Source: Pontiellaceae bacterium B1224
GTDB lineage: Bacteria > Verrucomicrobiota > Kiritimatiellia > Kiritimatiellales > Pontiellaceae
Direction of reading: 5' to 3'
Assembly (NCBI GenBank): GCA_029432815.1
Contig: JAROBA010000009.1
Location: forward strand, 1-64,000
Length of the DNA: 64,000 nucleotides
Part shown: in pieces, positions 1 through 64,000 of the stretch
Position numbering within the stretch: position 1 is the stretch's first letter
How the letters are laid out: every line of letters begins with the position of its first letter
Translations under genes and position numbers: made by a program
Notes under the pieces: model-generated
The model's database searches: none
Told to the model about the DNA's origin: nothing
Seen by the model: the letters and a program-made list of their open reading frames with translations, nothing else

Positions 1-26
1 ATTTCCGAACCGACGGGTTCGGAAAT
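1..26 (-). terminator. Strong hairpin past the first secreted-protein gene
   Basis: A perfect inverted repeat: 11-base arms at 1-11 and 16-26 around the four-base loop GACG. It lies downstream of the minus-strand gene ending at 72. No U-tract can be seen because the window ends here, so a terminator role is inferred from position and stem strength. Confidence 0.5.
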
Positions 27-44
27 GGCCCCCTGCTGAGGAGC

Positions 45-64
45 TGCTGCGGTTACCCGCAGCA
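45..64 (-). terminator. Second hairpin directly after the stop codon
   Basis: Perfect 8-base arms TGCTGCGG and CCGCAGCA with loop TTAC, eight bases past the stop of the gene ending at 72. There is no U-run. It may act with the hairpin at 1-26 as a tandem terminator or protect the mRNA 3' end. Confidence 0.4.
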
Positions 65-71
65 ATGAGAG

Positions 72-2342
72 TTATTGTACACCCACCTCGATAAACAGGG
101 TTGATGTATTCGGCAGGCTCGAAGTCACCGACGTTTCATCACCTATCGCACCCGGGATACCGGAAGCGACCACTCCAGCGTTCGGGTAGGCCAGGCTGGC
201 ATTGGTGATGATGCTGTAGCTCTTTCCCTCAACAGACTGCCAACTGACGATGTAGTCCGCACCAACGCTGACAAGAGAAGAGATCTTCAATACCGAATTT
301 CCATCGGTCGGATCGGTGCCGGCGACGTACTCTTCCCATGCCAGCAGGCCGTCGCCGTCCGTATCCGACAGGGCCGCCGCATCCCAATCGGGGAAATCGC
401 CCGGCACGTCATAATAACCGTCCAGCCAGAGAATCGGCGTACCGTTGGTTGTGTTCCCCGCATTTGCATAAACACGCAGGGTGTCATTGGTCGTGTCGCT
501 ATCGGTATCCACCATGGCAAAGCTCCAAATATCGGCATTCACATTGGTGCTCAGCATAAGCCCGTTATCGATAATCTCGCCGCCAACTTTCATGACGTCG
601 AACATGCCATAATTGGTGACTCCGGCCGACCAGGCAATTTCAAGAATCGAGTTGGATTCAAAAGTAGCGGTTGCATTGTTGGCGGCCCACCCCTCGATGG
701 TGATCGGAGTCAGCCCGCCTTCGTCAATTGCAACCGAAAGCGTACTACCGGAATTCTGAATCCACTTTCCGCTATTGTTTGTGTCTTTGGTACCAAAGCC
801 GATTCGCGTCGCACCCGAACCTTCCACATGGAACCGGCCCGTACCGTCACCATGCCCGAGCAGGGCACCGAAACGGAAGTTGATGTCGCCCCCCGAGACA
901 TTCATCTCGCCATACGCACCGTTTTGACCAAGCGACAAACTTAGTCCACCGTCTGTACCAACGGTCATGCCGCGGGCTGCAGTTAAAGTACCTCCAGACA
1001 TGTTAATGGTTCCGGTGTTACTGGATTGAGACATGCCTACACGGAATGATTCTCCTTCCAGTGATCCCCCGTTCATATTCAAGGTGCCGTGTCCACGAAC
1101 CCCCTCACCCAGCTTGATCTGGTTATTTATTGCATTAAAATCGAGCTCTCCGCTGTTGAAATTCAACAGGCCTGTACGGGCATAGCCGATGGTGAGCTTA
1201 CTCTGATTTTTCGCCGTCCCTCCGGCATAGGTCGCTTCATAAACCGGGCCCTCAACCGGATTGGCCCCGTTATGACCGATAAAAACGGTATCGCTTTCAT
1301 AGAGGCCCCAGGTCGCCGGCTGATATCCGCTGGCACCGTTTGTGACCCAGTTTGCAGCAACCGTCATGTCGGTATTCGTGGCATCACTGGACCAGTAAAT
1401 GGTACGCGGTCCGGTCGGTGGTACAGGCGGAGGTTCAGAACCGACACCATAGGTAACCTGCAGTGCATTGCTGGTCACCTCAAAACTCCAGACATTGATA
1501 TCCACATTCGTAGCAAACTGCAGACCGTAGTCCGTTACAGTTCCTTCCCAGGTCATAATGGTCCAGGTATTGGATTCTGCATAACCGGCGTCAAGGAAGC
1601 CGACATCCAGCAATGAAGCCGGGTTGAAGGTCACATTGGCATTACCGCCATCGTCAAAATCATCGACAACGATGGTCGTAATTCCGTTGCTGGAAATCAG
1701 CACCTCCAGCGTGCCGCCGGCATTCTGTTGCCAATACGCCGAGCCGTTGGCTTGGCTTCCAATACCGATCGAGGTCGCACCGGCACCATGGACCGCAAAA
1801 GTTCCGGTTCCGTTGATCAGCACATGGTTTATGGTCTCCAAAGTACCACCGGAAATCTCCAGTCGCCCCGATCCGGTGGCGGCACCAACCTGCAGGTAAC
1901 CATCCTGATTCGAAAGCAGTCCGCCGCTGAGGTTGTAGGTTCCGGTTCCGCCGAAACCGATCGCCAGGTCCTGAGCCACCTCGTTCGTTCCGCCGCTTTG
2001 GTTGATAATGCCGGTATTTCCACTGTAGCCGATTCGGTTATCTCCACCGACACGAGCAGACCGAAGAAATCCACCCGTAATCTCAAGCTCACCGGAAGGA
2101 CCGTTAATACCCAGGCGTAAATCTTTAATCGTCAGGCTCATGCCATCACTCAGAATAGCACGATCGGCTCCAGCCAGATCCAGATTAAGGAACGCATCGA
2201 CGGGCGTTGCATCCCAGTTTCCTACATTCGTCATGACGTTATCGCCCAACGCGTTATTCCAGTTTGCTCCATAAGCCGAAACAACTCCGAGCAGGATGGC
2301 CGAACACAGCGCGAAACCTGTTATTGCAGTTCCATTATTCAT
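72..2342 (-). CDS. Secreted beta-strand-repeat surface protein
   Basis: A 756-residue exported protein with no recognisable enzyme domain. Residues 1-26 are a signal peptide with a hydrophobic core (FALCSAILLGVVSA). Two similar halves (about 27-300 and 312-620), joined by the proline linker PPPVPPTGP, are made of short Gly/Ser-rich strands such as NLSGGLL, EISGGTL and NMNGGSLEG, as in autotransporter-associated beta-strand proteins. Near residues 660-680 is an acidic calcium-type loop (DTDGDGLLAWEEYVAGTDP). The last 70 residues resemble the C-terminal module shared with other secreted proteins here (ending FIEV where others have FYR). There is no PEP-CTERM anchor. The ATG start has AGGAG upstream. 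It is a paralogue of the next gene: both start with nearly the same signal peptide (TAITG). Function unknown; a surface or matrix role is inferred. Confidence 0.85.
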   Translation of the reverse strand: MNNGTAITGFALCSAILLGVVSAYGANWNNALGDNVMTNVGNWDATPVDAFLNLDLAGADRAILSDGMSLTIKDLRLGINGPSGELEITGGFLRSARVGGDNRIGYSGNTGIINQSGGTNEVAQDLAIGFGGTGTYNLSGGLLSNQDGYLQVGAATGSGRLEISGGTLETINHVLINGTGTFAVHGAGATSIGIGSQANGSAYWQQNAGGTLEVLISSNGITTIVVDDFDDGGNANVTFNPASLLDVGFLDAGYAESNTWTIMTWEGTVTDYGLQFATNVDINVWSFEVTSNALQVTYGVGSEPPPVPPTGPRTIYWSSDATNTDMTVAANWVTNGASGYQPATWGLYESDTVFIGHNGANPVEGPVYEATYAGGTAKNQSKLTIGYARTGLLNFNSGELDFNAINNQIKLGEGVRGHGTLNMNGGSLEGESFRVGMSQSSNTGTINMSGGTLTAARGMTVGTDGGLSLSLGQNGAYGEMNVSGGDINFRFGALLGHGDGTGRFHVEGSGATRIGFGTKDTNNSGKWIQNSGSTLSVAIDEGGLTPITIEGWAANNATATFESNSILEIAWSAGVTNYGMFDVMKVGGEIIDNGLMLSTNVNADIWSFAMVDTDSDTTNDTLRVYANAGNTTNGTPILWLDGYYDVPGDFPDWDAAALSDTDGDGLLAWEEYVAGTDPTDGNSVLKISSLVSVGADYIVSWQSVEGKSYSIITNASLAYPNAGVVASGIPGAIGDETSVTSSLPNTSTLFIEVGVQ

Positions 2343-2424
2343 CTCTCTTCTCCTGTTATAATAATTTGACCCATACGCCTGACCGGGCAGTTGACCTGCT
2401 GTCCGAGACAGGGTTAATAAATGT

Positions 2425-3396
2425 CTAGATCATGAATCGTCGACGGATGAACAGAACGGTTCCGCCAAAGGCTGCAACTAAACCTAAAGTAGCCGGTTCC
2501 GGAATGGCGGTTACCGTGAGTTGTTTGTTCGCTTCATCCACATTGAAGCTCCATACATCGGTATCGACACTAGGATCAAACGCCAGATTGTTGGCCAACA
2601 CCTCCCCGTCCCATTCCATTACGACAAATGTTCCGAGGTTCTCGGCACCCGCAAAGTCAACATTGAGGTAGGAAGCCGTATCGAACGTCACGTCGCCATC
2701 CACGCCGACAACCTCAATCTTGGTGACGCCAGTTGCAGTGCCATCAATCAGGATATCCAGCAGACCACCCGTATTCTGGCCCCAGGTTCCGTTTCCGGAA
2801 GCCGAACCACCGATTTGGATAGAACTTGCGCCGGTGCCTTCAACCCTGAATGTGCCGCTATCCCGCATTCTGGCATTAGCAGCGGTTAAGAGCGTGCCGC
2901 CGGAAATCGTTATAATTGAACTTGCACCGTCGACGACGAAATTTTCCCGCTGATTGTCCAGCGTACCGCCACTGAGGTTGTAGATGCCAGTACCATCAAA
3001 ACCGATGACCATCGTATGGTTTACCTCGAACAGACCACCGCTCTGGTTGACGATTCCGGTTCTACCGGCATATCCAATGCGGCAGTCACCGGTAGTACGT
3101 TGAGCCCGCAGGACCCCGCCAGCAATCTCAATTTCACCTGTAAGATCAGCAGCGCTCATCCCCACGCGAACATCATTCACTGTCAGGCTCATTCCATCGC
3201 TCAAAATGGCGCGATCCGTACCACTTAAATTAAAATCGAGATATGATGACGAGGACAGATCTTCCGCCCAGTTTCCATTATTCGTCATGACATTATCGCC
3301 AAGATTGTTGTTCCATACTATAGCCTGCGCCGAAACGGCTCCGAGCAGCATGGCTGCACACCATGTTATGCCTGTTATTGCAGTTCTGTTTTTCAT
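2425..3396 (-). CDS. PEP-CTERM secreted beta-strand-repeat protein
   Basis: A 323-residue exported protein: signal peptide (1-25), Gly/Ser-rich strand repeats (NLSGGTL, TISGGTL, GTFRVEGTGASSIQIGG), and a C-terminal sorting signal with PEPATLG, a hydrophobic helix (LVAAFGGTVLFI) and the basic tail RRRFMI. PEP-CTERM proteins are known to be processed by an exosortase and delivered to the cell surface; no exosortase lies in this window. It aligns with the first half of the gene at 72-2342 and with the truncated copy at 40278-40685. SD GGAAATGAG precedes the ATG. It diverges from the LacI-type gene and has a palindrome 25 bases upstream, so it may be a target of that regulator. Confidence 0.88.
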   Translation of the reverse strand: MKNRTAITGITWCAAMLLGAVSAQAIVWNNNLGDNVMTNNGNWAEDLSSSSYLDFNLSGTDRAILSDGMSLTVNDVRVGMSAADLTGEIEIAGGVLRAQRTTGDCRIGYAGRTGIVNQSGGLFEVNHTMVIGFDGTGIYNLSGGTLDNQRENFVVDGASSIITISGGTLLTAANARMRDSGTFRVEGTGASSIQIGGSASGNGTWGQNTGGLLDILIDGTATGVTKIEVVGVDGDVTFDTASYLNVDFAGAENLGTFVVMEWDGEVLANNLAFDPSVDTDVWSFNVDEANKQLTVTAIPEPATLGLVAAFGGTVLFIRRRFMI

Positions 3397-3420
3397 CTCA
3401 TTTCCTTTTTTATTTTCCCT

Positions 3421-3438
3421 AAATGCATCGCGGCATTT
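3421..3438. promoter_or_regulatory. Candidate LacI-family operator
   Basis: The 18-base near-palindrome AAATGCATCGCGGCATTT has 7 of 9 symmetric base pairs and a central CG, the usual architecture of LacI/PurR operators. It lies between the divergent PEP-CTERM gene (start 3396) and the LacI-type gene (start 3586), close enough to the former to block its promoter. The match to LacI-type sites is by form only. Confidence 0.4.
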
Positions 3439-3449
3439 ACTAATCGAAT

Positions 3450-3484
3450 AAGGCGTTTTTCATATGCATGAAAGACGACGCCTT
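3450..3484. repeat. Imperfect inverted repeat in the divergent promoter region
   Basis: Outer arms AAGGCGT (3450-3456) and ACGCCTT (3478-3484) and inner arms TTTCAT (3458-3463) and ATGAAA (3468-3473) surround ATGC. It could be a second regulator site or an mRNA hairpin for one of the divergent genes. Confidence 0.4.
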
Positions 3485-3585
3485 TCCGAATTAAGGAACA
3501 GAATACGCTTGCCGAATCGACCCACCAGCGCGTATTAACTTTAACAATACAAATAAGGGATTTTACAAAATAGAGAGGGAGTTTC

Positions 3586-4647
3586 ATGAACAAAAATAGA
3601 GAAAGCGGGGCGGAACGACGTGTCACACAGTCTGATATTGCAAAAGCTCTAGGCGTCTCCATAATGACGGTATCCATGGCGTTGCGGAATAAGTCCACCG
3701 TGTCCAAACAAACGCGCGAGCGGGTGCAGCAGAAGGCCGAAGAACTTAGCTACCGCCCCGACCCACAGCTCTCCGCACTGAACCGATATCGAACGAACTC
3801 CGGCGGGCAACCGGTTCACTCCGCTCTGGCCTGGATCAACACATGGGATCCTCCCGAACGGCTGCGGCAGCAAAAAGAGTTTGATCTCTACTGGCAGGGC
3901 GCTTCAGACAATGCAAAGCGAATGGGTTATCACCTCGAAACATTCAATCTCACCGACCTCCCGGTACGGCGACTGAAAACCATCTTTCGCGCCCGAAATA
4001 TCCAGGGCATCCTGCTCCCCCCCCTTGGCAATCCCACAACGCTCCTGCACACATTCAGCTGGAACGATTTTGCCGTCGTACGCTTCGGGCAGGCAATCCC
4101 GGAACCCGAGGCGCATTTTGTAAACAGCTCCCAATTGGAAAATGCTATGCTGGCCTTCGACAACATGCGCCGTCTAGGTTATCAGCGGATCGGATGCGTG
4201 TGTCAGTATTCGCGGATGCGGTTTTTTGGAAGCGGCTTTATCTGGGCCCAGCGGGAACTGCCGCCCAACCAGCAAATCCCCCTGCTCACTAAGAATCCAG
4301 CTCACACTTTTGAGCAGAAGCAGAAGCAACTTGCCGAGTGGATCCAGCAAAACCAACCGGATGCCATCCTGACCGATGGAACCGCTGGCCTGCACATGCT
4401 CAATAACCTAGGTTACCGGATTCCAGAGGATATCGCTCTAGCAACCACCAGTGTGCACGACACCGAAATTGATGCGGGGATCGACCAACAGCCCTACGAA
4501 ATCGGCTGGGCCGCCACCCGTATGCTGACCTCCCTGATCGACGAGCAAGCCTACGGCCTCCCGAACTACCGTACAGAACTCCTCATCAAAGGCTCCTGGG
4601 TCGACGGCTCCATGCTACCTGACCGCACCCTGCCTGCAACCTTGTAG
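3586..4647 (+). CDS. LacI-family transcriptional regulator
   Basis: A 353-residue DNA-binding regulator. The N-terminal HTH (about 13-60) has the LacI signature VTQSDIAKALGVSIMTVSMALRN followed by the hinge region (KAEELSYRPDPQLSAL). The rest is a periplasmic-binding-protein-like effector domain (about 70-340; GILLPPL, YQRIGCV, PDAILTDGTAGLHML). Such proteins usually repress or activate sugar-use genes on binding a sugar or sugar phosphate. SD GAGGGAG precedes the ATG. It is divergent from the PEP-CTERM gene and next to the sulfatase/GH172 cluster, so either may be its target. The ligand cannot be read from the sequence. Confidence 0.93.
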   Translation: MNKNRESGAERRVTQSDIAKALGVSIMTVSMALRNKSTVSKQTRERVQQKAEELSYRPDPQLSALNRYRTNSGGQPVHSALAWINTWDPPERLRQQKEFDLYWQGASDNAKRMGYHLETFNLTDLPVRRLKTIFRARNIQGILLPPLGNPTTLLHTFSWNDFAVVRFGQAIPEPEAHFVNSSQLENAMLAFDNMRRLGYQRIGCVCQYSRMRFFGSGFIWAQRELPPNQQIPLLTKNPAHTFEQKQKQLAEWIQQNQPDAILTDGTAGLHMLNNLGYRIPEDIALATTSVHDTEIDAGIDQQPYEIGWAATRMLTSLIDEQAYGLPNYRTELLIKGSWVDGSMLPDRTLPATL

Positions 4648-4747
4648 CGCGACGAACAGGTGCATACCGCGTCATGCGTGCGTTCCAATGATTTGAAGGT
4701 TTTCGTCCGAAATTTGTTATCTCGAATTACGCAGTACGGAACACACA

Positions 4748-6127
4748 TCACTCAGGACGGATCCCGGCCTTGACTGCTTCCAATTTCTTTTTCAGCTGGT
4801 CCGTTTTTTCGGGATACTGTTTCGCCAGGTTGTTCCGTTCGCCAATATCTTCAGCCAGATTGAAAAGCTGTTCCCCCTTTTTAGCCTTCACATATTTCCA
4901 GTCGCCGACGCGAATCGCCTGTCCCCGATAGAGGAACCATTCCCGCTCCGGAGCTTGTGTAAAATCACCTGCCAGGATGGATTGGATGTCCACGCCGTCG
5001 AGCGGACGGTCTGCCGGAACATCAACATCCGCCATCGCCGCAAACGTCGGCAGCAGATCCAGCGTGGAGGTCTGCAGCTCACAAACGGTTCCCGGCGGAA
5101 CCGTGCCCGGCTGCCAGGCAATACAGGGCACGCGACAACCGCCTTCATAGGCACTGAACTTTCCATCGCGAAGCGGACCGGAATTCCCGGCATCTTCTTT
5201 CTTACTGAGCCACGGGCCGTTGTCGGAGGCAAAAATGACCAGTGTATTTTTATCCAGTCCGTTTTTCTTCAGTGTTTCCAGAATCTGCCCCACCGACCCA
5301 TCGAGCTCCTCCATCACATCGCCGAACAGACCGCGCTCCGTCTTTCCGGCAAAAGCTTCCGAAGCAAACAGCGGTGTATGCGGCATCGCGTACGCCAGAT
5401 AGAGAAAAAACGGTTTGTCTTTATTCTCCACGATAAACGTCTGCGCCTTTTCCGTGTAGCGCTTCGTAAGCGTCGACTGGTCCACCGGCCACTCGATCAC
5501 TTCAGCATCCAGCATGAGCGGGGCTTTATCCCGATATACTTTTTTCTTCGCGCCGGCGGCATCCAGATAGTTGGTGCGGCTCATACCTTCGTTGAACACG
5601 ACGTTTTCCGCCAGCGGCGTTCCGGGATCCTGCCACATGTCGTTGCTGTACGGGATTCCATAATAGAGATCGAACCCCTGCGCGTTCGGATGGAACTCCG
5701 GCCGATGCCCCAGATGCCATTTACCGATGAGAGCGGTTTGATAGTCCTTCGTTTTGAGCAGCTCGGCGATCGTACTTTCATCCGACGGCATGCCGTCCTT
5801 ACTGTGGGGCCAATAGACGCCCCCATCCTGCCCCCACCGCTGGGCGAACCGACCCGTCATCAGGCCGGCGCGTGAGGCCGTGCAAATGGAACTGGAGGCC
5901 GAGAAATCGGTAAAACGCATGCCCTCCTGCGCCATGCGGTCCAGCGCCGGCGTTTCATATCCCTGCGCGCCATAACACCCGAGATCGCCATAGCCCAAAT
6001 CATCGGCATAAATGATCACCAAATTGGGTTGTCCCTTCGAATCAGCGAACGGTGTCAACGGGTGGGCGGTCAGCAGTAGCAACAGCATCAATTGGAACGG
6101 CTTTATCAATTTTTGTCTCGTAGGCAT
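4748..6127 (-). CDS. Secreted sulfatase with CTASR active-site motif
   Basis: A type I (formylglycine-dependent) sulfatase of 459 residues. I place the start at 6127, not the longer frame to 6268, because a signal peptide (LIKPFQLMLLLLLTAHPLTPFA) begins there and AAGGAG lies 8 bases upstream. The N-terminal metal site DDLGYGDLGCYG (about 42-53) and the modified-Cys motif ICTASRAG (Cys about 82) are clear, followed by GKWHLGHRPEF, PHTPLF and FASDNGPW of the alkaline-phosphatase fold. It would remove sulfate esters from a carbohydrate in the periplasm. The motif has Ala where most Cys-type enzymes have Pro. The 208-base gap to the upstream GH172 gene could hold its own promoter; none is convincing. 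Confidence 0.95.
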   Translation of the reverse strand: MPTRQKLIKPFQLMLLLLLTAHPLTPFADSKGQPNLVIIYADDLGYGDLGCYGAQGYETPALDRMAQEGMRFTDFSASSSICTASRAGLMTGRFAQRWGQDGGVYWPHSKDGMPSDESTIAELLKTKDYQTALIGKWHLGHRPEFHPNAQGFDLYYGIPYSNDMWQDPGTPLAENVVFNEGMSRTNYLDAAGAKKKVYRDKAPLMLDAEVIEWPVDQSTLTKRYTEKAQTFIVENKDKPFFLYLAYAMPHTPLFASEAFAGKTERGLFGDVMEELDGSVGQILETLKKNGLDKNTLVIFASDNGPWLSKKEDAGNSGPLRDGKFSAYEGGCRVPCIAWQPGTVPPGTVCELQTSTLDLLPTFAAMADVDVPADRPLDGVDIQSILAGDFTQAPEREWFLYRGQAIRVGDWKYVKAKKGEQLFNLAEDIGERNNLAKQYPEKTDQLKKKLEAVKAGIRPE

Positions 6128-6335
6128 CCGGCACTCCTTATTCGTTAAAATAGGAAGCAGACTACCTTGTTTCAGACGATCTGTCATGTCCACAGTTCGA
6201 TTGATATAGGACGTCCAGACATTGAAACCTTTTTTTAACGAACGGTAAAAGGAAGCTAAAATGGACACCGGAAAATATGAATGATCGATCCCCCATTAGT
6301 ATGACTGACGGGAGACTCTCTCGCTCGAACTGCGT

Positions 6336-8432
6336 TTAATTCAGCGTTACGCAATCCACACCAAACAAGGCCCCTTTACTCTTGGGATTTTTTCCAACCA
6401 CTTCAATACGCAGAACATGTGCACCGTCCACCGGATCAAATTTTCCCAATGCAATGGGGCCGGCCGAGACCGGCTTCCCGGCATACAGATCGACCGCTTC
6501 ACCCACCGGCTTTCCATCCACCGAGAACTGAACGATTCCATAATCCGCTCCCTTCGTCGCAAAAACAAGCAGCGTTTCAGGTACGGGACTGGCTGCAGGA
6601 ACTCGGAATTCCACCACATCGCCAACAACCAGTCCTTTAAACAAGACGTGATCATTTTCATTCCAGGTTCCTTTATAGCTCTTCAGATTCTGCGGCTTCG
6701 GAATCATGCCCTTTGGTTGGGAAATAATTTTCATTTCTTCAAACTCCACCGCGCCCTCGAACTCCGAAATGTCTGCCGTTCCCGGCCCATCGACTCCGCT
6801 CAGGGCAGGTAGCGGCGGAATGGCCAAGGCCTCTTCCGGGTCGGGCTTACGGTTGGAAGTGGTTCCGGCATCGCCATACCAATACATGCCCACGCCATAG
6901 CCCATATCGCATTCCGTCCACGACCAGACTTCCATATCGAGTTGAAGCGAAGATCCAAAGGGCATCGTATCCAATGAACGCGTGCGCGTTTCCGTACTGA
7001 AGCCCTGTGTGTTCCGCTCCTTTGCATCGGTCTTACGGTTCAGCTTATTGTATTTATAACAGAACGGCTGCGCGTGGAACGGGTGTTCATAAAAGTCCGT
7101 ACTGCGCCCGCCCCAGGAATAGGCATAATAATCTTCCGTGCCGGTTCCAAAGATGGACGGGAAGTCCTCACCGTCAACCCAGATTTTTTCGTCCCCTTCA
7201 CCCCACCACTTTTCAACCGGGTTCATGATCGTCAGGGTATCTCCCACATAAACGCCGCGCCCCTGCAACGTAACATAATTCCAGTCCGACATCGGCCGAG
7301 TCGAAACCGGATACTGCCCACGCCATGCCGCATTGAAATACATCGAACGATCATCCCACTTCCACGGCTCTGTGGTTGCTTCCAGTAAAACATCGACGGG
7401 CTGATCGCCCAGATTCACAACGGATATGCTACCCGAATTTTTATACGGCATCACCCAGCGGCAGCGCATCGTTCCGTCTTCCTCCACCGTACGATACCAA
7501 CCCTGAAACGGATTCAACCCAATCCCGCAACCGAAGAAATCGCCAATCGGACACCAAACGGTTTCCTGCCCGTCAAACTCCATTTTAAGCACGACCGAAC
7601 GGGTAACCGTTGGATCATCATAGCTTTCCAGTTTGACGAGCAGTTCACGAATTGCAGCAGCTTCGCCAGACGGAAGCTTCAGCTTTTCTTCCTGATTCGG
7701 CTGAAGGGTTTTCTTCAGTGCAAGCGGGCTTTCAAACTCCGGCAACTGCGGATTCAGCAGGCGTTGCCCGACCTTCTCAGTCAACGATTTAGCCTTTTCA
7801 AAATCAGCCTTCGTGAAGGTTTTAACCGGAGTGCCCTCGGCATATTCCCGATAGGTGAACTGATAAAAAAACGGCCGTCCGGTTACGGTTACCTTACAGC
7901 TCTTTGCATACGGAATCGGAAAAAACGAGACGGCGGAACGGAGCGACTGATGCGCCAGCGGATATGGAATCAGTCCCGTTCCATCCAGCAGCCCGAGCAT
8001 ATTTCCCTCCAGTACCGGTTCTTTTGATCCGTCCAGATAGATTCGAATCTCAATATCGGTATCGGGTTTGTCCGGTTTCATAAACGGCATCCAGGTGCGA
8101 ACAATCGCCCCCGGACCTTCATGATCCATCAGCACCCATTCCTTCTGCCCATTGTTCTCCTCGATGCGGACAAAGTTATGATCCTTATCATTGCTGTTAA
8201 AGTCGTGATTCGTGAACCAGCCCTTAGGCTCATCCGGGGTCACGGACGCCCGGTTATAACTACTCTCTTGCTTCAGCCGGAAATCCGTATTCGGGAACCG
8301 CGCCACCGAATCGCGGTCGACCATTTCGTTTAACAACGATTCGATAGATACGGGTTCCCGTGCTTCAGCGACAAGAACAGACAAAAGCGCCCCTGCGCAT
8401 AACAGACCAATGGTTTTCAATCGTTTATTCAT
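6336..8432 (-). CDS. Secreted DUF2961 / GH172-type protein
   Basis: A 698-residue exported protein. A signal peptide (1-24, ends VAEA) is followed by a long DUF2961 domain with the family blocks SSYNRAS, GWFTNHDFN, VLMDHEGPGAIVRTW, FYLDG-like IRIYLDGSKEPVLEGN, WCPIGDFFGCGIGLNPF and FGTGTEDYYAYSWGG. DUF2961 corresponds to glycoside hydrolase family 172, with known members acting on fructofuranosyl and arabinofuranosyl linkages; the substrate here is unknown. Residues after about 590 form a beta-sandwich-like extension (PVDGAHVLRIEVVGKNP). It sits 30 bases after the upstream sulfatase in the same operon. The start has AAGGAA upstream. Confidence 0.93.
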   Translation of the reverse strand: MNKRLKTIGLLCAGALLSVLVAEAREPVSIESLLNEMVDRDSVARFPNTDFRLKQESSYNRASVTPDEPKGWFTNHDFNSNDKDHNFVRIEENNGQKEWVLMDHEGPGAIVRTWMPFMKPDKPDTDIEIRIYLDGSKEPVLEGNMLGLLDGTGLIPYPLAHQSLRSAVSFFPIPYAKSCKVTVTGRPFFYQFTYREYAEGTPVKTFTKADFEKAKSLTEKVGQRLLNPQLPEFESPLALKKTLQPNQEEKLKLPSGEAAAIRELLVKLESYDDPTVTRSVVLKMEFDGQETVWCPIGDFFGCGIGLNPFQGWYRTVEEDGTMRCRWVMPYKNSGSISVVNLGDQPVDVLLEATTEPWKWDDRSMYFNAAWRGQYPVSTRPMSDWNYVTLQGRGVYVGDTLTIMNPVEKWWGEGDEKIWVDGEDFPSIFGTGTEDYYAYSWGGRSTDFYEHPFHAQPFCYKYNKLNRKTDAKERNTQGFSTETRTRSLDTMPFGSSLQLDMEVWSWTECDMGYGVGMYWYGDAGTTSNRKPDPEEALAIPPLPALSGVDGPGTADISEFEGAVEFEEMKIISQPKGMIPKPQNLKSYKGTWNENDHVLFKGLVVGDVVEFRVPAASPVPETLLVFATKGADYGIVQFSVDGKPVGEAVDLYAGKPVSAGPIALGKFDPVDGAHVLRIEVVGKNPKSKGALFGVDCVTLN

Positions 8433-8462
8433 AGTTTGTATTTCCTTAGAAATTATTCCGGT

Positions 8463-9929
8463 TTACTTCGATTCAGATTTATAGTGCTGACTGCCCTTGA
8501 GCCACTCGTAATCCGCGTATTGATACTTTTCCCGTTCCTTCTTCCCGGGGGATATCCAGAGCGCTTTCGGGTTGGATGCATCCCACTTGTTCCATTGAGC
8601 AAGTAGGCTTTGCACGCGTTCCGGTTGCGCATTTGCAAGGTCGCGGGTTTCGGACAAATCCTCTTTCAGATTATACAGTTCCACCTTATCGCCGCGAACC
8701 ATCAATTTATAATCCCCAACGCGAAGGGCGCCGAAGCCCGGTGTCGTGGGATGAATACTCCGCCAGAACAACGCCTCGTGCTGCGCTTGGCTCGTCTTCC
8801 CGGTAATGTAGTCACGAACATCCACTCCATGCAGGCCTGCCGTTGACAGATCCCCTCCGGCCTGCGCCACCGAGGTGGCCCCGATATCCAGCGAGGTCAC
8901 CGGTTGGTTCAACACGGTTCCGGGCGTCACCTTCCCGGGCCATTTCACGATCATCGGAACGCGCAGGCCACCTTCATAATCCGCGCCCTTCGCGCCGCGC
9001 AACGGCCGGTTGTCGCTAGTTCGCTTCAACCCTCCGTTATCACTCAAAAACCAGACGATGGTATTCTCCGCCAGGCTCAGCGCATCGAGCGTGGCCAGGA
9101 TTTGACCGACCCCCATATCCATTTCATAAACCATCGCACCATAAATCGAACGACTTTTGGGCGGCACGCCGGGAATCTTTGTCATCGATTCTTTCGGGAA
9201 TTTAGCGATCGACTCTTCCGGGGCCTCCAGTTCTTCGTGCGGCGCGTTGTAGGACATAAAGAGGAAGAAAGGTTCCTGTTGATTCCGCTGAATAAATTCG
9301 ACGCCCTTTTCCGTCAGTCGATGCGTCAAATAGCCCTCCCATTCGACCGGCTTGCCATACTCCAGAATGGGCATCGTATGCTGCATGACTCGCGCATTCG
9401 CCGGCCGCTTAATCGGCATAAACTTGCCCTTATACGAGGGATGATCGAGTGGGAAATACATCAGCCCGCCACCAAGGAATCCATACCAGTAGTCAAAACC
9501 CATGGACTCCGGTTGCTGCTCGTGCGTGGTGCCCATGTGCCACTTGCCGACGCCGCCGGTGACATAGCCCTGCTGCTTCAGCAGACTGGCAATCGTTTCC
9601 ATCTTCGGCAGACCCTGCGTAGGATCGAATGGCTCGGAGACGTTCTTATAATAACCAAAAGTTGCCTGATTGCGCCCCGTCAGGAATCCGGCGCGCGACG
9701 GTCCGCACATCGAACCGGTCACATACGCATCGGTAAAGCGCGCTCCGTCCGTTGCCAGCGAGTCGATATGCGGTGTCGGGATATCTTTACAGCCGTAGCA
9801 ACCCACATCGGCATAGCCCAGATCATCCGCCATGATGACGATGATGTTGGGACGTTTCTCTGAGGCAGCAAATGCACTCACACCAAAAAGCAGGCAAACC
9901 ACGGGCAAATATTTAAACCAGTACATCAT
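8463..9929 (-). CDS. Secreted sulfatase with CGPSR motif
   Basis: A 488-residue type I sulfatase. A short signal peptide (1-22) precedes RPNIIVIMADDLGYADVGCYG (first metal ligands) and the formylglycine motif SMCGPSRAGFLTGRN (Cys about 75). Downstream blocks GVGKWHMGTTHEQQP, NAPHEELEAPEESI and FLSDNGGLK complete the fold. It should be periplasmic or surface-exposed and remove sulfate groups from a polysaccharide or its oligomers. Its ATGATG start overlaps the TGA stop of the upstream sulfatase by four bases, so the two are translationally coupled. Confidence 0.95.
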   Translation of the reverse strand: MMYWFKYLPVVCLLFGVSAFAASEKRPNIIVIMADDLGYADVGCYGCKDIPTPHIDSLATDGARFTDAYVTGSMCGPSRAGFLTGRNQATFGYYKNVSEPFDPTQGLPKMETIASLLKQQGYVTGGVGKWHMGTTHEQQPESMGFDYWYGFLGGGLMYFPLDHPSYKGKFMPIKRPANARVMQHTMPILEYGKPVEWEGYLTHRLTEKGVEFIQRNQQEPFFLFMSYNAPHEELEAPEESIAKFPKESMTKIPGVPPKSRSIYGAMVYEMDMGVGQILATLDALSLAENTIVWFLSDNGGLKRTSDNRPLRGAKGADYEGGLRVPMIVKWPGKVTPGTVLNQPVTSLDIGATSVAQAGGDLSTAGLHGVDVRDYITGKTSQAQHEALFWRSIHPTTPGFGALRVGDYKLMVRGDKVELYNLKEDLSETRDLANAQPERVQSLLAQWNKWDASNPKALWISPGKKEREKYQYADYEWLKGSQHYKSESK

Positions 9930-11476
9930 TTCTTTTTATTCCTGTTTTTCATGGGTTCGCTCGAAGCCTCAGGCCTGTAGGTCTTCAACAATGCAGCCAT
10001 CTGCTGCACCACTTCGGGATGCTGGTTGTAGAGATTGATGGTCTGAGCCGGATCGTTCTCCAGATCGTAGAGCTGCGCAGGCGGTGCGTTCTTTTTAATT
10101 TTACCGTTTTCAATATCACTATTCTCACGACCGGAAAACGTGATCGCTGCCGGACCGCCAAAGCCGTGATTTCCAACCTTTGGAGAACTGAACCCACCAC
10201 CGCCTTTGCCGCTGATATACATCCATTTTCCTTTGCGGATGGAAAGATGGGTTTTCTTAAAGGGTGACAACAAAAGATGATCCCGCTCCACAGATTCGCC
10301 CTTCAGGGCAGGCAGAATATTGACGCTGTCCTGACCTTGACCATCGGCGAGCGTTTGCCCGGTCAGTGCGGCGAAGGTGGCCATCATATCAACATTGCAA
10401 ATCAGTTCATCGGATGTGGTTCCGGCTTCCACCTTGCCGGGCCAACGGACAATAAACGGAACACGGTGTCCGCCCTCCCATGCATCGAACTTGAAGCCGA
10501 GATATTTCCCGTTCAATGCGTGTCCCATCTCCCACGCTTCCTGTCCGGTATGGTTAAACATTCCGCCGTTGTCGCTGGTAAAAATAATCAGCGTATTATC
10601 CGCCACGCCCTGCGTTTCCAATGTTTGGAAAATCTCCCCCACGATCCAGTCGAGTTCATGCACAAAGTCACCATACAACCCACACTCGCTGGTGCCCTGA
10701 AAGCGGGGTGCGGGCGTGAACGGGTGGTGAATGTTCGCGGTCGACAGGCAGAGGAAGAATTTCTTATTGCCGCGCGCCTTAATCCATTCGACCGCCTTTT
10801 CGGTCAATGTGGTACCGACCTGATAATCGTCGTAAAGCGCGTGGGCCGCATCGGCACCTCCGATGGCATCGAGTTTCATTTTCTCGGGAATCACTTGTGT
10901 CTTCGCCTGTTGCCCATAGACAAACGGATCCTCCGGGACCAGACCCACCACCCGGTGGTTTTCAACGTATACAAAGGGTGCATGGCTATTTACCACGGGC
11001 ACACCGAAATAATAGTCAAATCCCAACTCCAGCGGTCCGGGTTTCAGCTCGCCGTTCCAGTCGGGGGTCTTCTCACCAAAACCGAGATGCCATTTTCCAA
11101 TAATCGCAGTCTCATAGCCCGCATCCTTCAGCACGCTGGCGATCGTCTGCTGTTTAGTATCTACAACCATTCCGGTTTTGAGGAAAACGGGTGCATACAG
11201 GTTTTTCCGGTGCGGGTATTCGCCGGTCAGCAAAGCATAACGAGAAGGCGTGCAAACCGCCGACGCCGAATGGGCATCGGTGAAACGTCGACCCTCCATC
11301 GCCAGCTTATCAATATTCGGAGTCTTCAGTTTGGTCGCGCCATAGCAACTCAGGTCGCCAATACCGAGATCATCGGCAAAGATCAAAACGATATTGGGTT
11401 TACTAACATCAGCAAATGTAACCCCGGCCCAAAGCGAAACCGCCGCCGTCAAAATGTTCAGCCTTGAGTTCTTCAC
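9926..11476 (-). CDS. Secreted sulfatase with CTPSR motif
   Basis: A 516-residue type I sulfatase. A signal peptide (1-22), the metal-binding stretch KPNIVLIFADDLGIGDLSC and the modified-Cys motif SAVCTPSRYALLTGEY (Cys about 75) are visible, with later blocks IIGKWHLGFGEKTPDW, TANIHHPFTPAPRF and FTSDNGGMFNH. The start codon is GTG with AGGAA upstream. It begins 8 bases after the upstream GH172-type gene and overlaps the next sulfatase, so it is the second gene of a compact operon. The tail is Lys/Asn-rich (MKNRNKKK). A perfect TTCCAA-TGT-TTGGAA palindrome lies inside at 10616. Confidence 0.95.
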   Translation of the reverse strand: MKNSRLNILTAAVSLWAGVTFADVSKPNIVLIFADDLGIGDLSCYGATKLKTPNIDKLAMEGRRFTDAHSASAVCTPSRYALLTGEYPHRKNLYAPVFLKTGMVVDTKQQTIASVLKDAGYETAIIGKWHLGFGEKTPDWNGELKPGPLELGFDYYFGVPVVNSHAPFVYVENHRVVGLVPEDPFVYGQQAKTQVIPEKMKLDAIGGADAAHALYDDYQVGTTLTEKAVEWIKARGNKKFFLCLSTANIHHPFTPAPRFQGTSECGLYGDFVHELDWIVGEIFQTLETQGVADNTLIIFTSDNGGMFNHTGQEAWEMGHALNGKYLGFKFDAWEGGHRVPFIVRWPGKVEAGTTSDELICNVDMMATFAALTGQTLADGQGQDSVNILPALKGESVERDHLLLSPFKKTHLSIRKGKWMYISGKGGGGFSSPKVGNHGFGGPAAITFSGRENSDIENGKIKKNAPPAQLYDLENDPAQTINLYNQHPEVVQQMAALLKTYRPEASSEPMKNRNKKK

Positions 11477-11484
11477 AACAGTTC

Positions 11485-13188
11485 CTAATTGGCCTTTTTC
11501 TTCGTTTTCTTTGCAGAAGCGTCTGTCATGTCCGGAAGCGGCGGGACATTGACCACCTCAGTCGGCTCGGGCTTTCGGTTGGAGGCGGTGTCGGCAAACC
11601 CATACCACATCATGCCCACCTGATAGCCCATATCGCAATCGGTGCCGGACCACACTTCCATATCCAGCTGCAGCGAACTGCCAAAGGGCATGGTATCGAG
11701 TGCACGGCTCCGGCTCTCCACACTGAAGCCCTGTGTGTTGCGTTCATCTGCTGCCGTTTTCCGGTTCAGCTTATTGTATTTATGGGAGTACGGCTGAGCG
11801 TGAAACGGATGCTCATAAAAGTCGGTGCTGCGTCCGCCCCAGGAGTAGGCATAGTAGTCTTCTGTTCCGGTTCCGAAAATGGACGGAAAGTCCTCGCCGT
11901 CGACCCAGATTTTTTCGTCCCCTTCACCCCACCACTTTTCAACCGGGTTCATGATGGTCAGCGTATCGGCAACATAGACCCCGCGGCCCTTCAGCGTCAC
12001 ATAGTTCCAGTCCGAGAACGGACGCGTCGGAACGGGGTACTGCCCTCTCCACATGGCATTGAAGTACATCGAACGTTCATCCCAGGTCCAGTCTCCGGTT
12101 TTGACCTCCAGTTCGGCCTCCACCGGAGCACCACTGAGATTCTGTAACGTCACCTTACCGCCCGTTTTATACGGCATCACCCACCGGCAGCTCATCGTGC
12201 CGTCTTCCGCCACCGTGCGGTACCAGCCCTGCACCGGGTTCAGACCGATCCCGGTACCGAAGAAATCCCCGACCGGACACCAGACGGTTTCTTTGCCGTC
12301 AAATTCCATTTTCAAAATCACCTGACGCATCACATTCGGATCGTCATAGCTGCCCAGCTTCACCGAAAGCTCACGAACCGCCGCCGTTCCAGCCGGAAGA
12401 GCAATCTCTTTTTCTTCCTGTGCGGACAGTGTTGCACTGAAACGCTGCGGTGAACCCGCACCGGTTGCAGCAGGGTTCAACAGCATCTTTCCTGTGGTTT
12501 CCGTCAAAGCTTTCGCGGCTTCGAAGTCCGCCATCGTAAAGGTCTTAACCGGGGTGCCTTCATCATACTCCCGGAACGTGAACTGAAAGAAAAACGGCAT
12601 TCGGTCTGTCGTCACCTTGCAGCTTTTGGCGTAGGGAATCGGGAAAAAGTTGACGGCAGAGCGCAGCGAGGGGTGCGCAAACGGGTATGGAACCAGACCG
12701 GTGCCATCAAACATGCCCAGCATATTGCCTTCAATCGCCGGCTCATCGGCGCCGTCGAGATAGATCCGCATGGTAATATCCGAGCCGCCGTTATGCTGAT
12801 TATGCCAGGGCATCCAGGTCCGGACGATTGCGGCCGGCCCCTCGTGATCCATCAACACCCATTCCGTTTTTCCATCCTTCTCTTCCCGACGAATATAGTT
12901 ATGCCGCTTATCCCCCTTGGTATTGAAATCCATGTTGGTGAACCAGCCCTTAGGTTCATCCGGTGTCTTCGATGCCCGGTTATAACTGCTCTGCTGCTTC
13001 AGCCGGAAATTCTGTTCCGGATAGCGTGCAACCGAATCGCGATCCGTCATCTCATTCAAAAGCGATTCTATGGATACAGGCCCGCCCGCCGGAGCGTTGG
13101 CGGAGGAGAATTCCTTTGCTTGTGCCGACAAAGCAGACAGTGCGACCGCTGCGCACAACAGACCGTTGGTTATATGTTGCTTATTCAT
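11485..13188 (-). CDS. Secreted DUF2961 / GH172-type protein (operon leader)
   Basis: A paralogue of the gene at 6336-8432, from the same family. I start it at 13188 because a signal peptide (LLCAAVALSALSAQA) begins there with GGAAG upstream; the frame runs on to 13302 but that extension is not signal-like. That gives 567 residues, ending soon after the GH172 core and lacking the C-terminal sandwich of its paralogue. Blocks SSYNRASKTPDEPKGWFTN, WVLMDHEGPAAIVRTW, VWCPVGDFFGTGIGLNP and IFGTGTEDYYAYSWGGRS are strongly conserved. It is the first gene of the run GH172, sulfatase, sulfatase, GH172, which implies concerted removal of sulfates and a furanosyl-type sugar. The tail is Lys-rich (KKTKKKAN). 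Confidence 0.93.
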   Translation of the reverse strand: MNKQHITNGLLCAAVALSALSAQAKEFSSANAPAGGPVSIESLLNEMTDRDSVARYPEQNFRLKQQSSYNRASKTPDEPKGWFTNMDFNTKGDKRHNYIRREEKDGKTEWVLMDHEGPAAIVRTWMPWHNQHNGGSDITMRIYLDGADEPAIEGNMLGMFDGTGLVPYPFAHPSLRSAVNFFPIPYAKSCKVTTDRMPFFFQFTFREYDEGTPVKTFTMADFEAAKALTETTGKMLLNPAATGAGSPQRFSATLSAQEEKEIALPAGTAAVRELSVKLGSYDDPNVMRQVILKMEFDGKETVWCPVGDFFGTGIGLNPVQGWYRTVAEDGTMSCRWVMPYKTGGKVTLQNLSGAPVEAELEVKTGDWTWDERSMYFNAMWRGQYPVPTRPFSDWNYVTLKGRGVYVADTLTIMNPVEKWWGEGDEKIWVDGEDFPSIFGTGTEDYYAYSWGGRSTDFYEHPFHAQPYSHKYNKLNRKTAADERNTQGFSVESRSRALDTMPFGSSLQLDMEVWSGTDCDMGYQVGMMWYGFADTASNRKPEPTEVVNVPPLPDMTDASAKKTKKKAN

Positions 13189-13407
13189 CGTATGTACTTC
13201 CTTTTTAAAATCTCTGTTCTCAAAATGTCTCCTGTTGCTCTGACTTGACTTCAGAGTGCTACCTGACCCATTCGCATCAAATATGATCTGAACACACACC
13301 AACTCAGGCCGGCAGTTTCTCCACCTTACCCGGACGTTGCATATTTCATTGTCTTGGACCCAATCATAATTCGTTTACGAGGAAAATAAGAGGCTTGCCC
13401 CGTAAAA

Positions 13408-15282
13408 TCAATATCTGCCGATAGGTTCTGGTCGGGGGGGGGACACCCGAACACCGGCCTTGTTGAAATGCTTCCCTAAGGGAAGGCTGCGTAACAGGGG
13501 TAAAATACCGGGAAACCACGCATGGGACGCTGCATAATCAATAATGACACCGCGCTGGTCGGTCACAACGATCATATAGCCTCCGTATTTCTGACCCCGC
13601 CGCTCCGTAAAATTAACGCTTTCACGCAAGCCGACCGTCGCACCTGAAAATGAATGAGAACGTTTATTCTCCCTTGTGGGTGTAAAATGGCTCTCCTGTC
13701 GGTCAAGGAGTATATAATTATCACCCTCAATTTCCTCCCCGACCGCAAAAAATTCGACTTTTAGCTGGTGGTTGTAATCCCCTGCGAACGTCTGCTTTAT
13801 ACGCGCACTGAATGTGTAGTCGATGTGCTTGGGAAGCCACCGAACCCCTTCAATGAATATGCTCTCCTTGAAAAACCGCTGTTTGCTGGACTTTGAAAAA
13901 TCAAAATTGAACTTCGGAGGCTGAGCCAGTTCCATATACACGCGGTCCTCTTCGGAAAATTGGGTTAATGGCACCTTACGTTGCCGTCCCTGTTCATCCG
14001 TCAGCACCGCCTTATCACCGATCCTGGTGACAAATCGGCCCGCAATATTGTTGCCATCGCCCAAAGTCCAGATCCGCGTTTCGTTTTCCACCGATTGCAG
14101 AAATACGGGTTGCTTGACGGGCGGGCTTTCCGCCGATGAAGTCCCTTTCACTGTATAGTCGCAAAAAACCGGACCATTCGTAACGCAAACTTCCCCGGGC
14201 ACAAGGTTCTCATAGATGGTTTCAATCAGGTCGCGTGTGGGTTTCGCGGTTTTGAAAATCGGCAGGATCGGATTGCCTTGAGGACCTTTTTCATAGGTTT
14301 CACCCTGCACTTCAACCGACAACATGGCTGCGAAATTACCACCAGGAGCTTCACCGATGATAATATCCAGATCCTGGGATTCCCCCGGTTTCAGGGTGAT
14401 CCAATCTCCGACCTCCGCGAGATTGTTCCCATGGTAATACTTGCGGGAATCCGCAGAACTGCTTTGCCACCTGGGCGCAATACTCCTGAAAGAGTACCCT
14501 CGCCATTCCGTCGGCCAACAGGCTCTGAGGACCACTTCCTTCCGTACGCTAACGGCCATGATATCGTCGGCCATGCCCCAAAAGCGAAATGTGATGCCAT
14601 CCGGATGGGATGCCGGACAGACCAACTGGCCCTTATAGTGTACAACCCAGAGATAACCGGCAGTGTCACCTTCGCCGAAGGCCTCAGGGGCAAGTACAGA
14701 AAACACGGGGGGAACCATGACGGTCGTGGCATAGAGCTTCTTGGGAGATCGATAAAAACGAGACAACGTGGAAGGCTTGTATCCCTTGGCGACAAACGTT
14801 TTCAGCGCATGTAGAAAAGAATCTATGTCATAAGGGATATCCCGCCCGCTGCGATCCCGCTTAAAATCGTAGAACGTTCCCTCTAAATCATTGCCGATGC
14901 TCATTTCCATGCCAAACGCAGATATATCCTCCAGATTAACACTAAGATCAAATCCGGCATATCCCCCGCCGGTACCGACTCCGTCCCCTATACCGCTCAT
15001 TTCCGGCAGATAAATTTCAGGCATATCCGCCTTCTGCACCTTGGTAACGATTCGCTCTGAAGACCTGGGCTTAGAATTTTTCTTCACCTTTACCTTCGGC
15101 TTCTTCAGCTTCATCTTCGGCCGCTCCACCGGATTGGGAGGTACAAATTTCTTCTCCTCCTTCCGCGTAACCGAAAACACCACCAGCAATCCCGCCAGCA
15201 TGAATGCTGCTGCATGCACCAGCAGGCTGATCACAAACCCACTCGGAGCTCCCTTAACAATACCTTTAGCTTTTCTTGACAT
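13408..15282 (-). CDS. Membrane-anchored protein with PA14-like and SHD1-like domains
   Basis: A 624-residue protein. I start at 15282 because GGAGG lies at the right distance; the frame's TTG at 15297 overlaps it. One transmembrane helix (about 15-38, FVISLLVHAAAFMLAGLLVVFSV cut short here) is followed by a Pro/Lys-rich stretch (NPVERPKMKLKKPKVKVKK) like the periplasm-spanning arm of TonB proteins, then a Gly-rich patch. About 170-270 resembles PA14 (GITFRFWGMADDIMAVSV). About 395-445 fits an SLA1-homology/SHD1 domain (RIWTLGDGNNIAGRFV ... VPLTQFSEEDRVYM), common in Planctomycetes and Verrucomicrobia. No catalytic motif. It may link cell wall or outer membrane to the inner membrane. Function unknown. 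Confidence 0.82.
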   Translation of the reverse strand: MSRKAKGIVKGAPSGFVISLLVHAAAFMLAGLLVVFSVTRKEEKKFVPPNPVERPKMKLKKPKVKVKKNSKPRSSERIVTKVQKADMPEIYLPEMSGIGDGVGTGGGYAGFDLSVNLEDISAFGMEMSIGNDLEGTFYDFKRDRSGRDIPYDIDSFLHALKTFVAKGYKPSTLSRFYRSPKKLYATTVMVPPVFSVLAPEAFGEGDTAGYLWVVHYKGQLVCPASHPDGITFRFWGMADDIMAVSVRKEVVLRACWPTEWRGYSFRSIAPRWQSSSADSRKYYHGNNLAEVGDWITLKPGESQDLDIIIGEAPGGNFAAMLSVEVQGETYEKGPQGNPILPIFKTAKPTRDLIETIYENLVPGEVCVTNGPVFCDYTVKGTSSAESPPVKQPVFLQSVENETRIWTLGDGNNIAGRFVTRIGDKAVLTDEQGRQRKVPLTQFSEEDRVYMELAQPPKFNFDFSKSSKQRFFKESIFIEGVRWLPKHIDYTFSARIKQTFAGDYNHQLKVEFFAVGEEIEGDNYILLDRQESHFTPTRENKRSHSFSGATVGLRESVNFTERRGQKYGGYMIVVTDQRGVIIDYAASHAWFPGILPLLRSLPLGKHFNKAGVRVSPPRPEPIGRY

Positions 15283-15426
15283 ACGGTGCCTCCGCAACTC
15301 TCAGAGCCGACAAAAGAAACAATATTGATAATGGGTTTCTGTCGTCTAAAAACTGTTTCAATGTACAAACGTCCTTAGGTGCCTTCATCAGATATTAGTT
15401 TAAACCCTTTCCACTTCTGTTTCATT

Positions 15427-18400
15427 TCAGGGATTTACCACCCTGTAAAAGGCAGCTGGATTCGTTGCCGGTATCGCAACGTGTAGTGGTGATGTCAGTA
15501 GCGGATTGTAATCCAATACCGTTTGCCAAACCAGATTCGTCAGATGATCGGTTGATTCAACCCGGTAATGCTGCCCGGTGGAACCACTGAACTGGAAGCC
15601 GATGTTGCCATTGGTCACCACAACGCCCGGCAGGATTTCAGGAGGATCTTCAGGTGATTCGATAACGACCATCCCCGTCAGTGCCGTTTCGTCGCCGCCA
15701 TAATTCCCGTTACTATCCAGCACAAAGCTGATGGTGTCGCCTTCCGCAACCGTCAATCCGGTCAGGACGAAGGCTCCGTCTTCGCGCGGCAGGTCGGTGC
15801 CCCCGGAGGCCGTACTGTCGACCGTCCAGATCGAAACCGTGTTGTAGTATACGCTCGCGCTGATTCCACCATTATCGACAGAATTACCCCGCCTGAAGTT
15901 GCCGGATATGGAAGCTGTGGTTCCGTTGAGCATATCCGCCGCACTGATCGTGTAACGGACGATGACAAACCTCGTTGCGGCCGAGTTTCCGGGATGAAGC
16001 AGTATATCGTCTCCAACCACACCCGCATTAAACGCCTGGCCATCGCTGAAAATCTCAAACTCGGATCCGCCGGCGATGCCGCCCAATACGGCCGGCGTAT
16101 TGTTGGCGGCAGGCCCCTCAAAACCCCTGTTGCCTGCATTGCCCACCGGGTTCCGGGGGGTCAGAGCAACTTCTGTACCGCCTGAAGCAGCACTCGAATA
16201 GAGGTATTCCCAGCCGGTCGGCGGTGTGGTCGGAGCTGTACTGCCTGCTCCATAGCCGGGTGCCGTGGTATAATCATAGGCGACATCGGCGATAATGGTT
16301 CCGGAAAAAACCGCTGCGGTGCCGGAAACCGTAACATTCGTTCCGAGGGTGCCCGCAAATACCACGGTGCCGGTGTCCGATCCCGCCGCCGTCGGCGTAT
16401 AGCGCACCACGACATTCTGCTGCTGAAATGCTGTCAGAACATAGTTGCTGCCGGAAACAATTGAAAAAGGTGGAGCAACCGATGCCGAGCCAGACAAGGT
16501 GCCCGCTCCGCTGTTTTCAACCGTTACCGTAAGGTCTTTCGTTTTGCCGACAAACACGGTTCCGAAATCCAGACTTCCGGTGGAAAGGCTCAGCTCCGGT
16601 TCATCGGAAACGCGCACCGGAAGTGTGGCCGAAACCGGATCGGGTGAAAGCGAGTTGGATTGGCTGAGGTCAGAATACCAATGGTTGGCCACGGCATATT
16701 CCACTTCCGTATCCGTTCCGTGCCAAACTTCCATATCCAGCTGCAGGGAGTTGGTAAACACGATGGTATCGAGCGCCCGGGTGCGGGTTTCGGTGCTGTA
16801 GCCCTGGGTATTCGCCGTGTAGCCGGGAGAATCTGGATGACGGTTCAGTTGGTCGTACACATGACAGCGCACCTGGGCATGGAAGGGATGGTCATAGAAA
16901 TCGGTACTTCGGCCGCCCCACGAATAGGCATAGTAGTCTTCCGTCCCGGTTCCGAACATCGACGGAAAATCTTCACCGTCCACCCAGATCTTATGATCGC
17001 CTTCACCCCACCAGCCGGTCACCGGGTTCCAGAGGGTCAGGGTGTCGCCAACGAAAACACCGCGTCCGCCGGTAAGCGTAATATAGTTCCAGTCCGACCA
17101 GGGCCGGGTCGGAAGCGGCGACTGAAAGCGCCAGCCGGAATGGAAATAGAGGGACTGTTCATCCCACTCCCACGGCTCGGTAGCCGCCGACATGGAAAGC
17201 TCCACCGGCTCATCATAGAGGTTTTCAAGCGTAATCGTAGCACTGGCCTGGTACGGCATCACCCATCGACAGGAAAGCGTACCATTGGACTCAACCGTAC
17301 GGAACCAGCCCTCGAACGGGTGCAGCCCCACGCCGGATCCGAAGAAATCGCTCAGCGGACACCAGATGGTTTCCTGCCCGTCGAATTCAGCTTTCACAAT
17401 CACCGACCGCATCAAACGGTTGCCGCGGCTGTTTTCATCCAGTACCACCGTAAACTCGTGCACGGCATTGGTTCCGGCCGGAAGATTCAAAACAACTTCA
17501 GCGTTGCTCGCAAGGGTTCCCTGCCAGCTCACATTGGTTGGCGGAAGATTGGCGGCGGGATCCAGCAGCGCCTGCCCTACCTGAGCCGTCAGGTTGCTCG
17601 CGGCGTTGAACGCCTCCATGGTGAAGGTTTCGACCTCGGTGCCTTCGTCATATTCACGATGGGTGAAGATGTAGAAAAACGGACTGCGGTCCAGCGTGAC
17701 CACACAGCGCTCAGCATAGGGAATCGGGAAAAAGGAGACCCCCGACCGGAGCGATGGATGCGCGAGCGGATATGGTATCAGGCCGGTGCCGTCGAAGAGC
17801 GTCAACAGGTTGCCCTCCATGACCGGCGTCGAGGAACCGTCCAGATAGATGCGGATATAGTCGTTGAGTGTGGGGCTCGTGATCGAGCGCCACGGCGTCC
17901 AGAAGCGCACGAGTGCCCCCGGCGCCTCGTGATCCACCATCACATATTCCGTGCCGTTGCCATACTCCTCGGTGGTATAGAGATACTTGCCGTTGAAATC
18001 ACCGTTCGCAAACCATCCACTGGCGGTATCGCTGACTCCCGATTCCGGCGGTCCCACGTCGGAAGCCCGGTTATAGCTGCTGAAATTGATCAGGCGGGTG
18101 GATGTTTTCGGAAAACGCGCAATCACCGAACGGTCAACCATTTGATTTAAAAGGTCTTCCAGCGTGATCGCATCCCCGGGCACAGTCTCAGGTACACTGC
18201 GAAGCTGATAGCCGGTCAGTCGCGGCCCGTTCTGGGAGGCCGTGACCACCAGATCCTGCGTGGTTGCATCGGCGGTGAAGGTTCCGATGGCATAGGATTC
18301 GCCATTCAGTACATTCTGCCCGGTTCCTGCGTAGGTCATGGTACGATCCGGCGTCGGAGCCTGCCAGCTGGAATCCCCATGCCAAACCTGGATAAGATAG

Positions 18401-18771
18401 TCTTCGCCCACGGTAAGGCCGGAAAACGTTTTAAGCGTAACCGCACCGGTTCCCGATCCTTCATAATCAATCGTGGAGAGCAGCTGATCGTAATCCGAAT
18501 CGCTGGCCGGCCCGGTCCAGGGATCTCCCGTCCAGCTATCTGCCAAAAGTGTTCCATCCGCAGTAAAGGTGACCCCGTTGATCGTCGGAGATGTCGTCAC
18601 CCCGTTGCCCACACCGTTGACCGCCTCCACCAACGTTCCATTCGTAACAACATCCGATGCATAGCCGGTAATCGCACTGAAGCTCCAGTTAATGGTTGCT
18701 GCGTCAGCGATAGTCAGCAGCGTGCTGCTAAGCAGAAATATTCCGGTGATTTTTTTCATAGGTATTTTCAT
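15427..18771 (-). CDS. Large secreted GH172-type protein with accessory modules
   Basis: The third DUF2961/GH172 protein here, about 1114 residues. ATGs at 18771 and 18759 both give a signal peptide (KKITGIFLLSSTLLTIADA); neither has a strong SD. Order of modules: an N-terminal jelly-roll-like domain (about 25-205, INWSFSAITGYASDV), the GH172 core (FSSYNRASD, WCPLSDFFGSGVGLHPFEGW, FGTGTEDYYAYSWGG), one choice-of-anchor-D repeat (LSLSTGSLDFGTVFVG), a domain shared with the two next genes (WEYLYSSAASGGTEVALTP), and the FYR-type C-terminal module (AAFYRVVNP). The flanking modules are those of the gene at 18880 with the GH172 core added. Separated from that gene by a terminator. Confidence 0.9.
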   Translation of the reverse strand: MKIPMKKITGIFLLSSTLLTIADAATINWSFSAITGYASDVVTNGTLVEAVNGVGNGVTTSPTINGVTFTADGTLLADSWTGDPWTGPASDSDYDQLLSTIDYEGSGTGAVTLKTFSGLTVGEDYLIQVWHGDSSWQAPTPDRTMTYAGTGQNVLNGESYAIGTFTADATTQDLVVTASQNGPRLTGYQLRSVPETVPGDAITLEDLLNQMVDRSVIARFPKTSTRLINFSSYNRASDVGPPESGVSDTASGWFANGDFNGKYLYTTEEYGNGTEYVMVDHEAPGALVRFWTPWRSITSPTLNDYIRIYLDGSSTPVMEGNLLTLFDGTGLIPYPLAHPSLRSGVSFFPIPYAERCVVTLDRSPFFYIFTHREYDEGTEVETFTMEAFNAASNLTAQVGQALLDPAANLPPTNVSWQGTLASNAEVVLNLPAGTNAVHEFTVVLDENSRGNRLMRSVIVKAEFDGQETIWCPLSDFFGSGVGLHPFEGWFRTVESNGTLSCRWVMPYQASATITLENLYDEPVELSMSAATEPWEWDEQSLYFHSGWRFQSPLPTRPWSDWNYITLTGGRGVFVGDTLTLWNPVTGWWGEGDHKIWVDGEDFPSMFGTGTEDYYAYSWGGRSTDFYDHPFHAQVRCHVYDQLNRHPDSPGYTANTQGYSTETRTRALDTIVFTNSLQLDMEVWHGTDTEVEYAVANHWYSDLSQSNSLSPDPVSATLPVRVSDEPELSLSTGSLDFGTVFVGKTKDLTVTVENSGAGTLSGSASVAPPFSIVSGSNYVLTAFQQQNVVVRYTPTAAGSDTGTVVFAGTLGTNVTVSGTAAVFSGTIIADVAYDYTTAPGYGAGSTAPTTPPTGWEYLYSSAASGGTEVALTPRNPVGNAGNRGFEGPAANNTPAVLGGIAGGSEFEIFSDGQAFNAGVVGDDILLHPGNSAATRFVIVRYTISAADMLNGTTASISGNFRRGNSVDNGGISASVYYNTVSIWTVDSTASGGTDLPREDGAFVLTGLTVAEGDTISFVLDSNGNYGGDETALTGMVVIESPEDPPEILPGVVVTNGNIGFQFSGSTGQHYRVESTDHLTNLVWQTVLDYNPLLTSPLHVAIPATNPAAFYRVVNP

Positions 18772-18809
18772 TTTTTTACTCGGTGCATAGGATTGTCCCT
18801 CGTTTTCTG

Positions 18810-18845
18810 AAATAAAACATCCCCGGCACAACTGTGCCGGGGATG
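18810..18845 (-). terminator. Rho-independent terminator
   Basis: A perfect 13-base stem (18818-18830 with 18833-18845, loop of two) rich in GC and followed on the minus strand by TTTTATTT. It ends the transcript of the gene at 18880-20928 and separates it from the GH172 gene downstream. Confidence 0.9.
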
Positions 18846-18879
18846 CCGCCGAATACAGGAGCCGGCGAGATGATATTGT

Positions 18880-20928
18880 TTATGGAATATACCTGATCCG
18901 ATAGAACGCCGCAGCATTAGTCGTCGGAATGGAAACATCCATCGGCGATTCGGTCAATGGATCAATATCCAGAACCGGCTGCCAGTCAGCAAGGTTGAGC
19001 ATCTCCGTTGATTCAATCTGGTAATGGACTCCGATTTTGCCATCGAGCTGGAATTCGATATGGCCATCGACCACTTCAACGCCGGGAACCAAAACAGGAG
19101 CAGGAATTTCCTGTATCACAATCACACCCGTAAGTGCCGTTTCATCGCCAGCGAACTTCCCATTATTGCCCACAACAAAACTGATCGTGTCGCCAACAGC
19201 AACCGTCAGGTTGGTGATATTAAAGACGCCATCGGTTTGCCACAGGCGACCGACTGCCCCTGACACGGAAAAGAGCTGTGTCGTATTGTGATATACCTCA
19301 CCAAGGATCGAATCTGCCGGATCGCCGTTGGTTTTGCCAACCTGTTCTCTGAAGCTTCCGGTAATATCCACCACTGTTGCCCCGGCCAGATCCTCCTCAC
19401 TGAAGGTATAGCGAACAATGACATAGTCATTGCTTTCACCACTGCCCGGATGGATCAGCAGATCCGTGCCCGGGACACCTAAGTTTCCGTCGGAACTGGC
19501 ATTGCCGTCATAGCCGTCGCTGAAAATTTCATACTGCCCGGAGCCCGTCAAACTGCCCAGAACCCCAGGAACACCGTACTGTCCGTTCGGATCCCCGAAA
19601 CCGGTGTTGCCGCCACCGTATGAACTCGAAACCAACCTGTCCGGAGTCAGCGACACTTCCGTTCCGCCGACGGCCGTATCCGAATACAGATAGTCCCAGC
19701 CTTCGGGCTCTGCCGACGGGCTGATATAATCGCCGGCAATGTCCGCCACAATCGTTCCCAGAATGAGTTCGCCGGTGCCCGAAACCGTAATATTGGAACC
19801 GCCTGCCCCCGTAAAACTGAGCGTTTCCGAAAAATCACCTTCCGTTACCGGAGCAAACAGAATCACCACGTCCTGCTCTTCGCCCAATCCGAGCGAATAG
19901 GTTCCACCCGACTCCACATGAAACGGCGCCGCGACCGAGGCGGTTCCATCCAGGATCATTCCTCCGGTATTCTGAACCGTCACGGTCAGACTGTTCGTGG
20001 CCCCGAGATATGTGGTGGTAAAGGCCAGATTGCTGACACTCAAACCGATACTGGCCTCCGGCTCCACCACACCCGTTCCTGAAACAGAAATCGTTGCACC
20101 GCCGCCACCGGTAAACACGAGCGATTCCGTTACCTCGCCGATGGATTGCGGAGCGAACAGTACCGTAACAACCTGCTCCTGACTATTCGACAGCGAATAG
20201 GCCGCGCCGGATTCAATATAAAAAGGTGCCGAAACGGAGGCCGTTCCCTCAAGCACTTCACCGCCTATATTTTCGACGACAACGGTTAAGCTGTTGGTGT
20301 AGCCGACATAGGTGGAGCCAAAATTCAGATTGGTTACGCTTAAATCAATAATGGGATCGGGCTCTGTATGCCCGGAAATGGCACGAAGCTGATAAGCAGT
20401 AAGTCGGGGTCCACCCTGAGAGGCGGTAACCACCAACGCCTGTGTGGTTTCATCGGCTGTAAAGGTGCCGACCCCATATGACAGTCCATCCACTGCATTA
20501 TCTCCGCTGCCGTCATAGACCATGGATCGGACATTACTCGACTCTGCGTTCCAGATCTGTATCACATACGCTGCGCCCACCGTCAGGCCCACAAATGTCT
20601 TCAGGGTCAGCGGATCCGTACCGGATCCCTCGTAATCAATCGTCGACAGCAGCTGATCATACGCCGCATTCGTCGCCGGCGTTGTCCACGGATCTCCCGT
20701 CCAGCTGTTTGCCAACAGTGTTCCATCCGCAGTAAAAGTGACTCCATTGACCGTAGGTGAGGTTGTGACACTTCCCCCCACCCCGTTAACCGCCTCAAGC
20801 AAAATTCCGTTCGTTACCACGTCTGACTCATAGCCGGTAATGGTACCGGTAGTCCATTCAATGGTTGCTGCATGCGGGTTCATCACTGTCAAACCGCCTG
20901 CAAGCAGGATACCGATTCGTTTTTTCAT
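18880..20928 (-). CDS. Secreted choice-of-anchor-D protein
   Basis: An exported, non-enzymatic protein of about 682 residues. I start at 20928 because AGGAGG lies 8 bases upstream of this ATG and a signal peptide (RIGILLAGGLTVMNPHA) follows. It has the same N-terminal jelly-roll-like domain as the GH172 gene downstream (IEWTTGTITGYESDV), then two choice-of-anchor-D (ASPM/SPD-2/Hydin-like) repeats (LSVTNLNFGSTYVGYTNSL and LSVSNLAFTTTYLGATNSL), the domain of the gene at 21022 (WDYLYSDTAVGGTEVSLTP), and the FYR-type C-terminal module (AAFYRIRYIP). It probably binds carbohydrate or the surface; this is inferred from domain type. Confidence 0.88.
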   Translation of the reverse strand: MKKRIGILLAGGLTVMNPHAATIEWTTGTITGYESDVVTNGILLEAVNGVGGSVTTSPTVNGVTFTADGTLLANSWTGDPWTTPATNAAYDQLLSTIDYEGSGTDPLTLKTFVGLTVGAAYVIQIWNAESSNVRSMVYDGSGDNAVDGLSYGVGTFTADETTQALVVTASQGGPRLTAYQLRAISGHTEPDPIIDLSVTNLNFGSTYVGYTNSLTVVVENIGGEVLEGTASVSAPFYIESGAAYSLSNSQEQVVTVLFAPQSIGEVTESLVFTGGGGATISVSGTGVVEPEASIGLSVSNLAFTTTYLGATNSLTVTVQNTGGMILDGTASVAAPFHVESGGTYSLGLGEEQDVVILFAPVTEGDFSETLSFTGAGGSNITVSGTGELILGTIVADIAGDYISPSAEPEGWDYLYSDTAVGGTEVSLTPDRLVSSSYGGGNTGFGDPNGQYGVPGVLGSLTGSGQYEIFSDGYDGNASSDGNLGVPGTDLLIHPGSGESNDYVIVRYTFSEEDLAGATVVDITGSFREQVGKTNGDPADSILGEVYHNTTQLFSVSGAVGRLWQTDGVFNITNLTVAVGDTISFVVGNNGKFAGDETALTGVIVIQEIPAPVLVPGVEVVDGHIEFQLDGKIGVHYQIESTEMLNLADWQPVLDIDPLTESPMDVSIPTTNAAAFYRIRYIP

Positions 20929-21021
20929 CGTTCTTTCCTCCTGTATTTCACTTAGCCTTGCACTTAACGAGAACACCTGCAGAACTCACACACGGCAGGC
21001 GTTTAACCCCAGGTTATTTGA

Positions 21022-21786
21022 TTAGAGCGCCAGGCCCCGACGGACAAACAACATGCCGCCACCGAACAGAGCAATCAGTCCCAGTGTAGCCGGTTCAGGA
21101 ATAACGTTCACCTGCCCAAACACGGCCGTTTCAGAACCACCAAAGTTGCCTGCGTTTCCAACCACGAACGAGATGGTGTCCCCCGCTCCGATCGTAAACG
21201 AGGACAGCGCGTTAACACCGGTAAAATCGCCTTCTCCTGCGGGAGACGTGAAATCCGTGCTATTCACATCGAGAAGCATCGTCGAATTATGAAAGACGAG
21301 GAAATCGGTCCCCGTATCCCCCCCGCCGTCATCGAAACTCTGGAACAGGGTCTCAATGGAGGCGGTGGTACCGTTTTCCGAAATGTCAGCGACAGAGAGC
21401 GTGTAGCGCGCAATGATGTAGTCGGCGTTATTACCCTGTTGACCAGCGTGCATCAGCACGTGTGTCCCCTCTACGGCATTATGTTGGTTTGGGTTACTGT
21501 TATTGAATAGCTGAAAATTACCCCCGTTATCGTTACTGCCATCAAGAGCTGGAACACCATAACTGATCGATCCGCCAAAACCCGTCTGCCCGTCTTGACC
21601 AATCGCTACGTTTGGGTTCAATGCAACTTCGGTTCCGCCGCTCGCCGCGTCAGAATAAAAATACCCCCACCCTTCGGCCAATGTCGCATCATCCACATAA
21701 TCACCCGCTAGGTCAGCAACGAACGTGGCATTGGCCGCTCCGACTGCCAACAGACCCAGTGTTAGTGTACATATGATTTTTTTCAT
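21022..21786 (-). CDS. Small PEP-CTERM secreted protein
   Basis: An exported protein of 254 residues starting at 21786, where GAGGAC precedes the ATG and a signal peptide (IICTLTLGLLAVGAANA) follows. The body is a single domain (FVADLAGDYVDD ... SDAASGGTEVALNP ... DTISFVVGNAGNFGGSETAV) that recurs inside the two larger genes downstream. It ends with a PEP-CTERM signal: PEPATLG, a hydrophobic stretch (LIALFGGGMLFV) and RRGLAL. It is the simplest member of the three-gene modular series. A weak stem with one G-U pair lies between it and the next gene. Function unknown. Confidence 0.88.
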   Translation of the reverse strand: MKKIICTLTLGLLAVGAANATFVADLAGDYVDDATLAEGWGYFYSDAASGGTEVALNPNVAIGQDGQTGFGGSISYGVPALDGSNDNGGNFQLFNNSNPNQHNAVEGTHVLMHAGQQGNNADYIIARYTLSVADISENGTTASIETLFQSFDDGGGDTGTDFLVFHNSTMLLDVNSTDFTSPAGEGDFTGVNALSSFTIGAGDTISFVVGNAGNFGGSETAVFGQVNVIPEPATLGLIALFGGGMLFVRRGLAL

Positions 21787-22028
21787 TTTTGTCCTCGTTT
21801 CGTTTTTAGATAGAGGCACCCTTTGCCCCTTTAAATCGGTGTAAGTTTCGACCTTCAGCACATAGGACTGGAGTGACGCTCTTCCACTACGAACAGAAAG
21901 AATGTTTCATAATGAAGAAAGAGGCGGATCAACCGTACTGTTGATGCAATGCACATTTTTTCGTGATACCCCTAGTTTTGACCGATATAGATGAGACAAA
22001 ATGACCACTTTTCACTAAATTGAACGCA

Positions 22029-23996
22029 ATGATTCAGACGTATACAATTTCCAGATGGTACCTGATGGCGGCGGGAGCAATCGTGCTCGCACAACTACCT
22101 GCACAGGCCAAAGAGGCGATCCCCTCCCCGGCGGTTCTGGAAAGTAAACTGGAATCCATTGATACGGAATTGGGTCAATTAGCAACATTTACCATGCGTA
22201 CCGGCGTCGGCAATCTGGGATGGCTCTCTCAGGATCATCCTGACCCCAACCATTCCGAATGGATTGAGATAAAGCTCAACGAAGAAACAACCATCGACCA
22301 GATTGTGCTCGCCCCCATCATCTGGGTGGATGAAAACCGGGGTCCTGTCGCAGATGGATTCCCTGTGGAATTCCGTATTATCGTCGGTTCTTCGCAATAT
22401 CCGGAAGGTCAAGTAGTCGCCACCTACGCAGAAAAAGACGAACTATTGCCGCGCATTGCTCCACTGGTTATTCCACTCGAACCAACAAAAGCGGCATGGG
22501 TCCGTGTTGAGGCCACAAAACTTTCTCCCTGGGCGTGGAATAAAGGCCGATATATCTTTCAATTATCTGAAATCCTGATCTTCAACGGGGACCGAAATCT
22601 AGCTTTACGCCGCCCGGCCCGGACATCTACAAGCCGCAGAAATAAGGTGAATCCATCCATGTCTGCCAAGGCTTTGACGGATGGGCATATGCCGTACGTC
22701 ATGGATGCCGCTCCCGGCAAACGCAGCGATCCATATGTGGCCTTTTATAGAGACGACGCCATTCCCACCATCACCATCGATCTCGGAAAAGTACATGCCA
22801 TAAACGGGATCAACCTCCATACAGCAGACCTAAGGGAAAATATTCCACGCATTCACCACGCGGACTATGCAATTCCTAAACACCTTCTTATTGAAGCCTC
22901 CATGGCGACAAACTTCTACAACGCCAAACCGATCATGGAATACGTACGCCGGCAAATCTACGATACCGGTCCGATTACCATGCAAAATTTCCCGACTACG
23001 AATGCGCGCTATATTCGGCTGACGGTTAAGGAGGGATATCAAGCACCGGAAGCCACTGGTTCCTGGCGCTGTTTTGGTTTCGCTGAAATAGAGATCTGTT
23101 CGGACACCCGGAATATGGCCATAGGTCGGGAAGCCGTTCTGAATATTAAAGAAACGAATGTTACCGATGGACACATCTCCGCACTTACCGACGGCCTGAA
23201 TCATTATGGAACGATCCTCCCCATCAGAGAATGGCTGAACCAACTGGCCCGTCGGCATGAACTGGAAGTAATCCGTCCACGCATTGCCGAGCAACTTGCG
23301 GGCATCTATCTACATCAGGAAAAACTCGTAGCAACTCTCAAGCTCCTCACAGCCCTACTTGCGATCAGTATCGCATTGGCTATAAGCATTGAGTATCTGC
23401 TGCATCGGCGATCTATAAGGCGTCTGAAACAACAGTTTGCCGCCGATCTGCATGATGAGATTGGGGCCAACCTTCATACGATCGGCCTGCTCAGCGATAT
23501 GGTGGAGGAATTCAAAGAGGCCCCTACAACCATATCCGAATATGTAAAACGAATCAGGGCCGTTACCGAGCGGACCGGCACAGCCATTCGTTATGTCACC
23601 GGCATGCATGATTCGCCCGAACTGTTCGCCGATTTAAAAACCGACATGCAGCGGGCCGCCGACCGGATTGTGACCAAACAAAAACATACCTTGGTTATTG
23701 AAGGCGAAGACTTCATCCCCAACCTCAAGCAGCGAACCCGAATCAACCTGTTCCTCTTTTACAAGGAATGTCTGATCAACATCAGCCGTCACTCCGGGGC
23801 AACCGAACTCAAAACCGAACTGACCCTCACCCCGAAAGGGCTTGTTTTATCGATTACAGATAATGGAAAAGGCCTCACCCAGGACATCCCGAAATCCCTG
23901 CAGCGCCGGGCAAAATTGTTCAGAGCACACGTGTATCAGGAAACGCCTTCAACGGGTGGGACACGTATCATCTTAAGAGTTCGTCGTCCCAAATAA
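22029..23996 (+). CDS. Sensor histidine kinase with discoidin-like sensor domains
   Basis: A two-component sensor of about 655 residues. A TTG at 22020 is also in frame; I prefer the ATG at 22029, though neither has a clear SD. After a signal/first transmembrane segment (about 10-28) come two periplasmic galactose-binding (F5/8 type C-like) domains (about 45-190, SEWIEIKLNEETTIDQIVLAP; about 195-360, ALRRPARTSTS ... ITIDLGKVHAINGINLHTA). A second transmembrane helix (about 435-458) precedes a HisKA_3 dimerisation helix with phospho-acceptor LHDEIGANLHTIG (His about 475) and a HATPase domain (ECLINISRHSGATELK, SITDNGKGL). It should sense extracellular glycans and phosphorylate the regulator at 24013, 16 bases downstream. 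Confidence 0.9.
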   Translation: MIQTYTISRWYLMAAGAIVLAQLPAQAKEAIPSPAVLESKLESIDTELGQLATFTMRTGVGNLGWLSQDHPDPNHSEWIEIKLNEETTIDQIVLAPIIWVDENRGPVADGFPVEFRIIVGSSQYPEGQVVATYAEKDELLPRIAPLVIPLEPTKAAWVRVEATKLSPWAWNKGRYIFQLSEILIFNGDRNLALRRPARTSTSRRNKVNPSMSAKALTDGHMPYVMDAAPGKRSDPYVAFYRDDAIPTITIDLGKVHAINGINLHTADLRENIPRIHHADYAIPKHLLIEASMATNFYNAKPIMEYVRRQIYDTGPITMQNFPTTNARYIRLTVKEGYQAPEATGSWRCFGFAEIEICSDTRNMAIGREAVLNIKETNVTDGHISALTDGLNHYGTILPIREWLNQLARRHELEVIRPRIAEQLAGIYLHQEKLVATLKLLTALLAISIALAISIEYLLHRRSIRRLKQQFAADLHDEIGANLHTIGLLSDMVEEFKEAPTTISEYVKRIRAVTERTGTAIRYVTGMHDSPELFADLKTDMQRAADRIVTKQKHTLVIEGEDFIPNLKQRTRINLFLFYKECLINISRHSGATELKTELTLTPKGLVLSITDNGKGLTQDIPKSLQRRAKLFRAHVYQETPSTGGTRIILRVRRPK

Positions 23997-24012
23997 TTAA
24001 TTCCCGGAAATC

Positions 24013-24672
24013 ATGATGCAGAAAATCCAGATCATACTCATTGAAGATAATCCTGATTATCGTGAAACCCTGAGTCTCACGATCAACATGGAATCCGACA
24101 TGGAAATAGCCGACACCTTCGGTGCCTCGGAAATTGCACTTCGGAACCTGCAGACCGGTAATCGGCCGGATCTGATTCTGCTGGATCTCGGCCTGCCCGG
24201 CATGAGCGGGTTGGATGCCATTCCGTGGATCCAGCAATACTGCCCCGACACCAAAATTATAGCGCTTACCCAATCCAACAAAGAAGCGGATGTTCTGCGC
24301 GCCATTGCGCTCGGCACAAATGGATATCTGCTGAAATCTTCCACTGTAAAACAGATCAAAGATGGTATCCGCAGTGTGATGGAAGGCGGAACGCTGATGG
24401 ACCGCGAAGTTGCGGGCTATATCGTAAACGCGGTCAAAACCAAACCCGCAGCGATTAGACTCGAAGAACCCCTCACCTCCCGCGAACTGGAAATTCTCGT
24501 GCTCGTCAGTGAAGGGCTGCAGAAAAAAGATATCGGTGAAAAACTAGATATTTCATACGCCACCGTCGCCACCCATATCCGCCATATCTATGAAAAACTC
24601 CAGGTGGAAAACGCCCCCGCCGCCATCACCAAAGCATTCAAAGCCGGCATTCTGCCGCACAATAAACACTGA
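24013..24672 (+). CDS. NarL/LuxR-type response regulator
   Basis: A 219-residue response regulator, the partner of the upstream kinase. The receiver domain (1-125) has the acidic pocket E11-D12, the phospho-acceptor D58 (LILLDLGLPGMSGLD), T86 and K108 (GYLLKSS). The C-terminal LuxR-type helix-turn-helix (about 150-215) reads LTSRELEILVLVSEGLQKKD ... YATVATHIRHIYEKL. On phosphorylation it would bind DNA near its target genes; the targets are unknown. It overlaps no other gene and is followed by a nested stem-loop. Confidence 0.95.
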   Translation: MMQKIQIILIEDNPDYRETLSLTINMESDMEIADTFGASEIALRNLQTGNRPDLILLDLGLPGMSGLDAIPWIQQYCPDTKIIALTQSNKEADVLRAIALGTNGYLLKSSTVKQIKDGIRSVMEGGTLMDREVAGYIVNAVKTKPAAIRLEEPLTSRELEILVLVSEGLQKKDIGEKLDISYATVATHIRHIYEKLQVENAPAAITKAFKAGILPHNKH

Positions 24673-24684
24673 TCATTTTCACAC

Positions 24685-24726
24685 GGCAACCAAAGTGCAC
24701 GGTACAAACTCATACCGTTTGTTGCC
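24685..24726 (+). terminator. Nested stem-loop after the response regulator
   Basis: An outer stem GGCAAC (24685-24690) with GTTGCC (24721-24726) encloses an inner stem ACGGTA (24699-24704) with TACCGT (24713-24718). It lies just downstream of the plus-strand response-regulator gene. A U-tract is lacking, so termination is inferred. Confidence 0.4.
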
Positions 24727-24748
24727 CAAACAGTCACGAAAGCCGGCG

Positions 24749-24770
24749 AACGTTCCAAAGGTTGGACGTT
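24749..24770. terminator. Hairpin between convergent genes
   Basis: AACGTTCCAA (24749-24758) pairs with TTGGACGTT (24762-24770) with one bulge, in the gap between the plus-strand regulator and the minus-strand gene ending at 24814. It contains a one-mismatch copy of the TTCCA-N5-TGGAA palindrome. Confidence 0.4.
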
Positions 24771-24813
24771 TGTAACCAAAGCGTCAGATAGCCGTCCCGT
24801 TCTGTTATCTGTT

Positions 24814-25248
24814 TTAAGCCGCCATACCGCGAATACACGTTTCCACCAAATCGATGACCTTTTCCTGCACCCGCTTCCGGGCCGGGTCGCGCTCCAGCAC
24901 CTTCAAATCGCGCTCGATTAATTCGACAATATCCGGGTCGGGAAGCGGCTTCTGACCGGTGTAAACATAACGGTTAATCACTTCCTGCAATTTGTCGGGA
25001 TTGAGCTGCTCCTCTTTGACAAGCTGATCAAAGGCCGACCGCCGTTCCTGCTCCCAGAAATCCTCGAACGAATCCGGGATCTCCGCCGCACTGGAAAGAT
25101 TCGGCAGGGTGCTGTCGATAAATTTTTGAATCAGCTCGCGCTTGCTCCGCAGTTCAATCTCGCCCGCCACCAAATGCGTCGGGGCAGCATGACCCAGCAT
25201 CGCCCCCAGACAGACCAACCCAAACAGACCCAACCGTTTTATATTCAT
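24814..25248 (-). CDS. Type I restriction HsdR C-terminal fragment with a signal peptide
   Basis: A 144-residue protein of two unlike parts. Residues 1-26 look like a secretion signal (NIKRLGLFGLVCLGAMLGHA). From about 30 the sequence matches the helical C-terminal end of type I restriction endonuclease R subunits: ELRSKRELIQKFIDSTLP, FEDFWEQERRSAFDQLVKEE, LNPDKLQEVINRYVYTGQKP, RVQEKVIDLVETCI. The nuclease and helicase parts are absent, so it cannot restrict DNA. I start at the ATG 25248 (GGCGG upstream) rather than the TTG at 25254. It follows the secreted glycosidase-like gene by 32 bases, as in an operon. Whether it is a relic or a reused helical domain is open. A damaged hsdM lies at 40822-41844. 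Confidence 0.75.
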   Translation of the reverse strand: MNIKRLGLFGLVCLGAMLGHAAPTHLVAGEIELRSKRELIQKFIDSTLPNLSSAAEIPDSFEDFWEQERRSAFDQLVKEEQLNPDKLQEVINRYVYTGQKPLPDPDIVELIERDLKVLERDPARKRVQEKVIDLVETCIRGMAA

Positions 25249-25280
25249 TCCCAACCGCCTTTTCAGTGTATGCCGTGGTT

Positions 25281-26921
25281 CTACTTTTTCTTACTGAGTT
25301 CCGCACGCAGCGTTTCCACCTTCTTATCCAGCGGAGTTTTACAGTGGCGTGCATAATCCTTGGTGTAGAGCGTCGAGAGCGAGCTGAACTGCTCCGGCAG
25401 TTTATTGTAGGTTTCCCAGGCTTCATCATAGGCGCCGATCCACAGCTTCATCGCCTGCTCGTCACCCCGCGTTTCTGCATCCGACAGATAAACCGCCGCA
25501 CGATAGATTTCGTAAAGGTGCAGGCCATAATAGGCCGATCCCACCACAAACTCGCGCGTCTCCGGCGTGGCCCATTTAATTTCTTCCGACAGGTCGACAA
25601 TGCGCTTCCACATCAGGATGGATTCTTCCTTCTGGCGCAGGCTGCGCGCCTGGCCTTCCGCGGTTTTTGCCGGCCTCGGCCAGCCAATTCCCTGATCGCG
25701 CGTCCACCACTTGTCCATATCGAAGTGCGTTGTGTTGCGGCCGCGCACCACCGCGTCGGCGGACAACAGGCACAGCTCGCGGAATTTCACCACATCCGCA
25801 TCGCTCAGCTTCAGCTTTTCTCTGGCATACTGATTAAACAGCACCTCTTCGCTCTGCGAGGGATCATTCGCCCACTGCGCCACCACCCAGGCATTCAGGT
25901 CCGGCCACAGTTCGCTGGTAATGTAGGGTCCGTCCCAGCCACCGCCGCGCGTCCAGGTCCAGATGCCGGCATAGAGCTCTGGCTTCTGTTCAGTAAATTC
26001 CCGCAGGTTGCTGATGGCATCTTCCGGCATACGCTCATGCTCTTCAAAACCTTCAATTACGCCATGGGCAATATAGTTCGGATAGGCACCCTTGCCCTCA
26101 TATTCGCGGGCGCACTGGACCTCCACAATCTGCTTATGGCGGCCCATACCGATGAGTTTGCTGAAGGGACAGCCGCGATGGAAATCGCCTTCACACTGCT
26201 TGATGCTGATCGTCAGGTTCGGGTGCGGCTCCACGGCATCATTCACGGCCATATAGGTGCCGACACTGCGGTCGAATGCGATCCAAGTGCGGAAGATCAG
26301 CTGCTTGTTCCGCTTCACACAAACCTCTTCGCGCAGCAGCTGCATCAGCGGAATAATCGTCTTCTCTGAACTGCCCTTGTTTTTAATCGCCCCTTGATGG
26401 AACGGCGCATCGTGCAGATAGGTTTCACCAATGCGCACAACCAATCCGTCAAAATCTTCAAACTGCGCAAACATTTCGTCCACCTGAGCACGGATCAGTT
26501 CCTGAACGCGCGGATTGCGGGCATCGCCGAAGGTCTCTTCAAGGCCTTCCTTTTCAATCAGGCGTTTCGGAAACAGCACCATGTCCGACATCGCATAGGT
26601 CTGCATGCCCAGCTTTTTGCAGCGCGCCAGATTGGCTTTCACCACCCTGGCCTTGGCATCCACCCATTTCCGATCTTCGGAACCTTTGGGCAAAATATCT
26701 TTATCCACTGATTCCCAGTTGATCGCGAGCATGGGAGATTCAAACAAAAAGTATACCTTTCCGTTATAGCCCATCTGCTGAATCACGGCCGGATCGTTAT
26801 AGGCACTCTCATACAACGGCTCACCCGGATTATGATGCACCATATCCAACACCATCGGCTCCGCCTTCAACGCCATCGTCCCCATCAAACATAACACCGC
26901 AATCGTCACATATTTTTTCAT
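25281..26921 (-). CDS. Secreted glycoside-hydrolase-like barrel protein
   Basis: A 546-residue exported protein. I start at 26921 because a signal peptide (KYVTIAVLCLMGTMALKA) begins there with AGGA upstream; the frame runs on to 26972. The body has the alternating hydrophobic strands of a TIM-barrel (YFLFESP, QTYAMSDMVLFP, DGLVVRIGETYLHDAPF, QLIFRTWIAFD, IVEVQCAREYEG, LYAGIWTWTRGGGWDGPY), resembling GH67/GH20-type hydrolases in layout. Acidic residues such as the Glu in RIGETYLHD are possible catalytic groups, but I cannot assign a family with certainty. It probably cleaves glycans in the periplasm. It is followed by the HsdR-tail gene. Confidence 0.8.
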   Translation of the reverse strand: MKKYVTIAVLCLMGTMALKAEPMVLDMVHHNPGEPLYESAYNDPAVIQQMGYNGKVYFLFESPMLAINWESVDKDILPKGSEDRKWVDAKARVVKANLARCKKLGMQTYAMSDMVLFPKRLIEKEGLEETFGDARNPRVQELIRAQVDEMFAQFEDFDGLVVRIGETYLHDAPFHQGAIKNKGSSEKTIIPLMQLLREEVCVKRNKQLIFRTWIAFDRSVGTYMAVNDAVEPHPNLTISIKQCEGDFHRGCPFSKLIGMGRHKQIVEVQCAREYEGKGAYPNYIAHGVIEGFEEHERMPEDAISNLREFTEQKPELYAGIWTWTRGGGWDGPYITSELWPDLNAWVVAQWANDPSQSEEVLFNQYAREKLKLSDADVVKFRELCLLSADAVVRGRNTTHFDMDKWWTRDQGIGWPRPAKTAEGQARSLRQKEESILMWKRIVDLSEEIKWATPETREFVVGSAYYGLHLYEIYRAAVYLSDAETRGDEQAMKLWIGAYDEAWETYNKLPEQFSSLSTLYTKDYARHCKTPLDKKVETLRAELSKKK

Positions 26922-27290
26922 CGTACAACGTCCTTCATTTGAACCCTCAGACCCGTGGTCAGCACATACCATTCACGAGAGCCCTGTTTGCAAAAGTGAG
27001 GTATGCAACATATACTGTTTCACCTCATAAATAAACCACAAGTCCATCCATCCGGACAACTCGCCCATACCCCCTTCCTGATAAACAAAAAACCTCCCTG
27101 CTAAAGACAGGAGGAAGGCATTGGCAAACTGGATAAATTTTCTTTACGACCCGAAACTCTCAGCATCACCCCTCTATTTCAAGCGACCTCGGCGTATGAG
27201 TTTTTGCAAGCAGGCATACGGGATGCCTGCTCGCACTGATCATTATGACACACACCATTAATCCTATAAAACGCAGTTGCCTATTTTAGG
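26922..27290. other. Intergenic region, 369 bases
   Basis: No gene seen. It should hold the promoter of the glycosidase-like gene (read leftwards), the terminator at 27084-27116 and a perfect 9-base hairpin AGCAGGCAT/ATGCCTGCT (27209-27217 with 27223-27231). No clear promoter elements could be fixed by eye. Confidence 0.6.
27084..27116 (-). terminator. Rho-independent terminator
   Basis: On the minus strand CCTCCTG, a seven-base loop, CAGGGAGG (one bulged G) and then TTTTTTGTTT form a classic terminator for the gene ending at 27291, about 175 bases away. Confidence 0.75.
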
Positions 27291-29054
27291 TTAATCTTCG
27301 ATAAAAGCGCGGTAGAATTCCACATCAGATGAAACGGAATTCGTCACCGTCACTTCAGTTCCCGTACCGGCAATATTGGTGATGATATTATCCCAACCCC
27401 CAACGGTCATAGACGTACGAACCTCCACACCATATGAGCCGTTATTGCTGGTCAAAAAGCTCAGAGTCACTTCGGTTCCCCCCGAAATAACACCAATGGA
27501 AATATCACCAACCGCCGGCGGTAGAGGTGGATTTGGAGTAATCCAGGACAGGTTATCCATCGTGCCGATACTGCCGATGCCACGCGTATCGATATAAAAA
27601 CCAACGGCGGAGGCATCATTCCCAGCCCCCATCCCCGAACGGGTGGTAAGCACGTTCCGAGTTTCGCCAACATAGGATCCTACTTGAAAATCGTTTTCAC
27701 CCGTACGGGCAATGAACAAAGCTGTAACCCCGGTAGCATCTCCGCTTGCATTACCAAGCTCGCTTGTCCCGTTGAATCCACGAGCTCTTATGAGCGTATC
27801 ACTGTTAAGATATACAGACACATAATCTTCGCGCACTTCGTTAACCGGAGTTTTACCGACATAGAGACCGACCGCCGAATTTAACGTACCTGACATCGTC
27901 TTGAACCAGGAAATATCACATTTGACTTCTTCACCAACGGCCAGGCTGAACCCGTTATAGATGAAAGCGTATTGATCTGCAGCACCCGAATGAGCGGTTG
28001 AGGCAAAATCAAGGGCCTCGCTGTTAATTACTCCAGCAAGGTCGTTTGCCCCTCCGCTATTGTTCAGGATTCTGGTCATGGTGTAATTCGACAGGTCGCC
28101 GCTGAAGTCATCCATCAGGACAGTTGTGGGCTCGACGATCGCATTGATGTCTCTGGTTGTGCTGTTGCTGTTGCTCAAGGTATCCACGACCGTCAGCTCT
28201 ACCATATATGTTCCAGCCGATACAAAGGTGTTGGTGACCACACCACCCGTGGCCGTATTCCCATCGCCGAAGTCCCAGTTATAGGAGGCGATCGGTTCTA
28301 TAGACACACTATTCGTTCCGCTGAAAACGACCTCCAGCGGTGCCGTCCCGGAAAGCGGAGAGGCATCGATATCGGCGGTTACCGGCTCCACCTCAACAAT
28401 CTGGAAGCTTTCAATCGCTCCAACGGTCCCGGCAGCGCGCACATCTGCATAGATACCGACTACATTTCCGGAATTCGCTGTGGTTGGAGTAAGAGAGCCT
28501 CTGACCGTACGAGTTTCGCCTACATAGTTACCCCACACATAGGTATTATCCGCCACCCGGGCAATAAACAACTTGGTTGTGCCAACCGCAGTATAATTAG
28601 GGTTACCATACTCGTCGCCTCCATCAAAACCACGTTGCCAAACATTGTTGCTATTACGCTTTCCATACACCGCGATGTAGTCCTGCCGAGTTCCCGCAAC
28701 CGGAGCAGTACCCCCCACATAAAGTCCAAACGCTTCATTGTTAGCAGCACCCGTGATCGGCCAATTCGCCACCGTCACCTGAGCCTCCTCACCAACGGCT
28801 AAGGTTGCGCCGCTTCTGATGTATGCCCACTGCTCGATGCCATCGTACGCCGATGTAGCCAGCTCTAGATCGCCGCCGCCATTTACCTGCCACGTGGATG
28901 TATTGGCACTTCCGCCATTATCATCCAAGATAGCCGTACCCGTCCAGTTCCCTAATCCTCCGCTGAAATCATCAGAAATGATTCCTGCCAGCGATGAGGT
29001 AACACAACCCAGCCCCACGATAACCGCAGTGACTCCTATTTGTATTCTTTTCAT
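27291..29054 (-). CDS. Secreted PKD-domain protein with duplicated binding module
   Basis: An exported 587-residue protein. A signal peptide (1-24) is followed by a module of about 200 residues (DDFSGGLGNWTGTAILDDNG ... NVVGIYADVRAAGTVGAIES), a PKD domain (about 225-305, PLEVVFSGT, SYNWDFGDGNTATGG), a second diverged copy of the first module (DDFSGDLSNYTMTRILNN ... VGFYIDTRGIGSIG), and the FYR-type C-terminal module (VEFYRAFIED). The first module is nearly identical to those of the two genes upstream. No enzyme motif; carbohydrate binding or surface display is inferred. GGGAG precedes the ATG. Confidence 0.87.
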   Translation of the reverse strand: MKRIQIGVTAVIVGLGCVTSSLAGIISDDFSGGLGNWTGTAILDDNGGSANTSTWQVNGGGDLELATSAYDGIEQWAYIRSGATLAVGEEAQVTVANWPITGAANNEAFGLYVGGTAPVAGTRQDYIAVYGKRNSNNVWQRGFDGGDEYGNPNYTAVGTTKLFIARVADNTYVWGNYVGETRTVRGSLTPTTANSGNVVGIYADVRAAGTVGAIESFQIVEVEPVTADIDASPLSGTAPLEVVFSGTNSVSIEPIASYNWDFGDGNTATGGVVTNTFVSAGTYMVELTVVDTLSNSNSTTRDINAIVEPTTVLMDDFSGDLSNYTMTRILNNSGGANDLAGVINSEALDFASTAHSGAADQYAFIYNGFSLAVGEEVKCDISWFKTMSGTLNSAVGLYVGKTPVNEVREDYVSVYLNSDTLIRARGFNGTSELGNASGDATGVTALFIARTGENDFQVGSYVGETRNVLTTRSGMGAGNDASAVGFYIDTRGIGSIGTMDNLSWITPNPPLPPAVGDISIGVISGGTEVTLSFLTSNNGSYGVEVRTSMTVGGWDNIITNIAGTGTEVTVTNSVSSDVEFYRAFIED

Positions 29055-29132
29055 CTTATTGCTCCCTTTGTTAGGTTAATTGATTGATGTGGTTTAATAT
29101 TTCAAAGGGGTACACTCAAATCCTTTTCGAGC

Positions 29133-29177
29133 AGGTGTCCCCGTAAAACTTTTACTACTACGGAGGTGGTGACACCT
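29133..29177. repeat. Compound stem-loop downstream of the decayed-anchor gene
   Basis: AGGTGTC (29133-29139) pairs with GACACCT (29171-29177), and CCGTA with TACGG inside. It lies after the minus-strand gene ending at 29261, about 80 bases beyond its stop, and could end its transcript; no U-run follows on the minus strand. Confidence 0.35.
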
Positions 29178-29208
29178 ATCTCAACACTCCGTTATTTTTT
29201 GAATAATG

Positions 29209-29260
29209 CTACTTAAACTGGACCCCGAAAAGACGGCGGACAAAACAGCATCTCACCCTG
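29209..29260 (-). pseudogene. Remnant of a PEP-CTERM anchor
   Basis: Past the TGA stop at 29261-29263 the minus strand still reads a diverged anchor: QGEMLF in the original frame, then, one frame over, VRRLFGVQFK and a stop at 29209-29211. The expected order PEPAT, hydrophobic stretch, RR-tail is thus present but broken by one stop and one single-base shift. Confidence 0.55.
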
Positions 29261-29959
29261 TCACTCGGTGATTAATCCCATGGTCGCCGGCTCAGTAGAA
29301 ATAATTTGGAAGCTTTCAATCGCTCCAATCGTCCCTGCGGCTCGGACATCTGCATAGATGCCCACCACGTTGCCGGAATTCGCTGTGCTCGGAACACAGG
29401 TGCCTGCGACTCTACGAGTCTCACCATCATAGCTACCCCACTCATAGGTATTTACCCCTGTCCGGGCAATAAACAGTTTGGTTACACCTAATGGATTATA
29501 ATTTGGGTAATTACGAAACTCACCTGTTCCATCAAATCCACGTTGGAAAACCCTCGGATTATTATGTTTCCCATACACTGTAATGTAGTTGTTTCGGCTT
29601 CCAGGAACTGGTTCAGCACCTCCCACAAAAAGTCCAAAAGATTCGTGGCCGGCAGCTCCAGTGATCGTCCAATTCGCCACCGTCAGCTGAACTTCGTCAC
29701 CGACAGCCAGAGATGCTCCCTTCCTGATGTAAGCCCACTGCTCGATCCCATCGTATTCCGATGTAGCCAACTCCAGATTACCACTGCCATTTACCTGCCA
29801 GACGGATCTATTGGCACTCCCGCCATTATCATCCAGAATGGCCGTACCGCTCCAGTTTCCCAACCCACCACTGAAACCCTCATAGATAGCCATCGAGGAT
29901 TGAGATATAACCATCCCCACGGCAACGGCGACGATCCTTAGTCTTTTTCTTTTCATCAT
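29261..29959 (-). CDS. Tandem secreted paralogue lacking a working anchor
   Basis: A 232-residue exported protein, middle copy of a three-gene tandem set. The signal peptide (1-27, VAVGMVISQSSMA) leads into the shared module (YEGFSGGLGNWSGTAILDDN ... EWGSYDGETRRVAG ... GNVVGIYADVRAAGTIGAIES). It ends at STEPATMGLITE, where the neighbour at 30030 continues from PEPAT into a hydrophobic helix and an Arg tail. The frame stops early at 29261, so the protein should be released rather than anchored. The SD is weak (GAGCAG). Function unknown. Confidence 0.82.
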   Translation of the reverse strand: MMKRKRLRIVAVAVGMVISQSSMAIYEGFSGGLGNWSGTAILDDNGGSANRSVWQVNGSGNLELATSEYDGIEQWAYIRKGASLAVGDEVQLTVANWTITGAAGHESFGLFVGGAEPVPGSRNNYITVYGKHNNPRVFQRGFDGTGEFRNYPNYNPLGVTKLFIARTGVNTYEWGSYDGETRRVAGTCVPSTANSGNVVGIYADVRAAGTIGAIESFQIISTEPATMGLITE

Positions 29960-29974
29960 ATTTTACTGCTCAAC

Positions 29975-30000
29975 GGGCGATGGAGACGATTCCATCGCCC
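29975..30000 (-). terminator. Perfect 10-base hairpin
   Basis: GGGCGATGGA (29975-29984) pairs with TCCATCGCCC (29991-30000) around six bases, between two tandem minus-strand genes. It fits a terminator for the gene ending at 30030, though no U-run follows. Confidence 0.5.
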
Positions 30001-30029
30001 CGAACATTCATTTAACAATGCGGATTACA

Positions 30030-30767
30030 CTAGATCATAAAACGACGACGAATGAAGAACATCCCACCACCGAAAACCGCGATAAGTCCTGCGGTAGCCG
30101 GCTCAGGAATGATCTGAAAGCTTTCAATCGCTCCAACCGTTCCAGCCCCGCGCACATCTGCATAGATACCGACTACATTTCCGGAATTCGCTGTATCTGG
30201 AGTACGAGTGCCTCCGACCGTACGAGTCTCGCCAACATAGTTACCCCACTCATAGGTATTATCCGCCGTCCGGGCAATAAACAGCTTGGTTGTACCAGCC
30301 GCACCATAATTAGGGTTATTATACTCAGTGGTTCCGTCAAAACCACGTTGGAAAACATTGTTGTTATTACGTTTCCCATACACCGTGATGAAGTCCTGCC
30401 GTGTTCCTGCAACCGGAGCAGTACCCCCCACATAAAGACCGAACGATTCATTGTTAGCAGCACCCGTGATCGCCCAGTTCGCCACCGTCACCTGAGCCTC
30501 CTCACCAACGGCTAAGGTTGCGCCGTTTCTGATGTATGCCCACTGCTCGATACCATCGTACGCCGACGTAGCCAGCTCCAGATCGCCACCGCCATTTACC
30601 TGCCACGTGGATGTATTGGCACTTCCGCCATTAGCATCCAAGATAGCCGTACCCGTCCAGTTCCCTAATCCTCCGCTGAAATCATCAGAAATGATTCCCG
30701 CCAACGATGCAGAAACACAACCCAGCCCCACGATAACCGCAGTGACTCCTATTTGTATTCTTTTCAT
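30030..30767 (-). CDS. PEP-CTERM tandem secreted paralogue
   Basis: A 245-residue exported protein. I start at 30767 because GGAGAAC precedes that ATG and the signal peptide (IQIGVTAVIVGLGCVSASLA) is the same as in the gene at 27291; the frame runs on to 30827. One copy of the shared module follows (DDFSGGLGNWTGTAILDANG ... GTTEYNNPNYGAAGTTKLFI). It ends in an intact anchor: PEPATAG, LIAVFGGGMFFI, RRRFMI. This is likely the ancestral architecture of the three-gene set. Function unknown. Confidence 0.88.
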   Translation of the reverse strand: MKRIQIGVTAVIVGLGCVSASLAGIISDDFSGGLGNWTGTAILDANGGSANTSTWQVNGGGDLELATSAYDGIEQWAYIRNGATLAVGEEAQVTVANWAITGAANNESFGLYVGGTAPVAGTRQDFITVYGKRNNNNVFQRGFDGTTEYNNPNYGAAGTTKLFIARTADNTYEWGNYVGETRTVGGTRTPDTANSGNVVGIYADVRGAGTVGAIESFQIIPEPATAGLIAVFGGGMFFIRRRFMI

Positions 30768-30829
30768 CTTGTTCTCCTTTTCAAACCGGATGACCCGTTC
30801 ATCCGAAAGATCACTCAAAAACTTCATGA

Positions 30830-33649
30830 TCAGTCGCCAATAATCCTATAAAAACCCATCTTATCTACCGGGCAGTTACTAACAGACATATCGCCATTTT
30901 CACCGGCAATCTCATTCATAATATTGCTCCAGGCCCCCGCCACCAAATTACTCCGAAACTGCAGGGTATAGTCCGCAGTATTGGTTCCCTCCCACCCAAG
31001 CACCGAGCAGGAGTTCGAAAATGATATAGAAGGAGAAGAAACCGCTTTCGACTGGATAAACACATGCTCCCCGGAGCCGATTTCATCAAAGACAACAAAT
31101 GCACCAATCGGAACGCCCTGCTGATCAACACCATCAACATTGACCGTATTACCGGAAATCACATGCTTCGGAATATGCACGGCGGCCGTTGTGTTCGCCG
31201 GAATCTCAATAACATATCGATTAGAGGCCTCATGTTGCTCAACCGATACGGAAACCGGACCGCGCACCGTCGGCATGGTCAGCGAGGCAAATTCCAGGTC
31301 ACCGATCTGCGGTTTGATTTGGATTTTCTCGAAACCGGGCTCCAGCGGTGTGACCCCCATCAACTGACGAGGGATAATGTTCGCCGGGGCTGCACCCCAC
31401 GCGTGGTTCCAGTCCAGGTTGCTTTTATAGGCCTGACCCCATGCTTCGAGTGTAACCATGGACCCCTCTTCCATCATATTCCACCAGCTGCGCGGACCGG
31501 TAGAGCGCATCAGCTCCAGCGCGGCTTGGTCGCGCCCCGCATTATAGAGTCCATCCAGCAGATATTGCGCACCGTAGACGCTCGGCGCCATGCCACGCGA
31601 TTCCACAAAGTCAGCAACAGCCTGCATATTTGTTTCCGGTACAAGATCAAACGCCAACGGGAAAAAATTGGCATGCGCGGCGGAGTGCGTCGACCCTACA
31701 CCATCGACATAGATGCCGGAGCCAGCATCAAACAAAAGGCTTTGGAACAGCGGTGTATGCGCGGCAATTTCATTTTCCCAGAACGTGACCTCAGAAGGCA
31801 TATCCAATGCGGAAGCAATATCTCGCATCATGTTCAGACCACGATTATAGAAGGCGTTAACTACCGTATTATAATTCTGGAAATCATAACCGTCTCGTTC
31901 ACTCGTGGGCCAATCCACAATATCCCGAAACGTCGTACCTCCGTCGTAATGGATCGATTCCTTAAAGGCGGCATCCACTAGACCGGTCTTGGTGGAGATC
32001 AGCCCGTTGGATTCCTTGAGCGCAATCAGCGACTTTGCTTTCAGATCGTCATAATATTCCGCCAATGAGTCGGTATTGCCGGTATACATCCAGTCGTAAT
32101 AAGCCATCAGCACCGAATGCGAAATCCACTCCGTGGGCCACGTGGCATTTTCAATCAGGAATTCATGGCTGTAACGCGCCGTAGTGAATTCACGGGTGGT
32201 GGAATAATGCCCCAATTGCTGGATAAAGGCATCCGCTTCGTAGGGCAGCGTTTCACGAATGCCATCCACATAAATGCCCAGCCAGGTCAGCACTTTTATA
32301 CTGTACCTGGAGAGCTCCCATACTTCGTTCAACACAGCATCGCTGGAAACAAACGAAGAATCATCCTCATTAAACGGCACCCAGTAGGCAATCTGCTTTA
32401 CATTAGTCGGAGCAACACCCAACCCGATAATTTCGGCATAGCGAAACGGCAGTGTATTTTCCGTATAGTCATAAATATTCCGCTGTCCAGTTTCATACGG
32501 CTCCAGATCCACATGAACCGTCTGGTTTCCTTCCGGCAGATCCATGGTGTGCGAGTGATAAACAATGCTTGCCCCCGGATCCGTTTCCACCGCATTACCA
32601 TCTCGCTTCTCGCCAAACCGGATTTCCACATCGGTCAGTCCGCCGGAGGGAACATCCACATCAAACTCCAGCGTTCCAAAGGCGGCTTTGCCCATATCGA
32701 TAAAATAATTTCCGTTGATCTCAACCACACTTTCAGCTGAAACGGTATGAGCGGATGGCAGGTAACGGTTAGGGGAGGGAGACGCTGAGGACGGAATAAG
32801 ATTTTCCCCATCCACAGTCAGCGCCGAGACTGTAAACGATTCACTCCCGCCCGTTCGGAAGCCGATGCTTCCCTGCGTATGCACGCTGTCGCTTCGCGTA
32901 TCGATCAATGTTCCGTCAATATAGGTCTTGAACTCGGATCCGGAGACCTCAATCACCACTTCATATTCCTCGCCGACATTAAAGTCATAGGCAACCTCAC
33001 CCAACACGGCCCAGGAGCCCCCGGTCCGAATATGCGGCCGAAGAGCATTGGCTGAAGCACTCAGCTGCCACATATACAGATTGCTATCGTTCGACATCCG
33101 GAAGTTGATTCCGGCTGCAACCGTATCGATCGTCAACGAAGCTTCAATACGGATATCCGTCCAACCGAAGCCCTCCGGATAGTCAATCAGGCTGTTTTTC
33201 GAAACAACAATTTCCCCATCTTCATTCACCGGAATCCAGACAGAAGTAGAATTCAGATCGACAATAAAGTTTTGTGCCGAAGAATACGGACTGGCCTCGT
33301 CATCTTTATCCCAGGTGCGCACGCACCACCAGTAACTGCCGGACTCCAGTTCCGAGCCACCGAACTCCACATTCACCGACGCATTGGTCAGCAACTTTCC
33401 GGAATTCCAAACATCCGCAGCTCCTTCCGTCAACAGGGCCTCATCGGTCGCCACCAGAATCTGACAGGACGTCTGCACCTCGTCCTTATCCCGATCATTT
33501 ACAATCCAGGTAAACTCCGGAAAAGAATCCGTAATTGTCGTCTGCTCCGGATATTCCAGCAGCTCCGTCATCAAACCGGTCGGCGCATCGGCCGCCCATG
33601 ATCCAGCGGCGCAACAAACAACCGAAATCCCAATCAACATCCTCTTCAT
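30830..33649 (-). CDS. Secreted alpha-L-rhamnosidase (GH78)
   Basis: A 939-residue exported enzyme releasing L-rhamnose from glycans. A signal peptide (1-19), an N-terminal beta-sandwich typical of GH78 (FPEFTWIVNDRDKDEVQTSC ... ELESGSYWWCVRTWDKD), a LamG-like insert (about 140-270), then the (alpha/alpha)6 barrel with ETLPYEADAFIQQLGHYS, WPTEWISHSVLMAYYDWMYT and TLEAWGQAYKSNLDWNHAWG, a C-terminal sandwich (TPLEPGFEKIQIKPQIGDL), and the FYR-type module (GFYRIIGD). The ATG has AAGGAA upstream. It lies beside the rhamnose-use operon and shares a 41-base upstream block with rhaA. Confidence 0.95.
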   Translation of the reverse strand: MKRMLIGISVVCCAAGSWAADAPTGLMTELLEYPEQTTITDSFPEFTWIVNDRDKDEVQTSCQILVATDEALLTEGAADVWNSGKLLTNASVNVEFGGSELESGSYWWCVRTWDKDDEASPYSSAQNFIVDLNSTSVWIPVNEDGEIVVSKNSLIDYPEGFGWTDIRIEASLTIDTVAAGINFRMSNDSNLYMWQLSASANALRPHIRTGGSWAVLGEVAYDFNVGEEYEVVIEVSGSEFKTYIDGTLIDTRSDSVHTQGSIGFRTGGSESFTVSALTVDGENLIPSSASPSPNRYLPSAHTVSAESVVEINGNYFIDMGKAAFGTLEFDVDVPSGGLTDVEIRFGEKRDGNAVETDPGASIVYHSHTMDLPEGNQTVHVDLEPYETGQRNIYDYTENTLPFRYAEIIGLGVAPTNVKQIAYWVPFNEDDSSFVSSDAVLNEVWELSRYSIKVLTWLGIYVDGIRETLPYEADAFIQQLGHYSTTREFTTARYSHEFLIENATWPTEWISHSVLMAYYDWMYTGNTDSLAEYYDDLKAKSLIALKESNGLISTKTGLVDAAFKESIHYDGGTTFRDIVDWPTSERDGYDFQNYNTVVNAFYNRGLNMMRDIASALDMPSEVTFWENEIAAHTPLFQSLLFDAGSGIYVDGVGSTHSAAHANFFPLAFDLVPETNMQAVADFVESRGMAPSVYGAQYLLDGLYNAGRDQAALELMRSTGPRSWWNMMEEGSMVTLEAWGQAYKSNLDWNHAWGAAPANIIPRQLMGVTPLEPGFEKIQIKPQIGDLEFASLTMPTVRGPVSVSVEQHEASNRYVIEIPANTTAAVHIPKHVISGNTVNVDGVDQQGVPIGAFVVFDEIGSGEHVFIQSKAVSSPSISFSNSCSVLGWEGTNTADYTLQFRSNLVAGAWSNIMNEIAGENGDMSVSNCPVDKMGFYRIIGD

Positions 33650-33725
33650 ATATTTTCCTTAATCCCAAAATCAGATTCAACCTTACGGAAGAAACACAGG
33701 ATAAGGTGACATGGACAGAAGGACT

Positions 33726-33766
33726 GTGCCTTGATTATTTCGACATTAAATAGCACTATATGGACA
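33726..33766 (-). promoter_or_regulatory. Rhamnose-regulon operator upstream of the rhamnosidase
   Basis: Read on the minus strand: TGTCCA, one base, ATAGTGCTAT, three bases, ATGTCG, six bases, TCAAGGC. The same elements with the same spacing lie upstream of rhaA (39274-39314), 31 of 41 bases identical. TGTCC and TGTCG start 21 bases apart, two helical turns, as in AraC-family direct-repeat sites. It ends about 80 bases before the gene; a -10-like TATCCT lies at 33698-33703. Confidence 0.65.
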
Positions 33767-33805
33767 AATGAATAGAGCAACCAGAAATACACAGGAGAAT
33801 CAGAT

Positions 33806-33958
33806 TCAAGGTACACGCATCGACGACTGTTTTTTTTGCTCTGGCCCGTTCCAGAACCGGTTCATCTCCCTGATAGTCAGCTTTCCTGCATCCAGCGTTC
33901 CGACCATGACGCGCCCGCTGGACGCCCCCAGGTCGACGGCAATATAATGCCTCTCCAT
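33806..33958 (-). pseudogene. rhaB: Truncated rhamnulokinase (first 40 residues or so)
   Basis: Directly after the stop of the aldolase gene (TAG-ATG adjacent) is a frame starting [20 protein letters not shown] and reading [13 protein letters not shown]. That is the ATP-binding first strand-loop of rhamnulokinase (FGGY family; normally close to 490 residues). After NGP it loses resemblance, runs through eight A's and stops at 50 codons. The rest of the gene is not in the window. The break lies about 40 bases from the rhamnosidase operator, which suggests a deletion joining rhaB to that region. Confidence 0.75.
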
Positions 33959-35038
33959 CTATGCCACCTGCCGGGCGCGATAGGATTCGACTTCCCAGTT
34001 TTCAATAAATTCACGGTGCGCATCACTCATGTAATGAATGCCGCCGAAGGCATCCGCAAGCTGCACCACCAGCGCACCGTCCTGAATCAGCTCCAGAGCA
34101 AGATCCGCATTGCACTGCGTGTGCCCGATTCCGTACACGCGACCGCCGTAAACGATCACTTTCGGAGCATAGCCGCGCTCATTAAAATAGGCCTGCGCGC
34201 CGGACTCGCTCAGCGCCCCCCGATACGCATATGCTTTCGAGTAGACCAGATGGTCCGGTGTAATCGGGCCCCGAGCCGACGGAAAGATACAGCTCGAAGA
34301 AATGAAGAGGGCATCATCGCCAAACAACGCTCTGATTTTGTCCTCCGCAACCTCACAGCGCGGAGCCTCCGGCACCGCAAGCTGCTCTAAAACCCCGGCC
34401 TTTGTATACTCCGCCTTCAAGGTGCTCATAACGTTTTTATAGACCGCCCGAATCTCATCCGGCTCATCGGCGGCAACAAAAATCCCGTGATTCTGCAGCA
34501 TCAGCATCGACGGCTCTTTTCCTTTCGCTTTTCTGTATGCTTCGAAGCGCTCGCGAACCACCATGCACAGCGTATAACCGGGATCGACATATTCCACCCA
34601 CAGGGCATCAGGAAACAGGCGACCACAGACCGCTTCACCATCCATCGAGCAGGTCAGGCCGTTCACCAGCGCCGGATGCGTATGCACCACATATTTTGCT
34701 TCAAACACATTATGCAGCGGAGCCTCAACCGACGGACGTCCGGCATCGTTCTCCACCGCGGCCGCCATCAGCTTTTTCACCAGCTCTTCACGAGCCGGAA
34801 GCGCCGAAGGCGTCTCCACGCCGTACAGCGCATTGATTTTTGCGCGGCTCAGCTGAACGAAGGCCTCGGGAGTCAGTCCGGCGAGCGTGGTGCCGGAAGG
34901 TTTAACCCAAAGCGTAGTTTCATTTTTGAACGAGGTGTTTCCTCCCCCGCCTTTCACATAGTCCGCCGTCCCGAACGCATGCGACAGCGCGGTGATGGCC
35001 TCCATCCCGACCAGGCTCTCATCAAAGATTGAATGCAT
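33959..35038 (-). CDS. Class II aldolase, rhamnulose-1-phosphate aldolase-like
   Basis: A cytoplasmic zinc aldolase of about 359 residues. I start at 35038, where the frame overlaps the upstream aldolase gene by 17 bases; the longer frame to 35134 is not supported. It has the class II features: GGGGNTSFK phosphate loop, PSVEAPLHNVF with the catalytic Glu, YVVHTHPAL with two zinc His, and LMLQNHGIF with the third. It resembles the aldolase half of bifunctional rhamnulose-phosphate aldolase/dehydrogenase proteins, with the second half absent. It would split rhamnulose 1-phosphate into lactaldehyde and dihydroxyacetone phosphate. Last complete gene of the rha operon; rhaB stump follows. Confidence 0.9.
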   Translation of the reverse strand: MHSIFDESLVGMEAITALSHAFGTADYVKGGGGNTSFKNETTLWVKPSGTTLAGLTPEAFVQLSRAKINALYGVETPSALPAREELVKKLMAAAVENDAGRPSVEAPLHNVFEAKYVVHTHPALVNGLTCSMDGEAVCGRLFPDALWVEYVDPGYTLCMVVRERFEAYRKAKGKEPSMLMLQNHGIFVAADEPDEIRAVYKNVMSTLKAEYTKAGVLEQLAVPEAPRCEVAEDKIRALFGDDALFISSSCIFPSARGPITPDHLVYSKAYAYRGALSESGAQAYFNERGYAPKVIVYGGRVYGIGHTQCNADLALELIQDGALVVQLADAFGGIHYMSDAHREFIENWEVESYRARQVA

Positions 35039-36311
35039 CGCAAAGCTCGTCAATGGTTTCCTGCGACATCGGCACATGCCCGCCGATCGACTGGCTGTCG
35101 ATGATCGCCTCCGCGGAACATTCCAGCACCTCAAGCTGGTCGAAGGCCGAGAGAATGTCGCGCCCGACCAGCATCACCCCGTTGTTTTCCAGCACGGCGG
35201 CCGGATTCTTCAGCGTCAGGGTTTCCGACAGCCGCTCATAATCGTTGAACGACACCTCGAACGGCAGCAGCGCAACATTGCCGACAAAAACATAGCTCTC
35301 CGGAATCGAGTAGGTATCGACCTTCTTATGCACAATGCTGAATGCCAGTGCATTGACCGGCTGGGCATTGACAATGCACTGCACATCCGGATTGGCTTCG
35401 TAGATAGCGCGGTGCGCATGCAGCGCGCGGCTCGGATTTTTCCCCCGCTGCACTTTGCCCTTGCGGACCATTACCAGATCTTCGGGTTGGATCATCTGGC
35501 GGTCCAGCGGATACGGCGTAATCAGGAAAGCGTCTTCATCGATGCGCGCCGAAAACGTGCCGGTGGCACCGGTCAGCAGGCGCTGGCGATAACCGCGCTT
35601 CACGAATTTTGCGAGTTCGCAGCGCAATTCCTTTTCCTTGATACACATCATGTCGGTGGCATATTCAAAAGCGGCCGGCTTGCAATAGCTCTTCTTCTGC
35701 ATCCGAATCTGCTCTTCGGTCAGGAAACCCGGCTCCCCGATCCTATTGGCTTTAATGAGCGCCTTGCCGCATAGCTCCAGCGATTCAAAACGGTTAAAGG
35801 CATCCTGCAGATTCCGGCCTCCGCAGCAAACGCCGTGGTTTTCCAGAATGACACTGTCAAAGCCCTTGCGGAACTCTTCCGCAATCTTGGCTCCAAGATC
35901 CGCGCTTCCGGGAACCCCATACGGCGCAAAACCAACCTTGCCGTTGGAGTTCCATGCCGTCGGAAACGCTTTGGTTTCCGGAACCTTGTGGGCGCAGCTG
36001 AAAGCCACCAGCGCCATCGGGTGGGCATGCACTACCGACCGGATATCAGGCCGCGCTTCATAAACGGCCTTATGAAATGGAAACTCGGACGACGGCGGAT
36101 GCAGCCCGTCGACGGAACCATCTTTGCGGACGCAGACAATATCCTTCGGCGTCAGCTGTCCTTTATCAACGCGCGCCGGCGTGATCCAGATATCGCCATT
36201 GTCATCCAGAATCGAAAGGTTGCCGCCGGACGTAGTGGTCATCTTGTAGTTGTAGATGCGCTCAAGCGTCAACGCCAACTCATCGCGCGGATGCATATAT
36301 TCGTAATTCAT
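35022..36311 (-). CDS. Double class II aldolase with inactive second domain
   Basis: A 429-residue protein with two class II aldolase/adducin domains. Domain 1 (1-205) keeps the phosphate loop TTSGGNLS, the catalytic Glu76 (PPSSEFPFH), zinc ligands His95 and His97 (VVHAHPMAL) and His159 (ILENHGV). Domain 2 (about 225-425) aligns with an offset of about 220 but has Ala296, Asn315, Gln317 and Asn377 at those four places (IVNAQPVNAL, VLENNGV). It is therefore probably a catalytic domain with a structural or regulatory partner. Substrate likely fuculose- or rhamnulose-phosphate. Its ATG overlaps the stop of the 59-residue gene (ATGA). Confidence 0.93.
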   Translation of the reverse strand: MNYEYMHPRDELALTLERIYNYKMTTTSGGNLSILDDNGDIWITPARVDKGQLTPKDIVCVRKDGSVDGLHPPSSEFPFHKAVYEARPDIRSVVHAHPMALVAFSCAHKVPETKAFPTAWNSNGKVGFAPYGVPGSADLGAKIAEEFRKGFDSVILENHGVCCGGRNLQDAFNRFESLELCGKALIKANRIGEPGFLTEEQIRMQKKSYCKPAAFEYATDMMCIKEKELRCELAKFVKRGYRQRLLTGATGTFSARIDEDAFLITPYPLDRQMIQPEDLVMVRKGKVQRGKNPSRALHAHRAIYEANPDVQCIVNAQPVNALAFSIVHKKVDTYSIPESYVFVGNVALLPFEVSFNDYERLSETLTLKNPAAVLENNGVMLVGRDILSAFDQLEVLECSAEAIIDSQSIGGHVPMSQETIDELCDAFNL

Positions 36312-36487
36312 TCAGACTCCTTTTCGCGTCCCATCCAGCAAAGGGCGCTGGCAAACCAAATAATCGTCGCCGCAAGCAACAGCGCCTTGTTCGTTTCGAG
36401 CGTGATTTTTTCGACATAAAACAGAGCCGGAGCGCTCACGAGCAGGACGAGAGCGACCCAGGATATAAGTTGAAATATTTTTTTCAT
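36308..36487 (-). CDS. Small two-helix membrane protein in the rha operon
   Basis: A 59-residue protein. Two hydrophobic helices (about 5-24, FQLISWVALVLLVSAPALF; about 36-52, ALLLAATIIWFASALCWM) are joined by a charged loop (YVEKITLETNK) and end in REKESE. Its ATG shares a base with the stop of the transporter gene (TGATG) and its TGA overlaps the ATG of the aldolase (ATGA), so it is translated in step with both. It has no recognised family. A role as a transporter subunit or stabiliser is inferred from the coupling. Confidence 0.8.
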   Translation of the reverse strand: MKKIFQLISWVALVLLVSAPALFYVEKITLETNKALLLAATIIWFASALCWMGREKESE

Positions 36488-37893
36488 CAGGCATCCCCCT
36501 TCTGTTGCATTTTACTCAAGCCGATGTAGAGCGCCGCCGCAATAAACCATCCGGGCAGCGCAACAAAGTAGAGCTGCAACAACGGGTTTCCGGACTTAAC
36601 GAGCGCAACACAGATGACCAGCGTCGCAATCCACGCAATGCCTGCTGCCCAATTGATTTTCAGCGACTTATGCTCCGCATAGTACGGCTGCATTCCCAGC
36701 TTCGGAAAAATCCAGAAATCCGTAAACACCACGGCCCCCATCGGCATCAGGATCAGCCCATAGAGCGCAACAAAGCCAAGCAGCTTCATCGCAATGCCGG
36801 GAAACAGGCCGGCGACGGTGGCAAGCAGCCCTGTGCAGATGGTCACTTTAAAGCGCGACACCTTCGGCATGATGGCCTGAAAAGCGAGGCCGGCGCGGTA
36901 GATCGTCGGATTCGCCGTAGTCCAGCCGGCGACAATTACGCAGATGAGTCCGGCAACGCCGGCGGCGCGATACGCCAGCGGTCCAGGCAGCACGTCGGTG
37001 TTGGCCGGATCAAGGTGCAGCTGCAGGGCATAGAGAATAGAGGCCGCTAGCCACGCCATAAAATGACCGACATACATGCCCGATGCCGCCGCGCAGCTGT
37101 GCCACGATTTTTTAGCGAAACGGAAGACGGATAGGTCGGCCATGCCGACATGCATCGCCATGTTGCAGAACCAGGCAAAAAACGTAACGTGCCAGAACGT
37201 AAACTTTACCTGTCCGGACAGCGGCTCGCCCCCCTTCCAGACCGCGTTTTTACAGAGCTCCCACAGACTGGAAAGCGAGTTAACCTCCGCGCCCGTCGCT
37301 TCAATAAACTGCCGCAGGCCGATGATGCCGAAGCCGAGGAACACCAGCACCATCCAGGGTGCGGCAATATTGGCGACCTTCGAGACCATGTCATAGCCCC
37401 ACGCCGCAACCACCGAAATGAGAGCACCAACCGCCAGAACGGACAGCACCCAGCCGGTTGAGTTCGGCAGCAAATCATTTAATCCCGGCATAGGAAAATT
37501 AAACCAGACGCCAAGTGCCGTGGCCGACACCGTAATCATTGATCCGGCGAGGAAGCAGAACATCACGCCGTTGGCGAGGTTGTAAAGCGTCACGAGGTGG
37601 CGACCGCAGATCTTTTCCAGCTGGTAATAGAGCGTTAGTCGCGCACGGACCGCAATCGGCGCGCAAAGGAACATCCAGCTCAACACCGCCAGCAGGTTGC
37701 CGAGCAGCAGACCGCCCACCACATCAAACGCGCTGACGCCGGCCGCCACAAACAGCGGACCGATCATCAGTTCGGTTCCGGCGCAATGCTCGCCGGCATA
37801 CATGCCCACAAAGGCTTTCAGGCCCCGTGTCTTTGAGGCCGGCACCGGCTCGCGCTCAAATTCGCCATGCTTTTCCTGTTTATCTTCTGCCAT
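36487..37893 (-). CDS. NCS1-type transporter, probable rhamnose permease
   Basis: A 468-residue inner-membrane transporter with about 12 hydrophobic segments (for example VVGGLLLGNLLAVLSWMFL, WVLSVLAVGALISVVAAWGY, AGVAGLICVIVAGW). The layout and YQLEKICGRHLVTLYNLANG and TFFAWFCNMAMHVGMADLS resemble the nucleobase-cation-symport family (NCS1), which usually carries nucleobases or vitamins. In this operon, directly behind rhaA and coupled to a small membrane protein, import of L-rhamnose or a related sugar is the better guess. SD GAGGGGG. Confidence 0.88.
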   Translation of the reverse strand: MAEDKQEKHGEFEREPVPASKTRGLKAFVGMYAGEHCAGTELMIGPLFVAAGVSAFDVVGGLLLGNLLAVLSWMFLCAPIAVRARLTLYYQLEKICGRHLVTLYNLANGVMFCFLAGSMITVSATALGVWFNFPMPGLNDLLPNSTGWVLSVLAVGALISVVAAWGYDMVSKVANIAAPWMVLVFLGFGIIGLRQFIEATGAEVNSLSSLWELCKNAVWKGGEPLSGQVKFTFWHVTFFAWFCNMAMHVGMADLSVFRFAKKSWHSCAAASGMYVGHFMAWLAASILYALQLHLDPANTDVLPGPLAYRAAGVAGLICVIVAGWTTANPTIYRAGLAFQAIMPKVSRFKVTICTGLLATVAGLFPGIAMKLLGFVALYGLILMPMGAVVFTDFWIFPKLGMQPYYAEHKSLKINWAAGIAWIATLVICVALVKSGNPLLQLYFVALPGWFIAAALYIGLSKMQQKGDA

Positions 37894-37912
37894 TTATCCC
37901 CCTCATAAACCG

Positions 37913-39172
37913 CTATGCACGTTTCGACAAAACACGTTCTTCATAGGCGTCCACTTCGGCCAGCCAGTCTGCACCGACGGGAACGTCCGCCTTTTCGCAG
38001 AGCCGATCCCAAACCGCCGCAAACGGCATCGACTTAAACTCTTCCATCAGCGCCAGGCGCTGGCCGTTTCGGCCTTCGGCCTCATAGCTCTGCAGCTGTT
38101 CCGTCGGATCGAGCAGCGCATAGAGCATCCCCTTCCGCACCGCGCGGGTACCGGTCACATAAGCACTGATGCGGTTGATGGAGGCATCAAAAAAGTCGAG
38201 CGCCAGGATGACCCGGTCCCAGACATTGCCGCGCTGGATTTCAAGAAACACATTTTTCAGGTCATCATTAAAGAGCACCACATGGTCGGAGTCCCAACGG
38301 ATCGGGCGGCTCACGTGCAGAAGAAGCCGGTCCATAAACTGCAGGTGGCTGGAAATTTTGCCGTGAATGGTTTCGGTTGGATGGAAGTGCCCCATATCCA
38401 TACAGAGCCCCGTGCCGCGGCTGATCGCATAATTGGAACAGAACTCCGCTGAGCTCACCACATACTCCTCCGAGCCAATGCCGAAGAGCTTGCTCTCGAT
38501 AAAATCAACACACCGGGATTTATCGACCGAATCGTCCGCCATAATTTCGTCGTAAGACATTGCCATGCGCTCGCGCGGCCCGAAGCGGTCGGCGGGAATA
38601 TCCTTCGAGCCGTCGGGCGTCCACCAGTTCACATAGCAGGGAGAGCCCTGGTTTTCCGCCATCGCCTCGGCAACCCTTCGGCAGGATTGTCCGTGCCGAA
38701 CCCAGAAGGCGCGTATTTCATCATCACGATGGGAAAGCGTGTAACCGTCATCGGCCTTCGGATGGGCAAAAAACGTCGGATTAAAGTCGAGGCAGATCCC
38801 ATGCTCCTTTGCCCACTCCATCCATTTCCGGAAAGCAACCGGCGAAATTTTATCGCGATCAACAGGTTCATCCGTTTCAGCATAGAGCGCATGAACGTTG
38901 CAGCGCTGAACACCGGGAATCAGCGACATCGCCTTCGTGATGTCCGCCCGCACTTCCTCGCCGTTTCGCGCACGGCCGGGATAGCTGCCCGTCGCCATAA
39001 TACCGCCGCCATCGAGTCCTTCGGACTTCGTTTCAAATCCGACCACATCATCAGCCTGCCAGCAGTGCAGCGAGATTGGAATCCTTAGCGCTTTTTCAAT
39101 GGCGGCATCAGTATCAATTCCAAAAGCCGTATATCGTTTCTTCGCCAGTTCATAGGCCTTATCGATATTCAT
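37913..39172 (-). CDS. rhaA: L-rhamnose isomerase
   Basis: Interconverts L-rhamnose and L-rhamnulose, the first step of rhamnose use in the cytoplasm. At 419 residues it has the length usual for RhaA, and the sequence matches along its whole length (IPISLHCWQADDVVGFE, NVHALYAETDEPVDRDKI, GICLDFNPTFFAHPKAD, WWTPDGSKDIPADRFGPRER, GLCMDMGHFHPTETI, HVSRPIRWDSDHVVLFND). The Asp/His/Glu metal ligands lie in the last three blocks. First gene of the operon rhaA, transporter, small protein, double aldolase, aldolase, rhaB stump. Its promoter and operator lie just upstream, divergent from an AraC-type gene. Confidence 0.97.
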   Translation of the reverse strand: MNIDKAYELAKKRYTAFGIDTDAAIEKALRIPISLHCWQADDVVGFETKSEGLDGGGIMATGSYPGRARNGEEVRADITKAMSLIPGVQRCNVHALYAETDEPVDRDKISPVAFRKWMEWAKEHGICLDFNPTFFAHPKADDGYTLSHRDDEIRAFWVRHGQSCRRVAEAMAENQGSPCYVNWWTPDGSKDIPADRFGPRERMAMSYDEIMADDSVDKSRCVDFIESKLFGIGSEEYVVSSAEFCSNYAISRGTGLCMDMGHFHPTETIHGKISSHLQFMDRLLLHVSRPIRWDSDHVVLFNDDLKNVFLEIQRGNVWDRVILALDFFDASINRISAYVTGTRAVRKGMLYALLDPTEQLQSYEAEGRNGQRLALMEEFKSMPFAAVWDRLCEKADVPVGADWLAEVDAYEERVLSKRA

Positions 39173-39237
39173 TCATCATTCCTTGTCTGCTTAGATTTAA
39201 AGAGTCGGCAGAGCCCCACTCTGCAACGAGCGCAGAG

Positions 39238-39265
39238 ATTATAAACTAATAAAATAACAGCGCAA
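39238..39265 (-). promoter_or_regulatory. rhaA operon promoter
   Basis: On the minus strand, a perfect TATAAT -10 (39238-39243) lies 16 bases from a TTGCGC -35 (39260-39265). Transcription would start near 39231, leaving a leader of about 60 bases. Confidence 0.65.
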
Positions 39266-39273
39266 CCCAATGA

Positions 39274-39314
39274 GCGCCTTGACGAAACCGACATCTCATA
39301 GCACTATCTGGACA
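39274..39314 (-). promoter_or_regulatory. Rhamnose-regulon operator between rhaA and its regulator
   Basis: The second copy of the block at 33726-33766: TGTCCA, one base, ATAGTGCTAT, three bases, ATGTCG, six bases, TCAAGGC. It lies just upstream of the rhaA -35 and reaches the A of the regulator's ATG, so one site could activate rhaA and shut off its own gene. TGTCC/TGTCG are spaced 21 bases. Confidence 0.65.
39279..39307 (+). promoter_or_regulatory. Candidate promoter of the AraC-type gene, leaderless
   Basis: TTGACG (39279-39284), 17 bases, CACTAT (39302-39307), then six bases to the ATG at 39314. Transcription would start at or next to the start codon, and there is no SD, so the mRNA may be leaderless. 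The element lies inside the operator, which would allow autorepression. Confidence 0.45.
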
Positions 39315-40192
39315 TGAACGGACTTTCACCTCACCCCGAAAACCGACTAAAAAAGACGGATTTTTTTGAAGACCCCACCCTGCCGTTGCAGGTTTACATC
39401 CGCGACCCCCAGCCCGAGTTTCCAAGGCACAGCCACGGCTTCGATGAACTGGTGATTATCCTTAAAGGAACCGCCCTGCACGAAATTAGTGGACTGAAGT
39501 TTCCGGTCCGGGCCGGCGATGTGTTTGTGGTTTCGCAGAACCACGAACACCAGTATCTCGACATGCACGGACTTGCACTGGCCAACATTCTATTTGATCC
39601 GGACACCCTCGATATCGCCCATTGGGATATTCGGGCTCTTCCCGGCTTCCACGTGCTCTTTTCATTGGAGCCGGCCTTCCGCAGCCAGCACAACTTTAAA
39701 AGCCGTCTTCAGCTTTCTGAGCAAAACCTGAATCGTATCTATGAACTGGTTCAGGACCTGACCCGCGAAGCCGAACAAAGAAACCCCGGCTACCGCGTGA
39801 TGGCAAAGGGCCTCTTCATGCAGCTGGCGGTCTCTCTTTCCCGGGCATACTCCTCTGCGCAAACAGAGGAATCACTGGACCTTCTTCGGGTTGGTGACGC
39901 GATCGCACACATCGAGACCAATTATGCCGACAAGATCACGCTGGATACACTGGCAAAAAAATCACACCTGTCGAACCGTCAATTCACCCGGGTTTTCGAA
40001 AAATGTATCGGCCGTCCACCCATCGCCCACCTGATGTTTGTCCGTTGCCGAAAGGCGGCGGAACTGTTGATAAACACTGACCGAACCATCACCGACATCG
40101 CGTTTGACTGCGGCTTTTCCGATAGCAACTATTTCACCCGCTGCTTCCGAAAAAGCATGAATAAAACACCGAAGCAGTACAGGAACACTTGA
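39314..40192 (+). CDS. AraC-family regulator of the rhamnose genes
   Basis: A 292-residue activator. The N-terminal cupin (about 25-110; PRHSHGFDELVIILKG, VRAGDVFVVSQNHEHQYLD) is the arabinose/rhamnose-binding fold, and the last 100 residues hold the two AraC HTH motifs (LDTLAKKSHLSNRQFTRVF and ITDIAFDCGFSDSNYFTRCF). RhaR and RhaS of enterobacteria are built the same way and respond to L-rhamnose. It diverges from rhaA and its own start codon lies in the operator. It should act on rhaA and the rhamnosidase through the two 41-base sites. Confidence 0.93.
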   Translation: MNGLSPHPENRLKKTDFFEDPTLPLQVYIRDPQPEFPRHSHGFDELVIILKGTALHEISGLKFPVRAGDVFVVSQNHEHQYLDMHGLALANILFDPDTLDIAHWDIRALPGFHVLFSLEPAFRSQHNFKSRLQLSEQNLNRIYELVQDLTREAEQRNPGYRVMAKGLFMQLAVSLSRAYSSAQTEESLDLLRVGDAIAHIETNYADKITLDTLAKKSHLSNRQFTRVFEKCIGRPPIAHLMFVRCRKAAELLINTDRTITDIAFDCGFSDSNYFTRCFRKSMNKTPKQYRNT

Positions 40193-40238
40193 CCGTCCAA
40201 AAGTGCTCTTTACTAAAAAGCGACCACTGTCGGCCCAA

Positions 40239-40259
40239 AGCGGTGACACCGTCACCGCT
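40239..40259. terminator. Perfect hairpin between converging genes
   Basis: AGCGGTGAC (40239-40247) pairs with GTCACCGCT (40251-40259) with loop ACC, between the AraC-type gene and the minus-strand fragment ending at 40278. There is no U-run on either side, so a terminator role is inferred. Confidence 0.45.
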
Positions 40260-40277
40260 CTCCAAGGCACTGCGTGC

Positions 40278-40685
40278 TTATTTCAAACCCCAATGCCAAT
40301 CCGCATTGTATTTCTTTGATACCGGCTTGATGGAGAAGTCGCCGTTGTAGTCGGCAGAGGAGACAACCACATTTCCACCCTTTGGAAGTTTGATCTCTAC
40401 AATACCATTGCCCAGAAAATCGACATCCAGCAGCGCACCGTCTTCAAACAGCACATCGCCGCCCGTGGCATCGTCTTCAGGATCGTCGACAAGAATCGGA
40501 GTGACGCCCTGTGCAGTACGGTCGATTTTTACCCATAGCATCGAACCCGCGTTCTGCGTCCATGATCCATCAATAGAAGCATAGGAGCCGATCCCAATCT
40601 GAGCAGCGTCCGAACCCTCGACTTCGAAAACACCGATTCCGCCGGCATCCGATGGCTTATTGCTATTTTCGAGGTTACTCTTCAT
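40278..40685 (-). pseudogene. Truncated beta-strand-repeat protein
   Basis: A 135-residue frame with GGGAG before its ATG but no signal peptide. From about residue 15 it aligns with the middle of the secreted proteins at 72 and 2425: GVFEVEGSDAAQIGIGS against GTFRVEGTGASSIQIGG, then WTQNAGSMLWVKID, GVTPILVDD, and DVLFEDGALLDVDFLG. It lacks both the N-terminal repeats and a PEP-CTERM or FYR end. Without export it is probably a gene fragment. It borders the repeat-rich scar to the right. Confidence 0.7.
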
Positions 40686-40694
40686 TTATACTCC

Positions 40695-40800
40695 CCGCCT
40701 TGCGTTCTTTGCGCTCTCTCGTGGCTAAAACATTCATGTTCATATGCGGTTAAAATTAATCCCATTCGTTTCCGTGTCTTCTGTGTATTCCGTGGTCAAC
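40695..40800. repeat. Two dispersed low-complexity repeat units
   Basis: Two stretches with the wording of dispersed repeats common in environmental bacterial genomes: about 40695-40730 (CTTGCGTTCTTTGCGCTCTC) and about 40767-40800 (TTTCCGTGTCTTCTGTGTAT then TCCGTGGTCAA). On the minus strand the second reads TTEYTEDTE, a peptide pattern often seen when such repeats are translated by mistake. They border the hsdM fragment. Confidence 0.5.
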
Positions 40801-40821
40801 AATTCTCCCCTAAAACGGCGC

Positions 40822-41844
40822 CTAAATTCCGAGTTCCTGACAAAAGCCGGCGATAACGTCGTCCGTCTCGCCCATCGCTTTTTCGAGCACCGCCAGCTTT
40901 TCGGAGACTTCGGCCAGGTCGACGGGTTCCTCTTCTTCGAAGGTATCGACGTAGCGCGGAATGTTGAGGTTGTAGTCGTTTTCTGCAACCTCGCTCAGAT
41001 CGGCGACGTGGCTGAATTTTTCGAGGGGCTCGCGTTTCCGATAGGTCTCGACGATGCGTTCGATGTCTTCGGGGCGCAGCTGGTTTTGGTTGCCTACTTT
41101 TTCAAAGCCCTGGCTGGCCACGCGCAGCAGCAGCGAGCCGAAACCGCAGGAGGGATCGTAGACGTTTTTGAGGCTGGTCTTTCCGGTGGTGACGATTTTG
41201 GCGAGGATGGTGCTGACTTGCTGCGGGGTGTAAAACTCGCCCGCCTTTTTGCCCGCGCCACTGGCAAACTGGCCGATCAGATATTCATAGGCATCGCCCA
41301 GCACGTCGGCCTCGGTGTCGTCGAGCCGGAAGTCGATGGCATCGAGATGCACCAGCACCTTGGCAATCAGCTCGTTTTTCTGGTTCTCGGTTTTCCCAAG
41401 CTTGGAAGAGCCGAGGTCAAGGTCTTCAAACAGCCCTTCAAAATCTTCCTCGCTGTCGTGCCCCATCGTGCTGCTCTCAATGTGCTTCAGAATCGCCGTG
41501 AGGTCTTCGAGGATAAAGTTGTCCGATTTCCGTGCGCTCTTTTCCGCCAGCTTGTGGAACAGCTCGGCCGGTTTCAGGAAATAGCCCGGCCACCCCACCG
41601 ACTCCTCTTCAATGGCCGCGAGCATTTCCTGCCCGTCGACCGTGGTTTCATCAATCGCATCGAATTTAATCCCGTCGTGCTTCAGAATCTCATCGGCAAA
41701 CTGGTGCATGCGTTCGGAGAGGTATTTATAGAAAATGAAGCCCAGGATATAGTCGCGGAATTCATCCGCGCCCATTTTACCGCGCAGCGTATTGGCAATA
41801 TCCCACAGGCGGGACTGCAGGTTCTTTTTGTTTTCTTCAGACAT
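40822..41844 (-). pseudogene. hsdM: Type I methyltransferase subunit with internal deletion
   Basis: A 340-residue frame from 41844. The N-terminal HsdM domain is present (LQSRLWDIANTLRGKM, FRDYILGFIFYKYLSERM, YEYLIGQFASGAGKKAGEFY), as is SAM motif I, here DPSCGFGSLLL. About 14 residues later it jumps to the C-terminal end (QLRPEDIERIVETYRK, EKFSHVADLSEVAENDYNLN). The central catalytic region, with the NPPY motif, is missing; about 180 residues by comparison with full-length HsdM. The frame is otherwise open. It cannot methylate. No hsdS or hsdR follows; the HsdR tail at 24814 is 16 kb away. Flanked by repeats on both sides. Confidence 0.82.
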
Positions 41845-41866
41845 ACATTGGCTTCCAGTTTTTGGG

Positions 41867-41943
41867 GTAGGGACGACTGTCCCTGTCGTCCGCCGCACGT
41901 AAGGCTCGTCCTCCGCGCGGCGGGTTGGGACAACCCGCCCTAC
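41867..41943. repeat. Structured palindromic repeat element
   Basis: A 77-base element closed by GTAGGG (41867-41872) and CCCTAC (41938-41943), with two inner hairpins: GGACGAC/GTCGTCC and GGCGGGTT/AACCCGCC. The cloverleaf-like form suggests a REP-type mobile palindrome. It lies 23 bases upstream of the hsdM fragment start. Confidence 0.6.
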
Positions 41944-41944
41944 T

Positions 41945-41993
41945 TTTTCCAAACAATGGAAAATTTCTACTTCTTTTTCCAAGCCTTGGAAAA
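41945..41993. repeat. Two TTCCA-N5-TGGAA palindromes in tandem
   Basis: TTTTCCA-N5-TGGAAAA (41945-41963) and TTTTCCAA-GCC-TTGGAAAA (41975-41993). They are two of thirteen perfect TTCCA-N5-TGGAA sites in the window; the others start at 10616, 40373, 43431, 44626, 44823, 46537, 48392, 51056, 51247, 55647 and 59998. These two and the one at 51247 are outside genes. Confidence 0.75.
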
Positions 41994-42096
41994 TCAATCA
42001 GCGCGTTTTTCCAGACAAAGTAGGAAAGGCTTGGAAGGCGAAAATGGATGGAGTCTTCCCTTGCCATTGCGTCCTCGCAGGAGCAATTTTCCAACT

Positions 42097-44160
42097 ATGA
42101 AATCCGCTCTGTGCATTGGACTGCTGCTGTTGATTGTTGCTTCAACAGCGGATGCAGCAACAAACCACTATCTTTTCGTGGGTCATCCGCGCGATGACGG
42201 CCCCGGCCAAATCCTGCAACGGGAGGTGGAGCGGATCGATTTTGCGCAGTATGAGCTGCTGATGCTGGGTGGCGACTACGCGTGGAGCGGCACCGGCCTG
42301 CAGTCCACCGTTGATTATCTGGATGCTGTTTTCAATCTGGGCAGCCCGGGTGTATTGGCTGTGCTGGGCAACCATGATACGGCGAACAAGAGTTTTTTCA
42401 CTGATGCCACAGGACGGCCGAACTATTACACCACCCGAACCAACGGCATCATCTTTGCCGTGCTCGACACCACGGATGACGGGAAAGATATTCTGGACGG
42501 CGAACTGCAGATGCTGCAGGACACAGTCAACTCGCTTTCGAACGCGACCCATCTCGTTGTGGTTCACCACCATTTTATCTGGATGGCAGACTATGCACCG
42601 CTGGCCTATCTCTATGGTGACGACCGCATCGGGGCCTCCTCGTCCACATTATCCGGACTCAATTTCTATGACGATGTCTACCCCTTGCTGCAGCAGGCGG
42701 TAAGCAATGGAGTGGAAGTGGTCTGCGTCGGCGGAGACCGCACCGGAAGCGATCTGGAGGGGACGTACGGGGCATTCCATATAGAGCATATGACGAGCGA
42801 TGGAATTCACTATCTCGCGGCCGGCCTGAAAGAAGAGCTTCCGCCCGACCTGCGAACCGTTATCGAGTTCGAACACGATACGGCGGCCGGCATCCTGAAT
42901 TGGGACTTCGTCCCGCTGGCCTCGTTGCCGCGTATTCCCGACGAGCCATTAGTGATCACGGAGCTTCACTATAATCCTTCGGATGCCCAGGGGAACGATT
43001 CTGCTTTTATTGAGCTGATGAACTGCGCCCCCCTGCCTTATGACCTGTCCGAGGCTTCGTTCGCGCAAGGCGTAAGTTTTACTTTCCCAACCAACACCAT
43101 CGTGGCTCCGGGCGAACGTATTCTCGTGGCGGCGAACCCGGTGCATTATACGAATCTCGGCGTGCGGGTGTACGATTATGACGGTACGGACACCCCTGTT
43201 TCCGGCGAACCGATCTGGCTGCGCGACCGCGACGCGCTGGAAGTGGACTATGCCCCTTACGACGCAGTTGCGCCCTGGCCGCCCGAGCCATATAACAACG
43301 GCCCCTCCCTCATGCTGATTCATCCGGACCTCGACAACGGGCTCGCAGCAAACTGGGCGGCAAGCGACGGGAATGGCGGAACACCGGGCGCCATCAACTT
43401 TACGCCAACGACCTGCACCAGTCTGTCGGTTTCCAATCATTGGAAGTTCATGGATTGGTCCGGAACGGTTGGCGGAGGGTTGTATTCTCTGGAATGGACG
43501 CCGGCATTGACTCCGACAGACTGGCAGTTGGCCCTTGAGGAAACCAATGCGTTTTCCAATAACCTCGAGCTCGCGGTCACGAATTCCGCCCCGTCGGGAT
43601 TTTACCGTCTGCAGCGGACGTTCCCCGTCATTATGCCACCCTCCTACACCAACCTGATTTCCTCGGGTGCTGTGTGGAAATACCGCGACACCGGCGATGA
43701 TCCCGGGGCGGATTGGATGACCTTAGACTATGACGATAGCGGATGGGCCTCGGGGCCCGCCGAGCTTGGATACGGCGATGGGGATGAGGCCACGGAAGTA
43801 GGTTATGGACCCGACGATTCCAGCAAATATGCAACCACGCATTTCCGCCACCATTTTAATGTCGCGAATCCCGATCTGCCGGGCAACGACATCCGGTGCA
43901 GTGTGAATGTCGACGACGGGGCCATCCTGTATCTGAACGGAACGGAAATGGCGCGTGTGCGCATGCAGGAAGGCACGGTGACCTATCAGGATTATACGAC
44001 GGAGGGCGGTAGCGACTATGGATTCGAGTGGGTCGACCTGACCGACGCGGAGTTTATTGCGGGCGACAATGTTCTGGCGGTGGAAGTACACCAGAAGTCC
44101 GGGTCGAGCAGCGATATCAGCATGGATCTAATCCTGATGGTTTCCGAGTTCAGCCCCTAA
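42097..44160 (+). CDS. Secreted metallophosphoesterase with lamin-tail domain
   Basis: An exported protein of 687 residues. The open frame extends left to 40744 but that part is antisense to hsdM; I start at 42097, where a signal peptide (ALCIGLLLLIVASTADA) begins with GGAG upstream. The N-terminal calcineurin-like phosphoesterase (about 22-285) shows GGDYAW, VLGNHD and VVVHHH. A lamin-tail domain (about 285-420, LVITELHYNPSDAQGND), an FYR-type module (about 440-510, GFYRLQRTF) and a C-terminal galactose-binding-like domain (WKYRDTGDDPGADWMTLDYD ... VDDGAILYLNGTEM) follow. It may remove phosphate from surface or secreted substrates. Confidence 0.85.
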   Translation: MKSALCIGLLLLIVASTADAATNHYLFVGHPRDDGPGQILQREVERIDFAQYELLMLGGDYAWSGTGLQSTVDYLDAVFNLGSPGVLAVLGNHDTANKSFFTDATGRPNYYTTRTNGIIFAVLDTTDDGKDILDGELQMLQDTVNSLSNATHLVVVHHHFIWMADYAPLAYLYGDDRIGASSSTLSGLNFYDDVYPLLQQAVSNGVEVVCVGGDRTGSDLEGTYGAFHIEHMTSDGIHYLAAGLKEELPPDLRTVIEFEHDTAAGILNWDFVPLASLPRIPDEPLVITELHYNPSDAQGNDSAFIELMNCAPLPYDLSEASFAQGVSFTFPTNTIVAPGERILVAANPVHYTNLGVRVYDYDGTDTPVSGEPIWLRDRDALEVDYAPYDAVAPWPPEPYNNGPSLMLIHPDLDNGLAANWAASDGNGGTPGAINFTPTTCTSLSVSNHWKFMDWSGTVGGGLYSLEWTPALTPTDWQLALEETNAFSNNLELAVTNSAPSGFYRLQRTFPVIMPPSYTNLISSGAVWKYRDTGDDPGADWMTLDYDDSGWASGPAELGYGDGDEATEVGYGPDDSSKYATTHFRHHFNVANPDLPGNDIRCSVNVDDGAILYLNGTEMARVRMQEGTVTYQDYTTEGGSDYGFEWVDLTDAEFIAGDNVLAVEVHQKSGSSSDISMDLILMVSEFSP

Positions 44161-44259
44161 TACGCTTTTTGAAGCGGTCGATCCCTGGTCTGAGCTTTCG
44201 TTTCCCGTTGGATCATCATGCCATCCATAACATTTTTTTTTACCCAAACAACGGTCTTT

Positions 44260-46719
44260 TTACTTAATCAAAACAGCGGAGCCATCATAGACCACAGAGC
44301 TATCTCGAACACCGTCGGCCGAATGGACTTTAACATTCAAGGTTCGTGACGGAATCATTCCTTCAAAGCTTCCGATACGGTTATTGATACGAAGCTCCTG
44401 CTCGGTTTCATTCCAGCTTATTGCGACCCGTGCGCATTCGCCGTTTTCGTAGGCATAACTGTCGCCCGCATCTTCGTACCAGACAAACGAGGCATCCGCG
44501 CCGGAATAGACATGAAGTTCAAGCGGCCCTTCGGGCGCCGTTCCGGAGTGCTGCGTCACAGGGCCCATCGGCAGAATGGTTCCCGCCGGAACAAACAGCG
44601 GCAGGGTTTCCAGCGGAGCGGCTGTTTCCAATGTCTGGAAACCTTCATAAAATTCATTTGTCCAGAAGTCGTACCAGCCGGTTCCTTCGGGCAGATATAC
44701 TGAACGGGTTTCCTGTACGTTTTCCAAGGGTTGGGAATTGCGTTCGTAGTACATCGGGTTCACCACCGGGCAGACCATCAGACCGGGACCGAAGAAATAT
44801 TGGTCGGTCAGATCGAAGGTGTTTCCATCCTTTGGAAATTCCATCGCCACCGGGCGCATCAGAGCCAGGCCGGAATCGGCTACACCGGCTGCAACAGAAT
44901 AGATGTACGGCAGCAGCTGCATCCGCAGGCGGATAAATTTGGCGATCACGTCATAGAAGCGGTCGCCTTCATTGCCGAAGCGCCAGATCTCGCGCGCGGC
45001 ATCGGTGCCGTGCGAGCGGAACATCGGCAGGAAGCACCCGTATTGCAGCCAGCGGGTATAGAGTTCCCAAAAGCCGAGATCGGTGCAGCCGAAATCGTTT
45101 TCAAGCGGGTCGGGGCCTTCGCGGGTACCGAGGCCTCGGCAACCGGCTTCGTAGTCGCCGCTCCAGAACCACATGTCCGGATCATCGCGCAGGAAGAAGC
45201 CACCAATATCGAGCGTCCAGTACGGCTCACCGGTGGCGCAGAAGTTGACGCCTTCCGGGATGGAACGTTTATACACTTCCCAGGTGGCGCAGATGTCGCC
45301 CGACCAGCTGACCGTGCTGTAGCGATGCTGCCCGGCATAGGAAGACCGCGTCAGGTTCAACACCCGTTTTTCATCGGTCGTTTCGCGCTGTCCTTCATAA
45401 ATTCCCTCAGAATGATGCAGCGAAAAGGTACATAATTTACCCTCATCAATATAACGCTTGGCCTGATCTGTATTCATCGCCATTCGTTTATGCAGCTCCG
45501 GTTTCTCCGTGCCGGTCCAATCGGCCTCGAACGGCTCCGTGCAGTCGCACCACCAGGAATCGACGCCCTGGGCAAAGAGTCCTTCCTTCGCCTGATTCCA
45601 ATATATTTCACGGGCGGCCGGATCAAATGCATTATAGGTGGATTGATTTCCCAGCATCAGCCCCTTTTCGCGCAACTCGATCTGATTCGGGCATTCGCCA
45701 GACATAATCGGCCAAATGGACACCATCAGCTTTACGCCCATGGCGTGCAGCTCATCAATGAAACCCTTTGGATCCGGGAAACGAACCGGATCAAAATTCT
45801 TCTGCCCCCATTGCGGGCCGTCCGGCCACGATTTCCAGTCGAGCACCATGACATCGAGCGGAATATTGCGACGGCGATATTCGCGGGCTATGTCCAGGAT
45901 TTCTTCTGCATTCACATAGCGTTCTTTCGACTGCACATAACCGAACGCCCAGCGCGGGAGCATGGGCGGCGCACCGGTCAGCGCGTAATAATTTCGCGCC
46001 ACCGCCGAGGCATTACCTCCGCCGATAAAGTAATAATCGACCTGATCGACGCATTCCGCCCACCAGTAGCTGCCGTAGGCATCATCATGAAAAACCATCG
46101 CCGAGGAGCAGTCCCACATCAGGCCGTAGCCTTTGGTCGATACCAGACACGGCACCACCATTTTCATGTTCTGCTGATAGAGCTGCTGCGATTTTCCGCG
46201 CAGATTTCCGTAGCCCTCTTCATGCGATCCCAGGCCAAACAGCGCTTCATCATCTGCAAAGGTGAACGACAGTTTTGCTTCGAAGGCTTCGCGATCAAGC
46301 ACGCGATCAACGGCATCGCCTTCTGCACGAGCACCATCAATATTATACCCGCTTTTGATGTCCTTCGTGTGATCATAGACATTGCGGAACACCTCTTTTT
46401 TCACCAGCGATTTTCCGCCGCGCTCCGGTTCCTGCTGCAGCACATTTCCGGCCGCATCCATAAAACAGATCGCGCCGCTCGCCTTGGAGATCCTCACGCT
46501 GAGTTCCGAGGTGGATAGCACCACCGCATCGTCTTTTTCCAAGGTCTGGAAGTCGGCAAACCCGGTTCTTCCGGTAACGATCCGGCTGGGGGAATCAACG
46601 AAATCGGATCCTTCAATATAGGAGACCCGAACCATGGCGGCATTGATAAAACTGATCCGCAGGCGTTTTTCGCCATTGATTAACTGGCAGGCTGGGTTTC
46701 GGGTTTTGAGTGTATACAT
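44260..46719 (-). CDS. GH31 alpha-glycosidase
   Basis: A glycoside hydrolase family 31 enzyme of 819 residues, of the alpha-glucosidase/alpha-xylosidase type. No signal peptide, so it is cytoplasmic. The N-terminal sandwich (about 1-235) is followed by the barrel with LPRWAFGYVQSKERYVN, IPLDVMVLDWKSWPDG, the nucleophile Asp392 in VDSWWCDCTEPFEADW and the acid/base Asp475 in WSGDICATWEVYK, then the proximal and distal sandwiches (PLFVPAGTILPMGP). It would cut terminal alpha-linked sugars from imported oligosaccharides. It is the last gene of the run GPH transporter, two beta-helix proteins, GH31. Confidence 0.95.
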   Translation of the reverse strand: MYTLKTRNPACQLINGEKRLRISFINAAMVRVSYIEGSDFVDSPSRIVTGRTGFADFQTLEKDDAVVLSTSELSVRISKASGAICFMDAAGNVLQQEPERGGKSLVKKEVFRNVYDHTKDIKSGYNIDGARAEGDAVDRVLDREAFEAKLSFTFADDEALFGLGSHEEGYGNLRGKSQQLYQQNMKMVVPCLVSTKGYGLMWDCSSAMVFHDDAYGSYWWAECVDQVDYYFIGGGNASAVARNYYALTGAPPMLPRWAFGYVQSKERYVNAEEILDIAREYRRRNIPLDVMVLDWKSWPDGPQWGQKNFDPVRFPDPKGFIDELHAMGVKLMVSIWPIMSGECPNQIELREKGLMLGNQSTYNAFDPAAREIYWNQAKEGLFAQGVDSWWCDCTEPFEADWTGTEKPELHKRMAMNTDQAKRYIDEGKLCTFSLHHSEGIYEGQRETTDEKRVLNLTRSSYAGQHRYSTVSWSGDICATWEVYKRSIPEGVNFCATGEPYWTLDIGGFFLRDDPDMWFWSGDYEAGCRGLGTREGPDPLENDFGCTDLGFWELYTRWLQYGCFLPMFRSHGTDAAREIWRFGNEGDRFYDVIAKFIRLRMQLLPYIYSVAAGVADSGLALMRPVAMEFPKDGNTFDLTDQYFFGPGLMVCPVVNPMYYERNSQPLENVQETRSVYLPEGTGWYDFWTNEFYEGFQTLETAAPLETLPLFVPAGTILPMGPVTQHSGTAPEGPLELHVYSGADASFVWYEDAGDSYAYENGECARVAISWNETEQELRINNRIGSFEGMIPSRTLNVKVHSADGVRDSSVVYDGSAVLIK

Positions 46720-46731
46720 ATGAGTTTCCTA

Positions 46732-48753
46732 CTATTTATGGGATGGCGGTTTCTTCCAGCTCTTGGCCAGGTAGAGCCATTCCGGCTCCAGACCGCTGGC
46801 GTCGATAATTTCCTGCGCCTCGGCAGGCCAGTTATCCGGCGAGCAAATCACATGGTTCGTCGAGCTGTTGTACCTACCATCAACTCTGAATTCATTGCGA
46901 TCGGTAAAATAATGCTCCACCGCGATCTTCCGTTTCCGACCGCGAGGACCTGCGTTGTGAACATATCTTTTCGCCCCGTGAACCACATTGAAGCGGGAAC
47001 TGATGTTTGCGGACCCTTCATCGGTATAAATTCCATGTTCCGTGCTCTGTACATAATTTCGCTCAATCACCGAATCGGGCATACCGCCCAGCGTATAGAT
47101 GGCTCCGCCATCGTGAAGAATCGACATGGTTTTTTCGACGCGATTAGCGCGGATCACATTATTCCCAGCCACGGTCGTTGGTTTTCCCGGGAACACAGCA
47201 ATCCGGTCAGCCTTCACACTTCCTTCTGGAAGCTCAGCCGCGCCGTCAAAATCGCACCAGCCCCAGCCGACATTCATACCGGAATATGGAGCGTTCGGAA
47301 TCCAGTTGTGTTCGATGGTCACATCCTGAGAAAAGAACACCGTAATCACCGTATGGCCATTAAACAGCGCGGCATTATCCGGCAGAAAATTATTGGCAAT
47401 CAGCACATTGCGCGGCACCGCCTCAGTACCATTCCGATATTTTTCTTTTTCAATGCCCACGCCCTCTGCATGTTTCAGATCCGGGGTGTCATTTTCATAG
47501 ACATGCTGCGGATGCCCCAGCGCAATCGCACTACCCCCGCAATCCTGCATGATATTGCCGACCACGCGGACGTTGTCGATTCCGTTGTTCAGGGCCAGTC
47601 CTTCGCAACCGGTATGCTTAATGGTGTTGCGCGTAAAGGTTACGTTTTCTATGCCGTTGGCAATGATGGCCCCGGGAAGCACATCGTAGGAGCGGTATAC
47701 ATCGTAGTGCCAGTTTGAGTTGGCAAAAACCGTATTCACCGTTGCCGTTTGCAACGTGGCCTTACCACGCGAACCGGCAATGTTCTCCAGGTTATAATCC
47801 GTGTGTGCAAAGGTCAGCCCATCAAAAATCAGGTTACGAACCGGCTTATCCGGCACCTCTCCCTCAATGCGCAGCAGCGTTTCCGTCACCGGTGCAACAA
47901 CCGATGCCGTGGCCATGTTTTCGCCAGCGCGGGGATAGTAATAAACCAAGCCTTCGGTCCGATCGAAATAGAACTCGCCGGGTTCATCCAGCAGTTCAAA
48001 GGCATTGTGAATGATGTGTTTTCCTTTGAGCCGAAGTCCGGCATTCCAGCCGATCTGTTGTGCGATCGCGCCATAGGGTTGCTGCAATTTGAACACCCAG
48101 GAATTACCGGCGCGAACAATTTCTCGTACTCCGATAAAATTTTTATTCCAAGTGGTCTGATTTTCAATTTCCACGTCGATCGGGTTGCGAGTGATTTTCG
48201 GCAGGTCTCCGGCCTTATACTTGATCCCGTCCGCCGTTGTTCCATCCTGCCAGGCCCATTCGGCCTGCCCAGCGGTCACGACGTATTCGCCCCAGCCGCC
48301 TTGAGCTGAAACGATCTCACCATGTGCCATTACCGCTCGCTGGTCGTTCACATACAGCGCCCGCAGTTTTTCATCCCGCTTCAGCGGTGCTTTCCAAAGG
48401 TTGGAATCATGCTTTTCCCATCCAACCACTGGAACTCCACCGGTAAAGAGCGGAGTCTCATTTTCGGCGGCTTTATAGGTGATCGTGTGGTTGCCCTTCG
48501 GCGAGTCATCCAGACCGAACGTTACCGTTTCCGTAATCGGATAGGTTCCGCCGTCAAAGATGACCGTGATGTCCTCCGTCATACTCGGAATGACGTTGGC
48601 AACGGCCGCCTTCGCTTTCCCGAAGGTTTTAAACGGCTTAGCACTTGTTCCGGAATTTGAATCCGATCCGCCGGGCGCAACATAGAATGTATGCGCATGA
48701 CAACCGGCAACAGCAGTCGCGACGGCAATAATTGATCTGAACCTTTTTAACAC
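46732..48753 (-). CDS. Secreted beta-helix protein, GH141-like (1)
   Basis: An exported protein of 673 residues. I start at GTG 48753, where AAGGCGG precedes it and a signal sequence (FRSIIAVATAVAGCHA) follows; the frame's ATG at 48810 lies inside the upstream gene. It begins TFYVAPGGSDSNSGTSAKPF, then GGTYPITETVTF and the right-handed parallel beta-helix (NLIFDGLTF, NVTFTRNTIKHTGCEGLALN, VRVVGNIMQDCGGSAI). This layout resembles GH141 fucosidase/xylanase-type proteins; the assignment is by resemblance. No C-terminal binding module is present. Twelve bases separate it from the GH31 gene. Confidence 0.88.
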   Translation of the reverse strand: MLKRFRSIIAVATAVAGCHAHTFYVAPGGSDSNSGTSAKPFKTFGKAKAAVANVIPSMTEDITVIFDGGTYPITETVTFGLDDSPKGNHTITYKAAENETPLFTGGVPVVGWEKHDSNLWKAPLKRDEKLRALYVNDQRAVMAHGEIVSAQGGWGEYVVTAGQAEWAWQDGTTADGIKYKAGDLPKITRNPIDVEIENQTTWNKNFIGVREIVRAGNSWVFKLQQPYGAIAQQIGWNAGLRLKGKHIIHNAFELLDEPGEFYFDRTEGLVYYYPRAGENMATASVVAPVTETLLRIEGEVPDKPVRNLIFDGLTFAHTDYNLENIAGSRGKATLQTATVNTVFANSNWHYDVYRSYDVLPGAIIANGIENVTFTRNTIKHTGCEGLALNNGIDNVRVVGNIMQDCGGSAIALGHPQHVYENDTPDLKHAEGVGIEKEKYRNGTEAVPRNVLIANNFLPDNAALFNGHTVITVFFSQDVTIEHNWIPNAPYSGMNVGWGWCDFDGAAELPEGSVKADRIAVFPGKPTTVAGNNVIRANRVEKTMSILHDGGAIYTLGGMPDSVIERNYVQSTEHGIYTDEGSANISSRFNVVHGAKRYVHNAGPRGRKRKIAVEHYFTDRNEFRVDGRYNSSTNHVICSPDNWPAEAQEIIDASGLEPEWLYLAKSWKKPPSHK

Positions 48754-48769
48754 GAAGCCGCCTTTCCGA

Positions 48770-51211
48770 TTAATTCGTAATCTGGATATAGTCGATATTG
48801 ATCGAATCAATGGATTTAGATTCAGACTTGAATGAGATCGTGTTCATACCGGCCTCAAAGAAAGCGGAGAAGACATGGCTATCCCAGTTCGTCCATCCCC
48901 CTGTACTTTTCAGCTTCAGCATTTCACTCTTTTCGCCATTCACATAGACGGCGATATTTGAGGAGTCTCCATGCCCTGCCGCGTAGCGGAGAGTGATCTT
49001 GGAGGTACCCATGTTCTCGGAATCGATCTTGAAGGTAACCTTGCCCGTATCGCTTTCGTAGAAGCCTTCAACAAAACCATCGCCTGAAAATCCTCGATGC
49101 TTCTTTGCCACCTTGGCACCACCGGACACCTTCGCCTGCTCAGCCTCATAGCGTCCATCTGTGGATTCCGACGCCTGATTGATCAGCGCGATCATTTCCG
49201 GAGTAATCACAGGCCACGTCGTGTCGTAGCGTTTGGCCGTATCGAAGGTCATGTCCGGAATAACGTTCAACAGGTCCTCGTATTCCTCTTCAACCCCTGC
49301 GGCGCGGATGATGGCCAGCGCTTCTTCCGGCCAGTTGGCATCTTCAATCACGTGCTTATTCGTCACGGTGCAGTTGGGAGCGCCCAGCGTGAGCCGGTCA
49401 GACGTTGTATAGATATTGCTGAAGTGGATATTGTTTTTGCGGCGCCACTTGTTGAGTTCCGCAATGTTCTGATCCGGCTGGACCTCAATGACCATATCTG
49501 TCCCTGTATAGCCCGACGTGCCTTCGTCCATATGATACACCCCCTGAAAATGGCGGGTCGCTGCTTTGACATAATTACCGTCCGCGGTCGAATTCGGCTG
49601 ACTGCCAAGCGTGTAGTAGGCTCCGCCATCGTGCAGCATGTTCATGCAATCGTAGACGCGATTATTGTTGAACATATTATTCTTACAGGTGGTGGTCGGA
49701 TTGCCGGGAACGGATTCCGCGTCAAAGTTATTCCAGCCCCAGCCGACACTCACGGCCGTATAGTTACACTTCTGAATGTGGTTCTTCAGAATCCGCAGAC
49801 CGTCCACAAAGTAGGCGGTGATCGGGGCGTGGCCATAGAACATGGTGGTCATGTCATAGAGCACATTATTTTCAACCAGAATGTTGCGGCAGACGCCTTC
49901 CTCATCGGCGGGATAGCGTGCGTGTTCATGGGTATCGCCTTCATACACATGCTGGGGATGCCCCACCTGAATGGCTGAACCGCCCACATCATAGATGAGG
50001 TTTCCGACAATTTCCGAGTCGGTGACATCATTGATGTAGCCGATGCCCTCGTTGCCGATGTGCTTGAAGATGTTATCCGCAAATAGAATAAACTGCGCGC
50101 TGGAGACGGTCACCGCATTGGGCATCGTGTCGTAGGCACGATAGGCTGTGGTGTGCCAGTCCGGCTCGTCAAACGCCATCACCCAGGTCGCAGCCTGCAC
50201 GGTCGATTTCCCGACCGAGCCATCCACTTCCGGCAATACGGCTTCAGTGTTGGCGAAGGTCAGCCCCTTAAAGGTCAGGTTACTCACCCGCTCGGTTTTG
50301 GATTTTCCCTGTATGGAAATCAGCTGACCGTTAACCGGCGCATAAACTTCTGTAGCGGCCATGTCTTCGCCGGCACGCGGAATGTAATAAAGCGTCTTTT
50401 TTTTGCGGTCGAAATAAAATTCGCCGGGCTCATCCAGAAATTCGAACGCATTGTAAACAGTCGCCCCGCCCTTGGGGTGAAGCCGACCATACTTGATATG
50501 GAGTGCGATGGCCCCGTAGGGTTGCTGGAATTCCAGAACCCGATTGTCTCCTTCACTCGACACATCCCGGATTCCGACAATGTGGGAATTAAATTTTGAA
50601 TTTCTCCACACTTCCACCTCTTCCGGATTTTTCAGATCAGGAATCTCGTTCTCATCAAACAGAATACCGTCGATCGTGGAACCACTTTCCCAGGCCCAGT
50701 CCGCCTGCCCTTTCCGAACTTTATATTCGCCCCAGCCGCCTTTTGCTTCTGCGGTTTTACTGGCCATATAGGCCCGCTTGCCATCCACAAAAAGCGAGCG
50801 CAGTTTTTGATTATGATTCAGGCTCGCCTGCCAGACTGTGTCGTTAAGCGGTTTCCACTCGGTCACTTTGATGGCACCGCTGAACACCGGTTCGTGGTCT
50901 TCATAGGCCTGATAAATAATACGATGGCCATTCATGCCTGAGTCAGTCGGTGTAAACTCAACGGGCTTTTCCAGCTCATAGGTTCCGCCCGCAAAATGAA
51001 CAACAATATCGCCGTCCACCTTCCGATTCACACGCCGCACGGCATCGCGTGCACCTTCCAAGGTTTGGAACGGCCTTTCCTTTGTGCCCGGATTCCGGTC
51101 GCTGCCCTTCGGCGAAACATAGAAATCATGCCCGGCCGCACGAGCCGAGGCGCCGGCAAATACGGCCCCTGTCAAAAGGGTTAATACGACGAGTAAGGAC
51201 TTTTTCTTCAT
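48770..51211 (-). CDS. Secreted beta-helix protein with C-terminal CBM, GH141-like (2)
   Basis: An exported protein of 813 residues. The signal peptide (1-25) leads to DFYVSPKGSDRNPGTKERPF and the right-handed beta-helix (NLTFKGLTFANTEAVLPEVD, DNIFKHIGNEGIGYIN, ILKNHIQKCNYTAVSVGWGW). The last 135 residues are a CBM6/CBM35-like sandwich (RYEAEQAKVSGGAKVAKK ... ITLRYAAGHGDSSNIAVYVN). It probably attacks the same polymer as its two paralogues. The ATG has GGAGG upstream. It follows the GPH transporter by 50 bases. Confidence 0.9.
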   Translation of the reverse strand: MKKKSLLVVLTLLTGAVFAGASARAAGHDFYVSPKGSDRNPGTKERPFQTLEGARDAVRRVNRKVDGDIVVHFAGGTYELEKPVEFTPTDSGMNGHRIIYQAYEDHEPVFSGAIKVTEWKPLNDTVWQASLNHNQKLRSLFVDGKRAYMASKTAEAKGGWGEYKVRKGQADWAWESGSTIDGILFDENEIPDLKNPEEVEVWRNSKFNSHIVGIRDVSSEGDNRVLEFQQPYGAIALHIKYGRLHPKGGATVYNAFEFLDEPGEFYFDRKKKTLYYIPRAGEDMAATEVYAPVNGQLISIQGKSKTERVSNLTFKGLTFANTEAVLPEVDGSVGKSTVQAATWVMAFDEPDWHTTAYRAYDTMPNAVTVSSAQFILFADNIFKHIGNEGIGYINDVTDSEIVGNLIYDVGGSAIQVGHPQHVYEGDTHEHARYPADEEGVCRNILVENNVLYDMTTMFYGHAPITAYFVDGLRILKNHIQKCNYTAVSVGWGWNNFDAESVPGNPTTTCKNNMFNNNRVYDCMNMLHDGGAYYTLGSQPNSTADGNYVKAATRHFQGVYHMDEGTSGYTGTDMVIEVQPDQNIAELNKWRRKNNIHFSNIYTTSDRLTLGAPNCTVTNKHVIEDANWPEEALAIIRAAGVEEEYEDLLNVIPDMTFDTAKRYDTTWPVITPEMIALINQASESTDGRYEAEQAKVSGGAKVAKKHRGFSGDGFVEGFYESDTGKVTFKIDSENMGTSKITLRYAAGHGDSSNIAVYVNGEKSEMLKLKSTGGWTNWDSHVFSAFFEAGMNTISFKSESKSIDSINIDYIQITN

Positions 51212-51261
51212 TTACTATACCTCCAACTAAATAATTAATGCTGTTGTTCCAAACCGTGGAA

Positions 51262-52617
51262 CTAGTCTTCCGCGACAGCGCCGCGACGCTGCTGGAGCTC
51301 TTCCTGAACCTTCGACTCCAGCTTTTCAAATCTGCCGTAAAACAGCACGGGAATGAGCGCCAGACCATAAAAGATGGCGGGGATCCAAATAAACCCGAAA
51401 GAAATACCGGCAAGCGCAAAGTCAGTCTGGACATCCAGTTTGCCATCAAAGCCGGTATATCCCATGACCCAGGCCGGAACGGCGCCGCCAAAGCCACTGC
51501 CTGCCTTGAGGCAGAATGCCGTACCAACGGCCGTCAGCAGCCCTACCGCACGAACGCCCGTTTTCCATTCGCCGTAATCGACGCTGTCGGACATCAGGGA
51601 GAACGGTAACGCCAGGGCAACACCACTGGTGAAGATACCCGCAATCCAACCGACATATAACAGGGGAAGCGAATTTTGTGCTGCACCGAAAAACAAAACC
51701 AGCTGCGCCAGCGCGGATAAAAATAGCGAGACCGCCCAAAGCGTCGATTTGTTGCTGAACTTACAGAAAAAAGGAATCAAGAAGATGGCGCCCAGAGAAA
51801 TGACATCCATCCCAAAAAATGCAGATACAAGCCCTTGGTCACCCCAGCAGTATTTGAAAAAGTAATTCACGGTTGCAAAGCGTGCTATAAATGCGATCCA
51901 AAAACAGAAGCTCGATGCAAAAATAATCAGCCAAGGCCAATTCCCTTTGAAGGCCCGGAATGCGTCTTTAATTGGAATCCGCTCATGCTTAACCTGCACG
52001 ACCTCTCGGAGATTCTTAAACGCAAAGAGATAACATAAAATCGATGCAATACCGAAAACGATCATCGTGCGGAAGTGCCCGGCGGCCTCATCTCCCTTGC
52101 CAAAAAAATCAACCATACGGAGGAACGAGAGACTGACGATCAGCACCCCGAGCTTCGAACCAATCATACGGAATGACGTCAGCGTAACGCGCTCTTTGGA
52201 ATCACTGGTTAACGTAGACAGAATTGAGGTAACCGGGGTATTGATCCCCGTATAGATCGATCCGAAAACAACATAAACGGTACCAAAGTACCACGCCTTG
52301 CCCAGCTCCCCGAGATCAGGAATATAGAACAGCATCAAGCCCAAGAGGGCATAGGGAATACATAACCACAGGAACCAGGGCCTGCTTTTTCCATACTTGC
52401 TATTGGTCTTATCAAGAAAAATACCCCATATCGGACTATCCAGCGCATCTTCCAAACGAGCGATCAGCCAAATGGTCCCTGCGGTTGTAGCCGACAAACC
52501 GAGGACATCGGTGCAATAGATCAGCAGGAAGGCATTGACCACCTGAAATATAAATTGCCCGCCCATATCGCTGGCGGCATAACTGAACCGTGTTGTGTAG
52601 GATGTTTTTTCACTCAT
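51262..52617 (-). CDS. GPH-family sugar:cation symporter
   Basis: A 451-residue inner-membrane transporter of the glycoside-pentoside-hexuronide group (MelB-like). The N-terminus (YTTRFSYAASDMGGQFIFQV), the loop RLEDALDSPIWGIFLDKTNS and KYGKSRPWFLW are typical; Asp residues in the second and fourth helices would bind the coupling cation. About 12 transmembrane helices. It likely imports the sugar or oligosaccharide released by the neighbouring enzymes. First gene of the run ending with GH31. The end of its coding region abuts a TTCCA-N5-TGGAA palindrome at 51247. Confidence 0.93.
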   Translation of the reverse strand: MSEKTSYTTRFSYAASDMGGQFIFQVVNAFLLIYCTDVLGLSATTAGTIWLIARLEDALDSPIWGIFLDKTNSKYGKSRPWFLWLCIPYALLGLMLFYIPDLGELGKAWYFGTVYVVFGSIYTGINTPVTSILSTLTSDSKERVTLTSFRMIGSKLGVLIVSLSFLRMVDFFGKGDEAAGHFRTMIVFGIASILCYLFAFKNLREVVQVKHERIPIKDAFRAFKGNWPWLIIFASSFCFWIAFIARFATVNYFFKYCWGDQGLVSAFFGMDVISLGAIFLIPFFCKFSNKSTLWAVSLFLSALAQLVLFFGAAQNSLPLLYVGWIAGIFTSGVALALPFSLMSDSVDYGEWKTGVRAVGLLTAVGTAFCLKAGSGFGGAVPAWVMGYTGFDGKLDVQTDFALAGISFGFIWIPAIFYGLALIPVLFYGRFEKLESKVQEELQQRRGAVAED

Positions 52618-52787
52618 AGTATTATTATATCCAACTGAAGCGTATCCATTTTTATTCGACCCATAAAAGCAACATACAGTCCGAGTCCAAAGGCATAATC
52701 AATCACATTCCCGATCTGACTTCCTTTATTATCCTCCAAACAAACAGCATAAAATCCCAAACAGAGGAAGCCGGCGGTGTTTTCAAA

Positions 52788-55700
52788 TCAAGGAAGCATT
52801 TCTGTTGAGATCCTGTAGAACCCGGCAGCATCGTCCTTCTCCAACACCTCTGAATAAACTCCACTGAAAGCGTTACTTTGAATCAACGAAAAATCATTGG
52901 TCAGACCGGCGGTTCGATAAATCCAGTCAAACCCCGTGCCCGGATTCCACCCTACCGACACGCTCGAACCGTCTGTCAGAATATAGGGAGCCACCAGAGC
53001 ATCCTTCACATCGATACTTTCCACTGAGATATAGTCCAGATTAGCGCAGTCTGTTGATGCTGTATCGGCATTAAGTTCTATGGCGTTGAGTCCCTTGACC
53101 AGGGCCACCTGCTGCGTCACGACCAACCAGTTTGTCCAGGAACCGGTAGACGGCAGCAGCAGATCGGCGACCTGTGCGCCATTCACATCCAGATTCATCG
53201 TTGTACAGTCGTTGTGACCGGCGGAATAACGAATACCGATTTGGTACACGCCCGGCAGATAGCAGCTGACCGGAAACTCGATGGTGGGCGTATCGCTGTT
53301 GTAATACCCTTCAACATAACCCTCCCCATCAAATCCCGCGTTGCCGGAAGCGACAACCGCTCCCCCGTTAAGGATCGCATCCTCAGCCTGGAAGATTTCA
53401 GCAGAAACCTCCGGGGAACTTTTTTGCCCGATTTCAATATAGTCCAGATTAGCGCAGTCCGTCGTTGCAGAATCCGCCCGCAACTCAATCGTATTTTGCC
53501 CGGCGGCCAGCGTGATCTCCTGCTGCACAAATGACCAGGAAGACCAGGCTCCGCTTGCCGGCAACAAAAGATCCGCCGTTTTGCTCCCGTTGATATACAG
53601 ATCCAGATTCGAACAATCGCCATGGCCGGCAGCATACTGTATCTGCAGTATATAGGAGCCCGCTGCATCGGTACCGACGAAAAAGACGGCGGCAGCATCA
53701 TCACTGTTATAATACCCATCAACAAACCCAGAACCCGAATAGCCATCGTGGTTTGAAGCCTCATCAGCATCGCCCGAAAGCGCTGCCTCTTCAGCCTCAT
53801 ATCGGTCGCCATTAATCGCGGTGCTGCCGGAGCCAATGATGGATTCCAATATGTCCCACAAATAATCGTAGGTATCTTCCAGTCCGGCTTCATCAATGAT
53901 GTCCAGCGCTTCCTGCGGCCAGTCAGCATCCGGATAAACATGCAGATCCGTCACGGATGAGTTCGGAGCACCATCCGCATACGCGTCAGAGGTCGAATAA
54001 ATATTGCTGTAATGAATGTCGTGTTTCTCGCGCCAGTCGTTCAGCTCAAAATTATCCTGCCCGGGTGTAATTTCAAAAACCATGTTTGAGCCGGTATACC
54101 AGGCTGTTCCCTCATCCGGATGCAGCACGCCCTGGAAATGCTCGGACTCCGCCTTCACATAGTTTCCGCTAACCTCTGAGTTGGGCTGACTGCCCAGCGT
54201 ATAAAACGCACCGCCGTCGTGCAGCGTGTTCATACAGTCATATACGCGGTTGTTATTAAACTTGTTATTCCCGGCCACTGTCGTCGGATTCCCGCCGGTA
54301 TTCGCATCATTAAAATCCCACCAGCCCCAGCCCAGACTGACCCCGGAATATTGCGTGGACTCAATGTGATTATTCAGGATTTCCAATGTGTTCACAAAAT
54401 AGGCCGTGATCCCCGCGTGCCCGGCATACATCTCGGTCATTCCATAGAGCAGGTTATTTTTAACCAGCGTATTGTAGCAGGCCGCTTCCACGATTGGATC
54501 ATACTTCTCATGCATTCCGCCGTCCCGTTCGTAGACATGCTGTGGATGCCCCACCAAAATCGCCGACCCGCCGACATCGGTCATCACGTTTCCGACGATC
54601 GCAGAATTCTGCACATCGTTGACGAAACAGATCCCCTCGTTGCCAACGTGCTTGACGATATTCTCTTCAAAACGGATCGAATCCGCACTGTTCACCATAA
54701 TCGCGCCGGGTATCACATCGTAGGCCTGATATTTGTCGTTGTGCCAGTTGCCGTCGGCAAAGGCCATGCACCACGTTGCCGCCTGCACCGTTGCTTTACC
54801 AAACGAACCGTCCACTTCCGGCAGCTCCGCCTCGGCATAGGCAAACGTGATGCCTTTAAACGTCAGGTTTTCAACCCGGTTGCTCAAATCGGTTCCCTGA
54901 ATAGTCATCAGTTCTCCAAGCAGCGGTGCGTAAACTTTCGCCGAAGACATGTCCTCTGAACTTTTGTAATAGTAGAGCGTGTCTGTCGTATCATCGAAAT
55001 AAAACTCACCCGGTGCATCAAGCAGCTCATAGGCATTATGAATCGTATGCGATCCGCTAGCGCTGAAGGCACCCCAGTCCCCATTCATCGAAATTGCGCC
55101 ATAGGGCTGCTGCAGATAAAAAACACGCTCATCTCCGACGGTTGCGATTTCCCGCACACAGACCGTGTTTTCATTCCAGGTGGTCGCCTGTGTGATTTCA
55201 ACATAGGAGGGGTTGTTCAATTCCCCGATGTCATTTTCATCGTATTTCAGCCCGTCCGCTTTCGAGCCGGAAATCCATGCCCAATCCGCCTGCCCGATCG
55301 TGATGGAATACGTTCCATGCCCGCCGTTGCAGCCAATGCCGCCACTGCTTTTGGCCATAAACCGCCGCTCGCCGTTCACAATCAGCGTGCGCAGTTTTCC
55401 ATTGCGGTTCAGGGGGGCTTTATAAATATTGCCGTCGTGCTGCGTCCAGCCGGACACCAGGGTGCCGCCGCTGATCACAGGCACTTCATTTCCGTAGGCC
55501 TGATAGGTTATCCGAAATCCGTTAGAGGCCGAATCAGCGGTCGTGAAAGAGAGGGTATTGGTCAGCGTGTAGGTGCCGCCGCGCAAATAGACCTGAATAT
55601 CGCCGGTCATATTGTCGTTGACCGCATCCACCGCCTGGCGGGCTTTTTCCAAGGTTTGGAAAGGAGTTTCAGGTGATGTTCCTGAATTATTATCATTGCC

Positions 55701-55790
55701 GATCGGCGATACATAATACGTAGCCTGTGTTGCTGCAAACACAGAGCCCGACACGAGCATTGCAAACAGAACTGACTTAATTTTATGCAT
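52788..55790 (-). CDS. Large secreted beta-helix protein with two CBMs, GH141-like (3)
   Basis: An exported protein of 1000 residues. I start at 55790 (AGGA upstream) rather than the longer frame to 55811. After the signal peptide come TYYVSPIGNDNNSGTSPETP, the right-handed beta-helix domain (NLTFKGITFAYAEAELPEVD, NIVKHVGNEGICFVNDVQNS), two CBM6/CBM35-like modules (RYEAEEAALSGDADEASN and IFQAEDAILNGGAVVASG, each with YAAGHGDC or YSAGHNDC) and the FYR-type C-terminal module (AGFYRISTEMLP). It is a paralogue of the two genes downstream. A terminator upstream shows it has its own promoter. Confidence 0.9.
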   Translation of the reverse strand: MHKIKSVLFAMLVSGSVFAATQATYYVSPIGNDNNSGTSPETPFQTLEKARQAVDAVNDNMTGDIQVYLRGGTYTLTNTLSFTTADSASNGFRITYQAYGNEVPVISGGTLVSGWTQHDGNIYKAPLNRNGKLRTLIVNGERRFMAKSSGGIGCNGGHGTYSITIGQADWAWISGSKADGLKYDENDIGELNNPSYVEITQATTWNENTVCVREIATVGDERVFYLQQPYGAISMNGDWGAFSASGSHTIHNAYELLDAPGEFYFDDTTDTLYYYKSSEDMSSAKVYAPLLGELMTIQGTDLSNRVENLTFKGITFAYAEAELPEVDGSFGKATVQAATWCMAFADGNWHNDKYQAYDVIPGAIMVNSADSIRFEENIVKHVGNEGICFVNDVQNSAIVGNVMTDVGGSAILVGHPQHVYERDGGMHEKYDPIVEAACYNTLVKNNLLYGMTEMYAGHAGITAYFVNTLEILNNHIESTQYSGVSLGWGWWDFNDANTGGNPTTVAGNNKFNNNRVYDCMNTLHDGGAFYTLGSQPNSEVSGNYVKAESEHFQGVLHPDEGTAWYTGSNMVFEITPGQDNFELNDWREKHDIHYSNIYSTSDAYADGAPNSSVTDLHVYPDADWPQEALDIIDEAGLEDTYDYLWDILESIIGSGSTAINGDRYEAEEAALSGDADEASNHDGYSGSGFVDGYYNSDDAAAVFFVGTDAAGSYILQIQYAAGHGDCSNLDLYINGSKTADLLLPASGAWSSWSFVQQEITLAAGQNTIELRADSATTDCANLDYIEIGQKSSPEVSAEIFQAEDAILNGGAVVASGNAGFDGEGYVEGYYNSDTPTIEFPVSCYLPGVYQIGIRYSAGHNDCTTMNLDVNGAQVADLLLPSTGSWTNWLVVTQQVALVKGLNAIELNADTASTDCANLDYISVESIDVKDALVAPYILTDGSSVSVGWNPGTGFDWIYRTAGLTNDFSLIQSNAFSGVYSEVLEKDDAAGFYRISTEMLP

Positions 55791-55821
55791 AAAGTAATTC
55801 CTGATCATCACGGTTCAAACT

Positions 55822-55856
55822 AAAAAAATGCCCCTGGACATTTCTGCCCAGAGGCA
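55822..55856 (-). terminator. Rho-independent terminator
   Basis: On the minus strand TGCCTCTGG pairs with CCAGGGGCA (one T-G pair) and is followed by TTTTTTT. It ends the transcript of the gene at 55905 and separates it from the beta-helix gene. Confidence 0.85.
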
Positions 55857-55904
55857 CTGGGTTTCACCAACAAACAGGAGCGTAAGTTGGAAAAACCAAT
55901 TCAA

Positions 55905-56753
55905 TCAGACACGGAACACGCGGCGAACTAAAATCAGTCCACCACCAAACGCGGCAATCAATCCGAGCGTAGCCGGTTCAGGAATCTGGTAGGTATCGTA
56001 GAACTCAATGCCATTCGCAGTGGCGTCGGTGGTACTGAGTGCCGAATTGTAAACAACCACTTCTGCGATTGCTCCCAACCAATTATCAGCAGGATCCTGA
56101 TTATACTCGCCGCCGAAAAGTTGACCATCAACACCGATCTTCCCAATGTCGGAGCTCATCTCTACATCCGCAAATCCATAGAATAAGTTCGCACCATCGG
56201 ATAACCGATCAAAACTCGCTACCATAGTGGGAGTATCACCAGCCGCAACAATTAGAGTATAAACTCCCCAGGTTCCGGCAGTTACCCCTGTCATAGTGCT
56301 ATCAATCGCCAACACACTACCTGATCCGGAGTCCTGATTCCCGCCACGCAGGTTCACGTTGCCATCGGCCTCGGTCCGGGCTCCCATGAAAACACCCCCC
56401 CAACCGCCATCAGCCATCGCGATAGGCCCCTGCCGACGGTCAGTATTTGCGGCGTCAATACGAATGACAGCCTGAATGGTGAATCCGGAACCGCCTAATG
56501 CGGTAGCGCGTGAGAACGTCATATTTGTGCCTGTGCCCGTGTTAACCACGGCCGTGCTTCCGTTTGCCGTGGTGGTGGTCCCGAAGATTCCGGCCGCCGT
56601 TGCATCGGCAGAACCGCCGCTATCCGCCCAGACTCCGGTTCCCGTATTATAATCATCGGCCTGATACCGTTGATCATAACCGGCAACAAGTGCCGCACTG
56701 GCCGTCCCGACCATCATCAGGGCCGCGGCCCCGAGCAATGTACTTTTTTTCAT
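55905..56753 (-). CDS. PEP-CTERM LamG-type secreted protein
   Basis: A 282-residue exported protein: signal peptide (1-20), a LamG/concanavalin-like sandwich (about 22-250; LVAGYDQRYQADDYNTGTGV, GFTIQAVIRID, GTWGVYTLIVAAGD, NWLGAIAEVVVYNSAL), and a PEP-CTERM end with PEPATLG, LIAAFGGGLILV and RRVFRV. The sandwich is a close paralogue of the last part of the protein encoded at 56841. GGAGAAA precedes the ATG. Carbohydrate binding is likely; ligand unknown. Confidence 0.88.
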   Translation of the reverse strand: MKKSTLLGAAALMMVGTASAALVAGYDQRYQADDYNTGTGVWADSGGSADATAAGIFGTTTTANGSTAVVNTGTGTNMTFSRATALGGSGFTIQAVIRIDAANTDRRQGPIAMADGGWGGVFMGARTEADGNVNLRGGNQDSGSGSVLAIDSTMTGVTAGTWGVYTLIVAAGDTPTMVASFDRLSDGANLFYGFADVEMSSDIGKIGVDGQLFGGEYNQDPADNWLGAIAEVVVYNSALSTTDATANGIEFYDTYQIPEPATLGLIAAFGGGLILVRRVFRV

Positions 56754-56795
56754 TTATTTCTCCTATTCTTCAATCACCCCTAAATTGGGGAATAT

Positions 56796-56815
56796 GGGGA
56801 AGCACCCGCTTCCCC
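56796..56815 (-). terminator. Perfect 8-base hairpin
   Basis: GGGGAAGC (56796-56803) pairs with GCTTCCCC (56808-56815) around ACCC, between the gene ending at 56841 and the next gene's start at 56753. There is no U-run on the minus strand; termination is inferred from position. Confidence 0.4.
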
Positions 56816-56840
56816 GACATTTTTCAGAATGTATTTCTAC

Positions 56841-59045
56841 CTACTCCCCCCAAATCACCTCGTAGCCAAAGGCCTGATAGAATTTCCGAGAGCCGGACGT
56901 GGAGTTGGTGACAGATACACCGGCCCCCGTCCCCACAATACCCGTAGCAACTTCGGTCCAGGATGGAGCGGTCAGATTATCTGTAGCTTTAAGGGTGTAA
57001 TTACCCCCATATACAGTTGACCAGCTAACCACCATATCCGTACTGCTCGCAGCCGGCTCAATTGCGAAATTACTAATGGCAGACGGATACACAATACCGT
57101 CCTGATAAAGTGACAGGAACGCGTCCTCGTTTGTTTCGAGTTCAGTACTGTCGAGCGGCCGGTTGTAAACAACCAAGTCCGCAATTGCGCCCATCCAGTT
57201 ATCGGTAGCAGCATCTGCCCCACCGCCCATGTCTCCACCGAACAGACGACCTGAAGCACTGATACCACCAACCCAGTTAGTCGTGCTTGGAACATCGCCC
57301 GTAATAGTAAATGCCGTGGAACCATCTTCAAGCAGATCGAAGGTTGCCACCATCTGATTGTCCCCCGACGCCGGATTAACCACGAGGGTATAGATCCCCC
57401 ATGTGCCAGCATCCAGCGTATTATTGGCAGATCCCGCAAGCACATAGGTTCCGCTTCCGGAATTACCGAGGTTACCAGCGCGAATCTGTGAGGTTCCTGC
57501 GACCTGCGCCCCCATATAGAGTCCGCTCCAACCAGTCGCTTCATCGCAGGCATACGGGCCCCGACGGGAATCCTGGGCTAAATCCTCGTCAATACGAATG
57601 ACCGCCTGGATGGTGAATCCATTCGTGGCCACCGGACTGGTACGCGTGAAATTCATGGCTGTACCGTCGCCATTTGATCCCAGATTGACTACGCAGGGTC
57701 TTCCATTCGGAGTGTTGGTTACAGAAAAATCGAATGGATTAACCGCCGTCGCATTCTGAGCAACCGAAACAGAATCCGTCCAGACGCCATCTGCAAAGTC
57801 ATACGCGTTATAGCGCTGGTCATACCCCTCAACGATCAGCTCATCGGTGGAACGCGGCGGGAAGTCCGGAGCGGGCGGAACGTATGGGCCATTGGTATTG
57901 ATCGTGATATAATTTGGAGTCTGATTTGTTACGTAATGAATGAAATAATTAAAATCCCCACTTCCGGACTGAATGTACGACTCTTCCGGATAGTTGCTGA
58001 ACTCACCGACTATTCCGCCGGTGGCAACCGCAAACGTGCGGCCGTCCCCATCAATGGTGCCGTCGATGACAAGAGAGGTTCCCGCCAGATTCAAGGTTCC
58101 CCCTGCCGCCAGCTGACCACTGGATGTACCAGAACCAATGCCAATCGTTAAGGTTGTGCCCGTTCCAAATGTCACGTTTGAGCTCGCTGTAAGATCTCCA
58201 CCGTCCGCAATGGTCAGTGTTGCCAGATTTTTAATTCCCAACGTTTGCACGCTCGCCGCTGTATCCAATGTCACATCAGCGCCGATATCAACCGATGCAT
58301 TATCGAACGCATTCGGAATACCATCGGACCAGTTTGCCGCATTCGTCCATGAACCGGTAGTATACGCAGTGAACGTGGTGTCCTCACTGACAATCGCCCC
58401 GACATCCGCAGCGGTTTGGCCGATCACCAGCTCTGCAAAATCTAGATAAAAACCGGCACCGATGCGCAGGATGTTGACGTTTGCCAGATTTCCCGCAGTG
58501 ACGGTGGCATCAGCCGTGCCCGAGCACTCGACCGGATCGGTTGCATTTGCACCAACCCAAAGTTCAACAATGCTTGTGGCACCGGATGCGAGCGTGATTT
58601 TCGCTACAGCCGTTTTCATATCTCCATCGATCGGAATCGTGGTATTTGCTTTTCCTGCATGAGCCATACCCCACACACCCTGCTGATAGGTATCCCCGAT
58701 AATCAAACGCTCAATAGGGGCATTCGTCCCATTGGCTTCAAAGAACGAGAGACCGCCATAACTGTTGCCGGATGTACGCACCATATCAAAAGAAACCCAG
58801 ACGGTTCCGTTTGATCCTAGGGTCGATGCGAGACTACGAAACGCGTTCCCTGTTCCGCTGACAGTACCGTCTGTTTTCTCGTATTGACTTCCGGTATCGG
58901 ACCAGGCATTGGTGAAACCACTGCCTCCATTTGAACCGTCAAGCGGGCCATTTACAGCAAAATCATCGTATGCAATGACCGCTGCCTGGGAGCTTGCTGC
59001 CGCCAGCAAAACACCTGCCCCAAGTATACGTTGTATAAACTTCAT
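56841..59045 (-). CDS. Secreted LamG/beta-strand protein with FYR end
   Basis: An exported protein of 734 residues. The signal peptide (1-21) is followed by an N-terminal sandwich (VIAYDDFAVNGPLDGSNG, about 22-215), a beta-strand-repeat section (SWTNAANWSDGIPNAFDNAS ... TLTIADGGDLTASSNVT, about 230-360), a LamG-like domain paralogous to the gene at 55905 (VEGYDQRYNAYDFADGVWTD ... GTWGIYTLVVNPASGD), and the FYR-type module (KFYQAFGYEVIWGE). No PEP-CTERM. GGAGATGAG precedes the ATG. Surface binding inferred. Confidence 0.87.
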   Translation of the reverse strand: MKFIQRILGAGVLLAAASSQAAVIAYDDFAVNGPLDGSNGGSGFTNAWSDTGSQYEKTDGTVSGTGNAFRSLASTLGSNGTVWVSFDMVRTSGNSYGGLSFFEANGTNAPIERLIIGDTYQQGVWGMAHAGKANTTIPIDGDMKTAVAKITLASGATSIVELWVGANATDPVECSGTADATVTAGNLANVNILRIGAGFYLDFAELVIGQTAADVGAIVSEDTTFTAYTTGSWTNAANWSDGIPNAFDNASVDIGADVTLDTAASVQTLGIKNLATLTIADGGDLTASSNVTFGTGTTLTIGIGSGTSSGQLAAGGTLNLAGTSLVIDGTIDGDGRTFAVATGGIVGEFSNYPEESYIQSGSGDFNYFIHYVTNQTPNYITINTNGPYVPPAPDFPPRSTDELIVEGYDQRYNAYDFADGVWTDSVSVAQNATAVNPFDFSVTNTPNGRPCVVNLGSNGDGTAMNFTRTSPVATNGFTIQAVIRIDEDLAQDSRRGPYACDEATGWSGLYMGAQVAGTSQIRAGNLGNSGSGTYVLAGSANNTLDAGTWGIYTLVVNPASGDNQMVATFDLLEDGSTAFTITGDVPSTTNWVGGISASGRLFGGDMGGGADAATDNWMGAIADLVVYNRPLDSTELETNEDAFLSLYQDGIVYPSAISNFAIEPAASSTDMVVSWSTVYGGNYTLKATDNLTAPSWTEVATGIVGTGAGVSVTNSTSGSRKFYQAFGYEVIWGE

Positions 59046-59356
59046 ATCTCATCTCCTACTTCAGTATTTTTACGTTTAATCTCGGGGCAAGGCAACCTTT
59101 TGCCTGCGCTCTCCTTAGACCGACTTTTACAAATTAATCAGCTAATCGCTGTTACTACCTTAACTATATCCGCAAAAATAAAGACTATATCCCAGCACAT
59201 GCGAATGATATCCCGCCGAATCTGGACCCAAGCCGACGCACCATCTACTATAACCTTATATAGTAAGCTTTACGAATATTACCCCGTCCTCTCACGCCTC
59301 TCATTTAATCAAGGAGAAAGTAAATACGACTTGATATTAAACATTATTCAAGCACT
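59046..59356. other. Divergent intergenic region, 311 bases
   Basis: It separates the minus-strand LamG gene from the plus-strand AraC-type gene and should carry both promoters. It holds a perfect inverted repeat TACTATA-N6-TATAGTA at 59246-59265, a possible regulator site. At 59331 a TTGATA lies 16 bases from CACTAT (59353-59358), like the promoter of the other AraC gene. No extra gene seen. Confidence 0.5.
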
Positions 59357-60277
59357 ATGTATCCCCTTATGAAAACCCTCATAGCAGATGGCCATGACTA
59401 CTTTGGCATGACCGGATTTCCGATCCTTGTCGGACGCAGTATAACGAATCCTACAGCAGACGATCCGCCCCACCATCCTCACGATTTAACGGAAATTGAG
59501 CACTGCCATGATTTCTGCGAACTTTCCATCGTTAAACAGGGACGAGGTCTCCAATGCCTGGAAGGCATGGACATGCCGATAACCGCCGGAGATGTATTTC
59601 TGCTTCAGGGACGTCAACGCCATTTCTTCCACAACCGCAACGACCTCATCATGTATAACGTGATGTATAATCCGAACCAGATCCTCTGGCCGGAAAATGA
59701 ACTGCGCTGCATGCCCGGCTATTGCGCCATGTTTCTGCTGGAACCTACGTATCGCAAACAGCACCGATTCGCAAGCCGCCTTCACCTCAAACGCGTGCAG
59801 CTCGCTCATGTTCAGGCCATCTGCGATGAAATGGAAATGGAGTGCACGGAACGGAAGCCCGGTTATGAAATTATACTTCGTGCCAAACTGCTGGAACTGA
59901 TCGCCTATCTTTCGCGGGCCTATATCCAGGGCGACTCCACCGAAACCCAGGCGTTGCTGCGCGTCGGCGAAGTGATCGGTGCCATGGAAAACGATTTTTC
60001 CAAGGATTGGAAACTCGATGATTTGGCTCAAATCGCCCACATGTCTAAAAGCAATCTGCTCACCGTCTTCCGTAAAGCAACCGGCCAAACCCCTATTGAC
60101 TATCTCATGCGTCTGCGCATCCAACGCGCCATGGAAATGCTGACGAAGTCAGATTCCACCATCACGGAAATTGCCTTTACGGTCGGTTTTAACGATAGCA
60201 ACTATTTCACGCGCCAGTTCCGCAAGGTTGCCGGCATGCCGCCCCGCCAATATCGTGTTCAAAACAGAACCACCTGA
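59357..60277 (+). CDS. AraC-family regulator
   Basis: A 306-residue activator of the same type as the one at 39314. The cupin (about 40-130; HDLTEIEHCHDFCELSIVKQ, ITAGDVFLLQGRQRHFFH) would bind a sugar. The C-terminal 100 residues carry the two HTH motifs (LDDLAQIAHMSKSNLLTVF and ITEIAFTVGFNDSNYFTRQF). The ATG at 59357 lies inside a -10-like CACTAT, so the second ATG at 59372 may be the true start if that promoter is real. Likely targets are the neighbouring LamG or beta-helix genes; not shown by the sequence. Confidence 0.92.
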   Translation: MYPLMKTLIADGHDYFGMTGFPILVGRSITNPTADDPPHHPHDLTEIEHCHDFCELSIVKQGRGLQCLEGMDMPITAGDVFLLQGRQRHFFHNRNDLIMYNVMYNPNQILWPENELRCMPGYCAMFLLEPTYRKQHRFASRLHLKRVQLAHVQAICDEMEMECTERKPGYEIILRAKLLELIAYLSRAYIQGDSTETQALLRVGEVIGAMENDFSKDWKLDDLAQIAHMSKSNLLTVFRKATGQTPIDYLMRLRIQRAMEMLTKSDSTITEIAFTVGFNDSNYFTRQFRKVAGMPPRQYRVQNRTT

Positions 60278-60599
60278 AGACCTTCTGAACCCAAACGGTG
60301 ACTCCATCGAAATCATTGTTCTTCACTTATCCTGCCAGCATGCTTGATAAGTCAACCGTGCTAAGAACCGCATACAAAAACCGTACTGTGCAGCACTTGG
60401 TTCCTTTACTCATCCCTGTGGCGATTCCTGAATTGGCTTTTGTTTTCATCAGACATGTGCGCAGGAGCGTTCTTGAACGCACAAGCAACTTTGCGGTAAA
60501 AAATATAAACTGTAACAATCCTGAAATATATATTGATAGATACTGGGCTCCACAGTTCGAGAAGAAACAAGGGAACATTAAGTTGAAAGGAGCAGGATA
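60278..60599. other. Intergenic region, 322 bases
   Basis: It contains a short plus-strand frame with no family resemblance, which I leave out. Inverted repeats ACTTATC/GATAAGT and GCGTTC/GAACGC are visible. The stretch before the next gene is AT-rich with TTGCGG and TATAAA-like words that may belong to a promoter, but their spacing does not fit. SD AAGGAG lies before the next ATG. Confidence 0.5.
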
Positions 60600-63500
60600 A
60601 TGAAGAGCTTGAAATCAAGAATGATACTTATGGGATTGTTGTTTACCGCAGGGATCCAGTCGGCCGTGTGGGCGAAGTCCGGCGTGGAATTGCTGCAGGA
60701 AGCCATTTATGCCGAAGAGATCGAGGGCGATTTACCCAAAGCCATCGATCTGTTCGATCAGATCATCACGACCGATGACGGCAAGCGAAGCAACATCGCT
60801 CAGGCCCTGTATCGCAAGGGGCTGTGTTTCATGGCGCTGAATAAGGAACAACAGGCCAGGCAGACACTGGAGGATCTGGTAAATAAATATTCCGAAGAAA
60901 GCCTATTGATCGCCCAGGCCCAACAGATCTTGAACGAGCTCTCAATGGTCGACCCAGCGGCATTGATGCCAGCGGATGTCTTGAGTTATGTTGAAATCGG
61001 AAGCCCCGGGCATCAAGTGGAGGTGATTTTACGCATGATTCAGGGCACTCCGATGGAAGCTGCTCTGAATTCCATCGGCCCAAGCAACGGAGGTGTTGCT
61101 GCGCTGTTGAATCCCAGCATGATTGCCGAGTTGAAAAAAATAAAGGGGATGGCCGCTGGGATTCTGGATTTTAAAAATAATCAGCCACCTTGGTTTATTG
61201 TCGCTCTCTATCCGGGGCAAAGTGATGCGCTCTGGGGGATGCTTAAAGCGCAAATTGGCATCATGGGAAAGCCAGGAGAGGCTATCGGCGAGTTCCAAAC
61301 GGCAGGTCTTAACGGTGTGATCTATGTGGCTTACAATGATTCCGTCCTGATCGCCTCTGGCGGGCCGGATATTCTGAAGGAGGCTGTCGCCAAATACCGC
61401 GGCACCAGCCAAGAAGCCTCTTTAGCTTCCAATACAAGCTTTATCGAATCCATTGGGAAAAATGCGCGCCAAAGCAATACACTCACGGTTTGGCAGGATG
61501 TAGATTCTGTCTATGCAAAAATGTTGGAACTGATCCCGCCGAACCAATTGCCCCCGAAGTTGATGATGATTAACGAGCTGGTAGATTTGGCGAGCATCAA
61601 TCAACTTGTGTTGGAACTGAAGCTTGAGGATCGACGGATCGCATTGGATGGCGAACTTGGTTTTAAATCCGGATATCAAGGCTTGGCCTACAGCCTGTTG
61701 CGGACGCCTTCCTTGACGAAGGTTGGATATGCCGGAGTTCCCACGGACAGTATCGGCCTCCTGAGCTTCAGACTGTCGGATCCGGAAGCTAAAGTTCAGC
61801 AAATTGAAGAAATGGGCATGATCACCGGCCTGGATATCATTCGGGATTTAGTGACGAATGTTAAACAGGTCAACCTATTTGCAGGGCCGGTTGACGATCT
61901 GGATTTGTCGACCTACGCAGATTTGATTTCAAGCGTGGGGCTTATTGCCACCAGCCAGAACTCTCGCCAATCCGCCGTGATTCTGAATCGGTATCTGAAA
62001 CGCTTCGTTCAGCAAAAGCAGATCGGCCAGGCGAATGTCTTGGCACTGAACCCGAAGGTGGTGGAGCAGTGTGTTGAAACTTTTGAGGACGATGACTCAA
62101 TCAGCCGGGACGGCCCGCTACAGTCCAGCCTCTCTCAACGGCCCCTGCAAACGAGCAAAGCCGCAGTGGTGAATCTGGGCGGCGCTTTGGATTTGCTCGG
62201 ACCGATCTGGATGGCGTTTGCTCCCGAGGCGATTCAGGACACGATGGAGGATGATCTCGAAACGTTAGCGGAAGCGCTGCACGCCACAAACCTGGAACTA
62301 TATACCGTTGAAACCGATGATTCGTTACGCATTCATCTGAGCATTAATGATCTGCCCCTGTTAAAAACGCTCGGACCTCTGATGAAAGTGAATGTGGCGA
62401 TGAAGTCTGCAAGATCTGTAAAACAATCACCGGTAAAATCAGACCTGGGCAACAGGAATAATGCCTGTGAGGACGTTTGGCTTGCCTCTGAAGCGATTGT
62501 TGTGGATGGGAACATCGAGGACTGGCCATCGGGTGCGAGCAAGCCCCGCCCGCTACTGCTTGAGGGGGAGGACGGAAGGACCTCAGCGGCGTGGGTCACG
62601 TACGATTCCGATTACCTGTATCTTTTGATGACAGTCGCTGACCCTATCGTAGCAGGATCTTCCTCGGAGTTCTGGAATAACGACGGGGTGCAGATTTTCA
62701 TCGATACCGATAATAGGAAGGGCGGATCCTTCGGAAATAATGACTATCACTTCTTGGCCTATTGGTTTAACGGACAGCCCGTTTATGATGAGATTCAGCA
62801 CAAGGCCAAGGCCACTGATCTCGCACAAATGAAAATGGTCAAGACCGATTCCGGCTACACGCTCGAAGCACGTTTCTCATGGGAGCAGTTGGGCGTGACC
62901 CCGAATGCAGGGGCAGAGATCGGTTTCGATTTGAGGCTTGGCGACACCGACGACGGACATAAGCGCAAGGCGGTCATGACGTGGAATGACAAGCAAAACG
63001 AAGCGATGTACAGTCCGGTTAGTTGGGGAACCCTTCAGTTGCAAGATCGCCAGGACGTTAGGCCTGCCCCTGAAGCAATTGTTGTGGATGGGCAAATCGA
63101 GGCGGCATGGGATGGAGCGAGTTCATTTAATTTCCAGCAATCGATGGGGGAGACGATCTATGGTGCGCCAGATTTTCACCCCTCGGCTCGAATGGCCTAT
63201 GATGAAAACTATCTGTATGTCCTTTTTGAGGTGACTGACGACGCGGTTGTAGGAGAGTCCTCAAGTCATTGGCGTAACGATTGTGTGGAGATCTTTATCG
63301 ATGCGGACAATGGGAAGTCGACAAATTATTGGCCCGACGATTATCAGTTCTATGCCACGTGGCAGAATGGAGCCCCTCAATATGGTGAAAGGAAAATGGA
63401 TGCCAATCAGATTACGGAATGGGCGATGGTGAAAACGTCCACCGGTTACGTGGCCGAAGCACGGCTGTCCTGGAGTCAACTGAATGTGGTTCCAGAGGAA

Positions 63501-63671
63501 GGAACCCGGTTGGGAATTGAGCTTCACGTTTGTGAGACGGATAACGGACAGCAGCGCGAAGCGGTTTATTCATGGCGCGATCACAACGATCAGGCTTCCT
63601 CTTCGCCGAGTTCGTTCGGCACCATTGTCCTCAAGAAAGACGCCGTTGCCGAGCCGGAGACGAGCAAATAG
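60600..63671 (+). CDS. Secreted TPR protein with two CBM9-like domains
   Basis: A 1023-residue exported protein. The signal peptide (1-25, LLFTAGIQSAVWA) leads to a TPR-like region (about 26-115; LPKAIDLFDQIITTDDG, AQALYRKGLCFMALNKEQQA). The middle (about 120-600) has no family I can name, with long hydrophobic helices and strands. Two CBM9-like domains end it (about 631-815 and 825-1010), each with AIVVDGNIED or AIVVDGQIEA, a DYLYLLM/NYLYVLF strand, and NDGVQIFID/NDCVEIFID. The openings of the two repeats are 28 of 31 bases identical. AAGGAG precedes the ATG. It may bind glycans for the sensor that follows. Confidence 0.88.
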   Translation: MKSLKSRMILMGLLFTAGIQSAVWAKSGVELLQEAIYAEEIEGDLPKAIDLFDQIITTDDGKRSNIAQALYRKGLCFMALNKEQQARQTLEDLVNKYSEESLLIAQAQQILNELSMVDPAALMPADVLSYVEIGSPGHQVEVILRMIQGTPMEAALNSIGPSNGGVAALLNPSMIAELKKIKGMAAGILDFKNNQPPWFIVALYPGQSDALWGMLKAQIGIMGKPGEAIGEFQTAGLNGVIYVAYNDSVLIASGGPDILKEAVAKYRGTSQEASLASNTSFIESIGKNARQSNTLTVWQDVDSVYAKMLELIPPNQLPPKLMMINELVDLASINQLVLELKLEDRRIALDGELGFKSGYQGLAYSLLRTPSLTKVGYAGVPTDSIGLLSFRLSDPEAKVQQIEEMGMITGLDIIRDLVTNVKQVNLFAGPVDDLDLSTYADLISSVGLIATSQNSRQSAVILNRYLKRFVQQKQIGQANVLALNPKVVEQCVETFEDDDSISRDGPLQSSLSQRPLQTSKAAVVNLGGALDLLGPIWMAFAPEAIQDTMEDDLETLAEALHATNLELYTVETDDSLRIHLSINDLPLLKTLGPLMKVNVAMKSARSVKQSPVKSDLGNRNNACEDVWLASEAIVVDGNIEDWPSGASKPRPLLLEGEDGRTSAAWVTYDSDYLYLLMTVADPIVAGSSSEFWNNDGVQIFIDTDNRKGGSFGNNDYHFLAYWFNGQPVYDEIQHKAKATDLAQMKMVKTDSGYTLEARFSWEQLGVTPNAGAEIGFDLRLGDTDDGHKRKAVMTWNDKQNEAMYSPVSWGTLQLQDRQDVRPAPEAIVVDGQIEAAWDGASSFNFQQSMGETIYGAPDFHPSARMAYDENYLYVLFEVTDDAVVGESSSHWRNDCVEIFIDADNGKSTNYWPDDYQFYATWQNGAPQYGERKMDANQITEWAMVKTSTGYVAEARLSWSQLNVVPEEGTRLGIELHVCETDNGQQREAVYSWRDHNDQASSSPSSFGTIVLKKDAVAEPETSK

Positions 63672-63690
63672 GCAGCCACCCGAACGCATT

Positions 63691-63716
63691 GGAACCGGAT
63701 GATGGCATCCGGTTCC
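63691..63716 (+). terminator. Perfect 11-base hairpin
   Basis: GGAACCGGATG (63691-63701) pairs with CATCCGGTTCC (63706-63716) around ATGG, between the CBM9 gene and the next. No U-run follows, and the SD of the next gene starts eight bases later, so it could also control that gene. Confidence 0.45.
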
Positions 63717-63732
63717 AGAACAGGACAGTTTC

Positions 63733-64000
63733 GTGAGAAAATACGGGAAACCAATAGAAGGAAAAGTGAGGCACTTTCAGTGGGCAGTGCTATTGCTGGT
63801 TATTGCCGTTCTGCTGCCGACCGTCTGTTTGCTCTGGTTGATGGGCCATGCGGTGGAGAATGAGCGCCTGGCGATTCGGCAGAAACTGGTCGATTCGTAC
63901 CGCCTGGTCTTATCGGATCAACTGAGATCGACCGATCAGGAATGGATCGAACGGATCCGACAGACGGAAATTCTATTAAGCGGGCCGCCGCCGCACATGC
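63733..64000 (+). CDS. Membrane sensor protein, 5' part only
   Basis: An incomplete gene that runs off the window. The frame opens with GTG at 63733 (AGGACAG upstream) and reads RKYGKPIEGKVRHFQWAVL, a transmembrane helix (LLVIAVLLPTVCLLWLMGH), then a charged helical stretch (NERLAIRQKLVDSYRLVLSD). That is the layout of a sensor kinase N-terminus: short cytoplasmic tail, helix, periplasmic region. The kinase part lies outside. It follows the TPR/CBM9 gene by about 60 bases and may be co-transcribed. Confidence 0.7.
   Translation, partial: MRKYGKPIEGKVRHFQWAVLLLVIAVLLPTVCLLWLMGHAVENERLAIRQKLVDSYRLVLSDQLRSTDQEWIERIRQTEILLSGPPPHM

What the first reader, a model, noticed from the sequence alone, without database searches (positions are those of the whole stretch)
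24814..25248. HsdR tail joined to a signal peptide
A short gene joins an export signal to the helical C-terminal domain of a type I restriction R subunit. In a working R subunit that domain serves complex assembly in the cytoplasm. Here it is open, has an SD-like start and sits in an operon with a secreted enzyme, so it may be reused or a fresh fusion.
Basis: partly seen in the sequence, partly recalled or inferred. Interest (0 to 1): 0.6.

Follow-up and report, generated by a model that had tools for sequence, protein, structure and literature searches.

The report
Scar of a decayed restriction operon
The short gene is real, but it is most likely a rearrangement scar: the first 26 codons of a secreted sugar-cutting enzyme gene joined to the last 118 codons of a broken DNA-restriction gene, whose sister gene also lies broken 16 kb away; it is ordinary gene decay, probably with no function.

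Summary
The ORF is real, on the minus strand: ATG at 25248, stop at 24816-24814, 144 aa. Residues 27-144 are the last 118 residues of a type I restriction R subunit (Pfam EcoR124_C, E=2.9e-19), 84% identical to Verrucomicrobiales HsdR. No homologue found shares the signal peptide; matches to close relatives begin at about residue 27, within full-length HsdRs wherever the contig allows.

The signal peptide can be traced. "AAPTHLV" is the start of the GH78 alpha-L-rhamnosidases of this genus (APT[HQ]LVDE; 6 of 6 genus-wide motif hits are rhamnosidase starts). In a paralogous cluster of the same genome such a gene directly follows the paralogue of the ORF's upstream neighbour. The junction lies at GTGG, which both parents share.

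The same operon's hsdM also lies in the window (40813-41844, same strand, upstream as expected). It is broken: a 180-codon deletion removed NPPF, motif I is altered, and a TAG lies near the end. hsdS and the rest of hsdR were not found.

So this is a decayed horizontally acquired hsdMSR operon whose hsdR 3' end became fused in frame to a rhamnosidase gene start. Selection tests are inconclusive. Re-use as an exported protein is not excluded but has no support.

The parts
24814..25248 (-). Fused open reading frame, 144 aa (P0001)
25171..25248 (-). Codons 1-26: signal peptide plus start of the mature part of a GH78 alpha-L-rhamnosidase gene (MNIKRLGLFGLVCLGAMLGHAAPTHL)
   Evidence: AAPTHLV equals the start of genus rhamnosidases (AAPT[HQ]LVDE)
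25167..25170 (-). Junction: GTGG, shared by the two parental sequences (4-bp microhomology)
   Evidence: Rhamnosidase CTGGTGGATGAA / TTTGGTGGACGAA and hsdR GCCGTGGCGGG / TCCGTGGCGGG against window TTGGTGGCGGG
24817..25170 (-). Codons 27-144: 3' end of a type IC-like hsdR (EcoR124_C), last five helices
25281..26972 (-). Upstream gene, 563 aa, exported, very weak GH67-like match; its paralogue on contig C66 is followed directly by an intact rhamnosidase
40813..41844 (-). hsdM pseudogene of the same operon: HsdM residues 1-242 joined to 423-522
41114..41118 (-). hsdM deletion junction (180 codons lost), at GCCAG, a short repeat inferred from relatives
40822..40824 (-). Nonsense codon TAG in the hsdM remnant, where relatives have K (ELGI*APF against ELGIKAPF)
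37913..39172 (-). rhaA, L-rhamnose isomerase; with the GH78 and aldolase genes it forms the rhamnose cluster between the two hsd remnants
30830..33649 (-). Intact GH78 rhamnosidase of the same cluster (a different subfamily, about 40% identical)
24013..24672 (+). Convergent LuxR-type response regulator with its histidine kinase (22020-23996), host-lineage genes flanking the scar

Best explanation
It is a rearrangement scar. A horizontally acquired type IC-like hsdM-hsdS-hsdR operon decayed in this genome, and deletion or replacement events at short repeats removed hsdS, the first ~88% of hsdR and the middle of hsdM. One event joined the first 26-27 codons of a secreted GH78 alpha-L-rhamnosidase gene, the gene expected directly after the 563-aa gene, to codon ~885 of hsdR. 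By chance (about 1 in 3) it was in frame, at a shared GTGG. Shown: both parental sequences, the junction, the missing operon parts and the hsdM pseudogene in the same strand and order. Inferred: the ORF is transcribed from the rhamnosidase's position and translated from its start; the product would be sent to Sec and, lacking two helices and all partners, degraded or inert. The order of events (deletion, or replacement by the 15.6-kb rhamnose block) is not resolved.
For: Tail = HsdR 3' end; the closest relatives whose contigs hold the gene are full-length HsdRs, and matches to the close relatives start at about residue 27. Rhamnosidase origin of the start: own paralogue on C66 'FAAPTQLVDETPV' directly after the 563-aa paralogue; G008 'NAAPTHLVDESPV'; G006 and G004 (two) similar; the motif occurs 6 times in 28 genomes, every time at a rhamnosidase start; in G006 the gene follows rhaA. 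No N-terminally truncated rhamnosidase of this kind elsewhere in the genome. hsdM remnant on the same strand upstream, with internal deletion, motif I change DPTCGSG to DPSCGFG, and TAG. No hsdS or other hsdR piece on the contig, and no other EcoR124_C in the genome.
Against: The tail has no stop or frameshift, and the branch leading to it fits omega 0.042, not different from background 0.033; omega = 1 fits worse (2dlnL about 4.2). That branch includes all the time before the fusion and silent sites are saturated, so this says little. Both deletions kept the reading frame, which by chance is about 1 in 9. The GTGG microhomology is short, and the parental sequences at the actual event are inferred from relatives.
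Confidence: 0.88

Rival explanations
1. Co-option: the fusion makes a small exported helical protein that is used, for example in the periplasm as a binding or regulatory domain of the rhamnose-degradation cluster.
For: Open frame, signal peptide with a plausible cleavage site, position in a putative operon; no stop in 118 codons; of 51 positions invariant in relatives only one is broken here.
Against: No homologue of this architecture in any collection searched. A short frame can stay open by chance: about 0.5 at 0.05 neutral substitutions per site. The operon's hsdM is a pseudogene. The first two helices of the domain are lost. All nine residues private to this copy lie in residues 89-142, including F134L, F138C and P114D, and derived amino-acid changes are 13 against 3 in the sister while silent changes are 18 against 20, although functional pairs show similar asymmetry.
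Confidence: 0.07
2. Assembly chimera: the draft assembly joined unrelated sequences at 25170.
For: The genome is a 204-contig assembly, and the junction is a short repeat.
Against: The tail is flanked on both sides by host-lineage genes (563-aa paralogue family; histidine kinase 42% identical to that of G008), so two false joins would be needed. A second, matching remnant (hsdM) with internal deletion and nonsense codon lies on the same contig.
Confidence: 0.03
3. The product stays in the cytoplasm (internal start, or failed export) and acts as a mini-HsdR that competes for a methyltransferase, damping restriction.
For: The C-terminal helical domain of EcoR124I HsdR has been implicated in assembly with the methyltransferase (PMC5248579).
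Against: The genome holds no other EcoR124-type HsdR and the cognate HsdM is broken, so there is no partner to damp.
Confidence: 0.02

Closest known systems
HsdR of EcoR124I-like (type IC) restriction-modification systems, Pfam PF12008 EcoR124_C; structures 5j3n, 6h2j, 2w00
   Same: The last 118 residues align without gaps with the C-terminus of close HsdR relatives; the fold model matches 5j3n and 6h2j best
   Different: Nuclease, two helicase domains and the first part of the helical region are all absent; a signal peptide precedes the tail
GH78 alpha-L-rhamnosidases of the same genus (PF17389/PF17390/PF05592)
   Same: Signal peptide ending and first mature residues (A|APTHLV), and position after the 563-aa gene family
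   Different: The whole catalytic body is missing
Decayed type I R-M loci (hsd pseudogenes)
   Same: Internal deletion and nonsense codon in hsdM, hsdS and most of hsdR lost; another genome of the phylum holds a similarly deleted hsdR of the same subfamily (L086)
   Different: Here the surviving hsdR end is in frame with an export signal

Membership tests
Type I restriction R subunit (HsdR) | N-terminal HSDR_N nuclease domain | tested here: not met
   Absent from the ORF; present in relative L013
Type I restriction R subunit (HsdR) | SF2 helicase/translocase domains (ResIII, SWI2_SNF2) | tested here: not met
   Absent; present in L013
Type I restriction R subunit (HsdR) | EcoR124_C helical domain | tested here: met
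   Partial: profile positions 146-259 of 260, E=2.9e-19
Type I restriction R subunit (HsdR) | Intact hsdM and hsdS partners in an operon | tested here: not met
   hsdM broken, hsdS not found on the contig
GH78 alpha-L-rhamnosidase | Six-hairpin catalytic domain PF17389 | tested here: not met
   Only the first 26-27 codons remain
GH78 alpha-L-rhamnosidase | Genus-typical start A|APT[HQ]LV | tested here: met
Exported protein (Sec signal peptide) | n-, h- and c-regions with small residue at -1 | tested here: met
   Sequence and hydropathy only; no dedicated predictor on hand
Pseudogene or gene remnant | Truncation or fusion relative to functional relatives | tested here: met
Pseudogene or gene remnant | Relaxed selection (dN/dS near 1) | tested here: inconclusive

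The most novel reading that the evidence does not exclude
The in-frame fusion has been kept and makes a new exported helical protein from a restriction-enzyme tail, a case of a new secreted gene born by joining a signal peptide to a piece of a defence gene.
Probability: 0.06. Interest if true: 0.55.

Novelty: new member of a known kind. Interest (0 to 1): 0.2.

Why it matters
As found, it mainly prevents a false annotation: an automatic pipeline would report a secreted "type I restriction enzyme R" protein. It also documents how a horizontally acquired type I operon decays by deletions at short repeats that can leave in-frame chimeric genes. If the product were in fact made and used, it would be a clean example of the birth of a secreted gene.

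Tried and rejected
Plus-strand reading of the coordinates: has a stop. Homologues with the same signal peptide: none in genus, phylum sample, species genomes, viral contigs or plasmids. A second intact type IC hsdR in the genome as donor: none. An insertion that split the rhamnosidase: no rhamnosidase body downstream of the tail or elsewhere without its start. Homology of the tail's 3' flank to sequence downstream of hsdR in relatives: it ends within a few bases of the stop. Codon-model branch test: silent sites saturated, inconclusive (an earlier script failed because too many threads were requested). Private-residue and relative-rate counts: suggestive but not beyond what functional relatives show. 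Papers on in-frame signal-peptide/hsdR fusions: none recognised in the lists. The original paper on the 5j3n domain is not held.

Full report
Observation. The gene is on the minus strand, ATG at 25248 and stop at 24816-24814, 144 codons. Residues 27-137 match Pfam EcoR124_C (positions 146-259 of 260, E=2.9e-19), and PADLOC's REase_I profile at its end (852-967 of 976). The first 26 residues look like a Sec signal peptide: two positive charges, a hydrophobic core, then GHA|APTHLV. It begins 32 bp after the stop of a 563-aa exported protein on the same strand.

Where the tail comes from. A scan of 84,980 species genomes gave 51 relatives. The closest, 84% to about 62% identical in Verrucomicrobiales, Akkermansiaceae, Opitutales and gammaproteobacterial MAGs, nearly all align from residue 27 to 144, and where the contig allows the surrounding frame is in most cases a full-length HsdR of about 970-1017 codons. 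A representative has HSDR_N, helicase domains, T1R_D3-like and EcoR124_C. None has the signal peptide. The phylum sample of 388 genomes, 58 nearest relatives, plasmids and viral contigs agree. In models, the break falls in the loop between helix 74-88 and helix 92-107 of the HsdR C-terminal 205 residues; the tail keeps the last five helices. The closest solved structures are 5j3n and 6h2j, the C-terminal domain of EcoR124I HsdR. [quoted passage not shown]

Where the signal peptide comes from. The upstream 563-aa gene has a 69% identical paralogue in the same genome on contig C66. Directly after that paralogue, overlapping its stop, starts a GH78 alpha-L-rhamnosidase: MTNQINPILRYLLCISWLTGIAFAAPTQLVDETPV.... 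Rhamnosidases of other genomes of the genus begin the same way: NAAPTHLVDESPV (G008), AGAPTHLVDEKPV (G006), LAAPTHLVDERPV and HGAPTHLVDEPAV (G004). A degenerate DNA pattern for APT[HQ]LVDE occurs six times in 28 genomes, each time at the start of a rhamnosidase-like gene already found by protein search, and never in the reversed control. In G006 that gene follows rhaA. The window's GHAAPTHLV is therefore most likely the start of such a gene. At the DNA level the rhamnosidases read ...CATTTGGTGGACGAA (G004) or CAGCTGGTGGATGAA (C66), and hsdR relatives read ...GTGGCGGGCGAA or similar; the window reads CATTTGGTGGCGGGCGAG, so the two parents share GTGG at the junction. The rhamnosidase body is gone: no N-terminally truncated copy was found in the genome.

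The other end of the operon. A search with a relative's HsdM gave a 77% identical, interrupted match in this same window, minus strand, 40813-41133. Against a complete operon from a related genome (L104: hsdM, hsdS, hsdR) the window holds HsdM residues 1-242 and 423-522 joined in frame. The lost 180 codons include the NPPF catalytic motif. Motif I reads DPSCGFG instead of DPTCGSG, and a TAG replaces the lysine codon of ELGIKAPF. The deletion junction again sits at a short repeat, GCCAG, inferred from relatives. No hsdS and no other hsdR fragment lies anywhere on the 131-kb contig, and the genome has no other EcoR124-type hsdR. The M remnant lies upstream of the R tail on the same strand, the normal operon order, with a 15.6-kb block holding rhaA, aldolases, a GH78 rhamnosidase, tandem secreted proteins and the 563-aa gene between them.

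Interpretation. The simplest account is a horizontally acquired type IC-like hsdMSR operon that decayed by deletion or replacement between short repeats, one event joining the rhamnosidase start to the hsdR end in frame. Whether the rhamnose block was inserted into the operon, or a deletion plus a separate rearrangement occurred, cannot be decided. A chimera of the assembly is unlikely because the tail lies between host-lineage genes and a second matching remnant is present.

Selection. With 14 sequences and 118 codons, a codon model gave omega 0.033 overall and 0.042 on the window branch (2dlnL 0.09); omega fixed at 1 is worse by 2dlnL of about 4.2. Silent sites are saturated and the branch includes the time when the sequence was part of a working HsdR. 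Against the sister L011 the window has 13 derived amino-acid changes against 3, with 18 against 20 silent ones. All nine private residues lie in residues 89-142, including F134L, F138C and P114D. Other functional pairs show similar asymmetries, so this is at most a hint of relaxation. The lack of a stop is not informative for so short a frame.

Verdict. A real, in-frame chimeric ORF, best read as a non-functional scar. Co-option is not excluded but nothing supports it. Interest is low: the parts and the process are ordinary; the value is in the clear provenance.

Noticed in passing
window 40813-41844 (minus): hsdM pseudogene, 82% identical to an intact HsdM of the same phylum over residues 1-242, with 180-codon in-frame deletion, altered motif I and premature TAG; still a 340-codon open frame
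   Followed up: yes
L086 (G277:C3 near 47.2 kb): Another decayed hsdR of the same subfamily: first ~30 codons, then a deletion of several hundred codons, then a second internal deletion before DPDIV
   Followed up: partly
window 41945-42013, with copies near contig C204 67419-67459 and 93914-93936: Short interspersed repeat just upstream of the hsdM remnant, also found elsewhere on the contig
   Followed up: no
window 40744-40812: Sequence right after hsdM translates to TTEYTEDTET (opposite strand VSVSSVYSVV), looking like a simple intergenic repeat
   Followed up: no
window 27291-30827 (minus): Three tandem paralogous exported proteins sharing a 'SGGLGNWTGTAILDDNGGSAN'-like stretch, one with a duplicated domain and a PKD domain, one with a PEP-CTERM-like end
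   Followed up: no
window 22020-24672 (plus): Histidine kinase with an F5/8 type C (carbohydrate-binding-like) sensor plus LuxR-type response regulator beside the rhamnose cluster; a 42% identical kinase lies near the corresponding cluster in G008
   Followed up: partly
window 40278-40685 (minus): 135-aa ORF resembling the end of a secreted protein, without Pfam match, between hsdM remnant and the AraC-type regulator; possibly another remnant
   Followed up: no
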